Assembly (NCBI RefSeq): GCF_016025255.1
Contig: NZ_CP065592.1
Span: 849,122 to 913,121 of the forward strand
Length of the DNA stretch: 64,000 nt
Reading direction: 5' to 3'
From: Sphingosinicella flava
Lineage (GTDB): Bacteria; Pseudomonadota; Alphaproteobacteria; Sphingomonadales; Sphingomonadaceae
Both the position numbers and the translations under genes were made by a program. Below are positions 1 to 64,000 of this stretch, one piece after another. The notes below the pieces were generated by a model. The model was not told the DNA's origin, ran no database searches, and was given only the letters and a program-made list of their open reading frames with translations. Numbering within the stretch: the stretch's first letter is position 1; each line of letters begins with the position of its first letter.

Positions 1-313
1 TCACGGCGGGCGCGTCCGAGGGCATCACAATGGCGGCAGGGATGCCGAGCCGCCTCGCCGCTATCGCTATACCTTGCGCATGGTTACCAGAGGAAAAGGC
101 GACAACACCTCGTTGCCGCTCCTCAGCGCTCAGCTGCAACAGGCGGTTCGTCGCGCCGCGCAGCTTGAAGCTGCCGCCCGTCTGCAGGCATTCCGCCTTC
201 ACCCACGCCGTCACACCGCCGATTTCGGCCGGCAATAGCGGCGTCTTCACCACATGATCCCGGATCCGGGCGGCAGCAGCGCGGACTCCATCCCCCGTTG
301 GAATTCGACTCAT
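1..313 (-). CDS. PLP-dependent threonine/serine dehydratase family protein (partial)
   Basis: This is the N-terminal 104 codons of a leftward gene that runs off the left edge. The translation begins MSRIPTGDGVRAAAARIRD and contains SFKLRGA, with the PLP-binding lysine, and then FSSGNHAQG, the phosphate-binding loop. Both are hallmarks of the fold-type II threonine dehydratase / serine racemase family. The ATG at 313-311 follows a GAGGGG ribosome binding site. These enzymes deaminate threonine or serine, or racemise serine. The C-terminal half, including any ACT regulatory domain, is outside the window, so the exact substrate cannot be assigned. Confidence 0.85.
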   Translation of the reverse strand, partial: MSRIPTGDGVRAAAARIRDHVVKTPLLPAEIGGVTAWVKAECLQTGGSFKLRGATNRLLQLSAEERQRGVVAFSSGNHAQGIAIAARRLGIPAAIVMPSDAPAV

Positions 314-418
314 AAACTACCCCTCGACTCGTCGCACGTGCGAAACGGATGAACGGCACGGAATTCGGCCCGTCGCGACCCTGCCAACATGCTGGCGCAG
401 AACGCAAAAATGCAGCTC

Positions 419-447
419 TTTACATGACCAAAAGACGCTCATATATC
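419..447 (+). promoter_or_regulatory. Candidate sigma70 promoter of the ornithine decarboxylase gene
   Basis: TTTACA (419-424) and TATATC (442-447) are separated by 17 bases. This is close to the vegetative consensus and lies about 80 bases upstream of the TTG start at 527. It was read by eye; the transcription start is not known. Confidence 0.45.
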
Positions 448-526
448 GCGCCCTCCGCTGCCCCATGGGGACTTCCAAACCGCAAGGCAGCTGTTTCGTC
501 AACTACGCCTCTGGAGGTCCCTTGAA

Positions 527-1714
527 TTGCACAAGCACCATAGCGCGCTGGGGCTAGCGTCCCTTCATCGGCCGGTCCAGCCGGTCACGCTCCTTCGTCC
601 GCATGCCGCACAGCGTGCCGCCCGCTTTTTTGCAGAGAAGTTTCCGGGCCGCTCGATGTATGCCGTGAAGGCGAATCCGTCACCCGATCTCCTCGAGATT
701 CTGTGGGACAGCGGGATCACGCACTATGACGTCGCCTCCATCGCGGAAGTGCGGCTGCTTGCGCGCACCCTGCCGGACGCGACTCTTTGCTTCATGCACC
801 CGGTAAAGGCCGAAGAAGCCATCGCCGAGGCCTATTTCATCCACGGCGTGCGCACCTTCTCGCTCGACACGATGGAGGAGCTGGAAAAGATCGTCCGCGC
901 GACCAAGGGCGCCACCGACCTCAACCTCTGCGTGCGTATCCGCGTCTCGTCGGATCATTCGAAGCTCAGCCTCGCCTCCAAATTCGGTGCCGAACCGGAC
1001 GAGATGAAGGCCTTGCTCATCGCCACCCGCCAGGTCGCGGACGCTTTGGGCATCTGCTTCCATGTCGGCAGCCAAGCGATGACGCCGGCGGCCTATGCCG
1101 AGGCGATGGAGCGCGTGCGCGCCGCCATCGTCGGCGCGGCCGTCACCGTGGACATCGTCGATGTCGGTGGCGGCTTTCCGTCGACCTATCCGGGCATGGA
1201 GCCGCCGCCGCTCGAAACCTATTTCGAAGTGATCCACAAAGCCTTCGAAAGCCTGCCGATTTCCTATTCGGCGGAATTGTGGTGCGAACCGGGCCGCGCG
1301 CTCTGCGCCGAATATGCCAGCCTCCTCGTTCGCGTCGAAAAGCGCCGGGGGGAGGAGCTGTACATTAACGACGGTGCCTATGGCGCCCTGTTCGATGCCG
1401 CGCATATCGGCTGGCGCTTCCCGGTGAAGCTTGTCCGGGACGACGCTTCGGACGCCCGGGACATGGCGTTCAGCTTCTATGGGCCTACCTGTGACGACCT
1501 CGACCATATGGCCGGGCCGTTCATGCTGCCTGCCGATGTCGCCGCGGGCGATTATATCGAAATCGGCATGCTCGGCGCCTATGGCTGCGCGATGCGCACC
1601 GGCTTCAACGGCTTCGGATCGGACCTGAAGGTGATCGTCGAGGACGAACCGATGGCGTCGCTCTACCTGGCGCAAGAGGAACGTCGCGCGGCCTCGAACG
1701 TCGTGAAGCTGTAA
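527..1714 (+). CDS. Ornithine decarboxylase (alanine-racemase-fold, PLP)
   Basis: The 395-residue protein would decarboxylate ornithine to putrescine in the cytoplasm. It is of the eukaryotic-type, fold III (group IV) decarboxylase family. YAVKANP carries the PLP lysine (K48), CEPGRAL is the phosphate-binding segment, and GPTCDDLD carries the active-site cysteine (C322). The start is a TTG at 527, chosen because GGAGG at 513-517 sits nine bases upstream and no ATG is available near the N-terminus. Some relatives act on lysine or arginine instead, but the context supports ornithine: the next gene, on the same strand, encodes a deoxyhypusine-synthase-like enzyme, giving a short polyamine pathway. 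A hairpin repeat lies between the two genes, so co-transcription is likely but not proven. Confidence 0.9.
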   Translation: MHKHHSALGLASLHRPVQPVTLLRPHAAQRAARFFAEKFPGRSMYAVKANPSPDLLEILWDSGITHYDVASIAEVRLLARTLPDATLCFMHPVKAEEAIAEAYFIHGVRTFSLDTMEELEKIVRATKGATDLNLCVRIRVSSDHSKLSLASKFGAEPDEMKALLIATRQVADALGICFHVGSQAMTPAAYAEAMERVRAAIVGAAVTVDIVDVGGGFPSTYPGMEPPPLETYFEVIHKAFESLPISYSAELWCEPGRALCAEYASLLVRVEKRRGEELYINDGAYGALFDAAHIGWRFPVKLVRDDASDARDMAFSFYGPTCDDLDHMAGPFMLPADVAAGDYIEIGMLGAYGCAMRTGFNGFGSDLKVIVEDEPMASLYLAQEERRAASNVVKL

Positions 1715-1735
1715 GGCTTCGGCACATATATTGGC

Positions 1736-1828
1736 GTCATTCCGGCGGAGTCGAAGACGGGCGCAGCCCAAAGCCGGAATCTCCCTTCCCCTTCAAAGAA
1801 GCGAGATTCCAGCTTCCGCTGGAATGAC
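1736..1828. repeat. Composite palindromic intergenic repeat
   Basis: Two hairpins lie in tandem. The outer pair is ATTCCGGC...GCCGGAAT; the second is ATTCCAGC-TTCC-GCTGGAAT (1806-1825). The whole element is bounded by inverted GTCATTCC / GGAATGAC ends. It sits between the decarboxylase and the DHS-like gene. The same GCTGGAATGA-type hairpin occurs at 17350-17371, so it is a dispersed REP-like family. Confidence 0.75.
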
Positions 1829-1846
1829 GGGTCATTGGAGATTGAA

Positions 1847-2902
1847 ATGAACACCGAAACCCCGATCAACGACACCCGCAAGGCGGAGCTGCTGTCGAAG
1901 CAGGTCGAGCATATCGACATCAAGAGCTTCGACGCGCGTCCCATCGTCGACGCGATGAAGAAGATGAGCTTCACCAGCCGCGACCTCGGCCGCGCGACGG
2001 ACATCTACAACCAGATGCTGTCCGATCCGGATTGCTCGGTGATCCTGGTCATCGCGGGCTCGACCTCGGCCGGCGGCTGCATGGATCTCTATGCCGATCT
2101 CGTGAAGCACAACATGGTGGACGCCATCGTCGCCACCGGCGCCACCATCGTCGACATGGATTTCTTCGAAGCGCTTGGCCACAAGCACTATCAAGCGCTT
2201 GAAATTCCTGACGATGATACGCTGCGCTCGCTCTACATCGACCGCATCTACGACACCTATATCGACGAGGAAAAGCTGCAGGAGACCGATCACACGATCG
2301 GCGACATCGCCAACAGCCTTGAGGCGCGTCCCTATTCGTCGCGCGAGTTCATCAAGGAAATGGGCAAGTGGCTGCAGACCCACGGCAAGAAGGACAACAG
2401 CCTCGTCAAGCTCGCTTACGAGCATGACGTGCCGATCTTCTGCCCGGCCTTCGTCGACAGCTCGGCGGGTTTCGGCCTCGTCAAGCACCAGGTGGACCGG
2501 ATGAAGGAAGGCAAGCCCTACATGGTGCTCGACGCCATCGCCGACTTCCGCGAACTCACCAACCTCAAGATCAAGGCGGGTACCACGGGCCTTCTCATGA
2601 TCGGCGGCGGCGTTCCGAAGAACTTCACGCAGGACACCGTCGTCTGCGCCGAAATCCTCGGCCACGACGACGTCGAGGTTCACAAATACGCGGTGCAGAT
2701 CACCGTCGCCGACGTCCGCGACGGCGCCTGCTCCTCCTCGACGCTGCAGGAAGCGGCGAGCTGGGGCAAGGTCTCCACGGCCCTTGAACAGATGGTGTTC
2801 GCCGAAGCGACGAGCGTCCTCCCGCTCCTGGCCTCGGACGCCTATCATCGCGGCCACTGGAAAACCCGTGCCAAGCGCGCCTTCGGCAAGATGTTCGACT
2901 AA
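1847..2902 (+). CDS. Deoxyhypusine synthase-like protein, candidate homospermidine synthase
   Basis: The 351-residue protein belongs to the deoxyhypusine synthase family. Recognisable parts are the NAD-fold segment VIAGSTSAGGCMD near the N-terminus, GLLMIGGGVPKNF, and the SWGK motif whose lysine (K308) matches the lysine that forms the enzyme-substrate imine in eukaryotic DHS. Bacteria lack the eIF5A substrate. Bacterial members of this family are thought to transfer aminobutyl groups between polyamines, giving sym-homospermidine in some cases. ATG 1847 is preferred over the upstream TTG because GGAG lies at 1837-1840. The gene follows ornithine decarboxylase, which would supply putrescine, and ends in a strong terminator. 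The polyamine product is inference. Confidence 0.85.
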   Translation: MNTETPINDTRKAELLSKQVEHIDIKSFDARPIVDAMKKMSFTSRDLGRATDIYNQMLSDPDCSVILVIAGSTSAGGCMDLYADLVKHNMVDAIVATGATIVDMDFFEALGHKHYQALEIPDDDTLRSLYIDRIYDTYIDEEKLQETDHTIGDIANSLEARPYSSREFIKEMGKWLQTHGKKDNSLVKLAYEHDVPIFCPAFVDSSAGFGLVKHQVDRMKEGKPYMVLDAIADFRELTNLKIKAGTTGLLMIGGGVPKNFTQDTVVCAEILGHDDVEVHKYAVQITVADVRDGACSSSTLQEAASWGKVSTALEQMVFAEATSVLPLLASDAYHRGHWKTRAKRAFGKMFD

Positions 2903-2906
2903 AACA

Positions 2907-2936
2907 AAAGGCCCTCCATAGCGGAGGGCCTTTATT
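2907..2936 (+). terminator. Rho-independent terminator after the DHS-like gene
   Basis: A stem AAAGGCCCTCC / GGAGGGCCTTT with a five-base loop, followed by TATTCT, lies five bases after the stop codon at 2902. Confidence 0.85.
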
Positions 2937-3025
2937 CTCTATCTCGAGTCAGGAAATATTGGGTCTACGAGCCATGCGCACATTTTCCCGGCATCATGGC
3001 AAGACGCCGGGGCAATTCGCCTGAA

Positions 3026-4204
3026 TCAGACTTCCGTCAACAGCGCATTGCGCACGAGACCAGAAACTTCCCGCTGCACGGCGTCGATATTCGTCAGCAC
3101 GACGATCGTGAGGCCGGGATCGTCCAGCATGTCGATCTGGGCACCGGCCCCGGGGGTACCGCCATTGTGGCCGAACAGCTCGTGCCCACCCACGCGCAGG
3201 AGGCCGAGGCCGTAGCCATAGCCTTGAGTGGGGGCGCCAGGCGGCAGATTGTCCACGTGCCAGCTCTTCATCGTCTGAAGCATTGGCCTTCCGACCACCT
3301 TGCCGCTGCGGAACGAATGCGCGAATTTGATCAAGTCTCCAGCAGTGGAATAAGCTCCAGCCGCCGGCGTGCCCCGGATGCCGATCGAGAAAGCCTCCGC
3401 CGGCCCCGGCGTGCACACACTCGGCGGACGCCGGAAGCAACCCGTTGTGTAGGAAACGGCGTCGTTCGGACGAACTTCGGTATCCAGCCGGTGTTCGGTA
3501 TGGTGCATCCCCGCCGGTTTGTAGACGAGATCCTCCACGGCGGTGAAATAATCGGTTCCCGTCACCTTTTCGATTAAGGCGCCAAGCAGCACGAAACCGT
3601 TATTGCTATAGGCATAGGCGCTTCCGGGAGTAAAAGCAGGGCGGTCCTGCCGTACGGCCTCCATATAGGAGGAAACCGTGGTTCCTCCCCGCCGCAGCTT
3701 CGCGCTCCACAGCGGAGAATTGAAATAATCGCCAAGCCCGGACCGGTGGCTCAGCACGTGATGGACGAGAATAGGCGCGAACTCCGCGGGCAGGTCGGTG
3801 AGATGCTGTGTGACGGAATCTTCGAACGAGATACGCTTCTGTTCCGCGAGGCGGGCGACCGCCGTTGCGGTCAACATCTTGGACACCGACGCCACATTGA
3901 ACCGCGTATCCAGCTTATTGTGCACGTTCTTGACGCGATCCGCCATCCCATAGGCACCGCCAAACAGCATCTCGTCATCCAACGCGACCGCGACGACGCC
4001 GGAGAGCCGCCCTTCGTCAGCGAGCTTGCGAAGCTGCATCGCGGCGGTACCTCCATCCCCCAGCTGCCGCCTGATGCGATCGCGAAGTCCCGTGTCCCGG
4101 GAAGACTGCTTCAGCGCGGCAGCGCCCAAGGGCGATGCGGCAAGGAACAAGAGAGAAGCCGACAACATGTCACGGCGCGTGGAATGAAGCTGTTTAGACG
4201 TCAC
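3026..4204 (-). CDS. Secreted serine hydrolase, class C beta-lactamase fold
   Basis: The 392-residue protein has an export signal starting STRRDMLSASLLFLAA, which contains RR and may use the Tat route. Family motifs are all present: SVSK (nucleophile S106, K109), YSN (about residues 199-201) and HNGG near the C-terminus. The family includes D-aminopeptidases, esterases and penicillin-binding-protein-like enzymes; the substrate cannot be deduced. GTG 4204 is chosen over the upstream ATG because a G-rich ribosome binding site lies just before it and the signal peptide then begins at the N-terminus. The gene stands alone between two rightward genes. A second, only distantly similar member lies at 36934-38442. 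Confidence 0.85.
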   Translation of the reverse strand: MTSKQLHSTRRDMLSASLLFLAASPLGAAALKQSSRDTGLRDRIRRQLGDGGTAAMQLRKLADEGRLSGVVAVALDDEMLFGGAYGMADRVKNVHNKLDTRFNVASVSKMLTATAVARLAEQKRISFEDSVTQHLTDLPAEFAPILVHHVLSHRSGLGDYFNSPLWSAKLRRGGTTVSSYMEAVRQDRPAFTPGSAYAYSNNGFVLLGALIEKVTGTDYFTAVEDLVYKPAGMHHTEHRLDTEVRPNDAVSYTTGCFRRPPSVCTPGPAEAFSIGIRGTPAAGAYSTAGDLIKFAHSFRSGKVVGRPMLQTMKSWHVDNLPPGAPTQGYGYGLGLLRVGGHELFGHNGGTPGAGAQIDMLDDPGLTIVVLTNIDAVQREVSGLVRNALLTEV

Positions 4205-4412
4205 TGACCCCCCCCAAACATGAAGGTTCCTTTGGGAAAGCGGGGATGGCGGCGCTACGGTTAAACGACGGATGCGTTCCATCAATCGACGAACGAGCGA
4301 TCCGGGCGATTATGCCCCGGCGTCCATCACTGAAATTTCTCCCGCCCGTCTTGATGCTTGCGTATCCGGAATGATTGCCCCAGCTTCGGGCAAAATCGGG
4401 GAGAGCCGTTCG

Positions 4413-4850
4413 ATGTCCTACAGTCCCATTCTCGCGCCGGTCGTGGCGCTCGTGGCGTGGTCGCTCATGATGATGTTCTGGATGTATTTCACTCGCTTTC
4501 CAGCAATGAAGCGCAAGGGAATAAGCCTTAAGGGGCGGGTGGGAACCCGTCCGGGCGTGCTTGACGGCGTCGTCGAAGACAACGTCCAGTGGAAAGCCCA
4601 CAATTACAATCACCTGATGGAACAGCCCACCTTATTCTACGCCATCGCGCTTACCCTGGCGCTGATGGGCAGCGGCGACGGCCTCAACCTCTATCTCGCC
4701 TGGGGCTATGTCGGGCTGCGCATTCTCCACAGTCTCGTTCACGCAGTGACGAATGTCGTGCAGCATCGCTTCCTGCTGTTCACCGCCGCATCGTTCTGCC
4801 TGGTCGCCCTCACGCTTCATGCGGCAATAAGCGTGCTTCATCGCGCATAG
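4413..4850 (+). CDS. MAPEG family membrane protein
   Basis: The 145-residue integral membrane protein has about four hydrophobic segments and the family signature around AHNYNHLMEQPTLFYA, i.e. N and E in the AHxNxxExxP pattern. MAPEG proteins are small four-helix membrane proteins related to microsomal glutathione transferases; bacterial ones are mostly uncharacterised. ATG 4413 follows a GGGGAGAG ribosome binding site. The gene is monocistronic and ends at a strong terminator. Confidence 0.85.
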   Translation: MSYSPILAPVVALVAWSLMMMFWMYFTRFPAMKRKGISLKGRVGTRPGVLDGVVEDNVQWKAHNYNHLMEQPTLFYAIALTLALMGSGDGLNLYLAWGYVGLRILHSLVHAVTNVVQHRFLLFTAASFCLVALTLHAAISVLHRA

Positions 4851-4887
4851 GCGCGGTTTTCCTACACACTCTTTTTCTGCCAGGGAT

Positions 4888-4916
4888 GAGCGAGGGCAAT
4901 GCCCTCGCTCTTTCTC
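4888..4916 (+). terminator. Rho-independent terminator after the MAPEG gene
   Basis: A ten-base perfect stem GAGCGAGGGC / GCCCTCGCTC with a three-base AAT loop is followed by TTTCTC. The T-run lies on the rightward strand, so it serves the MAPEG gene rather than the convergent RNA methyltransferase. Confidence 0.85.
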
Positions 4917-4969
4917 ATTTCAGAAACAGGATTCCGCTTTTTGTCACTGGACCATCAATTTCATCAACT

Positions 4970-6160
4970 TCACTTCGTAAAGGCGGCAGCCAATTCGGCG
5001 TGCGTGGACCAGCGGAATTGCCCTACCGGCTTCACCCATTCGAGCCGGTAGCCGCCGTCGATCAACATCCTGGCATCGCGCGCGAAGGTGGAGGGGTTAC
5101 AGGATATATAAGCGACGCGCGGCGCGGCGGACCGGGCGAGCACAGCAACCTGCTCCTTCGCGCCCGCGCGCGGCGGATCGAGTATCACGGCTTCGAAGCG
5201 ACCCAATTCCTTCTCGTCTAGCGGGCGGCGGAAGAGGTCGCGATGATCGACGAATACCTCCCGCTGCGCCCGGTTCGCCGCCGCCTTCAGCGACAAAGCC
5301 GCGTCCCGCGCGCCTTCGGCGGCATAGGTTTTGCCCGGCAATGCGAGCGCGAAGGTGCCGAGCCCCGCGAACAGGTCCGCGACGATCCGCGCGGGACCGA
5401 CGGCTTCCCGCATCGCGGCGACCAGTGCCGCCTCGCCTTCCTCCGTCGCCTGCAGGAAGGCGCCATGCGGCAACGGCACCGGAACCCCGCCGAGGGTGAC
5501 CGTCACCGGCTCCGGTTCCCACCGCGTCTGCGGCCCGTAGCCGTCGTCGAGCGCCAGCCGCGCCAGCCGATGCGTCTCGGCGAAGGCCGCCAGCGCCTCG
5601 GTCGCCGCCAGGCTGTCGGCTGCGGCATTTTCGAGCAGCACGTCCACGCCCTGATCGCAGAGCGTCAGCCGCACGCCGCCATTGCCGCGCGGCCCCAGCA
5701 AGGTGCCCATCAAGGCCCGGAGCGGCGCGACCAGGGCAAACAATTCCGGCCGCAGGATATGGCATTCGCGCATGTCGACGATGCGGTGGCTGCGCTCCGC
5801 ATTGAAGCCGAGCAAGACCGTCTTGCCCCGGCTCTCCGCGCGCAGCGAGGCGCGGCGGCGGCTCCTCGGCGGCGAAATATGGGGCGAGCGGATCTCGGCT
5901 TCGAAAATCCCCTGCGCCGCCAGCGCCGAGGCCACCCGGTCGCGCAGGAAGCCGGCGAAAGCGATGTCGTCGATATGCTGAAGCTGGCACCCGCCGCATT
6001 CGGGGAAATGGCGGCAGGGCGGCACGGCATGATGCGGTCCGGGCGTTACGGCCCCGTCCGCGCCGACCAGGTCGCCCGGTGCCGTCATCGGCACATGGCG
6101 CCCGCTTTCCGTCACGCCGTCACCGCGCGCCGCGAGGCGGACGATCGCTTCTTCGCTCAT
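4970..6160 (-). CDS. TrmA/RlmD-family RNA (uracil-5-) methyltransferase
   Basis: The 396-residue cytoplasmic enzyme would methylate a uridine in rRNA or tRNA using SAM. A partial TRAM-like N-terminus is followed by iron-sulfur cysteines (C49, C55, C58 in CRHFPECGGC, and the cysteine of DMRECH). The Rossmann methyltransferase domain follows (ADLFAGLGTFAL), then ILDPPRAG and the catalytic cysteine in SCNPSTFARD. The start at 6160 overlaps the stop of the NAD(P)HX repair gene in an ATGA, indicating translational coupling. It is the last gene of a four-gene leftward operon. Whether it is RlmD-, RlmC- or TrmA-like in target cannot be decided by eye; the cluster cysteines favour the Rlm type. Confidence 0.9.
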   Translation of the reverse strand: MSEEAIVRLAARGDGVTESGRHVPMTAPGDLVGADGAVTPGPHHAVPPCRHFPECGGCQLQHIDDIAFAGFLRDRVASALAAQGIFEAEIRSPHISPPRSRRRASLRAESRGKTVLLGFNAERSHRIVDMRECHILRPELFALVAPLRALMGTLLGPRGNGGVRLTLCDQGVDVLLENAAADSLAATEALAAFAETHRLARLALDDGYGPQTRWEPEPVTVTLGGVPVPLPHGAFLQATEEGEAALVAAMREAVGPARIVADLFAGLGTFALALPGKTYAAEGARDAALSLKAAANRAQREVFVDHRDLFRRPLDEKELGRFEAVILDPPRAGAKEQVAVLARSAAPRVAYISCNPSTFARDARMLIDGGYRLEWVKPVGQFRWSTHAELAAAFTK

Positions 6161-7623
6161 AGACATTCTCGAAGCGCCTCGCCCAGATGCCCGATCAGAT
6201 CGTCGGCGATCAGAAACGGCCCGGCCAATTCGGCCGCCCGGCCATGCAGCCAGACGGCGGCGCAAGCGGCCTCGAACGGCGGCATTCCCCTCGCCCGCAT
6301 CGCCGCGACAATCCCGGCCAGCACATCCCCCGTCCCCGCCGTCGCGAGCCAGGCGGGAGCAGCAGCTGAAATCGCCGCCCGCCCGTCCGGCCCGGCGACA
6401 ACGGTGTCCGCACCCTTCAAAAGAATGACGGCGTTGGCGCGAACGGCGGCGGCGCGCGCCTGCTCAACCTTGCTCCCCGCCAGCGTCCCGAACAGCCGCG
6501 CGAATTCGCCGCCATGCGGGGTGAGGATCGGCAGTTCGGAGGAGTCAGAAAACAGGCCCCAATCCTCTCCGACAAGGTTCAGCGCGTCGGCGTCGAGAAT
6601 GAGCGGGTGCCGGGCTTCAATGGCTTGGTGCAAAAGCGACCTGGAGCGGCCCGAGCGCCCAAGACCCGGCCCGGCGAGAAGAGCATTCACGCGGGGGTCG
6701 GCAAGTAAGGCCGCAACATCATCATTGTGCTCCGGCGCAGGCCGGAGCCCAGTTTCTCCTTTTGGCGCGGCTGGGCTCCGGCCTGCGCCGGAGCATAATG
6801 GAGATTGCACCACCGCCTGGGGCACATCAGGGACAAATGCATCGGCGATCAGCCGCACATAGCCGGCTCCAGCCCGCATCGCCGCCGACGCGCACAGCGC
6901 CGCCGCGCCGGGCATTTCGCCGCCGACGACCGAGACATAACCACGATCATATTTGTGCTCGTCCGGACCCGGCGCGCTGAGGAGCGGGCGCCCGATCCGG
7001 CTAAGATTGCTCCGGGCCGCGATCCCGATATCGGCCAGCACGATCCGCCCCACATGCCGCGCGGCAGGCTGGAGCAGATGGGACGGCTTCAACGCCCCAA
7101 AGGTCACCGTCATGTCGAAGTCCGGAACCGGCGACAGGATCGCGCCGTCGTCGCTCGCCACGCCGCTCGGCAGGTCGACCGCCGCCTTGACCCGCGCTTC
7201 GCCCGCCAGCCGCAGCAGGGCACCGCTCAACGCCGCATCCAAGGGCCTCGATAGTCCTGTTCCGAATAAGGCGTCGATCAGCAGCGGCGCGCTCTCGGCG
7301 GCCTCGATGGGCTCGACAGACCCGGACCACGCCGCCCGGGCATCGCGTGCGATCTGGGACACTGGGTCACCCGTCACCGCGATCCGCACGTCCACACCCG
7401 CCTCCGCCAGCCGCCGCGCGATCACATAGCCGTCGCCGCCATTATTGCCCGGCCCGCACAGTATCAGGGCCGGCAAGGGCCCGGCAAAGGCCCGGATCGC
7501 CGCCGCCGCCGCCTGCCCCGCTCTTTCCATCAGAGCCCGCGCGGGCGTGTCCGCCGCGACGGCGGCTTCCTCCGCGGCGCGCATCTCGGCGGCGGTGAGG
7601 ATCGGGTCAGCGGAGCGCATCAT
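6157..7623 (-). CDS. nnr: Bifunctional NAD(P)H-hydrate epimerase / ADP-dependent NAD(P)HX dehydratase
   Basis: The 488-residue fusion repairs hydrated NADH and NADPH. The N-terminal YjeF/NnrE epimerase domain has the GPGNNGGDGYVIARRL loop and DLPSGV. The C-terminal NnrD dehydratase domain has LTPHGGEFARLFG and the ribokinase-like GTGDVLAGI motif. At residues 277-299, near the start of the NnrD domain, the reading frame passes through a perfect 25-bp inverted repeat that adds a Gly/Pro/Ala-rich insert without breaking the frame. The start overlaps the end of the upstream amidohydrolase gene by 17 bases, and the stop overlaps the downstream methyltransferase start. ATG 7620 is an equally possible start. 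Confidence 0.93.
   Translation of the reverse strand: MMRSADPILTAAEMRAAEEAAVAADTPARALMERAGQAAAAAIRAFAGPLPALILCGPGNNGGDGYVIARRLAEAGVDVRIAVTGDPVSQIARDARAAWSGSVEPIEAAESAPLLIDALFGTGLSRPLDAALSGALLRLAGEARVKAAVDLPSGVASDDGAILSPVPDFDMTVTFGALKPSHLLQPAARHVGRIVLADIGIAARSNLSRIGRPLLSAPGPDEHKYDRGYVSVVGGEMPGAAALCASAAMRAGAGYVRLIADAFVPDVPQAVVQSPLCSGAGRSPAAPKGETGLRPAPEHNDDVAALLADPRVNALLAGPGLGRSGRSRSLLHQAIEARHPLILDADALNLVGEDWGLFSDSSELPILTPHGGEFARLFGTLAGSKVEQARAAAVRANAVILLKGADTVVAGPDGRAAISAAAPAWLATAGTGDVLAGIVAAMRARGMPPFEAACAAVWLHGRAAELAGPFLIADDLIGHLGEALRECL
6728..6795. repeat. Perfect inverted-repeat element inside the nnr coding region
   Basis: Arms 6728-6752 and 6771-6795 are perfect reverse complements (25 bp) around an 18-base loop. 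The core is GCTCC-N10-GGAGCCCAG. The element is in frame, adding residues to the protein. It belongs to the same family as the hairpin in ispE at 11512-11577. Confidence 0.9.
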
Positions 7624-8329
7624 GGGTTTCGCGAATGACCGGAACCAGAATGTCGGCCCAGCGCGTCACGCCAGCTTCCTTCAGGATCAGATCCTGCCGC
7701 ACCTCGATGGCGAGATAGGGGAGCCCCCGGCTCTCCGCATGCCGATCCATCGTCGCGTTGAGCAGCTTGCCCGAATAGGGTTCGTTGTCGCCGGTCGGAA
7801 TGCCCCGGGCGCGCAAGCGGTCTATGGCGATCCGCGCCGCACGGTCGTCATTGTTGTAGAGCAGGCCCACTTCCCACGGGCGCGCTTTATCGGGTTCGGT
7901 CCGCAGCCGGGGCGTGAAGCTATGGAGGGTGAAGAGCATGGCGGGCTTCAACGCCTCGACCTTCTCCTCGATCAGCGCATGATAGGGCCGGTAGAAGCGC
8001 GCAATCCGCGCCTCCCGCCCTTCGGCGTGAAGATCGGTATTGCCGGGAACGACATGGCCGTCGCTCACCGGCGGAATGGCGGCAAGCTCATGTTCGTGCC
8101 GGTGCAGATCGACTACCAGCCGCGACACCCGCGCCAGGATCGCCGGACAACCGAGCCGCGCCGCGACGATCCGGGCAAGCGGATCGATGCCGATGTCGAC
8201 CGCGATATGATCGTCGAGCAGAGCGGGATCGATGCCGAGGTCGATATCGTCTGGCACATGATTGGAGGCGTGATCGGCGACGAGCAGCAGGCCATCCGCC
8301 TGCCCCTCGATAAACTCCGCCACGCTCAT
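7607..8329 (-). CDS. N-formylglutamate amidohydrolase family protein
   Basis: The 240-residue cytoplasmic hydrolase belongs to the N-formylglutamate amidohydrolase / HutG family. Visible parts are VADHASNHVP near residue 20, DLHRHE in the middle, TLHSFTP and AIEVRQDLI. The known reaction is hydrolysis of N-formyl-L-glutamate to glutamate and formate in histidine degradation. No other hut gene is nearby, so the substrate here is open. It overlaps the enoyl-CoA hydratase stop in an ATGA and overlaps the next gene by 17 bases, so all four genes of this operon are translationally coupled. Confidence 0.88.
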   Translation of the reverse strand: MSVAEFIEGQADGLLLVADHASNHVPDDIDLGIDPALLDDHIAVDIGIDPLARIVAARLGCPAILARVSRLVVDLHRHEHELAAIPPVSDGHVVPGNTDLHAEGREARIARFYRPYHALIEEKVEALKPAMLFTLHSFTPRLRTEPDKARPWEVGLLYNNDDRAARIAIDRLRARGIPTGDNEPYSGKLLNATMDRHAESRGLPYLAIEVRQDLILKEAGVTRWADILVPVIRETHDALR

Positions 8330-9063
8330 TTCTTCACCCTCAGCGCCACGCGCGCGGCGAGCGCTTCGGATGCCATCAAGGCGTCGAACAATCGATCCTG
8401 TTCCCCGTCCTGCCGCTGCCCCGCGCCCGCCAACCGGACGCCGCGCCGCAGCGCCGCGAGGCTCTCGGGATCGAAGGAGGCAATGCTGCGGACCAGGGCT
8501 TCCGCCGCCTCATCCGGGCAATCGCTGGCAATCTCGGCCAGGCCGATGACGGAAGCCTCACCCCCACTCACCGGAGCGGCGGAAAGCAAAAGCCGTTGCG
8601 CCTGCCCCGGCCCGACAAGCTGGACGAGCCGGTAAATGTCTTCTTGGGGGTATGATATGCCGAGCTTCGCGGGCGTGATCGCCATCTGCGCATGGGTCGC
8701 CGCGACCCGAATGTCGCAAGCCATGGCGATCGCCACCCCCGCGCCATAACACGCCCCCTCGATCACAGCGACACTCGGAATGGAAAGCCCCGCCAGCCGA
8801 TCGAGCGCTCGCCGCATCGCCGCGCGAAAGGCGCCCGCCGCCGCCGCGTCGTCAGCAAAGCCCGCAAAATCCGAAATGTCCGCCCCCGCGCAAAAGGCCC
8901 CGCCCGGCACGCCGGAAAGCACCAGCACCCGCGCGCCGCTCTCCTCGGCCTCACCGAGCGCCGCCTCCAGCATCCCCCACCCCGCCAAGGGCACCGCATT
9001 GCGCGCCTCCGGCCGGTTCATCCGCAACCGGGCAATGCCGTCGTCGAGAGTGAGGTTGAACAT
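8326..9063 (-). CDS. Enoyl-CoA hydratase/isomerase family protein
   Basis: The 245-residue crotonase-fold protein has the oxyanion-hole segments AFCAGADISDF and EGACYGAGVAIAMACD, plus RVAATHAQMAITPAKLGI. The likely role is hydration of enoyl-CoA in fatty-acid or branched-chain degradation. The first catalytic glutamate typical of hydratases is not evident, so isomerase or another crotonase activity is possible. ATG 9063 is chosen for the GAGGAG four bases upstream. It is the first gene of the leftward operon and is divergent from the ParD-like gene. Confidence 0.88.
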   Translation of the reverse strand: MFNLTLDDGIARLRMNRPEARNAVPLAGWGMLEAALGEAEESGARVLVLSGVPGGAFCAGADISDFAGFADDAAAAGAFRAAMRRALDRLAGLSIPSVAVIEGACYGAGVAIAMACDIRVAATHAQMAITPAKLGISYPQEDIYRLVQLVGPGQAQRLLLSAAPVSGGEASVIGLAEIASDCPDEAAEALVRSIASFDPESLAALRRGVRLAGAGQRQDGEQDRLFDALMASEALAARVALRVKK

Positions 9064-9149
9064 GATGCTCCTCTGCCTTGCGGCGGCCATTTTGTCTTCC
9101 GCGAAATGAAGTGAGTGCCGCCATCTTGGCTCAAGCTCAAACACAATGC

Positions 9150-9173
9150 ATATGATCCATATACGAATCATAT
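9150..9173. promoter_or_regulatory. Inverted repeat in the divergent promoter region before the ParD-like gene
   Basis: ATATGAT (9150-9156) and ATCATAT (9167-9173) form a perfect seven-base inverted repeat with a ten-base A+T-rich spacer, directly in front of the ribosome binding site of the ParD-like gene. The position suits an autoregulatory operator, as in toxin-antitoxin systems; this is inference. Confidence 0.45.
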
Positions 9174-9184
9174 AGGGAACCCTC

Positions 9185-9397
9185 ATGGGCATCGTGAACA
9201 TAGACGACGATCTGCACGATCAACTGCGCCGGACGGCCAAGGTCTCCTGCCGCTCGATCAACGCGCAGGCTGCTTACTGGATCAAGATCGGCATGCTGTG
9301 CGAAACCAACCCCACGCTCAGCTTCACCGAAATCCTCGCGCGCGAACTGAGCGCTGCGGGCCTCTCGCCGCCACCCCTCGCGCTTGCCGACGCATGA
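9185..9397 (+). CDS. ParD-like antitoxin-type DNA-binding protein
   Basis: The 70-residue protein starts MGIVNIDDDLHDQLRRTAK and continues CRSINAQAAYWIKIG. This is a ribbon-helix-helix-like layout and matches what I know of the ParD-like antitoxin family. AGGGA at 9174-9178 is the ribosome binding site. No ParE/RelE toxin follows. Instead the stop overlaps the ATG of a methionine aminopeptidase in an ATGA, so the two are translationally coupled. It may repress its own operon through the inverted repeat at 9150-9173. Its role next to an aminopeptidase is unknown. Confidence 0.8.
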   Translation: MGIVNIDDDLHDQLRRTAKVSCRSINAQAAYWIKIGMLCETNPTLSFTEILARELSAAGLSPPPLALADA

Positions 9398-10179
9398 CGA
9401 AGCAGCCGCACGAACTGGCGCTGATGGCGGAATCCGGCCGTCTGCTCGCCTCCGTCTTCGAAATGCTGGATCGCATTCCGCTCGCGGGCAAATCGACGCT
9501 GGAGATCGATGCGCTCGTCGAACGCTTCATCGTCGACGATCTCCAGGCCCGCCCCGCGAGCAAGGGGCAATATGGCTTTGCCTTCGTGCTCAATAGCTCG
9601 ATCAATCATGTGGTCTGCCACGGCGTCCCCTCGGCATCGGACGTGCTGAAGGACGGCGACATCGTCAATTTCGACATCACGCTGGAAAAGAACGGCTATA
9701 TCGCGGATTCCAGCAAAACCTATTGCGTGGGCGACGTCCACCCCGCCGCCAAAAGGCTGGTCCACACCACCTACGAAGCGCTGTGGAAAGGCATAGCCCA
9801 GGTCCGCCCCGGCGCGCGGCTCGGCGACATCGGCTTCGCCATCGAACGCCACGCGAAGAAGAACGGCTATAGCGTGGTCCGCGAATATTGCGGCCACGGC
9901 ATCGGCCGCGACATGCATGAAGACCCGCAAATCCTCCACTTCGGAAAGCCGGGCACCGGCCTCGTCCTTCGCGAAGGCATGACCTTCACCATCGAACCCA
10001 TGCTCAACCGCGGCCGCCGCGCCGTCAGAACCGAGGCGGACGGCTGGACGGTGGTCACGAAAGACGGCTCGCTCTCGGCACAGTTCGAGCATACCGTCGC
10101 CGTGACGGCGACGGGGGTAGACGTGCTGACACTACGGGAGGATGAAGTTGGGATGTTGAGCAAGAAGACTGCGGCTTGA
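9394..10179 (+). CDS. map: Type I methionine aminopeptidase
   Basis: The 261-residue metalloprotease removes the initiator methionine from nascent proteins. Metal ligands appear in order: D in VNFDITLEK, D in YIADSSKTYCVGD, H in CGHGIGRDMHEDP, E in TFTIEPML and E in QFEHTVAV. HVVCHGVPS is the substrate histidine segment. The start at 9394 overlaps the ParD-like stop. Many bacteria encode more than one such enzyme; this could be the housekeeping or an accessory copy. Confidence 0.95.
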   Translation: MTKQPHELALMAESGRLLASVFEMLDRIPLAGKSTLEIDALVERFIVDDLQARPASKGQYGFAFVLNSSINHVVCHGVPSASDVLKDGDIVNFDITLEKNGYIADSSKTYCVGDVHPAAKRLVHTTYEALWKGIAQVRPGARLGDIGFAIERHAKKNGYSVVREYCGHGIGRDMHEDPQILHFGKPGTGLVLREGMTFTIEPMLNRGRRAVRTEADGWTVVTKDGSLSAQFEHTVAVTATGVDVLTLREDEVGMLSKKTAA

Positions 10180-10212
10180 AGAATACCGCAAACCGATGGA
10201 GGCAAAGTACGA

Positions 10213-10980
10213 TTAGCCCGTCAAAGACCGAAAGTAATCGTCGATCGATTTTCCCCAATAAATTTCATGATCATGAAGCAACCCATCAGCCTCGATCACG
10301 CTTTGGATATGACGTCGAATTGTTTTTGCTAATCTTGGATGTTCATGACATCTGATCAGCGATCCGTAGAACACTTCTGGGTCAGGCGAGAGCCGTTCCG
10401 CATGTGCCAAGATGTCTTCCATCGGTGGATCACCCGGCAGCTCTTCCCTTACCCAATAGCTGCAAACAAATTTTTCAATCTCATCCCTCTCAGTTGGATG
10501 ATAATCCTTATCGCAGCGGGCCATGAAAACGAGCGCATTCATCCCTGCCAAAAGATCCGCTCGTTGTGAAACGCTTATGCCCCAGCCAATTTTCGACTCC
10601 TGCCTAAACGTCACTTCGAAGCGGGAAAAGTAACTTACCCCATCTTCCGCTATAATCTCAGCGGTATGAAGGTCGGCCACGGCTTCGATGCGATCTAGCC
10701 GGAATTGCCGATTGGCTGCCCGGGCGTGACAAAAAGCACGAAGATATTTCGTCGAAGCCGCCTCCTCGAGACGAATGCAAGTCACTTGGCGCTGTGTGGC
10801 GACGCCCTTCGCGTTCCTGTAAGCAATTATACAGGTGAAACCGGAAAGGGCCTCTAAGGGCTGCTTCGGAGCTTGGTGAAGTTCAGGAACGATGATGTCT
10901 TCATCGTCTTCTTCATGCAGAGGAGCGACTGCTCGGCCTCGTCCCTTACCCTGAATGGTCGTCCAAAGCTCTTGCAGCAT
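10213..10980 (-). CDS. WYL-like / TerB-like domain protein
   Basis: The 255-residue soluble protein appears to have two parts. Residues about 45-110 (TCIIAYRNAKGVATQRQVT, then YLRAFCHARAANRQFRLDRI) look like a WYL ligand-sensing domain. The C-terminal half, with DKDYHPTERDEIEKFV and DGLLHDHEIYW, is helical and resembles TerB-type domains. There is no helix-turn-helix, unlike most WYL regulators. The ribosome binding site GAGGAGGGGG precedes ATG 10980. The gene looks A+T-richer than its neighbours, which may indicate transfer. It lies downstream of ispE on the same strand, separated by 67 bases. The function is unknown. Confidence 0.7.
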   Translation of the reverse strand: MLQELWTTIQGKGRGRAVAPLHEEDDEDIIVPELHQAPKQPLEALSGFTCIIAYRNAKGVATQRQVTCIRLEEAASTKYLRAFCHARAANRQFRLDRIEAVADLHTAEIIAEDGVSYFSRFEVTFRQESKIGWGISVSQRADLLAGMNALVFMARCDKDYHPTERDEIEKFVCSYWVREELPGDPPMEDILAHAERLSPDPEVFYGSLIRCHEHPRLAKTIRRHIQSVIEADGLLHDHEIYWGKSIDDYFRSLTG

Positions 10981-11047
10981 AGCCCCCTCCTCTTCAGATG
11001 AGGGAACATATCAAAAGACGACGCGCCAGCAACTTATCCCGCAAGAC

Positions 11048-11950
11048 TCACAATAGCGAGATGGCAAGGCGCCACCAATACGGATGCAGCGACGCAATGC
11101 ACGCCGAAGCCGCATCTCGCACCGCTTCATCCTTGAACAGGGCGAAGCAGGTTGCGCCTGATCCTGACATACGGGTGAAGGTTGCTCCGGGTTGGGCGGC
11201 GAGGGCGGCGAGGACGGTTTCAATTTCCGGGGCGAGGGCGCAGGCGGGGGGTTGGAGGTCGTTGCGGGCTTCCCGCGGGTCGTCCGGCATCGGGCCCTTG
11301 TCCACGCCGTCCCAGCCTTTGAACACCGCGGCGGTAGAGACGGCGACGCGCGGGTTGACGAGGAGGACCGGGGTTCCGGCGAGGCCCAGGTCCACAGGCC
11401 GCAGCCGGTCTCCACGCCCATCGCCGCGCGCGGTGCGGGAGGCGAGGCAGGCGGGCACGTCCGCGCCGAGGGTTTGGGCGATTTCCTCGATTTCTGCGTA
11501 CAGAGACCGTTGTGCTCCTGCGAAAGCAGGAGCCCAGTTGCTTTGCTGGGGCTGGGCTCCTGCTTTCGCAGGAGCACTCGGGCTGGCGTCACCAGCAATA
11601 TCCCACCACCGCGCCAGCAGGCGGAGGGCGGCGGCAGCGTCGGCGGAGCCTCCGCCGATGCCGGAGGCGACGGGGAGGTTCTTTTCCAGCGTCAGGTGCG
11701 CACCCGTATTCACGCCGAAGCGGTCGCGCAGCGCGTGGGCGGCGCGGAGAACGAGATTGTCCTCGCCCGCGCTCAGCCCTGCCGCGAAGGGGCCGGTGAT
11801 GGAAAGGCTTAGCCCCTCGCCTTCCTCCACCCGCAGCCGGTCGCCGTCCGCGCAGAAGGCGAAGAGGGTTTCGATGCGATGGTAGCCGTCCGGCTCCCGC
11901 GCCCGCACGTGGAGGGCGAGATTGAGCTTGGCGTAAGCGATTTCCTCCAC
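11048..11950 (-). CDS. ispE: 4-diphosphocytidyl-2-C-methyl-D-erythritol kinase
   Basis: The 300-residue GHMP kinase acts in the MEP isoprenoid pathway. YAKLNLALHVR at the N-terminus is the substrate-binding segment, LPVASGIGGGSADAAAALR is the ATP loop and MSGSGATCFAL is motif III. The GTG at 11950 is taken as the start because the family begins just before this segment and the upstream ETF-QO gene ends only 11 bases away. Residues 125-147 come from a perfect 26-bp inverted repeat inserted in frame between two helices; relatives lack it, so the protein is longer than usual by about that amount. Confidence 0.92.
   Translation of the reverse strand: MEEIAYAKLNLALHVRAREPDGYHRIETLFAFCADGDRLRVEEGEGLSLSITGPFAAGLSAGEDNLVLRAAHALRDRFGVNTGAHLTLEKNLPVASGIGGGSADAAAALRLLARWWDIAGDASPSAPAKAGAQPQQSNWAPAFAGAQRSLYAEIEEIAQTLGADVPACLASRTARGDGRGDRLRPVDLGLAGTPVLLVNPRVAVSTAAVFKGWDGVDKGPMPDDPREARNDLQPPACALAPEIETVLAALAAQPGATFTRMSGSGATCFALFKDEAVRDAASACIASLHPYWWRLAISLL
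11512..11577. repeat. Perfect inverted-repeat element inside ispE
   Basis: Arms 11512-11537 and 11552-11577 are perfect 26-bp reverse complements around a 14-base loop. The element is in frame and encodes an Ala/Gly/Pro-rich insert. It shares the outer GTGCTCC / GGAGCCCAG design with the element in nnr, with different central bases. Confidence 0.9.
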
Positions 11951-11960
11951 GTGGGGCTGC

Positions 11961-13610
11961 TTACATGTTCGGATAATTGGGGCCGCCGCCGCCTTCCGGA
12001 ACCACCCAGTTGATGTTCTGCGTCGGATCCTTGATGTCGCACGTCTTGCAGTGGACGCAATTCTGGGCGTTGATCTGCAGGCGCGGGTCGCCTGTCTCCT
12101 GCCCCACGATCTCGTAGACGCCCGCCGGGCAGTATCTTTGCTCCGGCGCGTCGTAGAGCGTGAGGTTGACGTCGATCGGGACATTGGCGTCCTTCAGCGT
12201 CAGGTGGACCGGCTGGTCTTCCTCGTGATTGGTGTTGGAGAGGAAGACCGAGGACAGGCGATCGAAGCTGATCACACCGTCGGGCTTGGGATAATCGATC
12301 CTCCTCGCCGCGTCCTTGGTCAGCAGCCCCTCATTGTCCGGGTGATGGTGCAGGGTGAACGGCAAGCCGATCCCCAGATGCCGCATCCACATGTCGAGAC
12401 CCGCGACCATCGTCCCGAGCCTCGGGCCGAACTTCGCGACGGCGGGCTCGGCGTTGCGGACGGTCCTCAGCTCCTTCGCGACCCAGCTCTTCTCCAAGGC
12501 CTCCGGATAGGCGGAAATCTCGTCGCCCTGCCGGTCCGCCTTGATCGCATCGAAGGCGGCCTCGGCGGCGAGCATTCCGGATTTCATCGCGGTATGCGTG
12601 CCCTTGATGCGTGGCACGTTCACGAAACCCGCCGAGCAACCGATGAGGGCACCGCCGGGAAAGGTGAGCTTCGGCACCGATTGCCATCCGCCCTCGTTGA
12701 TCGCACGGGCGCCATAGGAGACGCGCCGCCCGCCTTCGATGATCGCGCGCACTGCGGGATGCTGCTTCCAGCGCTGGAATTCCTCGAAGGGCGAGAGATA
12801 GGGGTTCTTGTAACCAAGGCCGAGGACGAAGCCCAAGGCGACCTGACCGTTGTCCTGATGATAAAGGAAGCCGCCGCCTACTTCGTCCTTAAGCGGCCAG
12901 CCTTGCGTGTGAATGACGCGGCCCGGCACATGCTTGTCGGCCGGAATGTCCCACAATTCCTTGAGGCCGATCGCATAGACTTGCGGCTCCCGGCCTTCGC
13001 GGAGGTTGAAGATGCGGATGAGTTCCTTGGACAGATGTCCACGCACGCCCTCCGCGAAGAAGGTGTAGCGCGCGTGGAGCTCCATGCCCGGCTGATAATC
13101 GGGCTTGTGGGTGCCGTCGCGCGCAACGCCCATGTCGCCCGTCGCGACCCCCTTGACCGATCCGTCGTCGTTGAAGAGCACTTCCGCCGCCGCGAAGCCG
13201 GGGAATATCTCGACGCCCAAAGCCTCGGCCTGTCCCGCGAGCCAGCGGCAGAGATTGCCGAGCGATCCGGTATAGGTACCCTTGTTGTTCATGAACGGCG
13301 GCAGCAAGGCGTGGGGGAATTCCCGCTTCTTCGTCTCGGACAGGAACCAGTGATGGTTCTCCGTCACCGGCACTGTGAGCGGACTGTCGAGCTCCTTCCA
13401 GTTCGGCAGAAGCTCGTCCAGCGCCTTCGGATCGATCACCGCGCCCGACAAGATATGCGCGCCGACTTCCGATCCCTTTTCCAGGATGCAGACGGACAGC
13501 TCGCGCCCTTCGGCCTCGGCCAATTGCTTGAGGCGGATCGCGGCGGCGAGCCCCGCCGGGCCTGCCCCGACGATCACCACATCATAGGCCATGGACTCGC
13601 GTGACGACAT
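11961..13610 (-). CDS. Electron transfer flavoprotein-ubiquinone oxidoreductase
   Basis: The roughly 549-residue membrane-associated enzyme passes electrons from ETF to ubiquinone during fatty-acid and amino-acid oxidation. The FAD dinucleotide motif [18 protein letters not shown] is at the N-terminus, the ubiquinone/FAD middle domain includes [20 protein letters not shown], and the C-terminal 4Fe-4S ligands are in CPAGVYE and [12 protein letters not shown]. The length is normal for the family. ATG 13610 gives a GGAG spacing of six; ATG 13613 is the alternative. It is upstream of ispE with an 11-base gap, so the two are probably co-transcribed. Confidence 0.95.
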
Positions 13611-13694
13611 CATTCTCTCCGTATCCAAGGCCTTGCGCCGGACTCATGTCGTCGCAAATGGCCGTCAACTGGCAGATAAGCACCCTTTTTAAGG

Positions 13695-14459
13695 TTGACC
13701 AGCCCGCCGCCGTCTGACCCTAATGGCGGCGTGGAGCGGGGCAGCGACACCTTGTCCCCTGCGACCGCCATGAGTGCGTTGCAGTGGTGGATCGAAGCGG
13801 GCGTCGACACGATGGTGAGCGACGAGCCGCGCGACTGGTTGCGTCCTGTGCGAACGCCCCCCGTCACCGCTCCGGCCGCTCCCGAAAAAGCACACGCCGA
13901 AACCCTCCCCGAACAGATCGATCTGTTCCAGGCCTATCTGCGCGACAGTGACGCTTTGCCCCTTGCAACTCCCGGCGCGCGGCGCGTCTGCCCGTCCGGC
14001 GATCCGGCATCCGGCCTGATGATGATGGTCGACATGCCTGCCGAGGAGGATTGCGCGAGCGGCGCCTTGCTTGCGGGCGATGTGGGCCAGCTTTTCGACC
14101 GGATGCTCGCAGCGATCGGGCGCGGCCGCCAGTCCGTCTATCTTGCCTCGCTTGCCTGCTTCCGCACACCCGCGGGCACGCTGACCGATCCCGACGCCGC
14201 CCGCTGCACGACGCTGGCGCGCCATCATATCGGCCTTGCCGCGCCGCAAGCCCTCCTCCTGTTCGGCGACGCGTGCGCGCGCGCGCTGACCGGCCTGTCC
14301 GTCGCACAGGCCCGTGGGCGCTGGCACGATGTTCAGACCCATGCCGGCCCCATTCCCGCCCTCGTCACGCTCAATCCCGCGCAGCTTCTCGCCCACCCAC
14401 GTCTCAAAGCCCATGCCTGGGCCGACCTGCAAATGCTGATGAAAGGACCGCCGCAATGA
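13695..14459 (+). CDS. Uracil-DNA glycosylase-like protein (divergent)
   Basis: The 254-residue soluble protein resembles the uracil-DNA glycosylase superfamily as seen in sphingomonads: an N-terminal WWIEAGVDTMVSDEPRDWL segment, a central nucleotide-fold domain (LLAGDVGQLFDRMLAAIG), LLLFGDACARAL, and the late VTLNPAQLLAHPRLKAHAWADL, which matches the HP-L-R-K pattern near the uracil-binding loop. The usual catalytic motif is weak, so activity is uncertain. The start is unclear: TTG 13695 has a poor ribosome binding site, and GTG 13731 or ATG 13770 would also work. The stop overlaps the lytic transglycosylase start in an ATGA. Confidence 0.7.
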   Translation: MTSPPPSDPNGGVERGSDTLSPATAMSALQWWIEAGVDTMVSDEPRDWLRPVRTPPVTAPAAPEKAHAETLPEQIDLFQAYLRDSDALPLATPGARRVCPSGDPASGLMMMVDMPAEEDCASGALLAGDVGQLFDRMLAAIGRGRQSVYLASLACFRTPAGTLTDPDAARCTTLARHHIGLAAPQALLLFGDACARALTGLSVAQARGRWHDVQTHAGPIPALVTLNPAQLLAHPRLKAHAWADLQMLMKGPPQ

Positions 14460-16207
14460 TCCGCATCCGCACCCTTCTGCTCGCCGCAACCCTCGCCTTG
14501 CCCGTCCCCGCCGCCGCTTTGGCGGACATGGCGCCGCAGGATGCGCGGCCCTCCGCGCAGCTCGATACGAACCAGCGCGCCCAATATCGTCAGGTCTTCG
14601 CGTCCATTCGTGCCCAGCAATGGGCGGACGCCGCCGCCCGCCTTGATGGCATGGGCGATGGGCCCCTCCACGCCATTGCCCGCGCCGAACTCTACACCGC
14701 GAAAGGAAGCCCGGAGGTTTCGCTCGATCAGTTGAACGCCCTTCTCCAGCGCGCGCCCGAACTGCCCCAGGCCGCGCAGCTCGGCCGTCTCGCCGAGCGC
14801 CGGGGTGCGAACACCCTTCCCTTCATTCCGCAGCCCCAGCGCCTCGGCTGGGCGGGCGAGCAGCCGCGCCGCGAACGGGCAAAGAGCGTCAAGGGCGATC
14901 CCGTCGCCGCCATGATCGAACCGGACATCCAGAAGATGATCGTCGACGATCAGCCCGCCGCGGCCGAGACGTTGCTTCTCACTCGTGCCGCCGAAATCAC
15001 GCCCCAGGCGCTGACCGAGTTCCAGCAGCGCATCGGCTGGTCCTATTATATCACCGGCGACAATCTCTCCGCCCGCCGTCTCGCAGACCAGGCCCGGCGC
15101 GGCATTGGCGATTGGGCGCTGCAGGCCGAATGGATGCACGGCCTCGCCTCCTGGCGCATGCAGGATTGCAACAACGCCGCTTACTCCTTTGCCACCGTCG
15201 CCGCCCGCTCCAGTGATCCCGAACTCGCTGCCGCCGGACATTATTGGGCCGCACGTGCCGACATGAAGTGCGGCCGTCCCGAGCGCGTCCAATCCCAGCT
15301 CCGCACCGCCGCGCGCGCGAACGAGACCTTCTATGGCCTGCTCGCCGCGAGCGCGCTCGGCATCAAGACGGCCGGACCCGGCATCCACGATTTCAAAGAC
15401 CCCGAATGGCGCGCCATCGCTGCCCGGTCCAATGTGAAGACCGCCATCGCCCTTGCCGAGATCGGCGAAAACCGGCTGGCCGACGAGGTGATCCGCCATC
15501 AGGCGCGAATCAGCCCGTCCGATCATGAAGGCCTGCTCCATCTTGCCGCCAGCCTCGACCTCGCCCAGACCCAGATGTGGCTCGCCCACAATGTGCCGGG
15601 CGGCAAGCGCCTCGCTTTCTCCGCTCGCTATCCCGCGCCCTCATGGCGTCCCGCGCGCGGCTGGCGGGTCGATCCATCACTCGCTTATGCCCATGCCCTC
15701 CAGGAATCCGGCTTTCGCACCGAAGCGGTGAGCCCTGCCAACGCCCATGGCGTGATGCAGGTCGTCCCCGGCACCGCCAACGACATCGCCCGCAAGCGCG
15801 GCGATCCGTTCAGTCGCGAGATGCTGTTCGACCCCAATGTGAACGTCGAATATGGCCAGTCCTATCTCGAATACTTACGCGACTATAGCGGCACGGGCGG
15901 GCTGCTGCCCAAGGTGATCGCCGCCTATAATGCAGGCCCTGCCCCGATTTCCCGCTGGAACGAACAGCAGATGGCGGGCGGCGACCCCCTGCTTTACATC
16001 GAGTCGATCCCTTATTGGGAAACGCGTGGCTACGTGCCGATCATCCTGCGCAATTACTGGGTTTATGAGCAGCAGGCGGGAAAAAAGGACTCCCCTTCGC
16101 GCCATGCACTGGCACAAGGAATGTGGCCTCGATTTCCAGGCCTTTCCGGCCCTACCGCCATCCGGCTCGACTCACAGGCGACTTCAGCTTCCTACGGCTC
16201 ACGCTAA
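14456..16207 (+). CDS. Soluble lytic murein transglycosylase (Slt-type)
   Basis: The 583-residue periplasmic enzyme cleaves peptidoglycan to anhydro-muropeptides. A signal peptide (MIRIRTLLLAATLALPV, cut near ALA) is followed by a long alpha-helical superhelix region. The C-terminal catalytic domain has ALQESGFRTEAVSPANAHG, containing the catalytic glutamate of the ES motif, then GVMQV and AYNAGP. The start overlaps the glycosylase-like stop, so the pair is translationally coupled although functionally unrelated. Confidence 0.92.
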   Translation: MIRIRTLLLAATLALPVPAAALADMAPQDARPSAQLDTNQRAQYRQVFASIRAQQWADAAARLDGMGDGPLHAIARAELYTAKGSPEVSLDQLNALLQRAPELPQAAQLGRLAERRGANTLPFIPQPQRLGWAGEQPRRERAKSVKGDPVAAMIEPDIQKMIVDDQPAAAETLLLTRAAEITPQALTEFQQRIGWSYYITGDNLSARRLADQARRGIGDWALQAEWMHGLASWRMQDCNNAAYSFATVAARSSDPELAAAGHYWAARADMKCGRPERVQSQLRTAARANETFYGLLAASALGIKTAGPGIHDFKDPEWRAIAARSNVKTAIALAEIGENRLADEVIRHQARISPSDHEGLLHLAASLDLAQTQMWLAHNVPGGKRLAFSARYPAPSWRPARGWRVDPSLAYAHALQESGFRTEAVSPANAHGVMQVVPGTANDIARKRGDPFSREMLFDPNVNVEYGQSYLEYLRDYSGTGGLLPKVIAAYNAGPAPISRWNEQQMAGGDPLLYIESIPYWETRGYVPIILRNYWVYEQQAGKKDSPSRHALAQGMWPRFPGLSGPTAIRLDSQATSASYGSR

Positions 16208-16212
16208 TTTAG

Positions 16213-16227
16213 GTTCTTGTTTTGTTC
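16213..16227 (+). promoter_or_regulatory. LexA box upstream of the radical SAM gene
   Basis: GTTC (16213-16216), seven bases, then GTTC (16224-16227) exactly match the alphaproteobacterial LexA operator GTTC-N7-GTTC. It lies 25 bases before the ATG at 16252. The same pattern occurs in front of lexA itself at 47566-47580, supporting a real SOS site. Confidence 0.75.
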
Positions 16228-16251
16228 TCATTACTGCAGCATGTTGCAGTC

Positions 16252-17325
16252 ATGAGACACGAAGTCCGCCCCGGACGCGGCGCGCCTGAGAACAAGGTGC
16301 CGACCCGCTTCGGCCTTGCGACGCGCGAGGCGGACGGCGACTGGCTGGACGCGCGGGAGGATTTGGACGAAGGCGCTCCTCCCCTCCGAACCACCGTGAC
16401 CGTCGAGAAACCGAAGACGATCATCACCCGCAACAGCTCGCCAGACATCGGCTTCGATCGCTCGATCAATCCCTATCGCGGCTGCGAGCATGGCTGCATC
16501 TACTGTTTCGCCCGCCCGACCCATGCTTATCACGACCTGTCGCCGGGGCTGGATTTTGAATCCCGCCTGTTCGCCAAGCCGGATGCCGCCGCCCTCCTTC
16601 GCGCGGAGCTCGCCAAACCCAATTACGTCGTGCGCAACATGGCGATGGGCACCAACACCGATCCCTATCAGCCGATCGAGGGTAAATGGCGGATCACCCG
16701 ATCGATCATCGAAGTGCTGGCCGAAACCCGCCACCCGCTGATGATCACCACGAAATCCGACCGCGTGCTGCGCGATCTCGACCTTCTCGCTCCGATGGCG
16801 GCGCAGCGGCTGGTCGGCGTCGCTTTGTCGGTGACATCCCTGACACCGGAGATCGCCCGCACCCTGGAGCCCCGCGCCGCCGCGCCCCGCAAGCGGCTCG
16901 CGGCGGTGAAGGCGCTGCGCGAAGCGGGCGTCCCCGCCTATGTCTCGATCGCGCCGGTCGTGCCCGGCATTACCGATCACGAGCTGGAACATATCGTCGA
17001 GGCCGCCGCGGAAGCGGGCGCCATCGGCTGCTTCTACATCCCCGTCCGCTTGCCGCACGAGGTCTCGCCCCTGTTCCGCGCCTGGCTCGACGAGCACTTC
17101 CCGGACCGGGCGGGCAAGGTGATGAGCATCATCCAGTCCCTGCGCGGCGGGCGCGACAACGACCCCTATTGGTTCAGCCGGATGCGCGGATCGGGGCCCT
17201 GGGCGGAACTTCTCGCAACCCGCTTCAAAATCGCCTGCCAGAAATATGGCCTCAACAAGGAGAAGCTATCGCTCCGGACCGATCTCTTCCGTCCTCCTGA
17301 AGGCCCGCAGATGCGGCTATTCTGA
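16252..17325 (+). CDS. PA0069-type radical SAM protein (SplB-related), predicted SOS-regulated
   Basis: The 357-residue protein carries the radical SAM cluster motif CEHGCIYC (C78, C82, C85, the C-X3-C-X2-C spacing of spore photoproduct lyase relatives). It also has NPYRGC, MGTNTDPYQPIE and VPGITDHELE, as in the PA0069 family. The reaction is unknown. A LexA box in its promoter and the SplB-like fold make a DNA-repair role plausible, which is inference. ATG 16252 is used; an upstream in-frame start at 16222 would place the protein start inside the LexA box. A CTGCA-N6-TGCAG hairpin sits just upstream of the start. Confidence 0.88.
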   Translation: MRHEVRPGRGAPENKVPTRFGLATREADGDWLDAREDLDEGAPPLRTTVTVEKPKTIITRNSSPDIGFDRSINPYRGCEHGCIYCFARPTHAYHDLSPGLDFESRLFAKPDAAALLRAELAKPNYVVRNMAMGTNTDPYQPIEGKWRITRSIIEVLAETRHPLMITTKSDRVLRDLDLLAPMAAQRLVGVALSVTSLTPEIARTLEPRAAAPRKRLAAVKALREAGVPAYVSIAPVVPGITDHELEHIVEAAAEAGAIGCFYIPVRLPHEVSPLFRAWLDEHFPDRAGKVMSIIQSLRGGRDNDPYWFSRMRGSGPWAELLATRFKIACQKYGLNKEKLSLRTDLFRPPEGPQMRLF

Positions 17326-17349
17326 AGCGCCCGTCTCGCCTTCTTTCGT

Positions 17350-17371
17350 CATTCCAGCGAAAGCTGGAATG
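17350..17371. repeat. REP-like hairpin between convergent genes
   Basis: A perfect nine-base stem CATTCCAGC / GCTGGAATG with a GAAA loop lies between the radical SAM gene and dnaE. It is the same core as the element at 1806-1825 and may also act as a transcript end for both genes. Confidence 0.7.
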
Positions 17372-17407
17372 AAGTGGAGGATATCGCCGAAGGTGCAACT
17401 CAGTAAT

Positions 17408-20400
17408 CTATTGGTTCGAAACCAGAGCCAGTCGATTCTGATCGGCGATCAGGCGGACCGCCATCACGCCGGGCAGCCGCTCGATATGCGCCGCCACTTC
17501 GGCATCGAGGCAGAAGTCGCGGCCAAGGAGCATGAGCACAGGCCCGCCTTCCGTTGCCAGCCGCAACATCAAGCGGCCGTTACCCTCACGATGAGAAGCC
17601 AATGTATCCGACAACAGCGTCAGCACCTCCGCCGTGTCGACCTCCACCTCCATCTCTAGACGACTGCGCTTCGACAGGCTTTCGAACGGCTGGATCGACC
17701 GTATGGCGATACGCGGCGTCTCCTCGCCAGGCCGCCGATCGAGCTCGACGTTCAGGAGACCGCATCCGCCCGCCTTCGCCGCCTCTTCGATCTGAGCCGC
17801 CACTGCATCGTCGAACACAGTGAACTGAAATTGCCCCGACGAATCCGACGCCGTGCCCATCATATAGCGGCGTCCTTTGGCCGACGTCCGCCAGCGCGCC
17901 TCCTCGATCAATCCTGCCATGACAGCCGCCGACCGGCCGCCCTCAGCGGGTGCGGGCAGAGCTGAAATCTGCGCGAAGGTCTTCGCCCCGTGCCCGTCGG
18001 CAAGATGGCGGTAATTGTCGACCGGATGGGCGGAGAAATAGAAACCGAAAGCCTCCTTCTCCTGCGCCATGCGCTCGGCGAGACTCCACCCCTGCGGGGA
18101 GGGCATGCGGATCGGCACGACGTTCGCCGCGCCTTCGCCGAACAGCCCGCCCTGCCCGCTGATCCGCGCGTCGGCGGCACTGGCGGCGGCGGCCAGCAGG
18201 GTTTCAGCCGCGCCGAAGGCCATCGCCCGGTCGCGCGCGATCGCATCGAACGCCCCAGCGCCCGCGAGGCTTTCGAGTTGCCGCCGGTTGAGCAAGCGAG
18301 GATCGATCCGCGCCGCGAAATCGTCGAGATCCTGATAAGGTCCGGCAGCATCGCGTTCGGCGCAAAGCTGCTCCATCGCCTTCTCGCCAACCCCTTTCAG
18401 CGCGCCGAGGGCGTAGCGGACGGCATGGCCCTCACCCGCCGCTTCGACCGAGAATTCAGCCTCGCTGGCGTTGATGCAGGGGGGCAGGAACGGCACCTCC
18501 AGCCGCCGCATATCCTCTACGAAAATAGCGAGCTTGTCCGTCTGATGCATGTCGAAGCACATTGACGCGGCATAGAATTCGACCGGATGATGCGCCTTCA
18601 GCCACGCCGTTTGATAGGCGACGAGCGCATAAGCCGCCGCGTGGCTCTTGTTGAAGCCGTAACCCGCGAACTTGTCGATCAAATCGAACAGCTCATTGGC
18701 CTTAGCGGGCGTGATCTGGTGTGCCGCGCACCCGGTGACGAAGCGCTCGCGCTGCGCGTCCATCTCCGCTTGGATCTTCTTGCCCATCGCGCGGCGGAGG
18801 AGATCTGCCTCGCCGAGGCTGTAGCCGGCCAGCACCTGCGCGGCCTGCATCACCTGCTCCTGATAGACGAAAATGCCGTAGGTTTCCTTCAGCACCCCTT
18901 CCAGCAGCGGATGCGGATATTCGATCGGCTCCCGCCCGTTCTTGCGCGCACCGAACATCGGAATATTGTCCATCGGGCCCGGCCGGTAGAGCGAGACGAG
19001 CGCGATGATATCCTCGAAATTGGTCGGCTTTACTGCCGCGAGCGTGCGGCGCATGCCCTCCGATTCCAGCTGGAACACGCCCACCGTCTCGCCGCGTTGC
19101 AGGAGCTTGTAGACTTCCTCATCGTCCCATTCGAGCCGGTCGAGATCGACGGTGATCCCGCGCTTGGCCAGCATCTGCACCGCCTTCTGCAGAACCGACA
19201 GCGTCTTCAAACCGAGGAAGTCGAACTTTACCAATCCCGCACCCTCGACATATTTCATATCGAACTGCGTCACCGGCATGTCCGAGCGCGGGTCGCGATA
19301 GAGCGGGACGAGCTTGTCGAGCCGCCGGTCGCCGATCACCACGCCCGCCGCGTGGGTCGAGCTGTGGCGCGGCAGGCCTTCCAGCTTCATCGCCAGATCG
19401 AACAGGCGCCGCACCTGCGGGTCGTTCTTATATTCGGCGGCAAGCTCGGAAACGCCGTTCAGCGCCCGCTCCAGTGTCCAGGGATCGGTCGGATGGTTCG
19501 GCACCAATTTCGCCAGCCGGTCCACCTGCCCGTAGCTCATCTGGAGCACGCGCCCGGTATCCTTCAACACGGCGCGCGCCTTCAGCTTACCGAAAGTGAT
19601 GATCTGCGCGACCTGATCGCGGCCATATTTCTGCTGGACGTAGCGGATCACTTCGCCGCGCCGGGTTTCGCAAAAGTCGATGTCGAAATCCGGCATCGAC
19701 ACGCGTTCCGGATTGAGGAAGCGTTCGAACAGCAGGTTCAGTTTCAGCGGATCGAGGTCGGTGATGGTGAGCGCCCAAGCGACCACGGATCCTGCGCCTG
19801 AACCGCGCCCCGGCCCCACCGGAATATCATTGTCCTTCGCCCATTTGATGAAATCGGCGACGATCAGGAAATAGCCGGGGAAGCCCATGCGGACGATAAC
19901 GTCCACTTCGAAATCCAGCCGGTCGAAGTAACGTCGCCGCGCTTCTTCGCCGAGATCGTTATAGGCCGCAAGCCGCGCCTCCAGTCCCGCGCGGGCATCA
20001 CGCCGCAACTGGTCCGCTTCGCCTTCCAAATCGCCCGCAAGGCTCGGCAGGATCGGTTTGCGCTTCGGCGCGCCGACAGCGCAACGCATGGCGACGACGG
20101 CCGTATTGTCGATCGCTTCGGGAATGTCGCCGAACAACTCGCGCATGTCCTGCGGCGGCTTCATCCAGGCTTCGGGCGAAGAGCGGACGCGGTCGTCGCG
20201 GTCAATCTGGCTCGACTGGGCGATGCACAGCATGGCGTCGTGCGCCTGGTGGAAATGCGCGTCGGCGAAGCAAGCCGGGTTCGTCGCCACGAGCGGCAGA
20301 TCGCGCGCATAGGCGAGGTCGATGAGGCCCGCTTCCGCTTTCTGCTCCACTTCCATGCCGCGCCGGCACAGTTCGATATAAAGGCGCCCCGGAAACAGCC

Positions 20401-20890
20401 CCTCAAGCCGCGTCAGATAAGCTTCCGCCGCCTCCTGCTGCTCTTCGGCAACGAGGCGCGCAAGCCCTCCCTCCCCGCCCGCCGTCAGCGCGATCAAGCC
20501 ATCCGTGCGTCCGGCCAAGGCCGCAAAGCCGACATGCGCATCTTCCTCAACCGGCCGGTCGAGATGGGCGGCCGAGACAAGCGCGCAAAGATTGTCGTAG
20601 CCGGTCGTGTCCTGCGCATAGAGCGCGAGCCAATCGAGCATCGGCCCCTGCGGCCCGGAAGGCCCCGGACGTGCCACGGCGAGCATTGCGCCGATGATCG
20701 GCTGCACGCCCTCTCCTTTGCACGCATCGGTGAAGGCCATGGCGGCATAGAGGCCGTTGCGATCGGTGAGGGCAACGGCGGGCAAGTCGAGCTTCTTCGC
20801 CTGCTTGGCGATCGCCTTCGGCTCGATCGCGCCGTCCAGCATCGTGTAGCAGGAAAAGACACGCAGCGGGACGTAAGGGTTGGAGGCCAT
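17408..20890 (-). CDS. dnaE: DNA polymerase III subunit alpha
   Basis: This is the replicative polymerase catalytic subunit, 1160 residues, the usual DnaE1 length. The N-terminal PHP domain starts YVPLRVFSCYTMLDGA. The polymerase domain has GRGSGAGSVVAWALTITD and the catalytic aspartates in MPDFDIDFC. The fingers/tau-binding region and a C-terminal OB-type domain (GGRSAAVMAGLIEEARWRT) follow. ATG 20890 is chosen because the conserved N-terminus starts right after it. The order proS-lolC-lolD-dnaE on this strand is common in Alphaproteobacteria; here an LprI-like gene has been added between lolD and dnaE. Confidence 0.96.
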   Translation of the reverse strand: MASNPYVPLRVFSCYTMLDGAIEPKAIAKQAKKLDLPAVALTDRNGLYAAMAFTDACKGEGVQPIIGAMLAVARPGPSGPQGPMLDWLALYAQDTTGYDNLCALVSAAHLDRPVEEDAHVGFAALAGRTDGLIALTAGGEGGLARLVAEEQQEAAEAYLTRLEGLFPGRLYIELCRRGMEVEQKAEAGLIDLAYARDLPLVATNPACFADAHFHQAHDAMLCIAQSSQIDRDDRVRSSPEAWMKPPQDMRELFGDIPEAIDNTAVVAMRCAVGAPKRKPILPSLAGDLEGEADQLRRDARAGLEARLAAYNDLGEEARRRYFDRLDFEVDVIVRMGFPGYFLIVADFIKWAKDNDIPVGPGRGSGAGSVVAWALTITDLDPLKLNLLFERFLNPERVSMPDFDIDFCETRRGEVIRYVQQKYGRDQVAQIITFGKLKARAVLKDTGRVLQMSYGQVDRLAKLVPNHPTDPWTLERALNGVSELAAEYKNDPQVRRLFDLAMKLEGLPRHSSTHAAGVVIGDRRLDKLVPLYRDPRSDMPVTQFDMKYVEGAGLVKFDFLGLKTLSVLQKAVQMLAKRGITVDLDRLEWDDEEVYKLLQRGETVGVFQLESEGMRRTLAAVKPTNFEDIIALVSLYRPGPMDNIPMFGARKNGREPIEYPHPLLEGVLKETYGIFVYQEQVMQAAQVLAGYSLGEADLLRRAMGKKIQAEMDAQRERFVTGCAAHQITPAKANELFDLIDKFAGYGFNKSHAAAYALVAYQTAWLKAHHPVEFYAASMCFDMHQTDKLAIFVEDMRRLEVPFLPPCINASEAEFSVEAAGEGHAVRYALGALKGVGEKAMEQLCAERDAAGPYQDLDDFAARIDPRLLNRRQLESLAGAGAFDAIARDRAMAFGAAETLLAAAASAADARISGQGGLFGEGAANVVPIRMPSPQGWSLAERMAQEKEAFGFYFSAHPVDNYRHLADGHGAKTFAQISALPAPAEGGRSAAVMAGLIEEARWRTSAKGRRYMMGTASDSSGQFQFTVFDDAVAAQIEEAAKAGGCGLLNVELDRRPGEETPRIAIRSIQPFESLSKRSRLEMEVEVDTAEVLTLLSDTLASHREGNGRLMLRLATEGGPVLMLLGRDFCLDAEVAAHIERLPGVMAVRLIADQNRLALVSNQ

Positions 20891-20958
20891 GGCGGGACTA
20901 TGGGCGCGCCCCGCGATTCTGACAAATGGCGGGTCCATCTTTTCCACAGATTTCGGCG

Positions 20959-21927
20959 TCAGCGCGTATCTGTCATGATGTCCCTGATCTCGCGCATCCG
21001 CCCTTCATACGCTTCCGACACGCAGGCTTCGCTGGGGCAGCTGTCGCGATAGGAAAGAAACCGGCTGCGCGTCGAACGCAGCGCGCGGCGCGCTTGGGGC
21101 CCTGCGTCCGACAAAGCCGAATAGAAGAGCGACGACATGGCCCTGTCCTGCGCCGCGAGCCGGTTGCTGCCGCAGACCATCCTCTCGCCGCGAGTCTTGG
21201 CATAGCGGCAGTTGAAGCTCGGATTGGACGACGAAGCCTGCCGTACCGGCGCCTGTTTGGACGTTGGCGGAGCCCTCGGTGTTGGCGCAGCCTTGGTCAC
21301 GGGCTGCCGTTCTGGCGGCGGCGAGGCGGGCGTTTGCGGAACGGGCGGCGCGGCGAACGACGGTTCGATCTGACCGGCTTGCGCCTGCCGTTGGCCGGGC
21401 ACGGCGCTTCCGGGGCCCTGCCTTTGCAGGTCGAAGGCGGCGAGGCGATAGATGATCGGCTCGGCGCCCGTCATGCGATAGACAAGGCCGCTGCCGTCCG
21501 CTGCCGCCTGCGCGGCATATTCGATCTGCGCCGCAACATGCCGCTCGCCGCCGAAAGCGGCCTCCGCGCCCGGAGGCACTTCGAGGATGAACAAGCCGCT
21601 GCAGACGGTGACGTTCAGATCCTCGTCCCGGCTCTTCACCACGGGATTTTCCATCCTGACCACGCTATGCGCCGCGAACGTGTCGAGATTGACGGGATCG
21701 CTGTTGCGGATGCGGATCGCCTCCTCGAACAGCACTTCCTTCAGGCGATTGTAGGTGGCCGGCGATGCGCAGGCTTGCTGAAGCGCGTCCCGCCGCTGCT
21801 CCTTGACCGCCGCTTTGGAAGCCTCGGCGCTCTCCTTCGGTTTGGTCAAGCCATAACCGTAAATCGCGGCGGCAAATATGAGGACGCCCAGAAGCGCCAG
21901 GAGTATCTTGCGTCGATCCATCATCAT
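20959..21927 (-). CDS. Membrane-anchored LprI/DUF1311-like protein
   Basis: The 322-residue protein has an N-terminal transmembrane helix (about residues 7-25, ILLALLGVLIFAAAIYGYG), a soluble periplasmic domain with VTVCSGLFILEVPPGAEAA, a proline/alanine-rich linker (about 190-235) and a C-terminal cysteine-containing module (SFNCRYAKTRGERMVCGS, then DSCPSEACVSEAYEGRM). That module matches the lysozyme-inhibitor LprI-like / DUF1311 family. A role in envelope defence against lysozyme is possible but inferred. Three consecutive ATGs (21927, 21924, 21921) could start it. Confidence 0.75.
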   Translation of the reverse strand: MMMDRRKILLALLGVLIFAAAIYGYGLTKPKESAEASKAAVKEQRRDALQQACASPATYNRLKEVLFEEAIRIRNSDPVNLDTFAAHSVVRMENPVVKSRDEDLNVTVCSGLFILEVPPGAEAAFGGERHVAAQIEYAAQAAADGSGLVYRMTGAEPIIYRLAAFDLQRQGPGSAVPGQRQAQAGQIEPSFAAPPVPQTPASPPPERQPVTKAAPTPRAPPTSKQAPVRQASSSNPSFNCRYAKTRGERMVCGSNRLAAQDRAMSSLFYSALSDAGPQARRALRSTRSRFLSYRDSCPSEACVSEAYEGRMREIRDIMTDTR

Positions 21928-22077
21928 CTCTCGCTCTCACAAAACTGGCGCGGAATCTGGTGTCCAGCGACGGCTCACCCGCATGCTAACGCACGAGGGC
22001 CATCATCTTTGCGAGCGAATTGAGAATTCGGGCAATGCCACGGGGAGACACGCACGTTGTGGTTGCCCAGTCAGAAC

Positions 22078-22749
22078 TTATTCGAGAACACCAACATGCA
22101 GGCGAACGACCCGGTCCATTCTTGCCGCAAGCCGTTCATTGTGCGTTGCGACCAAGGCGGAACTTCCCTCCTCCCGGACAAGGCGCAAGAATTCGGCGAG
22201 CACCACATCGGCGGTGCGTTCGTCGAGATTGCCGGTCGGCTCGTCGGCAAGGATGAGCGCGGGGCGATTGGCCAGCGCGCGGGCGACCGCTACCCGCTGC
22301 TGCTCGCCGCCCGACAATTGGCTCGGCCGGTGGGTCAGGCGATGGCCGAGACCAAGCGAGGTGAGCAAGGCTTCCGCGCGTCCCGCCGCCGCGGGCCGGT
22401 CGGCGCCGTGGATCAGCTGCGGCAGGATCACATTCTCCGCCGCCGTGAAGTCCGGCAGCAGATGGTGGAATTGATAGACGAAACCGAGCGAGTCGCGCCG
22501 CACCCGCGTACGCCCTTCATTGTCGAGCTTGGCCGCTTCCTCACCCGCAATGCGGATGGAGCCTTGGAAGCCGCCTTCCAGGAGCCCGACCGCCTGCAGC
22601 AGAGTCGACTTGCCCGATCCCGACGGTCCGAGCAAAGCGACGATTTCGCCCTTCCCGACCTTCAGCTCGACGCCGCGCAGGACGTCGATCGTTTCGCCGC
22701 CTTGGCGGAAGCTGCGCCGCAGGTCGTGGACTTCCAGAACGTCACTCAT
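22078..22749 (-). CDS. lolD: Lipoprotein-releasing ABC transporter ATP-binding protein
   Basis: The 223-residue ATPase of the LolCDE-type system extracts lipoproteins from the inner membrane for delivery to the outer membrane. It has Walker [10 protein letters not shown], the signature [15 protein letters not shown] and Walker [13 protein letters not shown]; the [14 protein letters not shown] segment is typical of the LolD/MacB group. ATG 22749 overlaps the last codons of the permease gene by eight bases, indicating translational coupling. Confidence 0.95.
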
Positions 22750-23992
22750 AGCGCAGCACCTGCACGGGATCGGTGCTCGCCGCCTTCCAGGCCGGGTAGA
22801 GCGTGAAGACGAAGGCCGATCCAACGGCGAGCGCCACGATGGCCAGCACCTCGAAAGGATCGGTCTTGGAGGGCAATTCGGTGAGGAAGCGGATCGAGGG
22901 ATCCCACAGATTCTGTCCCGTCACGAGCTGGATGAAATTCACCACCGACTGTCGGAAATAGAGAAAAACGAAGCCGAGGCCCATGCCGGCCACGGTGCCA
23001 AGCACGCCGATCGTGACGCCCACGGTCATGAACACCTTCATCATACTGGGCCGGCTCGCCCCCATGGTGCGCAGGATCGCGATATCGCGCGTCTTGGCGC
23101 GAACCAGCATGATCAGCGAGGAGAGGATATTGAACACGGCGACGAGGATGATGAGCGAAAGGACGACGAACATCGCGATCCGCTCGACCTCCAGCGCCTC
23201 GAACAGGGTTGCGTTCATCGAACGCCAGTCGGCGACGACGGCCCTGCCTGCCACTTGCGCCGTAAGGGGCGCCAATATCTCGCCTACCTTGTCGGCATCC
23301 GTCGTCTCGACCTCCACGATGCCAACCGCGTCGCCGAGCAGCAGCAGCGTCTGCGCATCCTCCATCGGCATGACGACGAAGGCCTTGTCGTAATCGTAGA
23401 CGCCGACCTCGAAAATCGCCGCGACATTGTAGGACACGATGCGCGGTACGGTGCCGAACGGCGTCGTCCGCCCTTGCGGGCTGATCAGGCTGATCTGGCC
23501 GCCGACCCGCGCGCCCAGCGCATCGGCCAGCCGCGCGCCGATGGCGACATTATTGCTGCCCGGCTGCAGGCTCTCCAGCGATCCGGACAGGACATTGGAG
23601 TTTAATGCGGGATTGGCGAGGATATCGGGCCGGGTCATGCCCCGCACCAGCACGCCTTCGACCCTTCCTTCGTAGCTCGCCATCAGTGGCTGCTCGATCA
23701 GCGGAATTGCTTCGGTCACCCCGGGAGTCGCGCGCGCTTCCTTCACGATATCCCGCCAATCGGGCAGGCGACCGCCATAACCCTGGATCACCGCATGGCC
23801 GTTGAGGCCCACGATCTTGTCGAAGAGCTCCGCCCGGAAGCCGTTCATCACGCTCATCACGATGATCAGCGCCGCCACCCCCAGCATCACCGCGACGAGG
23901 CTGATCCCGGCGACAAGGAAGATGAACGCTTCGCCCCGTCCGGGAAGCAGATAGCGCCTGGCGATCATCCGCTCGTAGCGGTTAAGGATCAT
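22742..23992 (-). CDS. lolC: Lipoprotein-releasing ABC transporter permease (LolC/LolE type)
   Basis: The 416-residue inner-membrane permease has an N-terminal helix ([20 protein letters not shown]), a large periplasmic domain, and three C-terminal helices ([37 protein letters not shown] and the [19 protein letters not shown] region). [18 protein letters not shown] is typical of LolC/E. A single permease gene is present, as usual outside gammaproteobacteria, so LolC versus LolE naming is arbitrary. ATG 23992 is chosen because the upstream extension is repeat DNA. Confidence 0.93.
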
Positions 23993-24004
23993 GGGAGAAC
24001 TCCC

Positions 24005-24088
24005 ATTCCGTTCGCCCCGAGCGAAGTCGAGAGGCGCTGGCACGGTGCAGGTGAAACGCCCCTCGACTTCGCTCGGGGCGAACGGAAT
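24005..24088. repeat. Long perfect inverted repeat between proS and lolC
   Basis: Arms 24005-24031 and 24062-24088 are perfect 27-bp reverse complements around a 30-base loop, with core TTCGCCCCGAGCGAAGTCGA. This is a familiar sphingomonad intergenic repeat type. It lies between two genes usually co-transcribed and could attenuate or stabilise the transcript. Confidence 0.85.
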
Positions 24089-24095
24089 ACACAGC

Positions 24096-25403
24096 TCATT
24101 GGGACGTCAGCCTCGCCAAAGCAGCCTCGACCGAAAGCTCCTCGCGCTCCCCGGTTGCGCGCCGCTTCAATTCGACCACGCCCTTCTCCAGACCCTTCGG
24201 GCCGACGATCAGCTGCCAGGGCAGGCCGATCACGTCCATCGTCGCGAACTTCGCGCCGCCACGTTCGTCGCGATCGTCGTACAACACTTCGACGCCCGCG
24301 GCCTGGAGTTTCGCATAGATATCGTCCGAAGCCGCCGCGCAGGCCGCATCGTCGGCGCGCATGTTGACCAGGCCGGCCTGAAACGGCGCGACACTGTCGG
24401 GCCAGACGATGCCATTATCGTCATGGCTCGCCTCGATGATCGCGCCCATCAGACGCGACACACCGATGCCGTAGCTGCCCATCTGCGGATGCACCTGCCC
24501 GCCATCCCGGGTCTGCACGGTCATCCCCATGCTTGCCGAATATTTGGTGCCGAAGGCGAAGATATGCCCGACCTCGATCCCGCGCCGCGTGCGCAGGCGA
24601 TCGGCGGACACCGGGCAATTTTCGACCTTCTGATGCTCCTCTTCCTCCATCGCATAGAGGCCGGTCAATTTGGCGATGGTCGACGCATCGGCGGACAGCA
24701 GCTCGTCCCGCGACACGTCCTCGAGCGCCGCGTCATAGAAAACCGCGCTTTCGCCGGTATCGGCGAGGATATGGAATTCGTGACTCAAATTGCCGCCGAT
24801 CGGTCCCGTCGGCGCGCGCACCGGCACGGCCTGCAGCCCCAGCCGCGCGAAGGTGCGCAGATAGGCGACGAACATCGCCTCATAGCTCGCCTGCAATCCC
24901 GCCTCGTCGAGATCGAAGCTGTAGGCGTCCTTCATCAGGAACTCGCGCCCGCGCATCACGCCGAAACGGGGGCGCACCTCGTCGCGGAACTTCCATTGAA
25001 TGTGGTAGAGCGTGCGCGGCAGATCGCGATAGGACTTCACCGCATCGCGGAAGATGGCGGCGATCATCTCCTCGTTGGTCGGTCCGTAGAGCATCTCGCG
25101 CTCATGCCGGTCGGTGAAGCGCAGCATCTCCGGTCCATAGGCGTCGTAGCGGCCCGACTGGCGCCACAGGTCGGCGGACTGGATGGTCGGCATCAGCATC
25201 TCGATGGCGCCCGCCTTATCCTGCTCTTCCCGCACGATCTGCTCGATCTTGTTGAGCACCCGCAGACCCAATGGCAGCCAGGCATAGATGCCGGACGCGG
25301 TCTGGCGGATGAGGCCCGCGCGCAGCATCAGCTTGTGGCTGACGATCTGGGCATCGGAGGGCGTTTCCTTGGTGACGGGCAGGAAATAACGGGAGAGGCG
25401 CAT
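24096..25403 (-). CDS. proS: Prolyl-tRNA synthetase (short form)
   Basis: The 435-residue class II synthetase charges tRNA-Pro. [17 protein letters not shown] and [13 protein letters not shown] mark the start of the catalytic core, with motif 2 in [27 protein letters not shown] (described in parts) and motif 3 in [12 protein letters not shown]. The length shows that the editing insertion of the long bacterial form is missing, as usual in Alphaproteobacteria. ATG 25403 matches the conserved [15 protein letters not shown] start. It heads the proS-lolC-lolD block. Confidence 0.96.
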
Positions 25404-25873
25404 CGGTCTCGTCGATCTGGGTGAGAAGGCTGGATACGATCCTCTAGGCGGGTGGTTCCGCTCTGGCAACAAATGCATCGGAGGTGGGCGCCGCATGATG
25501 TGGCGCGGGCGACACAGGCGGCACGCAAATGCGGCGCAAGTGTGACTTTCGCAATGACAATTCGGGCATGCTCACCTAGTCAGGATCCACGGACGAGCGG
25601 CCAAAGGCCACGGTTCGGGGAGGCCTTGAGCCCCGCTCCCTCGGCGAGGTGGGGGATGCGCGCGGGCCAGGCGTCTTGAAATAGGGGGTTTGACGAGAAA
25701 TCGTCACACAGGTGCCCGGGCCGCAAGGCTCGGGCACTTGCGTTTTGGGCAACGTGCTGGGAATGACCGTGCGGTAAGCCATTGTGCCGTGTCCGGATGC
25801 GCAGATCGCGAACGCCTGCGATAAGCGCCCGCGATCTGCAGCAATTGGATCATTTCGACTAGGTCGAAAAAGG
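25404..25873. other. 470-base gap between proS and the LuxR-type gene, with two strong hairpins
   Basis: I see no convincing protein gene here. Two hairpins lie close together: TGACGA-GAAA-TCGTCA (25691-25706) and an 11-bp stem with one G-T mismatch around a GCAA loop (25712-25737), followed by TTGCGTTTT. The second could end a rightward transcript. For the leftward LuxR-type gene it lies about 140 bases past the stop. A small non-coding RNA between 25560 and 25745 is possible but unsupported by any family I recognise. Confidence 0.4.
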
Positions 25874-26182
25874 CTAGGATTTGACGCCGCTGGGCTCGAC
25901 GACCGCCGGCGGGTGAAAAAGACATCCTTGGCAAACCGGGGGCTCGGGTGGCTGAGCACCCAGGTTCAGGATACCGGTTGCTACGGCCTGCGCAATCATA
26001 TGGGCCCGGTTTCGCGCGCGCATCTTCATGCGCACATTTTCGATATGCCTTTCGACCGTCCGTGGCGCGATGCCGATTTGGTGCGCCACCTCCTTGGCGG
26101 AAAGGCCGTTGGCGACAAGCTCCAGCACCTCGTTTTCGCGGCGCGTCAAATCGGGTTCCGACCCCTGCTCGTTCCACGACAT
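25874..26182 (-). CDS. Stand-alone LuxR-type helix-turn-helix regulator
   Basis: The 102-residue protein is essentially a single GerE/LuxR DNA-binding domain. LTRRENEVLELVANGLSAKE and IGIAPRTVERHIENVRMKM give the four-helix module, with a short C-terminal tail containing two cysteines (PVCQGCLF). There is no receiver, autoinducer or ATPase domain, so its activity is probably set by its own expression or by a partner. AGGGGA precedes ATG 26182. It is divergent from the CRP-type gene across 311 bases and flanks the secretion locus at 27-31 kb, which it may control (inference from position). Confidence 0.85.
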   Translation of the reverse strand: MSWNEQGSEPDLTRRENEVLELVANGLSAKEVAHQIGIAPRTVERHIENVRMKMRARNRAHMIAQAVATGILNLGAQPPEPPVCQGCLFHPPAVVEPSGVKS

Positions 26183-26396
26183 TCAAATTCCCCTGTTTTT
26201 ATGGGGCGCGGCCGCCAGTGCCAGTCGGCATTGCTGGAGGCGACGTTCCATCACGATTTTCGTAAGCGGATACTCCTGTTGTAGCGACGTTTCCGGCGTA
26301 GCTGCGCGCACTCCACGCCTCCATGCAGAAGCCTTTGCTTATAGGGGGAAAATGCACGGAAAACGACTCGGTAAATCTACCTAGACCAAGTTCCTA

Positions 26397-26428
26397 CGCA
26401 AATCGTCCGCGTATTCTATCCATTTGCG
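26397..26428. promoter_or_regulatory. Inverted repeat in the LuxR/CRP divergent region
   Basis: CGCAAAT (26397-26403) and ATTTGCG (26422-26428) form a perfect seven-base inverted repeat with an 18-base spacer, about 70 bases before the CRP-type start. TTTGCGAA occurs here and again at 31171-31178 upstream of the first secreted-protein gene. The rest of the 311-base gap (26183-26493) shows no gene. Confidence 0.35.
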
Positions 26429-26493
26429 AATCAACAAGTTTCCCTCACTCTCGGCCTCATAAGCGACCCACGGAAAAAAGAAGGGGACGGCCG

Positions 26494-27189
26494 GTGATAA
26501 CACTCTATCCGCACGACGTTGAGAATGCCGGTCCGGCTGCCTCGAGTTTGCTGCGGATCGGTAAGGGCGTCGCCATTTACTACGAAGGGGACAAGGCGCG
26601 CCGCTGGTATGAGGTTGTGTCGGGGATCGTCCGCACCTGCCGCTATCACGTGGATGGCCACCGTCAGCTGACGGGTTTCTTTTACGCCGGCGATTTCTTC
26701 GGCGTCGACAAGGATCATTACAAGGAAACGGCCGAAGCCGTCACCAATGTCGTCATTCGCCGGCATGGGCCGGAGGCGTCCGCGCAAGGCCGCACCGACG
26801 GCCGGGGCGAGGATACCGAAACGGCCCTGCGCCGGGCGCTCACGAGCGCGCAGCAATGCATCTTCCTCTTGGGCCACCGGACGGCGGCCGAGCGGGTCGC
26901 GGCCTTCCTCCTTGCAGCTGCGCTCCGCCTCGGCGCCACGAAGGGCGTGCCCCTCCCCATGTCACGCAACGACATTGCCGATCATCTCGGCCTGACCATC
27001 CACACGGTCAGCCGCACCATTTCGGATTTGGCACGGCGCCAGCTCATCGCGCTCGAAGGGCCGCAGCGCTTCCGCATCCTGGATGAAGCGGGCCTTCGCG
27101 ACCTCGCCGGTGAGGATCCGTCGCGGGCGCATCAAGACCACTCACTTGAAATCCCTATTGGACCAGGGGGTTACCGGGAACTCGCCTGA
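26494..27189 (+). CDS. CRP/FNR family transcriptional regulator
   Basis: The 231-residue regulator has an N-terminal cyclic-nucleotide-binding-like beta roll (KGVAIYYEGDKARRWYEVVSG), a dimer helix (HRTAAERVAAFLLAAALRLG) and a C-terminal winged helix MSRNDIADHLGLTIHTVSRT, the form typical of FixK/FNR-type proteins. There are no N-terminal iron-sulfur cysteines, so it is not an FNR oxygen sensor. GTG 26494 is chosen because it follows a GGGG ribosome binding site and starts the domain; an ATG at 26323 would add an unlikely extension. The barrel gene starts 43 bases downstream on the same strand, so the two are probably one operon. Confidence 0.87.
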   Translation: MITLYPHDVENAGPAASSLLRIGKGVAIYYEGDKARRWYEVVSGIVRTCRYHVDGHRQLTGFFYAGDFFGVDKDHYKETAEAVTNVVIRRHGPEASAQGRTDGRGEDTETALRRALTSAQQCIFLLGHRTAAERVAAFLLAAALRLGATKGVPLPMSRNDIADHLGLTIHTVSRTISDLARRQLIALEGPQRFRILDEAGLRDLAGEDPSRAHQDHSLEIPIGPGGYRELA

Positions 27190-27232
27190 CCGAAAAAAGG
27201 CGCAACAACGAAAACAGACCGGAGGAAAAAGG

Positions 27233-28549
27233 ATGCCGGCAAGATCGGTGAAAAACATGGCGAACGGCCTGGCCCTGGCGGCCATGCTCACCTCGGCCAT
27301 TCCAGCGCGAGCCCAGTCGGCCGACATCGCCGAAGAGCTTCGCAAGCTGCATGCGGAATTGAAGCGCCAGCAGGATTTGCTGCAGAACCAGAATGCACGA
27401 ATCGAGGCGCAGCAAAGGGAGATCGAGGGCCTGAAGGCGGGCCTGGCTCCCGGAGGCTCCGGAGCCGAGCTTGCCATTCCCGGCCTCGCTCCCGGCACTG
27501 ACATTCCCGATCTCTCGACCTTGCGAGGCAGCGGCCTCGTCCAAACCACGCCCACCGGCCAACCGACGGTGTTGTCGGGGCCGCAGCTGCCGGAGCAGCC
27601 GGTAGGCGAAGCGCCGCCCGAACCCGATGCCGAAGTACGCGCCCGGGTCGAAGCCATTCCGCAGGAACAGGGTGTCCTGACCCCCACCGGCCGGATCGTC
27701 CTCGAACCGTCGATCGAATATACGCGCTCCTCCACCAATCGCCTCGTCTTCCGGGGAATCGAACTGGTGCCGGGCATCCAGATCGGCCTTATCGAAGCGA
27801 GCGACGCGGATCGCGATACGATCATCTCCACCGCCGGCGTGCGCTATGGCGTCACGAGCCGGATCGAGGTCGAGGCGCGCCTTCCCTACCTCTATCGCCG
27901 CGACCGGATCGAGGTCGCCCAGCAACGCGACGAAAGCATCGTCCGGACGATCGAGCTCAAGGAAAAGGGCATTGGCGACGTCGAATTCGGCGCACGCTAC
28001 CAGCTCAACAGCCCGCGCGGCCAGCGTCCCATCTGGGTCGCCAGCCTGCGGGTCAAAACGAACACCGGCAAGGGCCCGTTCGATATCGATTATGACGAAT
28101 TCGGCGTGGCAACCGGCCTCGCCACCGGCTCCGGATTCTGGGCGATACAGCCCGGCCTCAACTTCCTCCTGCCCTCCGACCCGGTCGTCATTTACGGGGG
28201 CGGCAGCTACCTTTATCACTTGCCCGCGGACGTCAATCGCCTGGTCGGCGAAGCGCTTATCGGCCGCGTCGATCCGGGCGACGCAATCTCTGCCAATGTC
28301 GGTTTCGGCTTCGCGCTCAACCCGCGCTTCTCCTATTCGCTCGGCTACCGCCATACCTATCTGATGCGGACGAAGACGGAGATTAACGACACCACCCAAT
28401 TCTCCAATACGGGCCATGTCGGGTCGCTCAACATGGGCCTGTCCTATCGCCTGACCCCTCGGCAATCCGTCAATCTCGGCTTCGAATTCGGGGTGACGTC
28501 AGACGCGCCGGACGTCAGCATCACGCTGAAGATCCCGACCAGCTTCTGA
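27233..28549 (+). CDS. Outer-membrane beta-barrel protein with N-terminal coiled coil (FapF-like)
   Basis: The 438-residue protein has a signal peptide (cut near ARA-Q27/28), then an about 40-residue coiled coil (residues 30-70, AEELRKLHAELKRQQDLLQ) and a Gly/Pro-rich linker with GTDIPDLSTLRGSGL. A beta-rich region from about residue 155 follows and ends in the aromatic TSF expected of outer-membrane barrels. The layout of coiled coil, linker and barrel is that of FapF, the secretion pore for Fap functional amyloid. The sequence could equally be a phenol-pathway-type (MetA) barrel. GGAGG at 27221 sets ATG 27233. It ends convergently with the secreted-protein/C39 operon, whose products it may export. 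Confidence 0.75.
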   Translation: MPARSVKNMANGLALAAMLTSAIPARAQSADIAEELRKLHAELKRQQDLLQNQNARIEAQQREIEGLKAGLAPGGSGAELAIPGLAPGTDIPDLSTLRGSGLVQTTPTGQPTVLSGPQLPEQPVGEAPPEPDAEVRARVEAIPQEQGVLTPTGRIVLEPSIEYTRSSTNRLVFRGIELVPGIQIGLIEASDADRDTIISTAGVRYGVTSRIEVEARLPYLYRRDRIEVAQQRDESIVRTIELKEKGIGDVEFGARYQLNSPRGQRPIWVASLRVKTNTGKGPFDIDYDEFGVATGLATGSGFWAIQPGLNFLLPSDPVVIYGGGSYLYHLPADVNRLVGEALIGRVDPGDAISANVGFGFALNPRFSYSLGYRHTYLMRTKTEINDTTQFSNTGHVGSLNMGLSYRLTPRQSVNLGFEFGVTSDAPDVSITLKIPTSF

Positions 28550-28574
28550 CGCGGCCGATCGGCCATGCTATCGG

Positions 28575-29150
28575 TCAGTTGTTAAGGGAATTGAGCGTGG
28601 CGCTCGCAATCGACGCGCCGATCGAATCCGACAGCCGCTCGCTGACGAGGCCGGCGCTGAATTGCTGGAACCCGCCCAGGTCAAGATTCGCGTCGACCTC
28701 CTGCGTGAAATTGACGCCGCTCGCCGTGTTGATGAGCACGTTCTGCAGCCCGCCATCCGTCCGGTGCATCAGCGCGGTCTGGCCCTGGTTGGCGAGATAG
28801 ACGGTGTTGTCGCCGACCCGCATCGTGATACCACCCGTCGACAGGATGCCCGCCTGCAGTTGCGCGGCATCGGCGGGCGTCAACGCGCCCGACATGACCT
28901 CGGTATTGCTGGTTCCCGTGGCGCCCCAATTGACCGTGGTCTGAAGCACGAGCTCGCCGTCGAGGTAAGTCCGGATCTGAGCACCGAGATTGATGTCCAT
29001 TCCGGCGAAGACGAACCCGCCGCGCTGCTCGGCCAGCTCCTCGTCGTCTACCATTTCAAGGGTGTCGAATATCTCGTCGCCTGCCACGGGGGCGTTGGCG
29101 GTGAGAAGAAGGCCGATCACGGCCGTGCGAACGAAGAAAAGTCGTTTCAT
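28575..29150 (-). CDS. Secreted protein with double-glycine pro-segment and NTG motif (last gene of locus)
   Basis: The 191-residue protein has a signal peptide (residues 1-23) followed by VDDEELAEQRGG (34-45). This matches the double-glycine leader pattern: E at -8, L at -7 and GG at -2/-1. The mature part would begin FVFAGMDINLGAQ. Near the C-terminus NVLINTASGVNFTQEVDANL parallels the NTG motif of its neighbours. The composition is Thr/Asn/Gly/Ala-rich with few charged residues and no cysteine, as in fibrillins. The start at 29150 lies one base after the stop of the C39 peptidase gene, so they are coupled. I know no named family for it. Proposed: a substrate of the adjacent peptidase. Confidence 0.75.
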   Translation of the reverse strand: MKRLFFVRTAVIGLLLTANAPVAGDEIFDTLEMVDDEELAEQRGGFVFAGMDINLGAQIRTYLDGELVLQTTVNWGATGTSNTEVMSGALTPADAAQLQAGILSTGGITMRVGDNTVYLANQGQTALMHRTDGGLQNVLINTASGVNFTQEVDANLDLGGFQQFSAGLVSERLSDSIGASIASATLNSLNN

Positions 29151-29151
29151 G

Positions 29152-29928
29152 TCAATTCACCGTTCCTACCCGCACGGCCAGCAAAAGCTGCGGGCTGATC
29201 TGATAATCTGGGGGCAGATGGTCGGTAATGTCGCTGGCCGCGACCCGAAGGGCTCCGCCCTCCTCCATCGGCGCTCGCGACCATGGCCCCCAATCGGAAG
29301 CGAGGTTGAAGCGCGGCGCTTCACCGCCCGCTGTCTGCCGCACGACGAGCGCGATATTGTTCCAATATTTCTTGAAATCGCCCGCGCTATATTCGGTGAG
29401 ACCCAGCATCGGATCGCCGGTCAGCACCCGCCCCTCCTTCACGCCCTTCACCACCACGAAATGCTTGAAGCCGTTGAGGTCGAGGAGGACGATGCTCGGC
29501 CGGTTCATCTTGCCGAGATCGGCGACCGACAGGCGATAGCCTTCGGCCTCATAGCCGAGGCTGCCGAGGAAAGTCTTCATGTCGAACATCGAAAAGCCGA
29601 CCTTGCGGATCGCCGCCTGGTCGCCCGCCTTCCACATCTGCGAAAAGGCTTCGCGCTCGGGCGTGGGTCGGTCGAAATGATAGGTGAGCAGGGTGGCGAC
29701 CGCTGCAGAGCCGCAGCTGAAATCATAAGCCTGGCGGACAACGCTGCGAAACGGAATCGCCCACCAGCTCATCACGTTGACGTCGAAATTGCTGCCCGTC
29801 GCCTCGGTGCCGAGGCGGACCTGCGCGAGCGTCGGAGACGGCATGAGCAGAACCAGGCTGGCGCTCGCTGCCGCGATGGCCAAGGCCGGCAGCACCCGCC
29901 TGCCGCGATATGTCCGCTCTCCCATCAT
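29152..29928 (-). CDS. Periplasmic C39 family peptidase (FapD-like)
   Basis: The 258-residue protein has a signal peptide (hydrophobic segment about residues 13-35, cut near LAQ) and a C39 papain-like domain. Q66 is the oxyanion residue and C72 the nucleophile in RQAYDFSCGSAAVATLL; H156 (FKHFVVVKG) and D172 (LTGDPMLGL) complete the triad. There is no ABC transporter or membrane domain, unlike bacteriocin exporters. A stand-alone exported C39 domain is the FapD architecture. C39 enzymes cut after double-glycine leaders, and the genes on both sides encode proteins with such a site. It lies four bases after the upstream gene and one base before the next. Confidence 0.85.
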   Translation of the reverse strand: MMGERTYRGRRVLPALAIAAASASLVLLMPSPTLAQVRLGTEATGSNFDVNVMSWWAIPFRSVVRQAYDFSCGSAAVATLLTYHFDRPTPEREAFSQMWKAGDQAAIRKVGFSMFDMKTFLGSLGYEAEGYRLSVADLGKMNRPSIVLLDLNGFKHFVVVKGVKEGRVLTGDPMLGLTEYSAGDFKKYWNNIALVVRQTAGGEAPRFNLASDWGPWSRAPMEEGGALRVAASDITDHLPPDYQISPQLLLAVRVGTVN

Positions 29929-29932
29929 GCCC

Positions 29933-30370
29933 TCAATCGCCGACGTTGATCGTGAAATTCATGCCCGTCTGGAGGCTGACCTGCGCGCCGGTATTGATGA
30001 GCAGGTTTCCGATCCCGTTGAAGCTGGACAGGGCGTTGTCGGAAAGCGTCACCGCCCCGGCGATATAATCGCCGTTCAAGATGTTGCCGGACGTGATCGC
30101 CGTCATCGTCTGGTTGGTGATCTGAATGGTCTGGCCGCCGCGCTGCCCGTCCAATTCCTCATTGGAAATGGCCGCCGTGTCGTCCGGAAGGATGTCCGTC
30201 ACAACGTCCTCCTCGGCAACCGGCAGCGGCAGGATCGCGGCCGGAGCGAAGAACATTTCGTCGGTCCTGCTTGTATCGACCGCGTCGACTCTGGCAGGGT
30301 CCGCGATCGCCGGAGACGCTGCGGCGATGAGGCCGCCCGCGACCAGAGCCTTTATCAAATGCGGTTTCAT
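29933..30370 (-). CDS. Small secreted protein with double-glycine pro-segment and NTG motif
   Basis: The 145-residue protein has a signal peptide (1-23), an acidic pro-region and then ISNEELDGQRGG (68-79). The fit to the double-glycine leader is close: I at -12, S at -11, E at -8, L at -7 and GG at -2/-1. The predicted mature part is only 66 residues, QTIQITNQTMTAITSGN onward, and is Asn/Thr/Gly-rich with NLLINTGAQVSLQTGMNF near its end. No cysteine is present. GGGAGAAAG precedes ATG 30370. It follows the terminator at 30389-30420 and precedes the C39 peptidase by four bases. Predicted to be cut by that enzyme; function otherwise unknown. Confidence 0.75.
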   Translation of the reverse strand: MKPHLIKALVAGGLIAAASPAIADPARVDAVDTSRTDEMFFAPAAILPLPVAEEDVVTDILPDDTAAISNEELDGQRGGQTIQITNQTMTAITSGNILNGDYIAGAVTLSDNALSSFNGIGNLLINTGAQVSLQTGMNFTINVGD

Positions 30371-30388
30371 GGCTCTTTCTCCCAAATA

Positions 30389-30420
30389 TAAAAAAGCCGG
30401 GCCGGCGGATGCCGGCCCGG
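30389..30420 (-). terminator. Rho-independent terminator between the first and second genes of the secretion operon
   Basis: Read leftward, a perfect ten-base stem CCGGGCCGGC / GCCGGCCCGG with a four-base loop is followed by CTTTTTTAT. It lies 13 bases after the stop of the Asn-rich gene and before the three downstream genes, so it should act as an attenuator favouring the first gene. Confidence 0.85.
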
Positions 30421-30432
30421 TAGAGCGAAAGC

Positions 30433-31098
30433 TCAGTCGCCGCCGCCGGCGCCGCCATCGTCGGCCGCAGCACCGCCGTCGCCGAAGGTCACGGTGCCCT
30501 GAGCCGCAATATTCGTCGCCGCCTGCACGTTCGCATTCAGGCCGGTATTCCATGCCTGATTGAGGATGCCGGCAAAGGCCGAGAAGGAATTGCCGTTCAC
30601 CGACTGGTCGCCGCTATTGTAGCCGACGCTGCTTTCGGTATCGTCCTCTCCGTCAAAGTCGGCGACTTCGTCCAGTTCGCTGTTCGAATTGACGGCGATC
30701 AGCACCTGGGTCGCGACGATTTCGGCTTGGCCTGAATTGTCGTTATAGGAGTCCTCGGCTTCCGAGTTTCCAGTCAAGGTATTGCCCGAATCCTCAATTT
30801 CGCCACCGCGAGAAGCAGACCATGAGCCATAATTCTCGTTGTCGCGATTATCGCCGTTGTCTTCGACTTCATTGTCGCGATTGTTACCATTATCGTCATT
30901 ATAGCTGTTGACGTCATTATCACGATTATTGCCATTGTCGTCATTATAGCTGTTGACGTCGTTATAGCTGCCGACGTCATTGTTATCGGACGACCCAGGC
31001 CCGGCTTCGTTGACCGAGGAATCTTGCGCGACCGAAGGCGCGGCAAGACCGATTGCCAGGGTAGCGGCGGAAACCGCCAGGATATGCTTGAGTTGCAT
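30433..31098 (-). CDS. Asn/Asp-rich secreted protein, candidate major fibre subunit
   Basis: The 221-residue protein has a signal peptide (cut near VAQ25) and then a low-complexity Asn/Asp/Tyr/Gly region (40-90) holding two perfect 15-residue repeats (NDVNSYNDDNGNNRD, residues 46-60 and 61-75). A second Ser/Asn region follows, then the NTG motif NQAWNTGLNANVQAATNIAA (180-199) and an acidic Gly/Asp tail. It has no cysteine and no EL-type double-glycine leader, although an isolated RGG occurs at 97-99. Its codons are A+T-rich (AAT, GAT, AAC) compared with its neighbours. It is the promoter-proximal gene and is followed by a terminator, as expected for the most abundant subunit. The amyloid role is inference. 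Confidence 0.7.
   Translation of the reverse strand: MQLKHILAVSAATLAIGLAAPSVAQDSSVNEAGPGSSDNNDVGSYNDVNSYNDDNGNNRDNDVNSYNDDNGNNRDNEVEDNGDNRDNENYGSWSASRGGEIEDSGNTLTGNSEAEDSYNDNSGQAEIVATQVLIAVNSNSELDEVADFDGEDDTESSVGYNSGDQSVNGNSFSAFAGILNQAWNTGLNANVQAATNIAAQGTVTFGDGGAAADDGGAGGGD
30874..30963 (-). repeat. Two 45-bp tandem repeats in the Asn-rich gene
   Basis: These bases encode residues 46-75, two identical 15-residue units. A degenerate third unit follows (NEVEDNGDNRD). Nucleotide copies differ slightly at third positions, so the protein repeat is under selection or the duplication is not very recent. Confidence 0.8.
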
Positions 31099-31171
31099 GC
31101 TTCTTCTCCCATCCTATGGAAGTCCCGGCCCCGCTTCCGCGGCCCCCGAGACTCGCTTTTGGCGCTCGCTT

Positions 31172-31186
31172 TTGCGAACTTGGCAA
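31172..31186. promoter_or_regulatory. Imperfect palindrome upstream of the secretion operon
   Basis: TTGC-N7-GCAA lies 74 bases before the ATG at 31098. It shares TTTGCGAA with the inverted repeat at 26397-26428. It could be bound by the local CRP-type regulator. No clear -35/-10 pair was recognised in the 31099-31372 gap. Confidence 0.3.
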
Positions 31187-31372
31187 GGTGTAGGAGAGTC
31201 CCGGTTGGGCGGCGTTGCGATAAGGCAAAGGCTCCCAAAAAAGACACCAAATGCGCAAAAATGCGGAGCGGAGGCGAAACGGAGCCACGTTTTGCACGGC
31301 GCGAGGTTGAACCGTGCGCGGCGATCGACTAAGTCGCGCGCCACAGCTTCATTCCCGAAAGTCGTCCGATCC

Positions 31373-31777
31373 ATGTTCACCTTCCTGCTCATCGTTCAGA
31401 CGATCGTCGCGGCGGCGCTCGTCACCGTCATCCTGATGCAGCGTTCGGAAGGCGGCGGCCTGGGCGTCGGCGGCAGCTCGTCGGGCCTCATGACCGCGCG
31501 TGGCGCGGCGGACTTCCTGACCCGTGCGACGGCCGTCCTTGCCGCGCTCTTCATTCTCCTGTCGATCGTGCTGGCGGGCCTTGCCGCCGTCGATCGCGCG
31601 CCGAGCGAGATCGATCCGACGCTCCAGCGCGCCGCACCCGCGTCATCGGCCGTGCCGCTCGCCAATGGAGGCACCGCGGCGCCCGGCGATCCGCTTTCGG
31701 GCGTTGCCGAGCAGGCGGGCAATGTCGCGGTTCCCGCGCAGCCCGCGGCCAATCAGAGCGTTCCGCTCGCCCAGTAA
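31373..31777 (+). CDS. secG: Preprotein translocase subunit SecG
   Basis: The 134-residue inner-membrane subunit of SecYEG has two hydrophobic helices (FTFLLIVQTIVAAALVTVIL and AAVLAALFILLSIVLAGLAA). Between them is the cytoplasmic loop QRSEGGGLGVGGSSSGLM, the SecG signature. The C-terminal tail is long and Ala/Pro-rich, as in many Alphaproteobacteria. ATG 31373 is at the start of the first helix. pyrG follows on the same strand after a repeat, a common alphaproteobacterial order. Confidence 0.93.
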   Translation: MFTFLLIVQTIVAAALVTVILMQRSEGGGLGVGGSSSGLMTARGAADFLTRATAVLAALFILLSIVLAGLAAVDRAPSEIDPTLQRAAPASSAVPLANGGTAAPGDPLSGVAEQAGNVAVPAQPAANQSVPLAQ

Positions 31778-31785
31778 ATCCCGCT

Positions 31786-31850
31786 CGTCATTGCGAGCGC
31801 AGCGAAGCAATCCAGCGGCACAGCGATCGCTGGATTGTTTCGTCGCATCC
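31786..31850. repeat. Intergenic inverted repeat between secG and pyrG
   Basis: GAAGCAATCCAGCG and CGCTGGATTGTTTCG are near-perfect reverse complements. The unit starts CTCGTCATTGCGAGCGCAGC, another repeat type common in sphingomonads. It is followed by CTCAC-N4-GTGAG-like symmetry at about 31856-31870. Confidence 0.7.
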
Positions 31851-31928
31851 GCGCCTCACCATGGCGTGAGAAATATTCCGCCCTTCAACCGATTCTCACC
31901 CTTGCCTGAACCGCCTCGACCCGCTTAA

Positions 31929-33578
<1,650 letters not shown>

Positions 33579-33579
33579 C

Positions 33580-34431
33580 TCAATTTCCGTTGATGCGATC
33601 GATCAGCACGCGATAAGCCTCGATCGCTTCCGGTTTCAACAGAACGTCATTGTGGCTGGCGCCCTCGACGATGGCGAGCAGCTTTCGTCCCTCCGGCAGA
33701 TGCGAGGCGTTATACAAATCCCTCGATAATTGCGGCGGGGTGGCCTTGTCCTCGGACCCGGCCAGGATCAGCATGGGTTCGTCGATCAGGGCCATGTTCC
33801 GAAGGTTGCCCTGACCCTTCAACGTGTCCGCGAGTCTGATTTTTACCGGCATGTTCTTCGCGCGCGCCTTCACCCAGGCTTCGGCGGTGGTGACGGAGCT
33901 TTCCAGCACGACGCCCGCCGTCGGGCGGTGCGCCGCCACGTGGCCTGCGATGAAACTGCCGAGGGATTGTCCGTGCACCAGTATCTTTCCGGCCCCCGGG
34001 AGAGCAGCCAGATGATCGAAAGCCGCGATGCCGTCGCTCATGAGAGCGGCAACGCTTGGTTGCCCCTCGCTCTGGCCGTAACCGCGATGGTCGACGATCA
34101 TCAGATTGACGCCCAGTGGGGCGAACACCTCAGCCGTCTTCGTCCCGAAAGCGCCCACCGTGTAACCGTTTCCGCCGAAATACAGAACCGTAACATTCGC
34201 CCCGGGCCGGGTGAGATGCACGGCATGAAGCCGGGTGCCGTCCGCCGCGCGTATCTCCTGACGGGCAACGCTATATGGCGAATTGCCGATTGTAAGAACT
34301 TCTTGACTAAGGGTGCCACCCGCCATCGGCCTTAAAAGGTTATCCTCCTGAATCCGGACGGAGCAAGCCGACAAAATGGCGCCGATCAAGGCAAGTTGGG
34401 CGATAGCAATTCCTGTTCGTGAAACGATCAT
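33580..34431 (-). CDS. Alpha/beta hydrolase lipoprotein
   Basis: The 283-residue protein has a lipobox (LSAC, C23) after a hydrophobic signal, so it should be membrane-anchored. The hydrolase core is clear: YFGGNGYTVG (oxyanion region), VDHRGYGQSEG, the nucleophile in HGQSLGSF, the acid in AGSEDKATPP and the histidine in EGASHNDV. This resembles the YfhR/BAAT-type extracellular alpha/beta hydrolases. The substrate is unknown. AGGAAG precedes ATG 34431. It is divergent from the DUF2975/XRE pair. Confidence 0.88.
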   Translation of the reverse strand: MIVSRTGIAIAQLALIGAILSACSVRIQEDNLLRPMAGGTLSQEVLTIGNSPYSVARQEIRAADGTRLHAVHLTRPGANVTVLYFGGNGYTVGAFGTKTAEVFAPLGVNLMIVDHRGYGQSEGQPSVAALMSDGIAAFDHLAALPGAGKILVHGQSLGSFIAGHVAAHRPTAGVVLESSVTTAEAWVKARAKNMPVKIRLADTLKGQGNLRNMALIDEPMLILAGSEDKATPPQLSRDLYNASHLPEGRKLLAIVEGASHNDVLLKPEAIEAYRVLIDRINGN

Positions 34432-34474
34432 ATTCTTCCTTTGCACGGGTCCACTGACGCTTGTATGCACATCG

Positions 34475-34508
34475 TATAAAGCAGAAATATTTTTCTGTAA
34501 AACAGAAA
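34475..34508. promoter_or_regulatory. Candidate operator and -10 region upstream of the DUF2975/XRE pair
   Basis: A TATAAA (34475-34480) is followed by three half-sites, CAGAAA (34482), TTTCTG (34492) and CAGAAA (34503). They make two overlapping inverted repeats with spacers of four and five bases, just before ATG 34516. This layout suits binding by the XRE regulator encoded two genes on; it is inference. Confidence 0.4.
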
Positions 34509-34515
34509 GAATATT

Positions 34516-35142
34516 ATGGAAAACGATGTGAACCTGGCTCACCGCGCACGCTTGTTCTGCCTGGCGATGATGATGCTTTTCTTCGCGGTGGCGGCCGGAA
34601 AGCTGGTTGCCGGTTTCCTGCCCCTGGCCGATCCGGCGCTTTCAACGCTGAAGGTCTATTGCAGGATCGACATGTGCTGGCCGGAAACGGATCCAATGCG
34701 CTTGCTTCCGCCCCGCAGTCTTCAGGCAGGTTCCTTACCGGAGGCGCAGCTCGTGCGGCTTCCCGAAGTCATTCGAACACCGCGCGCCAGGAACTTAATG
34801 TTTGCGGCTGAATTCGTCCGCTCCCTTCCCGGCATATTTCTATTCGTCAGCCTGGCATTGGCTTCACGTGCGATTGCCGCCGGCGCCGGATTCAGCGCGA
34901 TCATGGGCTGGTTGAGACGTGCGGCTATATCCGCTTTCGTTCTTGTCCTCGCTCAACAAATTGCCAACACGCTTCGCGCGACGGCCTTGTCGCCCGTGCT
35001 TCTCGGGCGTGAAGGATTGTCCGTGTGGCTCAGCGGTGGCGCGTTTCTCGAGGGTATATTATTGACGGGCGCTGCATGGATGTCCGTCTGGGCATTGGAA
35101 AAGGCGCGACGCGCGGAAATCGAACTGGCCGAGATCGTCTGA
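34516..35142 (+). CDS. DUF2975-type membrane protein
   Basis: The 208-residue integral membrane protein has about four hydrophobic segments (FCLAMMMLFFAVAAGKLVA, the GIFLFVSLALASRAIAAGAG region, AAISAFVLVLAQQIANTL and AFLEGILLTGAAWMSVWAL). Its topology and its pairing with a small XRE regulator match the DUF2975 family. Its stop overlaps the regulator start (TGATG). The function of the family is unknown; a small sensory or regulatory membrane module is possible. Confidence 0.7.
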   Translation: MENDVNLAHRARLFCLAMMMLFFAVAAGKLVAGFLPLADPALSTLKVYCRIDMCWPETDPMRLLPPRSLQAGSLPEAQLVRLPEVIRTPRARNLMFAAEFVRSLPGIFLFVSLALASRAIAAGAGFSAIMGWLRRAAISAFVLVLAQQIANTLRATALSPVLLGREGLSVWLSGGAFLEGILLTGAAWMSVWALEKARRAEIELAEIV

Positions 35143-35378
35143 TGCCCATTGTCGTCAATCTCGATGTCATGCTGGCCAGACGAAAGGTGAAATCCTACGA
35201 ACTCGCCAAGGCGGTCGGGATCACGGAATCAAACCTGTCGCTGCTTAAGTCGGGCAAGGTGAAGGGCGTGCGCTTTTCCACGCTCGCAGCGATCTGCCGC
35301 TATTTGGAATGTGAGCCTGGTGACCTTTTAGGCTACGTCTCCTCCGATGCCGATCTGAGTGGATCGGCAGAAGAATAG
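35142..35378 (+). CDS. Small XRE-family helix-turn-helix regulator
   Basis: The 78-residue protein is a minimal Cro/CI-type DNA-binding domain: VNLDVMLARRKVKSYELAKA, ITESNLSLLKSGKVKGVRF and LAAICRYLECEPGDLLGYV. It is of the YozG-like type that accompanies DUF2975 membrane proteins. Its ATG overlaps the upstream stop. It probably represses its own operon through the CAGAAA repeats at 34482-34508 (inference). Confidence 0.88.
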   Translation: MPIVVNLDVMLARRKVKSYELAKAVGITESNLSLLKSGKVKGVRFSTLAAICRYLECEPGDLLGYVSSDADLSGSAEE

Positions 35379-35467
35379 CGATTGGGTACTGCTGCCGAAG
35401 CCGTCCAGCCTCAATGGGACGCCTGCCTTCAGGTTAAGGCGCGTGATTTAGCCGTCCGCGCCTTTAG

Positions 35468-36262
35468 CTATGCCCGATCTGGAAGATCGTTCAGTTTTCT
35501 GCGCGTGTCCGGCGTCAGGCCTCGACGTTCGGTGATTTCGTAAATGGCTTCCTGCACGAGAGCGCCGTTTTCGTCCGAGTCGACCTGTTTGCGATCCAGA
35601 ATGCCGAGGAGTTCCAGAAGATCGGGATCCTTCGTCACGCCAGCCATGGTGTAATCCATGTTCTCGAAGGACGGCGATTTGCTCTCGTTGAGGCAATACA
35701 TGTTGAGCTGGATGATCAAGGCCTGCTGCTTCTTGTCCTCATCGTCCGTTTCCATCCCGCCACTTGCCCGGCAGAAGGGGATCGGCATGTTGATCCTGGT
35801 TCGCTCCACCAGCATCCCGTTTTGCCCGTCCGGATGCTCGCTGATCAGGATGAGCCCCTGCACGAATTCGAACTTGCCGGTCGGATTTCCGTTCTCGTCG
35901 AAATATTCCCGCCATTCCCCGTCAGCGGAATCGATGCACAAGGCGATACAGGACATGACCGACCTTCCGGTGCCGATTTCCATATCCTTGTCTTCGCATT
36001 CGCCCTCGCCCGCATCGATGCCCTTGACGGGGCCTAGGATTCGAACGCCGGGCGGAAGCCAATTGGGATTGACGTCCGGCTCGCCTTCATCATCCCCTAG
36101 GGCGGGACGGAATTTATTCGGGTTCTTGGCGTCCGCGGCCGCTTGTCCCTCGCTGATCGACCGCTTCAACGCCTCTGTTTCCGCTTTGGTCAGTCCCTGC
36201 GCCGCATTTGCAAGAGCGGGCGTCGCCGCGAGCAGGAGGAACAAGAAAAACTTTTTCAGCAT
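35468..36262 (-). CDS. Secreted protein of unknown family, paralog A
   Basis: The 264-residue protein has a signal peptide (MLKKFFLFLLLAATPALANA). It is clearly paralogous to the protein at 39631-40383. Shared blocks are GDDEGEPDVNPNWLPPGV, GTGRSVMSC, GNPTGKFEFVQGLILISE, DGQNGMLVERTRINMPIPFC, QLNMYCLN, the SPSF/AGVT segment and a helical C-terminus (LLGILDRKQ, LVQEAIYEITE). Conserved cysteines suggest disulfides and a periplasmic or extracellular location. I do not recognise the family. Upstream of its start lies transposase debris at about 36300, so its promoter region may have been disturbed. Confidence 0.75.
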   Translation of the reverse strand: MLKKFFLFLLLAATPALANAAQGLTKAETEALKRSISEGQAAADAKNPNKFRPALGDDEGEPDVNPNWLPPGVRILGPVKGIDAGEGECEDKDMEIGTGRSVMSCIALCIDSADGEWREYFDENGNPTGKFEFVQGLILISEHPDGQNGMLVERTRINMPIPFCRASGGMETDDEDKKQQALIIQLNMYCLNESKSPSFENMDYTMAGVTKDPDLLELLGILDRKQVDSDENGALVQEAIYEITERRGLTPDTRRKLNDLPDRA

Positions 36263-36401
36263 CGGCTCATCCCCAAATCATGCCTTGAACGAATGACCAT
36301 CACCCTTAATCACACGTGATTGTTGAAGGGAATGAAGATCTTGTCGACTTTTCGTCGACGAAGGGGCGGGACCGGAGCGACGAGCGCGAGGCCATGGCCG
36401 C

Positions 36402-36425
36402 GAAACCAAAGAAAAACGGCGTTCG
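36402..36425 (+). repeat. 24-bp direct repeat, left copy
   Basis: These 24 bases, starting GAAACCAAAGAAAAACGGC, are identical to 38544-38567. The two copies flank the transposase fragment and the A+T-richer serine hydrolase gene, a segment of about 2.1 kb. Confidence 0.85.
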
Positions 36426-36465
36426 CCACCGCCTTGAGGGCGCCGATATCAGCGAACGGCACCGT

Positions 36466-36847
36466 CGACGCGCAGGGGCTCCCGATCCGGCTCGGCCTGA
36501 CTGCCGGCCAGGCGCACGACGGCCAGATCGCCGACAAGCTACTCGACCATCTCGGGCCACGCACCATCGTGCTCGCCGACAAGGCCTATGACGCCGACCG
36601 CATCCGGTCGCTGATCGAGGAACAGGGCGCCACGCCCAACATCCCAGCCAAGTCCAATCGCAAATGGAAGCCCTGCTTCTCCAAACGACTCTACCGCAAG
36701 CGCAACCTGATCGAGTGCTTCTCCAGCAAGCTCAAACACTTCCGCCGCATCGCCATCCGCTACGACAAGCGCGCCGAAAACTTCCTCGCGATGGTCCAGC
36801 TCGCCTCAATGCGGCTGTGGCTGCGCGCTTACGAGTCTACGGCCTAA
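36466..36847 (+). mobile_element. IS5-family transposase, C-terminal remnant
   Basis: The frame encodes about 127 residues of a DDE transposase: VDAQGLPIRLGLTAGQAHDG, VLADKAYDADRIRSLIEEQG, and the glutamate-containing RLYRKRNLIECFSSKLKHF, followed by FLAMVQLASMRLWL. The N-terminal half is absent; upstream of 36466 the reading frame is unrelated sequence. No pair of terminal inverted repeats was found, so it cannot transpose on its own. It lies directly upstream of the serine hydrolase gene and between the two 24-bp repeats. Confidence 0.85.
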
Positions 36848-36933
36848 AAGGATGCCTCGCTGTCCTTTGACGCTCAAGACCATCTGGTAAGATGGTATTC
36901 GAATCCGTCAAATTTTGATATTGGAGGGGAGCA

Positions 36934-38442
36934 ATGGTTAAAGGTACTTTGCGTACGTGCATGGCTGGCGCGGCGTTGTGGGTTACGGCATGGGCCGCTA
37001 GCGGAAGCACGCAAACTTCAGCAAGCGTGACGGCGCAACCGTCAACCAACGCCCAGGCGATAGAGGCAGCCGATAACCAGCTTGCTGCATCTTTAGTCAC
37101 GGCCATCAATTCCATTGATCCCGCTGAGCGGAGGCGCTGGGCGACGCAGTATCATTCTACGAAAGACGGCGCATATAGCGTTGAAGCTCTAACGAAAATG
37201 CTAACTGACATCTCCAATGCCGGCCACAGTGTTTCACTTATTGGAGTAAAGCGGCGAGGAGAGTGGATCGGAGTCAACCTGCGTGCCGCAAACGGAAAAA
37301 CGGGGCAGCTCCGGCTTCAAACAGACCAAGCCGATGGTAACAAAGTTCTTGGTTTTAATGCATATGCGCGTCCTTCTACCTATCCAATTCCCCTGGTGGA
37401 TAAACCCGTATCCAGAGAAGTTCTTCGCGCTGCAATTGATGAGAGACTGAAGTTCGCGGCGGCAAAGGATGAATTTTCAGGATCGGTACTCGTCATGAAG
37501 GGTGACGAGTTGATCTACAAAGGTGCCTTCGGCCAAGCGGACAAGAATTTCGCTGTGCCCAACACTCTCGATACTCGCTTTCACACCGGGTCAATGGACA
37601 AGATGTTCACGGCGACTATGATAGGCCAGCTCATTGACGAGGGAAAGCTAACTCTTGATACGCGGCTCGCCGAAGTGCTTCCTGATTACCCGAACAAGGA
37701 CGCAGCGCATAAAATCACAATCCGTCACCTGCTCAGTCATCAAAGCGGTGTGGCATCGAACTTCGGCGGTTCCGAAAGCGACCGCTTCAAGCCTTTCGAG
37801 CGAGTCTCGGAACAACTGGCCGGTTTTGCATCTAAGCCCCTGGATTTCGAACCTGGGACAAGAGCTGATTATAGCAATGAAGGCTTTACAATACTTGGAG
37901 CGGTGCTTGAGAAGCTGACGGATACAACTTTTTACGACCTTGTCCAAAAGCGCATATTTGACCGCGCTGGCATGAAGAATACAGTCTATTATCGCATTGA
38001 CGAAATCGCGCCGTTGCGCGCTGTAGGCTATCGTTTCCCCGACGAAGATTTTCTCGGCTTCGGCCAGAGGATAAACAATTTGACCTTCATGGGTTTCGGC
38101 TATCGTGGGGGCGCGAATGGTGGAAGCTACTCAACTGTTGGCGACATGACATTATTCCTGAAAGCGCTAAGAGCTTACAAGCTCATGTCCCCCACCTTGA
38201 CGGAAACAATGACCGGACTTCAGAAGGGCTATGAGCAATATGGGTATGGCTTTCTCCACCGGAAGTTGGGCGATAAAACTGTCAGGGGTCACACTGGCGG
38301 AGGTGCTTTTTCGGGAATCAATGGCATTAGCCGTATGGTATGGGAAAATGGCTATAGCGTTGTCGTCATGGGTAATTATGACGCTCCCCTCATTGAATGG
38401 GTCGGTGACGACATTGTCAAAATGGTCGCCGCGCAGCCGTAA
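36934..38442 (+). CDS. Secreted serine hydrolase (beta-lactamase-related), likely acquired
   Basis: The 502-residue protein has a signal peptide, an N-terminal domain of about 150 residues (TQYHSTKDGAYSVEALTKML, a pattern seen in DUF3471-like or related accessory domains), and a class C beta-lactamase-fold domain. The latter has SMDK (S220, K223), YSNEG and HTGGG. The function is probably peptidase or esterase. The gene is visibly A+T-richer than its neighbours, lies next to a transposase fragment and is enclosed by 24-bp direct repeats, all pointing to horizontal transfer. A hairpin ACCATC-N6-GATGGT lies at 36879-36896, upstream of the start. Confidence 0.88.
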   Translation: MVKGTLRTCMAGAALWVTAWAASGSTQTSASVTAQPSTNAQAIEAADNQLAASLVTAINSIDPAERRRWATQYHSTKDGAYSVEALTKMLTDISNAGHSVSLIGVKRRGEWIGVNLRAANGKTGQLRLQTDQADGNKVLGFNAYARPSTYPIPLVDKPVSREVLRAAIDERLKFAAAKDEFSGSVLVMKGDELIYKGAFGQADKNFAVPNTLDTRFHTGSMDKMFTATMIGQLIDEGKLTLDTRLAEVLPDYPNKDAAHKITIRHLLSHQSGVASNFGGSESDRFKPFERVSEQLAGFASKPLDFEPGTRADYSNEGFTILGAVLEKLTDTTFYDLVQKRIFDRAGMKNTVYYRIDEIAPLRAVGYRFPDEDFLGFGQRINNLTFMGFGYRGGANGGSYSTVGDMTLFLKALRAYKLMSPTLTETMTGLQKGYEQYGYGFLHRKLGDKTVRGHTGGGAFSGINGISRMVWENGYSVVVMGNYDAPLIEWVGDDIVKMVAAQP

Positions 38443-38543
38443 TGACTTCGGGATTGGAATGACTTCTTTAGTCTCATCCGTCTAATGTCAAGGCTAATAA
38501 CCCTCTCTTGCATGTCTATGCATCAGAGGCAGCACAGGGCGAA

Positions 38544-38567
38544 GAAACCAAAGAAAAACGGCGTTCG
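38544..38567 (+). repeat. 24-bp direct repeat, right copy
   Basis: Identical to 36402-36425. It lies 102 bases after the serine hydrolase stop and just before the SIMPL gene. Confidence 0.85.
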
Positions 38568-38598
38568 TTGGCCCGGCTCCACAAAGGAGCACCGCCTC

Positions 38599-39315
38599 AT
38601 GCGCATATTTGCCTTGTCCATCCCGCTTCTCTTGGGGGGCTGCCAAGCCTCCGCTCCCGATCCGCGCGGCGTGAAGGGCAACGAAACCCTGCTGACCGTA
38701 TCGGCGAGCGGCAAGGCCGAAACCCGCCCGGACGAAGCGAGGCTCCAGCTCGGCGTGCAATCCATCGCGCCGACCGCCGACGAGGCGAGCCGGGGCAATC
38801 GCGAGAAAATGGAGCGCGTGAGCGCCGCGCTGTCGCGCCTTGGCGTCAAGCCCGACGATTTGCAGACCCGCAATCTCAGCCTCAACCGGATCGACTATGG
38901 CCGCGACAAGGGCCGCTTCCGGGCCGAGAATATCGTCGAGGTCACGCTGCGCGACATGTCCCGGGTGGGCGACGCCGTGACCCTGGTGACGGAAGCAGGC
39001 GCGAACGTCCTGTCCGGGCCGGATCTCCGCATTTCGGACCGCGAAGGGTCGACGCGCTCGGCTTATGCGGCCGCCTATCGCGCCGCGCGATCGCGTGCCG
39101 ACGCCTATGCCGGTGCCGCGGGCCTGAAGGTCAAGCGCGTGCTCGGCATCTATGATGGCGGCGAATATGCCGCGCCGCCTTATCTCTACCCCAGGCCGGT
39201 CAGCGTGGAGCAAAGCGCTGCCGCGCCCCCGCCGCCGGTGGCGGCAGCGCCCTTCAATCCGGGTGTGACGACTTCCGAAGTGCGGGTCCGCGTCGATTTT
39301 GCCCTTGGCGAATGA
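38599..39315 (+). CDS. SIMPL domain lipoprotein
   Basis: The 238-residue protein has a lipobox (LLLGGC) and the SIMPL/DUF541 domain: LLTVSASGKAETRPDEARLQ, GVKPDDLQTRNLSLN, AYRAARSRADAYAGAAGLKV and a closing VRVRVDFAL strand. A Pro/Ala-rich loop precedes the last strand. These periplasmic proteins are related to BP26/OmpPst and form ring-like oligomers in some species; the physiological role is unclear. ATG 38599 follows AAAGGAG. Confidence 0.88.
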   Translation: MRIFALSIPLLLGGCQASAPDPRGVKGNETLLTVSASGKAETRPDEARLQLGVQSIAPTADEASRGNREKMERVSAALSRLGVKPDDLQTRNLSLNRIDYGRDKGRFRAENIVEVTLRDMSRVGDAVTLVTEAGANVLSGPDLRISDREGSTRSAYAAAYRAARSRADAYAGAAGLKVKRVLGIYDGGEYAAPPYLYPRPVSVEQSAAAPPPPVAAAPFNPGVTTSEVRVRVDFALGE

Positions 39316-39336
39316 GGCGCTGGGGGATCGCGACGA

Positions 39337-39640
39337 TTGTTTTTGCTGCTGGTCGCTGCGTTCGCTCTGATGCTGATGGGGATCGCCGATCCGCAGGGAC
39401 GACGGGACATTACGAGCAATTCTTTCCGCACGAGATGAAGACGGCTTCTGGAAAGCCGTGAACTTGAACGGCATTCCCGTTTCAGGTCGCGATTTTCAGC
39501 ATATCCATTGCAAAAGGAAGGGTCGTCAGCGGGCGGGGCGATTGCAACGATTGGGGCTATACGGATGAGCCGCCGGGCCCCGATGGCAGCCGCATCCGGT
39601 TCATTAAGTCCTATCTGCTTGAAGGCGAGGTCACGCCTTG
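39337..39640 (+). pseudogene. Frameshifted remnant of a small secreted protein gene
   Basis: Coding sense appears in three successive frames: LFLLLVAAFALMLMGIADPQ (signal-peptide-like), then TLRAILSARDEDGFWKAVNL with NGIPVSGR, then FSISIAKGRVVSGRGDCNDW with GYTDEPPGPDGSR. Joining them needs two frameshifts. The reading is natural amino-acid sequence at each step, which random high-GC DNA seldom gives. The family is not recognised. The 3' end abuts the stop of the convergent paralog B gene, so the tail may be lost. The limits are approximate. Confidence 0.5.
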
Positions 39641-40383
39641 TTCGGAAGCAATTGCAGATTGGCCCGCGTTTGCGGCTTCAGGCCTTCTTTTTCCGTGATT
39701 TCCCAAATCGCATCCTGAACCAAATCCTTGTGCTCCTGGGTAGTAATTTGCTTGCGATCCAGGATCGCGAGAAGTTCCTGCAGATCCTCGTCTTGTGTTA
39801 CCCCAGCAGCCCTGTATTGTAGACGATCAAAAGAGGGGCTTTTTTTCGCGTTGAGGCAGTACATGTTGAGCTGGACGATGAACTTCTCGCGCTCTTCTTC
39901 CTCGTCTTCGCCGCCGCCGGCCGCACAGAAGGGAAGGGGCTGATTGATCCGCACGCGTTCCACTAGAAGCCCGTTCTGCCCATCCTGATATTCACTTATG
40001 AGAGTAAATCCCCTGGCGAATTCGAACCGGCCTGTAGGTTCACCGTTCGCGTCATATGTAGGTGTCCATCGCGCGTCTTCCGGATTGAAGCAGAAAGCGG
40101 CACAGACTTGCACCGATCTGCCACTTCCTACGGTCATGCTCTTGCCTTCGCATTCCTGCTCCTCGGCATCTACCCCGGTTATTGGTCCATCGATTTCTAC
40201 TCCAGGCGGCAGCCAGGGAGATACTTCCGGATCCCCCGGATCGTCGCCAAGGCCCGGCCGGATTTTGTTAACGCCTGCCGGACGCCCCTTATCATTGGCG
40301 CCGCTGCGTGACTGCGCAAGAACAGGGCTCGCAACAGAGGTCGCAACAAGTGCAACGATGTAAAGCCATTTCAAAGGATTCAT
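39631..40383 (-). CDS. Secreted protein of unknown family, paralog B
   Basis: The 250-residue protein has a signal peptide (cut near VLAQ). It is a paralog of 35468-36262, with the same blocks in the same order: RPGLGDDPGDPEV, PWLPPGVEI, GSGRSVQVC, GEPTGRFEFARGFTLISE, YQDGQNGLLVERVRINQPLP, QLNMYCLN, SPSF, AGVTQDEDLQELLAILDRKQ and a helical end. Conserved cysteines and an acidic Glu/Asp run (GGGEDEEEEREK) in the middle are notable. It differs from paralog A mainly after the signal peptide. A perfect palindrome lies upstream at 40431-40448. No family is recognised. Confidence 0.75.
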   Translation of the reverse strand: MNPLKWLYIVALVATSVASPVLAQSRSGANDKGRPAGVNKIRPGLGDDPGDPEVSPWLPPGVEIDGPITGVDAEEQECEGKSMTVGSGRSVQVCAAFCFNPEDARWTPTYDANGEPTGRFEFARGFTLISEYQDGQNGLLVERVRINQPLPFCAAGGGEDEEEEREKFIVQLNMYCLNAKKSPSFDRLQYRAAGVTQDEDLQELLAILDRKQITTQEHKDLVQDAIWEITEKEGLKPQTRANLQLLPNKA

Positions 40384-40430
40384 GACACTCCCCTTCCACT
40401 TTATGAAACTTGTCTATTACATGCGACAAT

Positions 40431-40448
40431 ATTTGCACATCTGCAAAT
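40431..40448. promoter_or_regulatory. Perfect palindromic operator-like site upstream of paralog B
   Basis: ATTTGCA-CATC-TGCAAAT is a perfect seven-base inverted repeat with a four-base spacer, 48-65 bases before the paralog B start. Its position and symmetry suit a dimeric regulator. The half-site resembles ATTTGCG in the repeat at 26397-26428. Confidence 0.45.
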
Positions 40449-40586
40449 TAGAGAGGTCAGTTTCAGGGCGGATATTTCTAACAATATTCAATGAAAATTC
40501 TCTTCGAGACAGGCATTACGGTTCAGGCCCGGACTGCCCTTCAGGCGCGTCGTGAATTGAAGCTGGCCCCAGGAAGTTGGAAGGAA

Positions 40587-41498
40587 TCAAACCCAGAGAC
40601 CGCCCCGCGCCTGCACCTTGTCCTCTGTATTCACCTCGAAATCGCGCGCATCGTGGCGTTCGCGGAGCTGGGTTTCCGGCGCGCCCAGCTTGCGGTTGAC
40701 CATCCGCCCGCGCTTCACCGCCGCGCGCGCGCCGATCTGGTCGGTCCACCGCAGGAGGTTCCTATATTCGTGCACGGCCAGGAATTCCTGCGCGCCATAG
40801 GCCTCGCCCTTCACGACGCCGCCATACCAGGGCCAGATCGCCATGTCGGCGATGGTATATTCGTCGCCCGCCATATACTCGTTCTTGGCCAAATGCGTGT
40901 CGAGCACGTGGAGCTGGCGCTTGGCCTCCATCGCATAGCGGTTGATCGCATATTCGATCTTGATCGGGGCGTAGGCGAAGAAATGGCCGAAGCCGCCGCC
41001 GATGAACGGGCCGGACCCCATCTGCCACATCAGCCAGCTCATCGTGTTCACCCGTTTCTGCGGGTCCGTGGGCAGGAAGGCGCCGAACTTTTCGGCGAGG
41101 TAGAAGAGGATCGCCCCGCTTTCGAACACCTTGGTCTCCGGGGCCGTCGAGCGGTCCACCAGCGCGGGAATCTTGGAATTGGGGTTCACGTCGACGAAGC
41201 CGCTGGAAAACTGGTCGCCCTCATTGATGTCGATCAGCCAGGCGTCATACTCGGCGCCCGCATGGCCTGCCGCCAATAGCTCCTCCAGCATGATTGTCAC
41301 CTTGACCCCGTTCGGCGTGCCGAGCGAATAGAGCTGAAGCGGATGCGCGCCCACCGGCAGTGCTTTTTCATGCGTGGCGCCGGAAATGGGACGGTTGATG
41401 TTGGCGAACTTGCCGCCGCTGGCCTTATCCCAGGACCACACCTTCGGCGGCACATAGCCGGCGGGCTGGCTGTCGGCGGGGTCGAATTCCTTGCTCAT
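40587..41498 (-). CDS. yghU: Glutathione-dependent disulfide-bond oxidoreductase (YghU type)
   Basis: The 303-residue cytoplasmic glutathione transferase-fold protein has an N-terminal extension (VPPKVWSWDKASGGKFANIN) and thioredoxin-like domain LQLYSLGTPNGVKVTIMLEE, then FVDVNPNSKIPALVD, ESGAILFYLAEKF and the helical domain with WLMWQMGSGPFIGGGFGHFF. These are characteristic of YghU/YfcG-type Nu-class enzymes, which reduce disulfides with glutathione. GAGGAGAT precedes ATG 41498. Monocistronic; the upstream gap holds TATAAGG repeats. Confidence 0.9.
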   Translation of the reverse strand: MSKEFDPADSQPAGYVPPKVWSWDKASGGKFANINRPISGATHEKALPVGAHPLQLYSLGTPNGVKVTIMLEELLAAGHAGAEYDAWLIDINEGDQFSSGFVDVNPNSKIPALVDRSTAPETKVFESGAILFYLAEKFGAFLPTDPQKRVNTMSWLMWQMGSGPFIGGGFGHFFAYAPIKIEYAINRYAMEAKRQLHVLDTHLAKNEYMAGDEYTIADMAIWPWYGGVVKGEAYGAQEFLAVHEYRNLLRWTDQIGARAAVKRGRMVNRKLGAPETQLRERHDARDFEVNTEDKVQARGGLWV

Positions 41499-41706
41499 CG
41501 TCGCATCTCCTCGCTCTCGCGAACGCCCGGCTTTGCCGCCGCCCGCGCTGCCTTCAAATGCGGCGCCGAAACAAGAATTCAAGCAGGGGCCTTCTTGCCC
41601 GTCGCGAAAGGGATCCCCTGGGTCGCTCGCCGCCAAACAACGACGTTTGAAGCGCGGATCAACGGCATCCTGCTGAATAACGATAACAGGCCCGGCCATT
41701 GGAACT

Positions 41707-41745
41707 CCCTTATAAGGGCAGCCTTATAAGACGTCGCTATAAGGG
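41707..41745. promoter_or_regulatory. TATAAGG repeats in the 315-base gap upstream of yghU
   Basis: CCCTTATAAGGG (41707-41718) is a perfect 12-base palindrome. CCTTATAAG (41722-41730) and TATAAGGG (41738-41745) repeat it in full or in part, spaced about 15 bases apart. They lie between the divergent-end regions of yghU and tpiA (gap 41499-41813). No protein gene is seen in the gap. The site may bind a regulator of yghU; inference. Confidence 0.4.
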
Positions 41746-41813
41746 CTGAAGTTCGCTGTGAGGCCGGCTGCACGAACCTTATTTGCTAACCCGTCCGTGC
41801 GGACCGATGCCAG

Positions 41814-42548
41814 TCAAGCCGCCTCGATAATCGGCACGAACTGCGCCGCCGTCAGGCTCGCGCCGCCGACCAGGGCGCCGTCGACATCGTCGACCGCCAG
41901 CAACTCGGCCGCATTGTCCGCCTTCACCGATCCGCCATAAAGAATGCGGATCGCATCGCCGCGCGGGCCGAAGCGGGCGGCCAGATGCGCGCGGATCGCC
42001 GCATGCATGCTGGCGACGTCGGCCGGGGTGGCGACCTTGCCCGTGCCGATCGCCCAGATGGGTTCATAGGCGACGGTCAGCTCCCCGCCCCTCCAATCGT
42101 CGGGCAGCGATCCGGCAAGCTGTCCGGTGACGACGGTTGCGGCATCCCCCGCCTCGCGCTGGCTTTCGCTCTCGCCGACGCACACGATGGTCAGCAGTCC
42201 TTCCGCCAGCGCGGCTTGCGCCTTGGCGCGGACATCGGCATCGGTCTCATGCTGGTCCGCCCGCCGTTCGGAATGGCCGACGATCACCATCGTCGCGCCC
42301 GCTTCCCGGATCATCGGCACCGACACGCAGCCGGTATGGGCGCCTTTGTCCTTGGCGTGGCAGTCCTGCGCGCCGATGGCGAGAGAGGGCGCGCGTTCCT
42401 TCGCGGGCGCGATCAATGTGAAGGGCGGGCAGATGCCGGTATCCACGTCGGCGCGCCGGGATGCCGCCGCCGCGATCGCGTCCATCTCCGCCAGCGCGCC
42501 CAGGCTGCCATTCATCTTCCAGTTTCCGACGATCAACTTGCGGCGCAT
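41814..42548 (-). CDS. tpiA: Triosephosphate isomerase
   Basis: The 244-residue glycolytic enzyme interconverts dihydroxyacetone phosphate and glyceraldehyde 3-phosphate. Catalytic segments are NWKMNG (lysine), VGHSERR (histidine) and YEPIWAIGTGK (glutamate and loop 6), with LYGGSVKADNAAEL at the end. GGGAGGA precedes ATG 42548. It is divergent from ppiD, a usual arrangement in the group. Confidence 0.96.
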   Translation of the reverse strand: MRRKLIVGNWKMNGSLGALAEMDAIAAAASRRADVDTGICPPFTLIAPAKERAPSLAIGAQDCHAKDKGAHTGCVSVPMIREAGATMVIVGHSERRADQHETDADVRAKAQAALAEGLLTIVCVGESESQREAGDAATVVTGQLAGSLPDDWRGGELTVAYEPIWAIGTGKVATPADVASMHAAIRAHLAARFGPRGDAIRILYGGSVKADNAAELLAVDDVDGALVGGASLTAAQFVPIIEAA

Positions 42549-42703
42549 CGGCCATCCTCCCTTGCTTGTTTGCGGCCGCCATATCGGCTCCCGATGGGCT
42601 TGTCGAAGGAGCGGTGGCGGACGCCGGTGCAATCTGGGCTTCCGCGCGCGGTCAACAGGCCTTAAGAGCCGTATCGAACCTCAATCATACCGGTAGCTGA
42701 CTG

Positions 42704-44641
42704 ATGATTTCCTTCCTTCGCCGCGGCCTTTCATCCTGGATCGTGGTCGCCCTTCTCGGCCTCATCGCCCTCGCCTTCATCATCACGGGCGTCGGCACGC
42801 CCTCGGGCCTCGGCAATATCGGCGGCGGCGATACGGTCGCGGAAGTGAATGGCGAGGCGATCACCGCCACGGAGGTCGCCGATCAGGTCAATCGCCAATT
42901 GAGCCGCGCCCGCCAGCAGCAGCCGGAGCTCACCATGGCGCAGTTTCTTGAGGGCGATACGCTGGAACGGCTCGTCGACCAGATGATCACCGCCCGCGCC
43001 ATCGCGCAATTCGGCGACGAACAGGGCCTCGCCGCCCCGCGCAAGCTGGTCGACACCGAAATCGCCAGCCTTCCCGCCTTCCACAATCTCGCCGGCCAGT
43101 TCGATCAGCAGACCTTCCGCCGGGCGCTCCAGGCCCAGAACATCACCGAGGATCAGCTGCGCAAGGATCTCGCCGCTTCGCTCATCGAACGTCAGCTGAT
43201 GCTTCCCGTCGGCGCCGCGCCGCGCATTCCGGAAGGCGTCGCCTTGCAATATGCCTCGCTGCTGCTGGAACGCCGCTCGGGCAGCGTCGGCGCCATCTCG
43301 CTCGACGCCGTGCCCCCGGGCCCCGCGCCGACCGCTGCGGAGCTCAACGCCTTCTACACGCGGAACCAGGCCCGCTACACGATCCCCGAACGGCGCGTGA
43401 TCCGTTACGCCATGTTCGGCGCCGATCAGGTCGCCGCCGCCGCCCAGCCAAGCGATCAGGAAATCGCCGCTTTCTACCAGGCCAACCAGGCGACCTATGG
43501 CGCCAAGCAGGGCCGTTCGTTCAGCCAGGTCGTGCTGCCCGACGAAGCCGCCGCCCGTGCCTTTGCCCAGAAGCTCTCGGGCGGCAAGAGCTTCGCCCAG
43601 GCCGCGCAGGAAGCGGGCTTCGCGGCCGGCGACACCTCGATCGGCGAGCAGACTCGCGAAAGCCTGACCCGCCTTACCAATGCCGCCATCGCCAACGCCG
43701 CTTTCTCGGCCGCCGCGGGCACCACCACGCAGCCCGCCCGCTCGGAGCTTGGCTGGCACATCCTGCGCGTCGATTCCGTGACGAATACGCCCGCCCGTCC
43801 CCTTGCCTCGGTCCGCGCGGAAATCGCGACGCAGCTGCGCACCCAAAAGACGCAGGAGGCCTTGAGCGCGCTCGCCACCCGGATCGAGGATGCGATCGCC
43901 GACGGCTCGACCTTCGACGAAGCGGTGCGTGCCGAAAAGCTCACCGTCGCCCAGACCGTGCCCGTTACCGCCACCGGCCAGGCGCCCGGCACCGCCAATT
44001 ACCAGCTTCCCGAAGGCGTCCAGCCCTTGCTTCAGCCCGCCTTCGAGCTGACCGCCGACGACGATCCCGTCGTCCAGGCGATCGAGGCCAATCAGCGTTA
44101 TGCGGTGATCGCGCTCGGCGATGTCATCCCCGCCGCCCCGCCGGCGCTCGCGCAGATCCAGGACCGGGTTCGCGCCGATTTCATCGCCAAGCGCGCCAGC
44201 GATCAGGCCAAGCGGATCGCCGACCAGATCGCCGCCCGCATCAACGGCGGAATGGCGCCGCAAGCCGCCTTCGCCGCTGCCGGGGTCAAGGTGGAAGGTC
44301 CGCGCCCGGTCAGCGCCCAGCGTATCGAGATCGCCCGCCAGGGTCAGCAGGTGCCGCCGCCCGTCGCCCTCATGTTCTCGATTCCGAAGGGCAAGGCGCG
44401 CGTCATCCCGGCACCGGACGGCATCGGCTGGTTCGTCGTTCACCTCAACGAGGTCATTCCCGGCGACGCCCGCGGCCAGCCGCAGCTCGTCGCCGCCACG
44501 CGCCAGCAATTCGGCCAGGCGCTTGGCGACGAATATGCGCTGCAATTCGCCCGCGCCGCCCAGCGCAGCCTGAAGGTCGAGCGGCACGACGCCGCGATCC
44601 AGCGCCTGAAGAGCCAGCTGCTCGGACGCGGCGCGCAATAA
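42704..44641 (+). CDS. ppiD: Peptidylprolyl isomerase D-type periplasmic chaperone
   Basis: The 645-residue inner-membrane-anchored chaperone has one N-terminal helix (SSWIVVALLGLIALAFIIT), a SurA-N-like helical domain (EVNGEAITATEVADQVNRQ), a central parvulin domain (about residues 250-360, with AARAFAQKLSGGKSFAQAA and ELGWHILRVDSV) and a long C-terminal helical part. It helps fold proteins leaving the Sec translocon. The length is typical of alphaproteobacterial PpiD. trpG follows 57 bases later on the same strand. Confidence 0.92.
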   Translation: MISFLRRGLSSWIVVALLGLIALAFIITGVGTPSGLGNIGGGDTVAEVNGEAITATEVADQVNRQLSRARQQQPELTMAQFLEGDTLERLVDQMITARAIAQFGDEQGLAAPRKLVDTEIASLPAFHNLAGQFDQQTFRRALQAQNITEDQLRKDLAASLIERQLMLPVGAAPRIPEGVALQYASLLLERRSGSVGAISLDAVPPGPAPTAAELNAFYTRNQARYTIPERRVIRYAMFGADQVAAAAQPSDQEIAAFYQANQATYGAKQGRSFSQVVLPDEAAARAFAQKLSGGKSFAQAAQEAGFAAGDTSIGEQTRESLTRLTNAAIANAAFSAAAGTTTQPARSELGWHILRVDSVTNTPARPLASVRAEIATQLRTQKTQEALSALATRIEDAIADGSTFDEAVRAEKLTVAQTVPVTATGQAPGTANYQLPEGVQPLLQPAFELTADDDPVVQAIEANQRYAVIALGDVIPAAPPALAQIQDRVRADFIAKRASDQAKRIADQIAARINGGMAPQAAFAAAGVKVEGPRPVSAQRIEIARQGQQVPPPVALMFSIPKGKARVIPAPDGIGWFVVHLNEVIPGDARGQPQLVAATRQQFGQALGDEYALQFARAAQRSLKVERHDAAIQRLKSQLLGRGAQ

Positions 44642-44698
44642 AGGCTTGATGCGGCGCGGACCCCCGTCCGCGCCGGGAAGCCGCAAGGGGCCGTTCCA

Positions 44699-45280
44699 AT
44701 GATTCTCGTCGTGGACAATTACGACAGCTTCACCTGGAACCTCGTCCATTATCTGAACGAATTGGGTGCGGACGTCCGTGTCGTGCGCAACGACGCGATG
44801 ACCGTGAATGAAGCGCTCGGCTCCGGTGCCGGCGCTTTCCTCATCTCGCCCGGCCCCGGCACGCCGGACGAAGCGGGCATTTCGCTCGATCTCGTCGCGG
44901 CATGCGCGCATGCCCGAAAGCCCTTGCTTGGCGTGTGCCTCGGCCACCAAGCGATCGGCCGGCATTTCGGCGGCCGGGTCGAACGCTGCGGCACGGTGAT
45001 GCACGGCAAGACCTCCGCCATCTGGCATGACGGCACCGGCCTCTTTACGGGCCTGCCCGATCCGCTGACCGTCGCCCGTTACCATTCTCTCGTCGTTCCG
45101 GAAACGACCCTGCCCGCTTGCCTGTCGGTCACGGCGCGAACCGACGACGGGGTGATCATGGGCATTGCGCATCGCGATCTTCCCATCCACGGCGTCCAAT
45201 TCCACCCGGAAAGCATCGCGAGCGAGGGGGGGCATGCGCTGCTCGCCAATTTTCTCGCCCTGGCCGGGGCGCCTGGTTAA
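44699..45280 (+). CDS. trpG: Anthranilate/aminodeoxychorismate synthase glutaminase subunit
   Basis: The 193-residue class I glutamine amidotransferase has VVDNYDSFTWNLVHYL at the N-terminus, the nucleophile cysteine in GVCLGHQAIG and the H/E pair in VQFHPESI. It supplies ammonia to TrpE or PabB. In related genomes, as I recall, trpE precedes and trpD/trpC follow; here ppiD is directly upstream and Tad-like genes are downstream. So the partner is encoded elsewhere or is PabB. The name trpG versus pabA is therefore not certain. Confidence 0.9.
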   Translation: MILVVDNYDSFTWNLVHYLNELGADVRVVRNDAMTVNEALGSGAGAFLISPGPGTPDEAGISLDLVAACAHARKPLLGVCLGHQAIGRHFGGRVERCGTVMHGKTSAIWHDGTGLFTGLPDPLTVARYHSLVVPETTLPACLSVTARTDDGVIMGIAHRDLPIHGVQFHPESIASEGGHALLANFLALAGAPG

Positions 45281-45327
45281 CGCCGCATACGGAATTCGCC
45301 GCCTTTATCCGCGCGTAAAGCCTGCCG

Positions 45328-45335
45328 TTAACCAT
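45328..45335. promoter_or_regulatory. CtrA-like half-site before the Tad-like operon
   Basis: TTAACCAT equals the well-known CtrA half-site of Alphaproteobacteria. It lies 68 bases before the ATG at 45403 in an A+T-richer stretch with GTAAAG and TAAGC elements. A single half-site is weak evidence. Confidence 0.25.
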
Positions 45336-45402
45336 TCACCCTAAGCATCTGTAAAGAAGCCTAAGCTATTGTCGTGCCGATAATAAGCCTGAGAGGCGAC
45401 AT

Positions 45403-46647
45403 ATGGGTGTACGCGCTTTTCTCCGCAGGTTGCGGATGGACAGACGGGGCAATGCGCTCGTCTTGATCGGCGCCGCGATGCCGGTCATCGTCGGCTCGGC
45501 CGGCCTCGCGGTCGACACCATTCAGCTCAGCCTCCTCAAACGCCAGATGCAGCGCGCGGCCGACAGCGGCGCCCTCGCCGGGGCCTTTGCCCGCGTCCAG
45601 AACAAAACGATCGGCGCCGCGGTCCAGCAGGCGCTGGACTATAACGGTTCGGTCCGGCTCGCCGCCCCGCCGGTCATCGAAAATGCGCCCACGACCGGCC
45701 CTTATGCGAACAACAACCGCGCGGTTCGCGTCATTCTCACCGCCAAGCGGTCCGTGCCCTTCATGTCCTTCTTCACCGGCCACGATCATCCGCTTCGGGT
45801 CGAGGCGACCGCCGCCCTCGTCTATACCGGCAAATATTGCATGGTCGCGCTGGATGAATCGGTTGGAACCGGCATCACCTTCTCCGGCAACAGCACGGTG
45901 AACCTGGGCTGCGGCGTCATCGCCAACAATAGCGGCGCCGCGGCCGTTTCGGGCGCGGGCAGCGCCGCCGTCGTCGCTTCGCCGATCGCCGCGGTGGGCG
46001 GCGTGCCGCCGAGCAGCGCCTATAAGGGGGAAACCCTCCTCCTGCCTTACTCGCTGAAGCAGGCCGATCCCTTCGCCAATCTGCCGCACCCCTCGCCTCC
46101 CTCCCCCTGCAGCGGCGGCGCGATCGATGTGGGCAGCAAGGCCACGCAAAATATCGGCCCGGGCTGCTATACCGGCCTGGCGGTCCACGGGACGCTGAAC
46201 CTCGCGCCCGGCACTTATTACATCACCGGCGACATCACGATTAACGCGCAATCGACCGTCAAGGGCACCGGCGTCACCCTGGTCTTCACCAGCCCGACGC
46301 CGACGATCCAGACGTCCTTTCCCAACATCCGCATCGACGGCGGCGCGAAGCTGGATCTGACCGCCCCCAGCAGCGGCGACTATAAGGGCGTCCTCATGTA
46401 TTATGACGGCCGCCGCATCGACGGCGACCATTATATCAACGGCAACAGCTATTCGAAGCTCGAAGGCGCTTTCTATTTCCCCAAGCAGAGGCTCACCTTC
46501 AACGGCAATTCCGGCATGGACAGCAATTGCATCCAGCTGGTGGCGAACCGCCTGACCTTTACCGGCAATACCGAAATCACCAATAGCTGCCCCTCCGACG
46601 GCGGCGCCAAGTCGTTCGACGCAAGCTGGGTCCGGCTGGTCCGGTGA
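45403..46647 (+). CDS. TadG-like pilus/secretion-associated protein
   Basis: The 414-residue protein has an N-terminal Tad-type segment: MDRRGNALVLIGAAMPVIVG, one transmembrane helix, then LAVDTIQLSLLKRQMQRAAD with the aspartate-rich helix typical of TadG/TadE-like PF13400 proteins. The large exported part is Gly/Ser/Asn/Thr-rich with repeated beta-like segments (FSGNSTVNLGCGVI, VHGTLNLAPGTYYITGD, FNGNSGMDSN) suggesting a beta-helix. It is the first of three overlapping genes. No TadA ATPase or Flp pilin is in the window, so the rest of the machine must be elsewhere. Confidence 0.82.
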   Translation: MGVRAFLRRLRMDRRGNALVLIGAAMPVIVGSAGLAVDTIQLSLLKRQMQRAADSGALAGAFARVQNKTIGAAVQQALDYNGSVRLAAPPVIENAPTTGPYANNNRAVRVILTAKRSVPFMSFFTGHDHPLRVEATAALVYTGKYCMVALDESVGTGITFSGNSTVNLGCGVIANNSGAAAVSGAGSAAVVASPIAAVGGVPPSSAYKGETLLLPYSLKQADPFANLPHPSPPSPCSGGAIDVGSKATQNIGPGCYTGLAVHGTLNLAPGTYYITGDITINAQSTVKGTGVTLVFTSPTPTIQTSFPNIRIDGGAKLDLTAPSSGDYKGVLMYYDGRRIDGDHYINGNSYSKLEGAFYFPKQRLTFNGNSGMDSNCIQLVANRLTFTGNTEITNSCPSDGGAKSFDASWVRLVR

Positions 46648-47114
46648 TGCGCGGGCTTCTCCACCGGCTGCGGACAAACGAGCGCGGGGCGAGCGTGATC
46701 GAATTCGCCTTCGCCGCGCCCGTGCTGGCGATGGTGCTGGTGAACGCCATCGACCTTGCCGAGGGCCTGGCCCGCAAGTTCGAGCTGGAACAGGCAAGCT
46801 ATCGCGCCCTCGAAAAAATCACCGCCGGCACCGTCGGCGCAACCATGGACTCTATCCGGCGCGAAGCGGCGGCGGTGGCGGGAGAAGATGAAACCAATGT
46901 CACGATCCGCTCCTGGCTCGAATGCAACCGGGTGGAGCAGCCCAGCATCAACGGCGCCTGCACCGGCACAGAGGAAACGGCGCGCTTCGTGTCGGTGACG
47001 ATCCGCGGCTATTACAAACCGAAATTCACCGCCAGCATCGTCTCCCGCGCGGTCGGCGCCAGCCCGAATGGCAGCTTCCCGCTTCGGGCCACGGCAACGA
47101 TGAGGGTCCAATGA
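46647..47114 (+). CDS. TadE-like pseudopilin protein
   Basis: The 155-residue protein has the TadE N-terminus: RTNERGASVIEFAFAAPVLA, with glutamate E in the pilin-like position, a transmembrane helix and a periplasmic domain with one cysteine pair (LECNRV, GACTGT). TadE-like proteins are processed like pseudopilins by a prepilin peptidase and act in tight-adherence pilus assembly. The ATG overlaps the previous stop (TGATG) and the stop overlaps the next start (ATGA). Confidence 0.85.
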   Translation: MRGLLHRLRTNERGASVIEFAFAAPVLAMVLVNAIDLAEGLARKFELEQASYRALEKITAGTVGATMDSIRREAAAVAGEDETNVTIRSWLECNRVEQPSINGACTGTEETARFVSVTIRGYYKPKFTASIVSRAVGASPNGSFPLRATATMRVQ

Positions 47115-47515
47115 TCCGCCCGCTTCGCCGCGATGAACGGGGCGCCTCGACGCTCGAATTCGCGCTGGTCGCCCCGGCTCTCATCCTGTTTCTGATCGGC
47201 ATTCCCCAGATCGGCATGCTCTATTTCGCCAATGCCGGGCTCAACAACGCCCTGGCCGAGGGCGCGCGCCAGGCGACGCTCTGGCCGCGTCCCGATGAGG
47301 CCCAGATCAAGGCACGCATCGCCGCCGGCCAGTTCGGCCTCAAACCCTCCGCACTCACTATCGCGCCGCTTGCTTATGGAAACAGCGATGGCGCCGATTA
47401 TGCGGAAATCACGATGCGCTATAATGTGCAGCTCGACTTCGGTTTTTTCCGCCCGGATCCGATCCTGTTGCAAAAGAGCCGCCGCGTCTATCTTCAGCGC
47501 ATGCCGGCGCCATGA
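47111..47515 (+). CDS. TadE-like pseudopilin protein, second copy
   Basis: The 134-residue protein starts RRDERGASTLEFALVAPALI, the same TadE prepilin-like motif with a glutamate five residues after RG, followed by a transmembrane helix and ANAGLNNALAEGARQATLW. The C-terminal domain is short and beta-rich. It completes a three-gene, fully overlapping cluster (TadG-like, TadE-like, TadE-like). The LexA box of lexA lies 51 bases downstream. Confidence 0.85.
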   Translation: MIRPLRRDERGASTLEFALVAPALILFLIGIPQIGMLYFANAGLNNALAEGARQATLWPRPDEAQIKARIAAGQFGLKPSALTIAPLAYGNSDGADYAEITMRYNVQLDFGFFRPDPILLQKSRRVYLQRMPAP

Positions 47516-47565
47516 TGGCGCGCCGCGACGGAGCCGCTTGACAGGGATCATTGCGTTTCCTACAC

Positions 47566-47580
47566 GTTCTCCGTTCGTTC
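47566..47580 (+). promoter_or_regulatory. LexA box upstream of lexA
   Basis: GTTC (47566-47569), seven bases, GTTC (47577-47580) exactly match the alphaproteobacterial SOS operator, 20 bases before the lexA ATG. This is the expected autoregulatory site. Confidence 0.88.
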
Positions 47581-47599
47581 CTTATGGAGAGTGCGGGAC

Positions 47600-48271
47600 A
47601 TGCTCACGCGCAAGCAACACGAATTGCTCTGCTATATTCACGATCATCTCGCCGCGAGCGGCGTATCGCCCTCGTTCGAGGAGATGAAGGATGCTCTCGA
47701 GCTCAAGTCCAAATCCGGCGTCCACCGGCTCATTTCGGCATTGGAGGAGCGCGGCTTCATCCGCCGCCTGCCCAACCGCGCCCGTGCGCTCGAAATATTG
47801 AAGGCGCCGGAGCGGACGGAGGCAAAGGGTTTGGCGGCATCCCCAATGCGCGTTCAGGCGGCCAAGCCAGCCCTTCCCGCCGCCGCGAACGACATCGTCG
47901 AGCTTCCCCTGCACGGCAAGATCGCGGCGGGCACGCCGATCGAGGCGCTGCAAGGCACCGAAAGCCTGCCCGTTCCGGCCGCCTTGCTCGGCCCGGGCGA
48001 GCATTATGCCCTCGAAGTGTCCGGTGATTCCATGGTCGAGGAAGGCATTCTCGACGGCGACTATGCGCTGATCCGCCGCACCGACACCGCGCGGGACGGA
48101 GAAATCGTGGTGGCGCTGATCGACAATAGCGAAGCGACGCTCAAGACCTTCCGCCGTGAAGGCTCGATGGTCCGCCTGGATCCCGCCAACCGCCTCTACG
48201 ATCCGCAGCGTTACCGGCCCGAACAGGTCGTCGTGCAGGGCCGCCTCGCCGGCCTGCTCCGGCGCTACTGA
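47600..48271 (+). CDS. lexA: SOS repressor LexA
   Basis: The 223-residue repressor has a winged-helix domain ([35 protein letters not shown]-type recognition segment around residues 38-55). The self-cleavage site is A110-G111 in [13 protein letters not shown], and the serine/lysine dyad is S144 (SGDSM) and K182 (ATLKTF). RecA-stimulated cleavage derepresses SOS genes. ATG 47600 is preferred to the upstream in-frame GTG because GGAGAG at 47586-47591 is well placed. Controlled by its own box at 47566. Confidence 0.96.
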
Positions 48272-48283
48272 CCGGAGGCTCGG

Positions 48284-48622
48284 ATGGCCAGGATCAATTA
48301 TGTCGAGCTGCCGGTGAAGGACATCGCGGCGACGCGCACCTTCTACCAGCAGGCTTTCGGCTGGAGCCTCGCCGAATTCGGCCCCTCTTACGCGGCGACG
48401 ACGACTGGCGATGTCGATCTCGGCCTCCAGGGCGATCCGGATGAAGCGACCGCCGCGCCCCTGCCGGTGATCGAAGTTCCGGATCTGGAGGCGGCGCTCG
48501 CTAAGGTGCGTGCCGAAGGCGCGATCGTCACGCGCCCGATCTTCGCCTTTCCCGGCGGCCGCCGCTTCCATTTCACCGATCCCAGCGGCAACGAGCTGGC
48601 CGTCGTGAAGAGCGGCGACTGA
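48284..48622 (+). CDS. VOC family (glyoxalase-like) protein
   Basis: The 112-residue single-domain vicinal-oxygen-chelate protein starts ARINYVELPVKDIAATRTFY and ends FTDPSGNELAVVKSG, the usual half-barrel layout. Typical metal positions are partly kept (E in YVELPV, the late E in NELAVV). The substrate is unknown. It begins 12 bases after lexA on the same strand, so it may share the SOS-controlled transcript. Confidence 0.85.
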   Translation: MARINYVELPVKDIAATRTFYQQAFGWSLAEFGPSYAATTTGDVDLGLQGDPDEATAAPLPVIEVPDLEAALAKVRAEGAIVTRPIFAFPGGRRFHFTDPSGNELAVVKSGD

Positions 48623-48736
48623 CGCCGCGGAGGTTCGCCCGCTTGTCGATCCTGGGCTTTCGCCGGGCCGGGCAACGGGTCTATGCCGTGCCTTCCGGCC
48701 TTTCCGTCTGGCCGGGTCGCGCATCGGAGGATTGTC

Positions 48737-49720
48737 ATGACCATCTATCGCGATGCGGATGCGGACCTTGCCCTGATCCAGGCAAAGAAAGTCGCCGTCA
48801 TCGGTTACGGCAATCAGGGCCGCGCTCAAGCGCTGAACCTGCGTGACAGCGGCGTTCACGACATCCGCGTCGCCCTTCAGCCGGGCTCGACGCGCATCGT
48901 GCAAGCGCGAACCGACGGTTTCCAGGTATTTGCCCCGGCCGAAGCGGCGGTCTGGGCGGACGTCGTCGCCATCCTTATTCCCGACGAATATCAGGGCGAT
49001 CTTTATACCCAAGAACTGCACGACCGGCTGAAGCCCGGCGCGGCCCTCATTTTCGCGCATGGCCTCGCCATCCGCTTCGACCTCATCGTGCCGCGTGCCG
49101 ATCTCGATATCCTGCTCGTCGCCCCGAAAGGCCCCGGCACCGCTCTGCGCGACGACTATCTCGCCGGAAGCGGCCTCATCACCCTCTTCGCAGCCCACCA
49201 GAATGCCAGCGGCCAGGCGCGCGCGCTTGCTTTATCCTATGCCGCCGCGCTCGGTGGCGGGCGGAAGGGCATGATCGAAACCACCTTCGCCGAAGAATGC
49301 GAGGCCGATCTGTTCAACGAGCAGGCGGTGCTCTGGGGCGCGATCCCCGAACTCATTCTCGCCGGCTACGACACGCTGACGGAGGCGGGATTCTCCCCGG
49401 AAATCGCCTATTTCGAATGCCTGACCGAAGTGAAATTGCTGGCCGACCTTCTCGTCGCGCGCGGCATCGCCGGCATGCGCGAAGCCATTTCCAATACCGC
49501 CGAATATGGCGCCATGACCGGCGGCCTGCGTATTGTGAACGACGGCACCCGCGCCGAAATGCGGCGCATCCTCGCCGAGGTGCAGGACGGCGGCTTCGCC
49601 CGCGCGCTGGTCGCGGAGGCGAAGGCGGGCTATCCGCGCCTCAAGGCCGCGCGCGCCGCTTCCGCGCGCCATCCGCTGGAAAAGATTGCCGAAACGATGC
49701 GCGCGCTGGATAATCGGTAA
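48737..49720 (+). CDS. Ketol-acid reductoisomerase, variant form
   Basis: The 327-residue protein follows IlvC along its length: the Rossmann VAVIGYGNQGRAQALNL, then VAPKGPGTALRDDY, then the knotted helical domain. The metal-binding D and E (ADLFNEQAVLWG), glutamates (YFECLTEVKLL) and the serine of ISNTAEYG are kept. Odd points: the normally invariant GHTVR stretch is GTALR, the KEETETD stretch is AEECEAD, and it is slightly shorter than the usual class I enzyme. It could be the valine/isoleucine pathway enzyme or an accessory homolog. No ilvB/ilvN is nearby. GGAGGA precedes ATG 48737. Confidence 0.82.
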   Translation: MTIYRDADADLALIQAKKVAVIGYGNQGRAQALNLRDSGVHDIRVALQPGSTRIVQARTDGFQVFAPAEAAVWADVVAILIPDEYQGDLYTQELHDRLKPGAALIFAHGLAIRFDLIVPRADLDILLVAPKGPGTALRDDYLAGSGLITLFAAHQNASGQARALALSYAAALGGGRKGMIETTFAEECEADLFNEQAVLWGAIPELILAGYDTLTEAGFSPEIAYFECLTEVKLLADLLVARGIAGMREAISNTAEYGAMTGGLRIVNDGTRAEMRRILAEVQDGGFARALVAEAKAGYPRLKAARAASARHPLEKIAETMRALDNR

Positions 49721-49751
49721 ATCCCCGGCCCTCTTCAATGAGGCCGCCCCC

Positions 49752-50360
49752 TCATCCTTGCCGCGATACCCCATCCTTGCGCAGCAAGGCGGCAAGACAT
49801 GCCGTCCAGGCGAGCCCGAACGACCAGCCGGCCGCCACGTCGCTCGGCCAGTGCACGCCCAGCACCACGCGGCTCAACCCGATGATGAAAGCGAGCAGCA
49901 AGGCCGCGGCGACCCAGCCCGGCCGCCTTCGCCTGGGCAGCAAAAGCGCCAAGGCGAGCCACACGATCAGGCCGTTCGCGGCATGGCCGCTCGGGAAACT
50001 CGCCGAATCGACCGTGGCAAGCCGATCGGCAAGGACGGGCCGGTCGCGATCGACCGCGATCTTCTGCAACGCCACCGCCGCCCGCCCGCCAAATGTGATG
50101 GCGAGGAGAATGGCGGCATCGCGCCGCCGCTTGCGCAAAGTCAGGTAAAGCGCTCCCGCCAGGCTGGCGGGCACCACGGCCGCCCAGCCGCCCAGCACCG
50201 TCGCCGCCTCCGCCAGTCGGGTCAGCCAGGGATGCCCGCCGCCGTGAAGCGCGAGATAGACCGCGCGATCGCCCGCCGCCTCGACGCCGCCCAAGACGAG
50301 CATCGCGACCCATAGCAAGGTCAAGGCGGCAAGCAGGAAGGACAATCGCTTGGATACCAT
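49752..50360 (-). CDS. PAP2-family membrane phosphatase
   Basis: The 202-residue inner-membrane protein has five or six hydrophobic helices and the three PAP2 motifs: KIAVDRDRP, PSGHA and SRVVLGVHWPSDV. Such enzymes dephosphorylate phosphatidic acid, undecaprenyl pyrophosphate or similar lipids; the substrate is not evident. Monocistronic, convergent with the ketol-acid reductoisomerase gene. Confidence 0.9.
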   Translation of the reverse strand: MVSKRLSFLLAALTLLWVAMLVLGGVEAAGDRAVYLALHGGGHPWLTRLAEAATVLGGWAAVVPASLAGALYLTLRKRRRDAAILLAITFGGRAAVALQKIAVDRDRPVLADRLATVDSASFPSGHAANGLIVWLALALLLPRRRRPGWVAAALLLAFIIGLSRVVLGVHWPSDVAAGWSFGLAWTACLAALLRKDGVSRQG

Positions 50361-50510
50361 TCCGCCTTCCCTACACGTCCAGTCGTCGCTTGTCCGGAAC
50401 GATCGCGGCGAAGCGCCCGTTCATTGCGCAAGGGCGTCCCCGGCCCGTCTTTCGAAGGAAAGCGGCGCCGTTGCGCGAGAGGCCGCCTCGAAACGATGAT
50501 GAGGTGATTT

Positions 50511-50822
50511 ATGCGTAAGATTGGACTGATGGCGGCAATGTTCGCCGCTTCGACCCTGGGTGCCTGCGCGACCGATACCGATCCGGCGCTGCGCGGCGGC
50601 GCGACGGGCGCGGCGATCGGCGCGGCGGTCGGTGCAGGCGTCGGCGCGGCGGTCGATGGTGTCAGCGTGGAAGAAGGCGTCGCGGCCGGTGCCGTCGGCG
50701 GCGCGATCGTCGGCGCGGTGTCGTCGAGCCAGCGCCGCTACGCCTGGGACTATGACGGCCGCTGCTACTATGTCGACGGCAACGGCTATCGCCAATATGT
50801 CGACCCGGATCGTTGCCGATAG
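50511..50822 (+). CDS. Glycine-zipper lipoprotein
   Basis: The 103-residue protein has a lipobox (STLGAC, cysteine 19), a glycine-zipper region (GGATGAAIGAAVGAGVGAAV and GVAAGAVGGAIVGAV) and a short Tyr-rich tail (RRYAWDYDGRCYYVDGNGYR). Small Gly-zipper lipoproteins of this type are envelope-associated; function unknown. It lies next to tRNA-Lys, which is on the other strand. Confidence 0.82.
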   Translation: MRKIGLMAAMFAASTLGACATDTDPALRGGATGAAIGAAVGAGVGAAVDGVSVEEGVAAGAVGGAIVGAVSSSQRRYAWDYDGRCYYVDGNGYRQYVDPDRCR

Positions 50823-50832
50823 AGGAAAAAGG

Positions 50833-50909
<77 letters not shown>

Positions 50910-50924
50910 ACCACGTCTGGGCTC

Positions 50925-51431
50925 CTACGGACGGGCGGCGTCCGGGTCAACAGGCCTTGGCGCCGCAAGTCTTTTCAAAAGCTGGCGGACCGTCAGGCCA
51001 GTCACGGGATCGCGCCAGCCCGGTGCGATCGCGGCCAGCGGCTGCAGCACGAACATGCGATCGCGAAAGGCGGTGTGCGGCACGACGAGGCCCGCGCTTT
51101 CCCACGCCCCTTGCGACCAGAGCAGGATGTCGAGATCCAGCACCCGCGGTCCCCACCTTTGTCCTGCCCTCCGTCCAAAGTCCCTCTCCACCTGCTTGAG
51201 CGCGCGCAAGAGGCTATCGGGCGAAAGATCGCTCGTCAGGATCAGCGCGGCATTGGCGAAGCCGCGTCCGGCTGGCCCCAAGGCGGGCGTTGCGACGATC
51301 GGCGATATCACCTCTACATCGCCGAGCGCGCCAAGGCCCCGGATCGCCGCGCGCAGCACATTTGCCGGAGCGCCGTGACGGCCGTGGCGCCGGTTCGATC
51401 CCAGGGCGATGGCGTAACGGGTGCGCATCAT
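50925..51431 (-). CDS. folK: 2-amino-4-hydroxy-6-hydroxymethyldihydropteridine pyrophosphokinase
   Basis: The 168-residue folate-pathway enzyme has the family pattern: AIALGSNRRHGRHGAPANVL at the N-terminus, FANAALILTSDLSPDSLL, then WGPRVLDLDILLW with the catalytic aspartates and VPHTAFRDRMFVLQPLAAIA. The sequence starts MMR, so ATG 51431 or 51428 could be the start. The tRNA-Lys gene follows on the same strand. Confidence 0.95.
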   Translation of the reverse strand: MMRTRYAIALGSNRRHGRHGAPANVLRAAIRGLGALGDVEVISPIVATPALGPAGRGFANAALILTSDLSPDSLLRALKQVERDFGRRAGQRWGPRVLDLDILLWSQGAWESAGLVVPHTAFRDRMFVLQPLAAIAPGWRDPVTGLTVRQLLKRLAAPRPVDPDAARP

Positions 51432-51682
51432 GCCCGCCGCCTAAACCAACGCCGTTGCTTCCGCCACACCCTGCGTTTCGCCCGTGAAAGGCGGGCATTC
51501 ATCGGTCCGTCGCAAATGCGCTTCCAGCCATCTTGCAAGCCGCCAAAGTCATGTTACGCATCAGGGAGTTAGCGAGACTCGCCGGGGGGCGTGGATCCAG
51601 ATGAACATGTCGCGGATGGGCAAAAGGACCGCGACCTTGCCTCTCCTCCCGTCGTGGCCCGCCTGTCTCCGGGGGGAGAATC

Positions 51683-52474
51683 ATGCGCTTTTCGTTTCTT
51701 GTCGCGTTGCTGTCATGCCTGTTGCCGCTTTCGGGCGCCGCTGCCCGCGATGCGAGCGAACGTCCCGTCGTTGCGATCATCGACAGCGGCGTTGCGGCGA
51801 CGCGCGAATTGCAGCCGCTGATCGTCACCGAATATGATCTCGGCACGGATCGGCCCCGGACGCCGTATGCACCGCTTTACGATCACGGCACGATGGTCGC
51901 GACCATCCTCGCGCGCGAAACCGGCCACAATGTCGGCATCGTGTCGATCCGTATCGACGATGCACAGGGCTGCCCCGCGCGGGGCACGCCGCCCTGCCAG
52001 GCCGATCCCGCCCTGATCGCCCGCGCCATCCGGCTCGCCACGGATCTCGGCGTGGACGCGATCAACGTTTCGCTGTCGCTGTCCGACGACCCGAAAATCG
52101 TGCGGGCCATTCGCCGCGCAGCCCGCCGCGACATTCCCGTGGTGCTGGCGGCGGGCAATGATGGGCTCGACCATCCCGGCAACCTCCGCTCGGCCAAGGC
52201 GGCCTTTCCCGCCGCGGTGCTGGTCGGCGCACTCGACGCCGCCGGTCTTCCCTGGGAGGGTACGAACCGTCCCACCGCCGAACAGGCGCGCTACGTCTAT
52301 CGCTGGCAGCGCGGCGTCGACGTGCCCACGGCGCTTGCCAATGGCGCCGCCGCCACGGCGACGGGCACTTCCTTCGCGACTCCCATCGAAACGGCCCGGC
52401 TGATCAAGGCATCGCGCACCGGCCATGCGATGGCGAAGACCCTCTCACGCGGCGATCGCGGCAGGATCAGCTGA
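51683..52474 (+). CDS. Small secreted subtilisin-like (S8) serine peptidase
   Basis: The 263-residue protein has a signal peptide (MRFSFLVALLSCLLPLSGAA) and a minimal S8 domain. Catalytic aspartate is in AIIDSGV, histidine in YDHGTMVATI, oxyanion asparagine in AAGNDG and serine in GTSFATP. It has no pro-domain, which most secreted subtilases use to fold, and no extra C-terminal domain. GGGGGAG precedes ATG 51683. It is convergent with the NTG-motif protein at 52493, with 18 bases between the stops. Confidence 0.88.
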   Translation: MRFSFLVALLSCLLPLSGAAARDASERPVVAIIDSGVAATRELQPLIVTEYDLGTDRPRTPYAPLYDHGTMVATILARETGHNVGIVSIRIDDAQGCPARGTPPCQADPALIARAIRLATDLGVDAINVSLSLSDDPKIVRAIRRAARRDIPVVLAAGNDGLDHPGNLRSAKAAFPAAVLVGALDAAGLPWEGTNRPTAEQARYVYRWQRGVDVPTALANGAAATATGTSFATPIETARLIKASRTGHAMAKTLSRGDRGRIS

Positions 52475-52492
52475 GGGGACGCCATTTGATCA

Positions 52493-52918
52493 TCACGGCG
52501 ATGGCGATCCGCTGCTGAAGCTGCCGGTCGCCGTGCCATATTGCGCGGACATGTTGGTGGCGCCCTGGGTCTGGGCATCCTGGCCCGTATTCCAGTTCTG
52601 GCTGACGAAGCCGAAACCCGCGACATGGCTGTTGTCGGCACTATGATTGGGAGCGCTGAAATAGCCTGCAGCGCTTCGGATTGCTGGAGGGCTGGCCAGC
52701 ACTTGGTTGCCATTTAGGCCCTTGCTGACATGAAGGGCAATCAACGCTTCATCCTTGACGGCACCTTGCGCGAAAGGTTTGCCATCGTCCGGCGCCAAGG
52801 CCCGCGCCTTGCGGGCATGCCCGGGCGCGGAAGGATCGTCAGACGCCTTGTCCATTATCGCCCCCGTTAGCGGCGCGACGAGCGCCAAAGCTGCCGTCGC
52901 AACGATCCAGCCTTGCAC
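52493..52918 (-). CDS. Small secreted protein sharing the NTG motif of the 28-31 kb locus
   Basis: The 141-residue protein has a signal peptide (MQGWIVATAALALVAPLTGA), a charged linker and a C-terminal region SQNWNTGQDAQTQGATNMSA (107-126) that aligns closely with NQAWNTGLNANVQAATNIAA of the Asn-rich protein at 30433. It also has a Ser/Gly/Pro tail. It has no cysteine and no double-glycine leader. Proposed to be another subunit of the same fibre-like system, placed 21 kb away. It is a single gene. Confidence 0.7.
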   Translation of the reverse strand: MQGWIVATAALALVAPLTGAIMDKASDDPSAPGHARKARALAPDDGKPFAQGAVKDEALIALHVSKGLNGNQVLASPPAIRSAAGYFSAPNHSADNSHVAGFGFVSQNWNTGQDAQTQGATNMSAQYGTATGSFSSGSPSP

Positions 52919-53013
52919 GATGCTTTCTCCGATTTCCTGTGGAAGAAAGGCTTAGGGCAATGACGCGCCCGGTTCATTGCGCTATGGCAATGACCGTTTG
53001 TTTCCCGGCGCGA

Positions 53014-53666
53014 TCAGCCCTTGCGGAAGATGACGGACAGATTGTTGGCCGGCATTTCGACCACCCGGTCCAAAACAAGCCCTACCCGCTCCGCCGCCGC
53101 CACGACCGTTTCCAGGTCGCGAATGCCCCAATCCGGATTGCGGCTCTTCAATGACTCGTCGAACGCCAGGTTCGACGGCGCGGGCTCCACTCCGGCCTCA
53201 AATAAGCGCCATAGAGATAGAGCGGGCCCCCCGGCGGCAGCGAACGCCCGGCACCTTCCAGCAGCCCCAGCGTCGCTGCCCACGGGCTGATATGAACCAT
53301 GTTGATGCACAGGATCGCATCGGCCCGGTCGACCGGCCATCGATCGGGCGTCGTCGCGTCCAGCGGCACGGGCGCGAGCAGGTTCGGCCCGCCCTCCCCC
53401 GACCGCCAGGCCTCGACGGACCGGAGCGCCACCGGATCGGCATCGGTTGGCTGGAAGAAGAGATGCGGAAAGGCCCGCGCGAAGGCCAAGGCATGCTCCC
53501 CCGTCCCGCTTGCGACCTCCAGCACCATGCCTTCGCCGGGCAACACATCCTTCAGCACGTCGATGATCGGGCCGGTGTTGCGCGCGGCATGCGGCGTCGA
53601 ACGGCGCAGTTCGCGCATGTCCCCGGACGTGTAAGGCGCTGATTTTTCCTGCTCGGCTCCGTTCAT
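53014..53666 (-). pseudogene. DUF938-type SAM methyltransferase gene with a frameshift
   Basis: The first frame reads normally from MNGAEQEKSAPYTSGDMREL through LEVASGTGEHALAFARAFPH, ILCINMVHISPWAATLGL and GGPLYLYGAYLRPE. Then it loses sense at about 53185-53200. From there a second frame continues the family: GVEPAPSNLAFDESLKSRN, DWGIRDLETVVAAAE and VVEMPANNLSVIFRKG. One base appears to be missing. If real, the product is truncated before the family's C-terminus; a sequencing error would restore an intact gene of about 216 residues. Confidence 0.8.
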
Positions 53667-53736
53667 GTCTTGCTGGCCTTTTCTGCTGGCGGATTGGGGA
53701 AACATGCGTCATCCTGCGAATAAGGGGGAAAAGACA

Positions 53737-54630
53737 ATGCTCAAATCGGCTTTTGCCGCCATCGCGGCCACATTGCTTCTGTCTGCCGGGGCAATCGCCA
53801 CGCCGTCAAACAGCGGGGCGGAGGAGAGCTTCCTCCGCAGCCTTCACCCTGCCACAGGCGACGTTGCGATCGCCGGCGCAAATGCCGTGCTCCACCTTGG
53901 CAGCAATTATTATTTCCTGCCCGCCGATGAGGCCAAACGCGTTCTCACCGATGTCTGGGGCAATCCTCCCGATGTGGCTGAAGGCGTTCTCGGCCTCGTG
54001 CTGCCTGCCGGAAAGACGGTTTTCGACGACAGCTGGGGCGCCGTCATTACGTTCGAGGAAACCGGCTACGTTTCCGATGAAGATGCGAAAACCTCGGACT
54101 ATGATGAAATCATCGAGAATATTCGCGCCGCGGAGCCGGAAATCAACGCCGAGCGGGCACGGGGCGGGTATGCGGAACAGCATATCGTCGGCTGGGCCCA
54201 GGCGCCCACCTACGATCCCCAGACCCATTCCCTCATCTGGGCGCAAAACATCCGCTTCGGCGATCAGGCGGATCATTCGCTGAACTATGATGTCCGGCTG
54301 CTGGGACGGAAGGGGGTGCTCAGCATGAACATGCTCTCCAGCATGTCCCACCTCGCCGAAACACGCGAGGCTGCGGGCAAATTCGGGCGGTCCGCCGAAT
54401 TCACGCCAGGCAATCGCTATGCGGATTTCAATCCGGCGACGGACGCGAAAGCCGATTTCGGGATCGCGGGGCTCGTGGCCGCCGGCGTCGGCGTGGCGGC
54501 CGCCAAGAAACTTGGACTCCTCGCCCTCTTGCTCGCGTTCGGGAAGAAATTCTTGGTTCTCATCCTGGTCGGCGCTACGGGAATCTGGCGCTGGCTCCGC
54601 AACCATCTAAAGGGCAGGGCGGAAGCCTGA
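53737..54630 (+). CDS. DUF2167 membrane protein
   Basis: The 297-residue protein has a signal peptide (KSAFAAIAATLLLSAGAIA), a large extracytoplasmic domain with NAVLHLGSNYYFLPADEAKR, DSWGAVITFEETGYVSDEDA and LNYDVRLLGRKGVLSMNML, and one or two C-terminal hydrophobic helices (LVAAGVGVAAAKKLGLLALL, FLVLILVGATGIW). This is the DUF2167 family layout; the function is unknown. AAGGGGG precedes ATG 53737. Confidence 0.88.
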   Translation: MLKSAFAAIAATLLLSAGAIATPSNSGAEESFLRSLHPATGDVAIAGANAVLHLGSNYYFLPADEAKRVLTDVWGNPPDVAEGVLGLVLPAGKTVFDDSWGAVITFEETGYVSDEDAKTSDYDEIIENIRAAEPEINAERARGGYAEQHIVGWAQAPTYDPQTHSLIWAQNIRFGDQADHSLNYDVRLLGRKGVLSMNMLSSMSHLAETREAAGKFGRSAEFTPGNRYADFNPATDAKADFGIAGLVAAGVGVAAAKKLGLLALLLAFGKKFLVLILVGATGIWRWLRNHLKGRAEA

Positions 54631-54661
54631 GTTTTCTTCCTCGGCCGGGTTAAGCGGCGGA

Positions 54662-56227
54662 TTACTCCGCCGCCATTCCCTGCACCGGTTCCTTCCATGC
54701 CAGCACCGGCTTCCTTGCCGCCAGCGTCTCGTCGAGCCGCCGCCGGGGCGCATGGAGGGGCGCGGCCTTCAGCGCCGGGTCGCCCGCCTTGGCCCGCTCC
54801 GCCACGCTCCGCAGCGCGCCGATGAACTGATCTAGCGTCGCCTTCGACTCCGTCTCGGTCGGTTCGATCAGCATCGCGCCGTGAACGACCAGCGGGAAAT
54901 ACATGGTCATCGGGTGGAAGCCCTCGTCGATCAGGCCCTTCGCCACATCGAGGGTAGACACGCCCTCGGCGAAACCCTTGTCGCTGAACAAGGCCTCGTG
55001 CATGCATGGCCCGCTCGCCCCGAACGGCGCGTCAAGCACGTCGTCGAGACTGCGCAGAATGTAGTTGGCGTTGAGCACCGCATCTTCCGACACTTGCCTG
55101 AGGCCGTCGGCGCCGTGGCTGAGGATATAGGTGAGCGCCCTGGTGAACATACCCATCTGGCCGTGGAAGGCGGTCATCCGGCCGAACGTCTGGCCGTGAT
55201 GCTCTTCCGCCGTCTCCTCTTCGATGAGGACATAGCGGTCGCCCTGCTTCTCGACAAACGGCAAAGGCGCGAACGGCGTCAGAGCCTCAGAGAACACCAC
55301 CGGCCCCGATCCCGGCCCGCCGCCGCCATGGGGCGTCGAGAAGGTTTTGTGCAGGTTGATGTGCATGGCGTCGATGCCAAGGTCGCCGGGACGGACGCGC
55401 CCGACGATGGCGTTGAAATTGGCGCCGTCGCAATAAACCAGGCCGCCCACTTCATGCACGGCCTTGGAAATCTCGATCATGTCCGGCTCGAACAGCCCGC
55501 ACGTGTTCGGATTGGTGATCATCACGCCCGCGACGTCCGGCCCCAGCCGCGCCTTCAAGGCCGCGAGGTCCACGCGCCCGCGTTCCGTCGCCGGGATATT
55601 CTCGACGCGATAGCCGCAGAAGGCCGCCGTCGCCGGATTGGTCCCGTGCGCGCTTTCCGGCACCAGGATCACCTCGCGGGCATCGCCCCGCGCCTCGAGC
55701 GCCGAACGGATGGCGAGAAGGCCGCACAGCTCGCCATGCGCGCCCGCCTTCGGGCTCATCGCCACCGAATGCATGCCGGTCAGCTTCACCAGCCATTCGC
55801 CAAGGTCGGCGACCACCTTCAGCGCGCCCTGCACCGTGTCGATCGGCTGCAGCGGGTGAATGTCCGCGAAACCGGGAAGCCGCGCCATCTTTTCGTTGAG
55901 ACGCGGGTTGTGCTTCATCGTGCACGAACCCAGCGGGAAGAGGCCGAGGTCGATCGCATAATTCTGGCGGCTAAGGCGCGTATAGTGGCGCACCGTCTGC
56001 GGCTCGGAGAGCCCTGGAATGCCGATGTCGCGCTTGCGTTCGAGACCGCCGAGGCGGCTCGCCACCTTGGGCGCCGGCGCGATGTCGACGCCGCAGCCGC
56101 CCTGCTCGTCCATTTCGAAGATCAAAGGCTCTTCCAGCATCAGCGCCCGATTGCCGGTGAAGGTCTCCGCCTTCACTCCCTCGCCCGATCCCATTTCGGG
56201 CTTCCACCCGCTCGCGTTGATGCTCAT
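54662..56227 (-). CDS. gcvPB: Glycine dehydrogenase (decarboxylating), subunit 2
   Basis: The 521-residue C-terminal half of P-protein holds the PLP site: INLHKTFSTPHGGGGPG, with the PLP lysine and glycine-rich loop. Other family segments are PLGSCTMKHNPRLNEK, ESAHGTNPATAAFCG and TNPNTCGLFEPD. With GcvPA it decarboxylates glycine and loads the aminomethyl group onto GcvH. GAGGAG precedes ATG 56227. It is the last gene of the operon behind the glycine riboswitch. Confidence 0.96.
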   Translation of the reverse strand: MSINASGWKPEMGSGEGVKAETFTGNRALMLEEPLIFEMDEQGGCGVDIAPAPKVASRLGGLERKRDIGIPGLSEPQTVRHYTRLSRQNYAIDLGLFPLGSCTMKHNPRLNEKMARLPGFADIHPLQPIDTVQGALKVVADLGEWLVKLTGMHSVAMSPKAGAHGELCGLLAIRSALEARGDAREVILVPESAHGTNPATAAFCGYRVENIPATERGRVDLAALKARLGPDVAGVMITNPNTCGLFEPDMIEISKAVHEVGGLVYCDGANFNAIVGRVRPGDLGIDAMHINLHKTFSTPHGGGGPGSGPVVFSEALTPFAPLPFVEKQGDRYVLIEEETAEEHHGQTFGRMTAFHGQMGMFTRALTYILSHGADGLRQVSEDAVLNANYILRSLDDVLDAPFGASGPCMHEALFSDKGFAEGVSTLDVAKGLIDEGFHPMTMYFPLVVHGAMLIEPTETESKATLDQFIGALRSVAERAKAGDPALKAAPLHAPRRRLDETLAARKPVLAWKEPVQGMAAE

Positions 56228-56245
56228 GCTTCGAGCTCCTCGATT

Positions 56246-56360
56246 AAATAAGCCCCTCCCCTCGATGGGGAGGGGTTGGGGAGGGGTGATGCTGGGGAAG
56301 AGTACAGCTCTACACCGCACATCACCCCCACCAAACCTCCCCCATCAAGAGGGAGGCTTT
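56246..56360. repeat. Intergenic C/G-run repeat between gcvPA and gcvPB
   Basis: Two inverted parts of the type CCCTCCCC-N-GGGGAGGGG(TTGGGG) are spaced about 60 bases apart. The same type is found at 57748-57903 between gcvH and gcvPA. The family is common between sphingomonad genes. Confidence 0.75.
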
Positions 56361-56381
56361 CGATCTTGCGAGCCCGAAACG

Positions 56382-57740
56382 TCACGCCAACACCTCCTCA
56401 AGCGCCGTCGCCAGCGCTTCGATATCCTCGTCCGTCACCACTTCGGTCACGGCCACGATCAGTCCGTTCTGCAGCGCCTCCGCCTCCGGATAGAGGCGGC
56501 CGAGCGACACGCCGCCCAGCACGCCTTTTTCCGCCAGTGCCCGCACGGCAGGCCGCGCTTCCTTGGGCAGCTTCAGCGTGAATTCGTTGAAGAAGCTGTC
56601 GTTGATGATCTCCACGCCCGGCACCTGCGCCAGCCGGTCCGCTGCTTGAACCGCGCGCGCATGATTCAATGCCGCGAGTTCCCGCAGACCCTTCTCGCCG
56701 AGCAAGGTCATGTGGATTGAAAAGGCAAGCGCGCAAAGCCCTGAATTGGTGCAGATATTCGATGTCGCCTTTTCGCGGCGAATATGCTGCTCGCGGGTCG
56801 AGAGCGTCAGCACGAAGCCGCGCTTGCCTTCCGCATCCACCGTCTCGCCGCACAGGCGCCCCGGCATCTGGCGGACGAACTTTTCCTGGCAGGCGAACAG
56901 ACCGACATAGGGCCCGCCGAAATTGAGGCCGACGCCGATCGACTGGCCCTCGCCCACCACGATATCCGCGCCCATATGGCCGGGCGCCTCGATCGCGCCG
57001 AGCGCGACCGGCTCCGTCACCACCGCGATCAGCAAAGCGCCATTGGCATGCGCCTTCTCGGCAATCGGCGTCAGGTCCGCGATGCGGCCAAGAATGTCGG
57101 GATATTGCACGACGACGCAGCTCGTTTCGCCATCAATGGAGGCGAGCAGCCGCTCCGCGTCCGTCTCCGCCGCCAACTCCGGCAGGGCCACGTCGAGCTG
57201 GTCGCCGGTGAAGCGCGCCATCGTCTGCGCCAGCGACACATAATGGGGATGAAGGCCGCCCGACAGGATCGTCTTGCCGCGCTTGGTCACCCGCCGCGCC
57301 ATGGTGATCGCCTCCCAGCAGGCGGTCGAGCCGTCATACATGGAGGCGTTGGCGACGTCGCAGCCATAAAGGCGCGCGACCTGCGTCTGGAATTCGAAGA
57401 GAACCTGCAACGTCCCCTGTGCGATTTCCGGCTGGTAGGGCGTGTAGCTCGTCAGGAACTCGCCGCGCTGGATGATGTGATCGACGCTGGCGGGCACATG
57501 ATGCTTATAGGCGCCAGCGCCGAGGAAGAAGGGCACCTCTCCCGCGACCATGTTTCGGCGCGCCATCGCCGTCATCTGCCGCTCGACGCTCATCTCGCTG
57601 GCATGATCGGCCAGCCCCTCGATCTTGCCCGAAAGCCGCGCCGCCTCCGGCACGTCCACGAACAGATCGTCGATCGATTTCGCGCCGATCGTCCGCAGCA
57701 TCTCCTGACGGTCGGTATCGGCAAGGGGAAGGTAACGCAT
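56382..57740 (-). CDS. gcvPA: Glycine dehydrogenase (decarboxylating), subunit 1
   Basis: The 452-residue N-terminal half of P-protein starts [15 protein letters not shown]. Family segments are [52 protein letters not shown] and [20 protein letters not shown]. In bacteria with split GcvP it forms a heterodimer with GcvPB. The gene is separated from gcvH upstream and gcvPB downstream by repeat elements but lies on the same strand with no other gene between. Confidence 0.96.
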
Positions 57741-57747
57741 TGTCTCG

Positions 57748-57903
57748 TCCTCATAAGCCCCTCCCCCATCAAGGGGTTGGGTCTTCCTCAAGAGCCCTCC
57801 CCCTTGATGGGGGAGGGTTGGGTGGGGGTGATCTACGACGTAGAGCGCGTTCCTTCCGGAAGCATCACCCCTCCCCAACCCCCTCCCCATCAAGGGAAGG
57901 GGC
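57748..57903. repeat. Intergenic C/G-run repeat between gcvH and gcvPA
   Basis: Several CCCTCCCCCATCAAGGGG-like and GGGGGAGGGTTGGGTGGGGG-like units in opposite orientation form a long imperfect inverted repeat. It is of the same family as 56246-56360 and fills the gap. Confidence 0.75.
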
Positions 57904-57909
57904 TAAAAA

Positions 57910-58281
57910 TTACTGGCTATCGACGAAAGCCTTATACTGCTCGGCATCCATCAGCCCTTCGAGCTGGCCGTCATCCGCCAGCTTCAGCTTGAAGAACCAG
58001 CCCTCGCCCTCCGGCGCGCTATTCACCAGCGACGGATCGGCCTCGAGCGCCGCATTGCCCTCGACGACTTCGCCCGAAACCGGCGCGTAGACGTCCGAAG
58101 CCGCCTTGACGGACTCAACGACGGCCGCATCGCCGCCCTGGCTCACTTGCGTGCCGGGCTGCGGCACTTCGACGAACACGATGTCGCCAAGCTGCGATTG
58201 CGCGAAATCGGTGATGCCGACCGTGGCAACGTCGCCCTCGACTTTGATCCACTCATGTTCCTTGGTGAAATAGAGGCTCAT
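57910..58281 (-). CDS. gcvH: Glycine cleavage system H protein
   Basis: The 123-residue lipoyl carrier of the glycine cleavage complex starts [20 protein letters not shown]. The lipoylated lysine is K59 in [17 protein letters not shown]. The start overlaps the gcvT stop (ATGA), so the two are translationally coupled. Confidence 0.97.
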
Positions 58282-59384
58282 TTACCGGCTCCCTTGCGGT
58301 GATATTTGTGCGGAACGAAGGGCATCGGGACGACCCGTGCCTGGAAAATCTTGCCGCGCTGGGCGAGCGTGATGGTCACGCCCGCCTCGGCATAGGCGAC
58401 GGGCACATAGGCCATGGCGATTGGTACTTCGAGCGTCGGGGAAAAGCCCCCGCTGGTGACACGGCCGACCTCATTTCCGTCCGGATCCACCACGATCGCG
58501 CCTTCGCGAACAGGCTGGCGCCCGTCGACGATCAGGCCGACGCGCTTCACGATGGCGCCGTTCTGAAGCTCCGATGCGATGCGGTGCCAGCCGGGAAAGC
58601 CCCCCTCTTCGCGGCGCCGCTTCGACAGCGCGAAGGTGAGGTCCGCCTCGACCGGCGTCGTATTGGTGTCGAGATCGTGCCCATAAAGCGGCAAGCCCGC
58701 CTCCAGCCGCAGCGAATCGCGCGCGCCAAGGCCGATCGGCTTCACTTCCGGTTGGGCCGCGAGCAGGTCCGCGACCGTCTCGACATCCTTCGCCTGCACC
58801 GAAATCTCGAACCCGTCCTCGCCGGTATAGCCGGAACGGCTGATCCAGGCCGGAACGCCGTCGATCTCGAACATGCCGCCGGTCATGAAGGTCAGCTCCG
58901 CGACACCCGGCACGACACGCTCCAGAGCGTCCACCGCCTTCGGGCCTTGCAGAGCCAGCAACGCCTGCTCCTTCATATGATCGATGACGAGCCCCGGCAG
59001 CTTGCGCTCCAGATGCGCGATGTCGCCTTCCTTCGTGGCGCCGTTCACCACCAGGTAGAAATGCTCGCCGCGCCGCGTCGCCATCAGATCGTCGATGATG
59101 CCGCCCTCTTCGGTCAGCAGCAGCGAATAGCGCAACCGTCCGTCCTTCAGCAGGCCGAGGTCGGCGGGCAGCACGCTTTCCAGCGCCTTGTCGAGATTGG
59201 GACCGGTGACGATCAGCTGGCCCATGTGGCTGACGTCGAACAGCCCGGCGCTGTCCCGCGTCCACTTATGCTCGGCCATGATGCCTTCATACTGGATCGG
59301 CATCCGGTAGCCCGCGAACGGCACCATCCGCGCGCCTTTCGCGCGGTGCCATGCGTCCAGCGGTAACGTTTTGTCTTCGCTCAT
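58278..59384 (-). CDS. gcvT: Glycine cleavage system aminomethyltransferase
   Basis: The 368-residue T-protein transfers the methylene group to tetrahydrofolate, releasing ammonia. Family segments are [38 protein letters not shown] and [23 protein letters not shown] 59384 is chosen for the GGAG six bases away; ATG 59387 is the alternative. It is the first gene of the gcv operon, 58 bases below the glycine riboswitch. Confidence 0.96.
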
Positions 59385-59442
59385 CATCGTCTCCAAAGGC
59401 GGCATGGCGGCACGGCTCACACAAGCGCGTTCCCAATCCATA

Positions 59443-59637
59443 CCCCCTCTGTCCCGAGACCTGAGAGCTTTCACGCGCCTTGCGGCGGCTTACCCCTTCG
59501 GTGGGATGCGCCGAAGCCCATCCGCTTTCCAGAGTGTCTAAAACCCGCGCGGTCCTTGAGACCTGAGAGATTCCGGGGTGGTTGCTCCTTCGGCGGCGGC
59601 GGATTTTGGTCCGCCGCGCTCTCCCGCGCGAGTCTCC
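59443..59637 (-). promoter_or_regulatory. Tandem glycine riboswitch upstream of gcvT
   Basis: Read leftward there are two glycine aptamers. The first has GGGAGAGC near its 5' end, then GCCGAAGGAGCAACCACCCC and AATCTCTCAGGTCTCAAGGA. The second has CTCTGGAAAGC, CCACCGAAGGGGTAAG and GAAAGCTCTCAGGTCTCGGG. These are the conserved cores of the gcvT RNA. Tandem aptamers that turn on the glycine cleavage operon when glycine is present are established for this class. The expression platform lies between 59443 and the ATG at 59384. Confidence 0.95.
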
Positions 59638-59697
59638 GGGCGGTCAACCCGGCGACGGCTAAGCTCTGGCCGCAGGGAGAGCCAGAGTCAACGCACC

Positions 59698-60339
59698 TTA
59701 TTTGGTGGCGTTATAGGCGAGCTGTTCCGGCGTCAGCTGGAAGCCGACCAGCAATTCGAAGCTCGCCCGCTGCACCGCAGCGCGGACATTGGGGTTGGAG
59801 AGCGGATCGACCGCCGCATCCGCCTCGCCCGCCTTTCGCTCGCGCGTTACTTCGCGGCGAATCTCTTCGGGAAGGGTAGCGGCGGAGCGGAGCACGCGCG
59901 ACGTCGCCTGCCCAGTCGTACTGGCCCGCGCCTCGCCATCCGCGAAGCGAAGGCCGACGCGATTGACGCTCTTCGACACGACGTTGGACCCGGCATGCAC
60001 GACCGTCGCGAAATAAGGCAGCACGACCTCCCGCGCGCCTTGGGTATTGCGGCGCTGCGCCTGCACTTCGAAATTGGCGGTGGTGATGACGTAGTCGCCT
60101 GTTTCATCGCAGGTCGACGTGAGCTTGGTCATCGTCGCCACGATGTCGATGGCATCCGCCGTCCGCGCATTTTCCGGGCTGAACAAGGTGACATCCCCCG
60201 TTCCTGCCGGGATCGCGACCGCCGTACAGGCGCTGCGGGTAACGAGCACCCCGCCCGTTTCGGTGATGAGGCCATCCGAGGCGCAGCCGAGCAGCGCGAG
60301 GGAAAGAAGGGCGGAAGCGGCGAACCTGGCCTTGATCAC
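59698..60339 (-). CDS. Lipoprotein of unknown function
   Basis: The 213-residue protein has a clear lipobox (LALLGC, cysteine 19 in the GTG-started product). The exported part is beta-rich, with two cysteines ([19 protein letters not shown]) likely disulfide-bonded, [17 protein letters not shown] and a C-terminal helix [23 protein letters not shown] 60339 is chosen because AAGGAT lies upstream and it starts the signal peptide. I do not recognise the family, but it looks like a conserved envelope lipoprotein. Divergent from ispH. Confidence 0.78.
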
Positions 60340-60442
60340 GAAGCTGTTATCCTTACCTGCAAGGGCACGAAACGCTGCCCGATTGCGGGCGATCATAGGA
60401 AGCGGCTTTCAAGCCTGCAAGCAAAGGCGTAAAGCACCCCTC

Positions 60443-61393
60443 ATGTCTGCATCGAAGCCGCCCCTGACGCTCCTCATCGCCGCGCCACGCGGCTTTTGTG
60501 CCGGCGTCGACCGTGCCATCCGCATCGTCGAGCTGGCTCTCGAACGCTACGGAGCGCCGGTTTATGTGCGCCACGAAATCGTCCACAACAAATATGTGGT
60601 CGATACCCTGAAGGAAAAAGGCGCCATTTTCGTCAAGGAACTGGACGAAGTGCCCGATGGCGTGCCCGTCGTCTTTTCCGCCCATGGCGTGCCGAAGGCC
60701 GTGCCGGCCAAGGCGGAGGAGCGCGGCCTCGACTATCTCGACGCCACCTGTCCGCTCGTTTCCAAGGTTCATCGCCAGGCTGAGCGGCTGGTGGAAGCGG
60801 GCAAGCACATTCTTTTCATCGGCCATGCCGGGCACCCCGAGGTCATTGGCACATTCGGCCAGGTGCCGGACGGGCAGATGACCTTGATCCAGACCCTCGC
60901 CGACGCGGAAACCTATGCCCCAGCCGATCCTGACAATCTCGGCTTCCTGACCCAGACGACCCTTTCAGTCGACGACACCGCGGACATTGTCGCAACCCTG
61001 CAACGCCGCTTCCCCAACATCCGCGCTCCGAAGGGCGAGGATATTTGCTACGCCACCTCTAACCGCCAGGCAGCGGTCAAGACGATGGCAGGACGGTGCG
61101 ATTTCGTCCTGGTGATCGGCGCGGCGAACAGCTCCAATTCCGTCCGTCTGCTCGAAGTGGCGGAGCGGGAAGGCACGCCCGGCCGCCTGATCGCCCGGGC
61201 GTCCGACATCGACTTCGCATGGCTTGACGGCGCCCGCACGCTGGGCATCACGGCAGGCGCATCCGCGCCGGAGGTGCTGGTCCGTGAGGTCGTGGACCGG
61301 ATCGCGCAGCATTTCGACGTGACGGAAGAAATCGTCCAAACCGCGGTCGAGAATATGACGTTCAAGCTCCCCGCCGCTCTTCGCGCGGCCTGA
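60443..61393 (+). CDS. ispH: 4-hydroxy-3-methylbut-2-enyl diphosphate reductase
   Basis: The 316-residue iron-sulfur enzyme is the last step of the MEP pathway. Cluster cysteines are in [13 protein letters not shown] (C19), LDATCPLV and [10 protein letters not shown]; other family segments are [16 protein letters not shown] and [13 protein letters not shown]. rnhA follows 11 bases later on the same strand. Together with ispE at 11 kb it shows the MEP route to isoprenoids. Confidence 0.97.
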
Positions 61394-61404
61394 TTCCCAA
61401 TCTT

Positions 61405-61845
61405 GTGACCGAAGTCGAAATCTTCACGGACGGCGCATGCAAGGGCAATCCGGGGCCCGGCGGCTGGGGCGCCGTGATTCGATCCGGCAGCCGCGAAAAG
61501 GAATTGAGCGGCGGCGAGGCTCTCAGCACGAACAACCGCATGGAATTGATGGCCGCGATCAAGGCATTGGAAGCGCTGAAGCGGCCCTGCACAGTGACGG
61601 TCAGTACGGACAGCGTCTATGTCCGCGACGGCATCACGAAATGGATTCACGGCTGGCGCCGGAACGGCTGGAAAACGGCGGACAAGAAGCCGGTGAAGAA
61701 CGCCGAATTGTGGCAGGAGCTTCTGAACGCCTGCGCGCCGCATCAAATCCGTTGGGAATGGGTGAAGGGCCATGCCGGGCACCCGGAAAACGAACGCGCC
61801 GACAAGCTCGCCTGCGACGCCGCGCTTCAATTCATGAAGCGTTGA
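61405..61845 (+). CDS. rnhA: Ribonuclease HI
   Basis: The 146-residue enzyme cuts RNA in RNA-DNA hybrids. Active-site acids are D9 (IFTDGAC), E47 (NRMELMAA), D69 (STDSVYV) and the late D in ENERADKLA, with H in [10 protein letters not shown]. It starts with GTG at 61405. Its last 19 bases overlap the convergent FAD oxidoreductase gene. Confidence 0.96.
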
Positions 61846-62939
61846 GCCGCGTAAGGCGCGGGGTCGATGCCGGCGACCATCGCCTCGGGTGGGGTGCGGA
61901 GGAGCAGGGATGCCCCCAGTTTCGCGGCCGCGGGCGCGGTCTGGATTCCGAACCCTCCCTGCCCGGCAAACCAGAAGAAGCCCGGATCGGCAAAGCCGTA
62001 GACCGGCAAGCGGTCCGGCGCGAAGGTGCGGAGGCCCGCCCATTTCCGCTCCACCGCCTCGATCCGCCAATCGACGACGTTCGCGAGGCTCTCGATAGCG
62101 CGGGCGACATCCATCTCCTCGGGCGCCGAATCGCAGGGCGGGCACGGCGTTTCATCATGCGGGCTGAGCCACAGCCGCCCGCCTGCTTCCGGCTTGAAAT
62201 AGAAACGCTCCCGGGCGTCCATGACGAGCGGGAGGGCCGAAGGCGCCGGGGGATCGACGCGCAGCTGGATCATTGTCCGGCGATAGGGCTGGAGGCCGAC
62301 CTGTCTCACGCCTGCCATGGCGGCAACCTCATCCGCCCAGGCCCCGGCGGCATTGACGAGAATGCTCGCTCGCGCCGTGCCGTCGCGCCATTCGAGATGC
62401 CACGCGCCTCCCCGCCGTTCCGCCCCCGTCAACCGCGCGCCGGCCGCCAATCTTGCTTCGCTGCGGCGCGCTGCCCGCAAATAGGCATTGTGAAGCGCAG
62501 CCACGTCGATGTCCCGGCAGTCCGGCTCCGCGAGGCCGGCATCCCAAGCGCGGCGGAGGCCCGGGATCGCGCATTGGAGCGCCGCACGGCCTTGCCTGTT
62601 CAATTTCACGGGGCCGCCGCCGAACGTCCTTTCGATTCCCGCGAGCGCCTCATGCCCATTCTCGTCCGCAATGATGAGGCATCCGCGCGGGTGAAGGAAG
62701 GAGCCGTCGTGAAAAGCCTTGGGCGGCGACTCCAGAAACGGTCCCGATGCAGTCGTCAGCGGCTGGATGAGCGGACCGCCATAGGTTTCGGACCAAAAGG
62801 CAGCGGACCGGCCGGTGGCGTGATATCCGGGCTGCGCCTCCGCTTCGAGCAGCAGAACCGAACAGTGAGGCGCGATTTCGGCGGCAAGGCTCGCGCCCGC
62901 AATGCCCGCCCCGACGATCGCGACGTCATAATGCGTCAT
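61827..62939 (-). CDS. FAD-dependent oxidoreductase (DAO family, D-amino-acid/glycine oxidase type)
   Basis: The 370-residue flavoprotein has the FAD motif [20 protein letters not shown], a second GG-type segment ([19 protein letters not shown]) and a C-terminal [19 protein letters not shown]. This layout matches the DadA/ThiO/glycerol-3-phosphate-type family. The substrate is probably an amine or D-amino acid, not assignable here. Its start overlaps the upstream hydrolase stop in an ATGA, so the pair is one operon. Confidence 0.88.
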
Positions 62940-63871
62940 GACGCCGCGTGCCGGTCCAGAAAAGCGTCGATGCGATGCATGGCAGCGAGCCTGACCGGGT
63001 CGTCCTCCCGCAGGATTTCATGCGCCGAATCGAACAAGGCAAGCTCGGCATTGGGGAGCAATCGCGCCGCTTCGCGAATGGCGCGGGTGTCGACCAGCCT
63101 GTCCCGGTCGGTCGCCAGAATGAGCAGGGGGATACGGACCGCTTTCAATGCGCCAGGCGTCGATGCCGCCATGGAGCGATAGGCGGCCGCCACCCAATCC
63201 CAGGTGGGAATGCCAAGGTCGTAGCCCGGCTGCCTTCCATGCCACCATTTTTCATCGGCATAACGATCGGCGCTGGAGGTCAATCGATTCTGCCGCGCCG
63301 CTTTGCCCTCGATCGCCGCTTGGTAATCGCGCGCCACCGGAAACGACCCGCGTCCTATTTTCTGGAAAAATCGCGCAAGCCGCGCGCTCAACCAGCCGGG
63401 CAGGAGCCCTGTATTGATGCCGATCATCGGCGCGACCAGCACGGCTGCCGCGAAAGGTGGACTTGCTTCAGCGAGCGCGCGAAGCAGCAAATGGCCGCCC
63501 ATCGAATGGCCGACCGCAACGTGCGGCCCGGGATGCGCGGCGATCCATTCTTGCGAAAAAACGGCAAGATCGTGGAGCAGCGGATCGAAACCCGCATCCG
63601 GGCTGGGGCCGCCATCTTTCCGGGACGCGCCCTGCCCGCGCCAGTCGAAACTGGTGATATGCCAGCCCCGCATGTGCCAATGATGCATCGCCTCGAGATA
63701 TTTCTCTATGAAGTCCCCGCGCCCGCCGAGGAAAAGCAGGCTTCCGCGCACTGGAACGTCTCTCGGAGGCGGCCAGTCCATGACCCGAAGCCGCCAGCCG
63801 TCAGGCGCCGTCCATGACGAGAATCGTGCGCCTTCCGGGTGAGCGCGCCTGTCGATCGGCGTAACCTGCAT
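62936..63871 (-). CDS. Alpha/beta hydrolase (PldB-like lysophospholipase family)
   Basis: The 311-residue soluble protein has the serine hydrolase pattern: SLLFLGGRGDFIEKYLEAM (oxyanion region), FDWRGQGASRKDG, the nucleophile in VGHSMGGHLLL, the acid in LATDRDRLVD and the histidine in DSAHEIL. This is typical of PldB/monoacylglycerol lipase-like enzymes. Translationally coupled to the FAD oxidoreductase gene. Confidence 0.9.
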   Translation of the reverse strand: MQVTPIDRRAHPEGARFSSWTAPDGWRLRVMDWPPPRDVPVRGSLLFLGGRGDFIEKYLEAMHHWHMRGWHITSFDWRGQGASRKDGGPSPDAGFDPLLHDLAVFSQEWIAAHPGPHVAVGHSMGGHLLLRALAEASPPFAAAVLVAPMIGINTGLLPGWLSARLARFFQKIGRGSFPVARDYQAAIEGKAARQNRLTSSADRYADEKWWHGRQPGYDLGIPTWDWVAAAYRSMAASTPGALKAVRIPLLILATDRDRLVDTRAIREAARLLPNAELALFDSAHEILREDDPVRLAAMHRIDAFLDRHAAS

Positions 63872-63921
63872 AGGATCAGTTACGGTTTTGAAAGCGGGCT
63901 CGTCTAGGGCATGACGCGCTT

Positions 63922-64000
63922 ATGGGGCACATCTCTTATCTTCTGCTCGGTCTTTTGATCGCCATGCTGATCGCCGCCGCGATCTGGGACTTGCGCAGCC
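63922..64000 (+). CDS. Prepilin peptidase (CpaA/TadV type), N-terminal fragment
   Basis: Only 26 codons lie in the window. They read MGHISYLLLGLLIAMLIAAA followed by IWDLRS, the first hydrophobic helix and the WDLRS segment that starts the A24 prepilin peptidases of Tad systems. The rest is beyond the right edge, so the call is tentative. It fits with the TadE/TadG-like genes at 45-47.5 kb, whose products need such an enzyme. Confidence 0.55.
   Translation, partial: MGHISYLLLGLLIAMLIAAAIWDLRS

Follow-up and report, generated by a model that had tools for sequence, protein, structure and literature searches.

The closest described relatives of the locus studied here are the Fap systems, encoded in Pseudomonas by fapABCDEF, in which exported subunits with Fap-type repeats are accompanied by a periplasmic C39 peptidase (FapD), FapE and an outer-membrane pore (FapF). 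The Fap survey of 2013 recorded Beta-, Gamma- and Deltaproteobacteria only, and more recent surveys demanded matches to the FapB/FapC repeats. The Fil system (FilA–FilF, "putative pilus system" in NCBIfam) contains a C39 relative (FilB) and a barrel relative (FilC). C39 ABC exporters use the same peptidase family and the classical double-glycine leader L/V-S-x-x-E-L-x-x-x-x-G-G, a leader type typical of bacteriocins and peptide signals. Curli (CsgBAC/DEFG), with the LuxR-type regulator CsgD, follow a comparable surface amyloid logic but use a different pore and, to our knowledge, no C39 peptidase.

The window (the whole stretch of 64,000 nucleotides analysed) contains a seven-gene locus which, as judged from its sequence, is a Fap relative of a separate, widespread sister class, with the working name "Fap-II" (class II below).

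Organization and regulators of the locus

Based on gene prediction and profile searches, the features in Table 1 were assigned. Every gene named in the preliminary description was found where it had been placed, and its three small secreted proteins (N, B and E) are indeed cysteine-free (0 Cys in each). The double-glycine motifs of the 191-aa and 145-aa proteins had been overlooked there. Comparison with the nearest relative places the most likely start of the CRP gene at GTG 26494 and not at 26323.

Table 1. Features of the Fap-II locus (window coordinates)
Feature	Position	Strand	Remarks
LuxR/GerE-type HTH regulator, stand-alone	25874-26182	(-)	divergent from CRP gene
CRP/FNR-type (FixK-like) regulator	26494-27189	(+)	directly 5' of F; GTG start inferred
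F, FapF-type outer-membrane pore	27233-28549	(+)	N-terminal coiled coil, linker, barrel; start inferred
LSTLRGSG, leader-like motif in F linker	27512-27535	(+)	between coiled coil and barrel
E, 191-aa exported protein, FapE position	28575-29150	(-)	double-glycine-type leader, then beta-rich part
Leader end ELAEQRGG, E residues 38-45	29016-29039	(-)
D, exported C39 peptidase, FapD/FilB relative	29152-29928	(-)
B, 145-aa small exported subunit	29933-30370	(-)	predicted mature part 66 aa, one Fap-type repeat
Leader end ELDGQRGG, B residues 72-79	30134-30157	(-)
Terminator-like hairpin, 10 G-C pairs and T run	30397-30420	(-)	N-B gap
N, 221-aa N/D/S-rich exported protein	30433-31098	(-)	without leader motif; C-terminal Fap-type repeat

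The gene order had been called distinct, which is true of the inverted F; otherwise the succession substrates-D-E-F is that of Pseudomonas. Unlike the Pseudomonas operon, the locus has its own regulators and encodes no FapA match among its seven proteins. In family scans of the window proteins, no curli profile was found except a weak CsgD match of the LuxR-type protein (30.6 bits), which matched Pfam GerE with 65.9 bits. The CRP-type protein matched NCBIfam FixK with 137 bits, below the model cut-off of 300 bits.

The reported linkage of the barrel gene with a CRP-type gene recurs in 20 relative loci, where a CRP homologue (E<1e-20) always lies on the strand of F, separated from it by at most 46 bp or overlapped by a 5' extension of the F frame. 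Of these 20 loci, 14 have a divergent LuxR homologue (E<1e-20) next to the CRP gene, two have one elsewhere in the locus, and four showed none. The CRP gene and F probably share one transcript, and control of the locus by the CRP/FNR-type and the divergent LuxR-type regulator is probable. A search for FNR boxes with up to two mismatches gave 18 sites against 13.6 expected, none of them upstream of the operons and one inside N (30689). Terminator-like hairpins were as frequent in the region as in shuffled sequences (5 found, 5.2 expected); the one between N and B, which has the longest stem listed, may favour the N transcript. Since a hairpin with a T run occurs in only 34 of 96 testable class-II N-B gaps, the N-B terminator was dropped as a fixed trait of the class.

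The peptidase D, the pore F and their distribution

The layouts of FapD and FapF, recognized in the preliminary description, were borne out by profile searches. D matched Pfam C39 with 63.5 bits and the FapD and FilB models with 128.2 bits (cut-off 330) and 128.0 bits, both under their cut-offs; its residues Q66, C72, H156 and D172 were invariant among the 20 sequences compared. F aligned with FapF of known structure (PDB 5o67) at an E-value of 1.2e-29 across residues 132–437, and with NCBIfam FapF at 138.3 bits (E 2.9e-40; the model cut-off of 700 bits was not reached). The match to FilC was 80.4 bits.

The same barrel carries the Pfam label Phenol_MetA_deg (35.6 bits), and the preliminary description had considered that it might match MetA-type porins only. 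A porin for hydrophobic compounds standing beside an unrelated peptidase is, nevertheless, a reading with next to no probability: the FapF match is much stronger, a coiled coil is present, and F is linked to D in each of the 34 Sphingomonadales genomes in which it was found, which already contradicts this reading. In that survey of 246 genomes of the order, each of the 35 F-type matches lay within 4 kb of a C39 match, so the supposed barrel-C39 linkage recurs across genomes and the association is beyond chance.

In a quick, midpoint-rooted tree of D with SH-aLRT support and without bootstrap, the window D fell outside the FapD clade, in a clade of 115 rows with a support of 94, just under the significance mark of the tool; the adjoining canonical Fap clade comprised 30 rows (SH-aLRT 99). 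The window clade spans Alpha-, Beta-, Gamma- and delta-type Proteobacteria. The Fil-type D proteins form a third clade (5 rows, 100), and in their loci (L109–L112, L114), unlike in the window, F lies directly 3' of D with no E between them.

The relatives included at least 80 named loci picked by D similarity (DFSCGSAA and a second pattern), which give no measure of abundance; ORFs and signal peptides were called by simple in-house rules. By tree and gene order, 114 loci were assigned to class II and 29 to the canonical class, and 10 fitted neither and were left aside. A convergent F is the commonest arrangement among the class-II loci read (70 of 114), and an N-like gene is present in 98. Counted by hand from 46 of the 52 matches in a survey of 398 Pseudomonadota genomes, at least 16 genomes carry a class-II locus and at least 20 a canonical one. 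Fap had been thought to occur mainly in other classes of Proteobacteria. This agrees with the 2013 survey but not with the canonical-clade D found in collinear loci in 11 of the 246 Sphingomonadales genomes (counted by hand).

Could the locus simply be a canonical Fap operon rearranged locally? Its D-E-F neighbourhood is identical, F and D are homologous to FapF and FapD, and in four of 16 genera fapF has separated from the operon, according to the excerpt of PMC3792158. Against this, D belongs to a separate clade in which the leader on B, single repeats and an E leader ending in RGG instead of RG[KR] are widespread, and local rearrangement is thus very improbable. Of the original view, the Fap-like character stood, through the homology of F and D; a fap operon with shuffled genes did not, given the separate D clade and a subunit set of its own.

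Leaders and repeats of the exported proteins

The proteins encoded on both sides of the C39 gene, B and E, bear a double-glycine-type leader behind a Sec signal, and in the window both leaders read RGG. Their layout is that of C39 ABC exporter substrates; unlike in those systems, the leader comes after a Sec signal and faces a free, exported peptidase, so the reaction would be periplasmic.

To count the motif, the longest signal-bearing ORF beside D was taken blind to it at 155 anchors; among the 115 class-II anchors, a signal-bearing downstream ORF was lacking at 17 and an upstream ORF of 80–200 aa at 13. Of the 98 class-II downstream neighbours with a signal, 86 contained RGG, and 26 of 29 proteins at the canonical FapE position contained RG[KR]. 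Upstream of D, 87 of 102 class-II neighbours carried the relaxed motif [LM]xxxxG[GKRQ] and 54 the strict one, compared with 211 and 17 of 1037 in the background; the strict motif was found in none of 102 N proteins. The combination of glutamate at -8 and L/I/V/M at -12 occurred in 34 of 96 class-II E proteins, 20 of 25 canonical FapE proteins and 0 of 135 background pattern matches (ORFs more than 3 kb away, not limited to exported proteins). These positions, which lie outside the search pattern, fit a double-glycine leader.

The blind count, on which the conclusions rely, nearly equalled two earlier ones. One gave 113 of 138 (from 158 anchors), an anchor counting as positive when at least one candidate ORF bore the motif; the other, by locus, favoured motif-bearing ORFs where several fitted and gave RGG for 91 of 101 E proteins and the motif for 91 of 110 B proteins. 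Of the ten class-II E proteins without strict RGG in the locus count, one has RAG, one HGG and one an RGG that precedes the scanned part, while the other seven are long proteins with none in the first 140 residues (that of L180 has RGG further on); about 10 of the 19 B proteins without the motif read RA in place of RG. In alignments A2 and A3 the rows were hand-picked from motif-bearing proteins, and the invariant motif columns are partly due to this choice. A comparable element, LSx[VI]TGQ, occupies the same place in FilA-like proteins beside Fil-type D genes (L110, L112); a FilA match sought in window B with NCBIfam was not found. It had also been considered that the CGS or CGA residue beside the catalytic cysteine determines RGG versus RG[KR]; this was dropped because the window-clade CGA loci L101, L105, L147 and L161 keep RGG in E.

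This clear leader signal points to B and E as probable substrates of D. The last leader residue varies: G in class-II E proteins, K or R in canonical FapE, and in many B proteins one of R, K and Q. The precise cleavage point is therefore uncertain, and binding at the motif with no cut at all is conceivable. D might thus serve as a chaperone or gate-keeper, docked by LxxxRG without a cut, which hands the cargo to F. A similar motif, [LIVM]xxxRG, does occur in 43 of 102 distinct class-II F proteins (shuffles expect 8.5 of 106), although in four of these at the barrel edge and not in the linker; canonical F proteins show it in 4 of 28 (3.1 of 29 expected from shuffles). Non-cutting C39-like domains exist, according to the excerpts of PMC5557850 and PMC5135000. 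However, all four C39-site residues (Q, C, H and D) are conserved without exception in the 20 sequences compared, and in Pseudomonas, as the excerpt of PMC5557850 has it, FapD C38A abolishes FapC secretion and FapE is seen without its N-terminal peptides. We therefore consider a non-cutting D unlikely, although it is the alternative to be taken most seriously. As for F, GG as the main site of D was dropped: 57 of 145 F proteins contain any GG, and 15 match the strict leader pattern.

Whereas FapB and FapC have three imperfect repeats, N and B share a single Fap-type repeat, with a repeat-length match of 36–39 columns in each. In pairwise hhalign comparisons, which are without database calibration, FapB scored 27.9 with B and 26.5 with N (shuffled maximum 12.8), and FapC 19.0 with N (10.9) and 16.8 with B, hardly above its control of 15.0. 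The C-terminus of N matched the B profile with 97% probability. Searched against 1682 canonical-locus ORFs (E<=0.01), the B profile found 12 matches (11 in FapB position, the other FapE) and the N profile 19 (17 in FapB position, the other two FapC); conversely, all 17 matches of the FapB profile among 6298 class-II ORFs (E<=0.1) were in N or B position. N is our candidate for the major subunit.

E matched the FapE profile only in the leader region (residues 10–59, E-value 2.1e-4); mature E had no recognisable similarity to canonical mature FapE (hhalign 2.3%). The AlphaFold2 model of E reached a mean pLDDT of 79.1, and that of B was of low confidence and uninformative (pLDDT 64). None of 36 B and 24 E sequences matched a Pfam family, and NCBIfam gave FapE in 4 of the 24 E (best 2e-4) and single-member matches to unrelated models. 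An own-genome search with the B alignment for further cargo returned B, a weak match of the N gene (E 0.02) and one at E 0.29.

Double-glycine leaders and a short mature B (median 68 aa, among B proteins chosen for 50–95 aa) would also suit a system exporting small bioactive or signalling peptides, with B bacteriocin-like instead of a fibre subunit. This seems improbable: B and N have a Fap-type repeat in common with FapB, N is large and N/D/S-rich, B is just one of three exported proteins, and no ABC exporter is encoded among the seven genes of the locus.

Proposed pathway and its significance

Starting from the computed homology of D and F, their linkage, the leader motif and its position, the similarity of B and N to FapB and the conserved regulators, we infer cleavage, export, fibre formation and regulation as follows. 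Sec would carry N, B, E, D and F over the inner membrane, and removal of the signal peptides would leave the leader E-L-x-x-x-R-G-G on B and E. The periplasmic D would recognize this leader and cut behind it, releasing mature parts of 66 aa (B) and 146 aa (E), which would exit with N via the FapF-type pore. Outside, N as the major and B as a small, nucleator-like subunit would assemble into a fibre-like surface structure by their shared single repeat; E would initiate or anchor it, a role already suggested for FapE. In lineages whose F linker contains L-x-x-x-R-G, as in the window, F may be another target of D, which could thereby gate the pore. Control would probably lie with the two regulators, the CRP/FNR type and the divergent LuxR type. 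We give this whole scheme a probability of about 0.7. The lack of a leader on N, the RA in place of RG in several B proteins, the variable last leader residue, the dissimilarity of mature E to FapE, the near-control FapC score of B and the single repeats speak against it.

In a broader sense, and at somewhat better than even odds, these loci may represent an undescribed sister class of Fap, about as common as the canonical one in the Pseudomonadota survey, with maturation by Sec followed by periplasmic processing at a double glycine and with F, too, cut by D in some of its members. The leaders would then reveal the long-sought site of FapD, the canonical FapE motif E-[LM]-x-x-[LMI]-R-G-[KR]-[FY] being this leader with another residue in place of the final glycine. 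A near-canonical double-glycine leader at the same gene position offers an exact and cheap test. Recent surveys would probably miss this class because they demanded FapB/FapC repeat matches. It would extend Fap-type systems past loci with such matches, and it speaks against the view that the Fap operon is evolutionarily fixed.

Organization of the locus and its relation to Fap

Every gene named in the preliminary description of this locus was confirmed in the window. B, D and E are closely packed, with intergenic gaps of a few bases. Housekeeping genes for SecG, CTP synthase and a class II tRNA synthetase flank the locus, and the host genome is a single contig of 2.42 Mb. The SecG gene (window 31373-31777) and the N gene are divergently oriented, which places the operon beside a gene of the Sec translocon; the flanking DNA fetched for the relatives' loci yielded no SecG match at E < 1e-8.

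Features of the locus in the window
Feature	Position	Strand	Description
N	starts at 31098	-	221 aa, N/D-rich, exported
Terminator-like hairpin	between N and B	-	10 G-C pairs
B	3' of the hairpin	-	145 aa, exported
D	3' of B	-	C39 peptidase, exported
E	3' of D	-	191 aa, exported
F	convergent with E	+	barrel gene
CRP/FNR-type gene	upstream of F	+ (strand of F)	
LuxR-type gene	upstream of F, divergent	-	stand-alone

The locus encodes, with a probability of about 95%, a Fap-type secretion system. The proposed relationship of the barrel and the C39 protein to FapF and FapD held in profile comparisons: F matched the solved FapF (E 1.2e-29, residues 132-437) and the NCBIfam FapF model (138.3 bits), and D scored 128.2 bits with FapD, nearly equal to its score with FilB (128.0). 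Both proteins score far under the NCBI equivalog cut-offs, as expected of a sister group of Fap. Residues Q66, C72, H156 and D172 of D, the known oxyanion and catalytic residues of C39, were invariant in an alignment of 20 D sequences. At its C-terminus (window 29152-29300), D carries an extension (DWGPWSxAP ... LPPxYQIxPxxLLDVRVGT) that, in this alignment, is common to the window's close relatives and absent from more distant D proteins.

Among 246 genomes of the order, D-like matches occurred in 42 and F-like matches in 34. The suggested linkage of the two genes held in the F-positive genomes: all 35 F matches (34 genomes) lay within 4 kb of D. For this analysis, 34 F-positive loci besides that of the window and one C39 locus (L066) were fetched; the search with the F-type query saw no F in L066, where an F-like gene was later detected by profile. 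In seven of the eight C39-positive genomes without an F match, the open frame at the position of the C39 match is 533-777 aa long, as ABC exporters would show.

A CRP/FNR-type gene lies directly 5' of F on the same strand in 20/20 relative loci with a match at E < 1e-20; next to it, 14 of these loci have a LuxR-type gene in divergent orientation. A search for an FNR box revealed none outstanding.

A class separate from canonical Fap

In a quick tree built from 155 D sequences after masking the residue next to the catalytic Cys, canonical Fap formed one clade (30 rows, SH-aLRT 99), the window D fell in another (115 rows, SH-aLRT 94) and Fil-like sequences formed a third (5 rows, SH-aLRT 100). 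Judged from these sequences, the window D belongs to a class separate from canonical Fap, here called class II. The best named D relatives among the matches listed were from Sphingomonadaceae and Sphingopyxis. Names in this clade, again among the matches listed, include Sphingopyxis, Novosphingobium, Caulobacteraceae and Rhodospirillales, and also Marinobacter, Ectothiorhodospira, Cupriavidus, Massilia, Paraburkholderia, Lysobacter and Geobacteraceae. By hand count, class II occurred in 22 and canonical Fap in 11 of the 246 genomes of the order, with one genome carrying both; in a survey of 398 genomes of the phylum, the hand counts were at least 16 and at least 20, respectively, based on the 46 of 52 matches that were fetched. 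Of 114 class II loci, 70 have F convergent downstream and 29 have it collinear downstream; it lies elsewhere in 9, and no F was found in 6. Among canonical loci, F is collinear downstream in 28/29.

Both systems were seen in single genomes (L052/L061 in G091, L087/L104 in G275 and L085/L105 in G330), and G330 has two canonical D genes within one locus. Locus L096 (G379, about 4900-8600) carries the class II cassette in two tandem copies with identical D rows in the tree, which points to a recent duplication. Canonical loci of this order (L051, L054-L063) have an additional small exported gene between fapE and fapF, whose product reads FAVEGxGxxxCxxF...YLSAANxYEPNTFDLTPWH.

According to a 2013 study (PMC3792158), Fap was limited to Beta-, Gamma- and Deltaproteobacteria, and non-specific FapD/FapF matches were ascribed to larger families; five further phyla with fapD-fapF pairs were reported in 2018 (PMC6173800, PMC6173795). 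FapB/C repeat matches were a requirement in two surveys from 2025 (PMC12392863, PMC12822426). No description of class II or its leader was found in listings from the open-licence literature or in the papers cited here.

Leader sequences of E and B and a leader-like motif in F

The window E reads VDDEELAEQRGG, followed by FVF, and the window B reads ISNEELDGQRGG, followed by QTI; both stretches lie behind the signal peptide and ahead of the mature part. The motif was recounted blindly by scoring the longest signal-bearing ORF adjoining D, whatever its sequence. The class II downstream ORF carried [LM]xxxRGG in 86/98 cases, and the upstream ORF carried this strict motif in 54/102 and a relaxed form, [LM]xxxxG[GKRQ], in 87/102; among 1037 background signal-bearing ORFs the numbers were 17 and 211. 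The downstream frequency thus departs very strongly from chance, and the upstream frequency clearly exceeds chance. N had the strict motif in 0/102. The canonical downstream ORF carried RG[KR] in 26/29 cases and RGG in none. In a separate count of canonical FapE, the three exceptions read HGK (2) and TGK (1).

The classical double-glycine leader has the consensus LSxxELxxIxGG, for which a literature text search returned nothing. Columns outside the search pattern agree with such a leader: the combination of Glu at -8 and L/I/V/M at -12 was present in 34/96 class II E, 20/25 canonical FapE and 0/135 background pattern matches, the last not restricted to exported proteins. In canonical FapE (n = 27), position -4 is M/L/I in about 95%. 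In an alignment of 24 E sequences, picked from motif-bearing proteins, the sole invariant columns were the start Met, L39, R43, G44, G45 and one Asn. The AlphaFold model of E has a helix at residues 36-42 directly before RGG (block pLDDT about 76-77), as expected of double-glycine leaders. In four Fil-like loci (L110, L111, L112, L114), the proteins before the C39 gene have LSx[VI]TGQ or LEQATGQ in the position of the leader; recognition of this type may therefore also operate in the Fil system.

D probably acts on the B and E leaders. The last leader residue is variable, which leaves room for docking without cutting (for C39-like domains that do not cut, see PMC5135000 and PMC5557850). The FapD target was called unclear in a 2017 study, which also proposed that FapF is possibly cut by FapD (PMC5557850); in 2025, FapE and FapF were thought to be processed by FapD (PMC12392863, PMC12822426). 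The motif [LIVM]xxxRG precedes the barrel in 43/102 distinct class II F, 4 of the 43 at the barrel edge (8.5/106 expected from shuffles), and was found in 4/28 canonical F (3.1/29 expected). The window F reads LSTLRGSG. This motif fits the 2017 proposal for part of the class only.

Subunits and a proposed route of assembly

Mature B is similar to the C-terminal 75 residues of N (hhalign 97%, E 1e-10). In pairwise hhalign scores against canonical FapB over 36-39 columns, B reached 27.9 and N 26.5, compared with a column-shuffled maximum of 12.8, and both aligned to one and the same FapB stretch; the published Fap repeat model has 39 residues (PMC12392863). Against the FapC profile, B (16.8) was hardly over its shuffled control (15.0) and N (19.0) moderately over its own (10.9). 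Among 1682 canonical-locus ORFs at E <= 0.01, the B profile found 12 matches (11 at the FapB position, 1 FapE) and the N profile 19 (17 at the FapB position, 2 FapC). Conversely, among 6298 class II ORFs the FapB profile gave 17 matches at E <= 0.1 (14 at the B and 3 at the N position) and the FapC profile gave 6, five of them B. The NCBIfam FapB model matched one class II B (L104, E 4e-4) and an Acidithiobacillus N (L162:4462-5529, E 7e-13) of intermediate appearance. The Acidithiobacillus loci L162 and L166, with a FapB-like N inside a window-type locus, are likely a link between both classes.

By homology with Fap, we suggest the following route. The subunits would be exported via Sec, D would remove the leader from B and E, and the proteins would pass through F; on the outside, N and B may then assemble, and E would serve as initiator or anchor. 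Leader cleavage, the direction of passage through the pore F and fibre formation are all predicted from this relationship, and a fibrous product is somewhat favoured.
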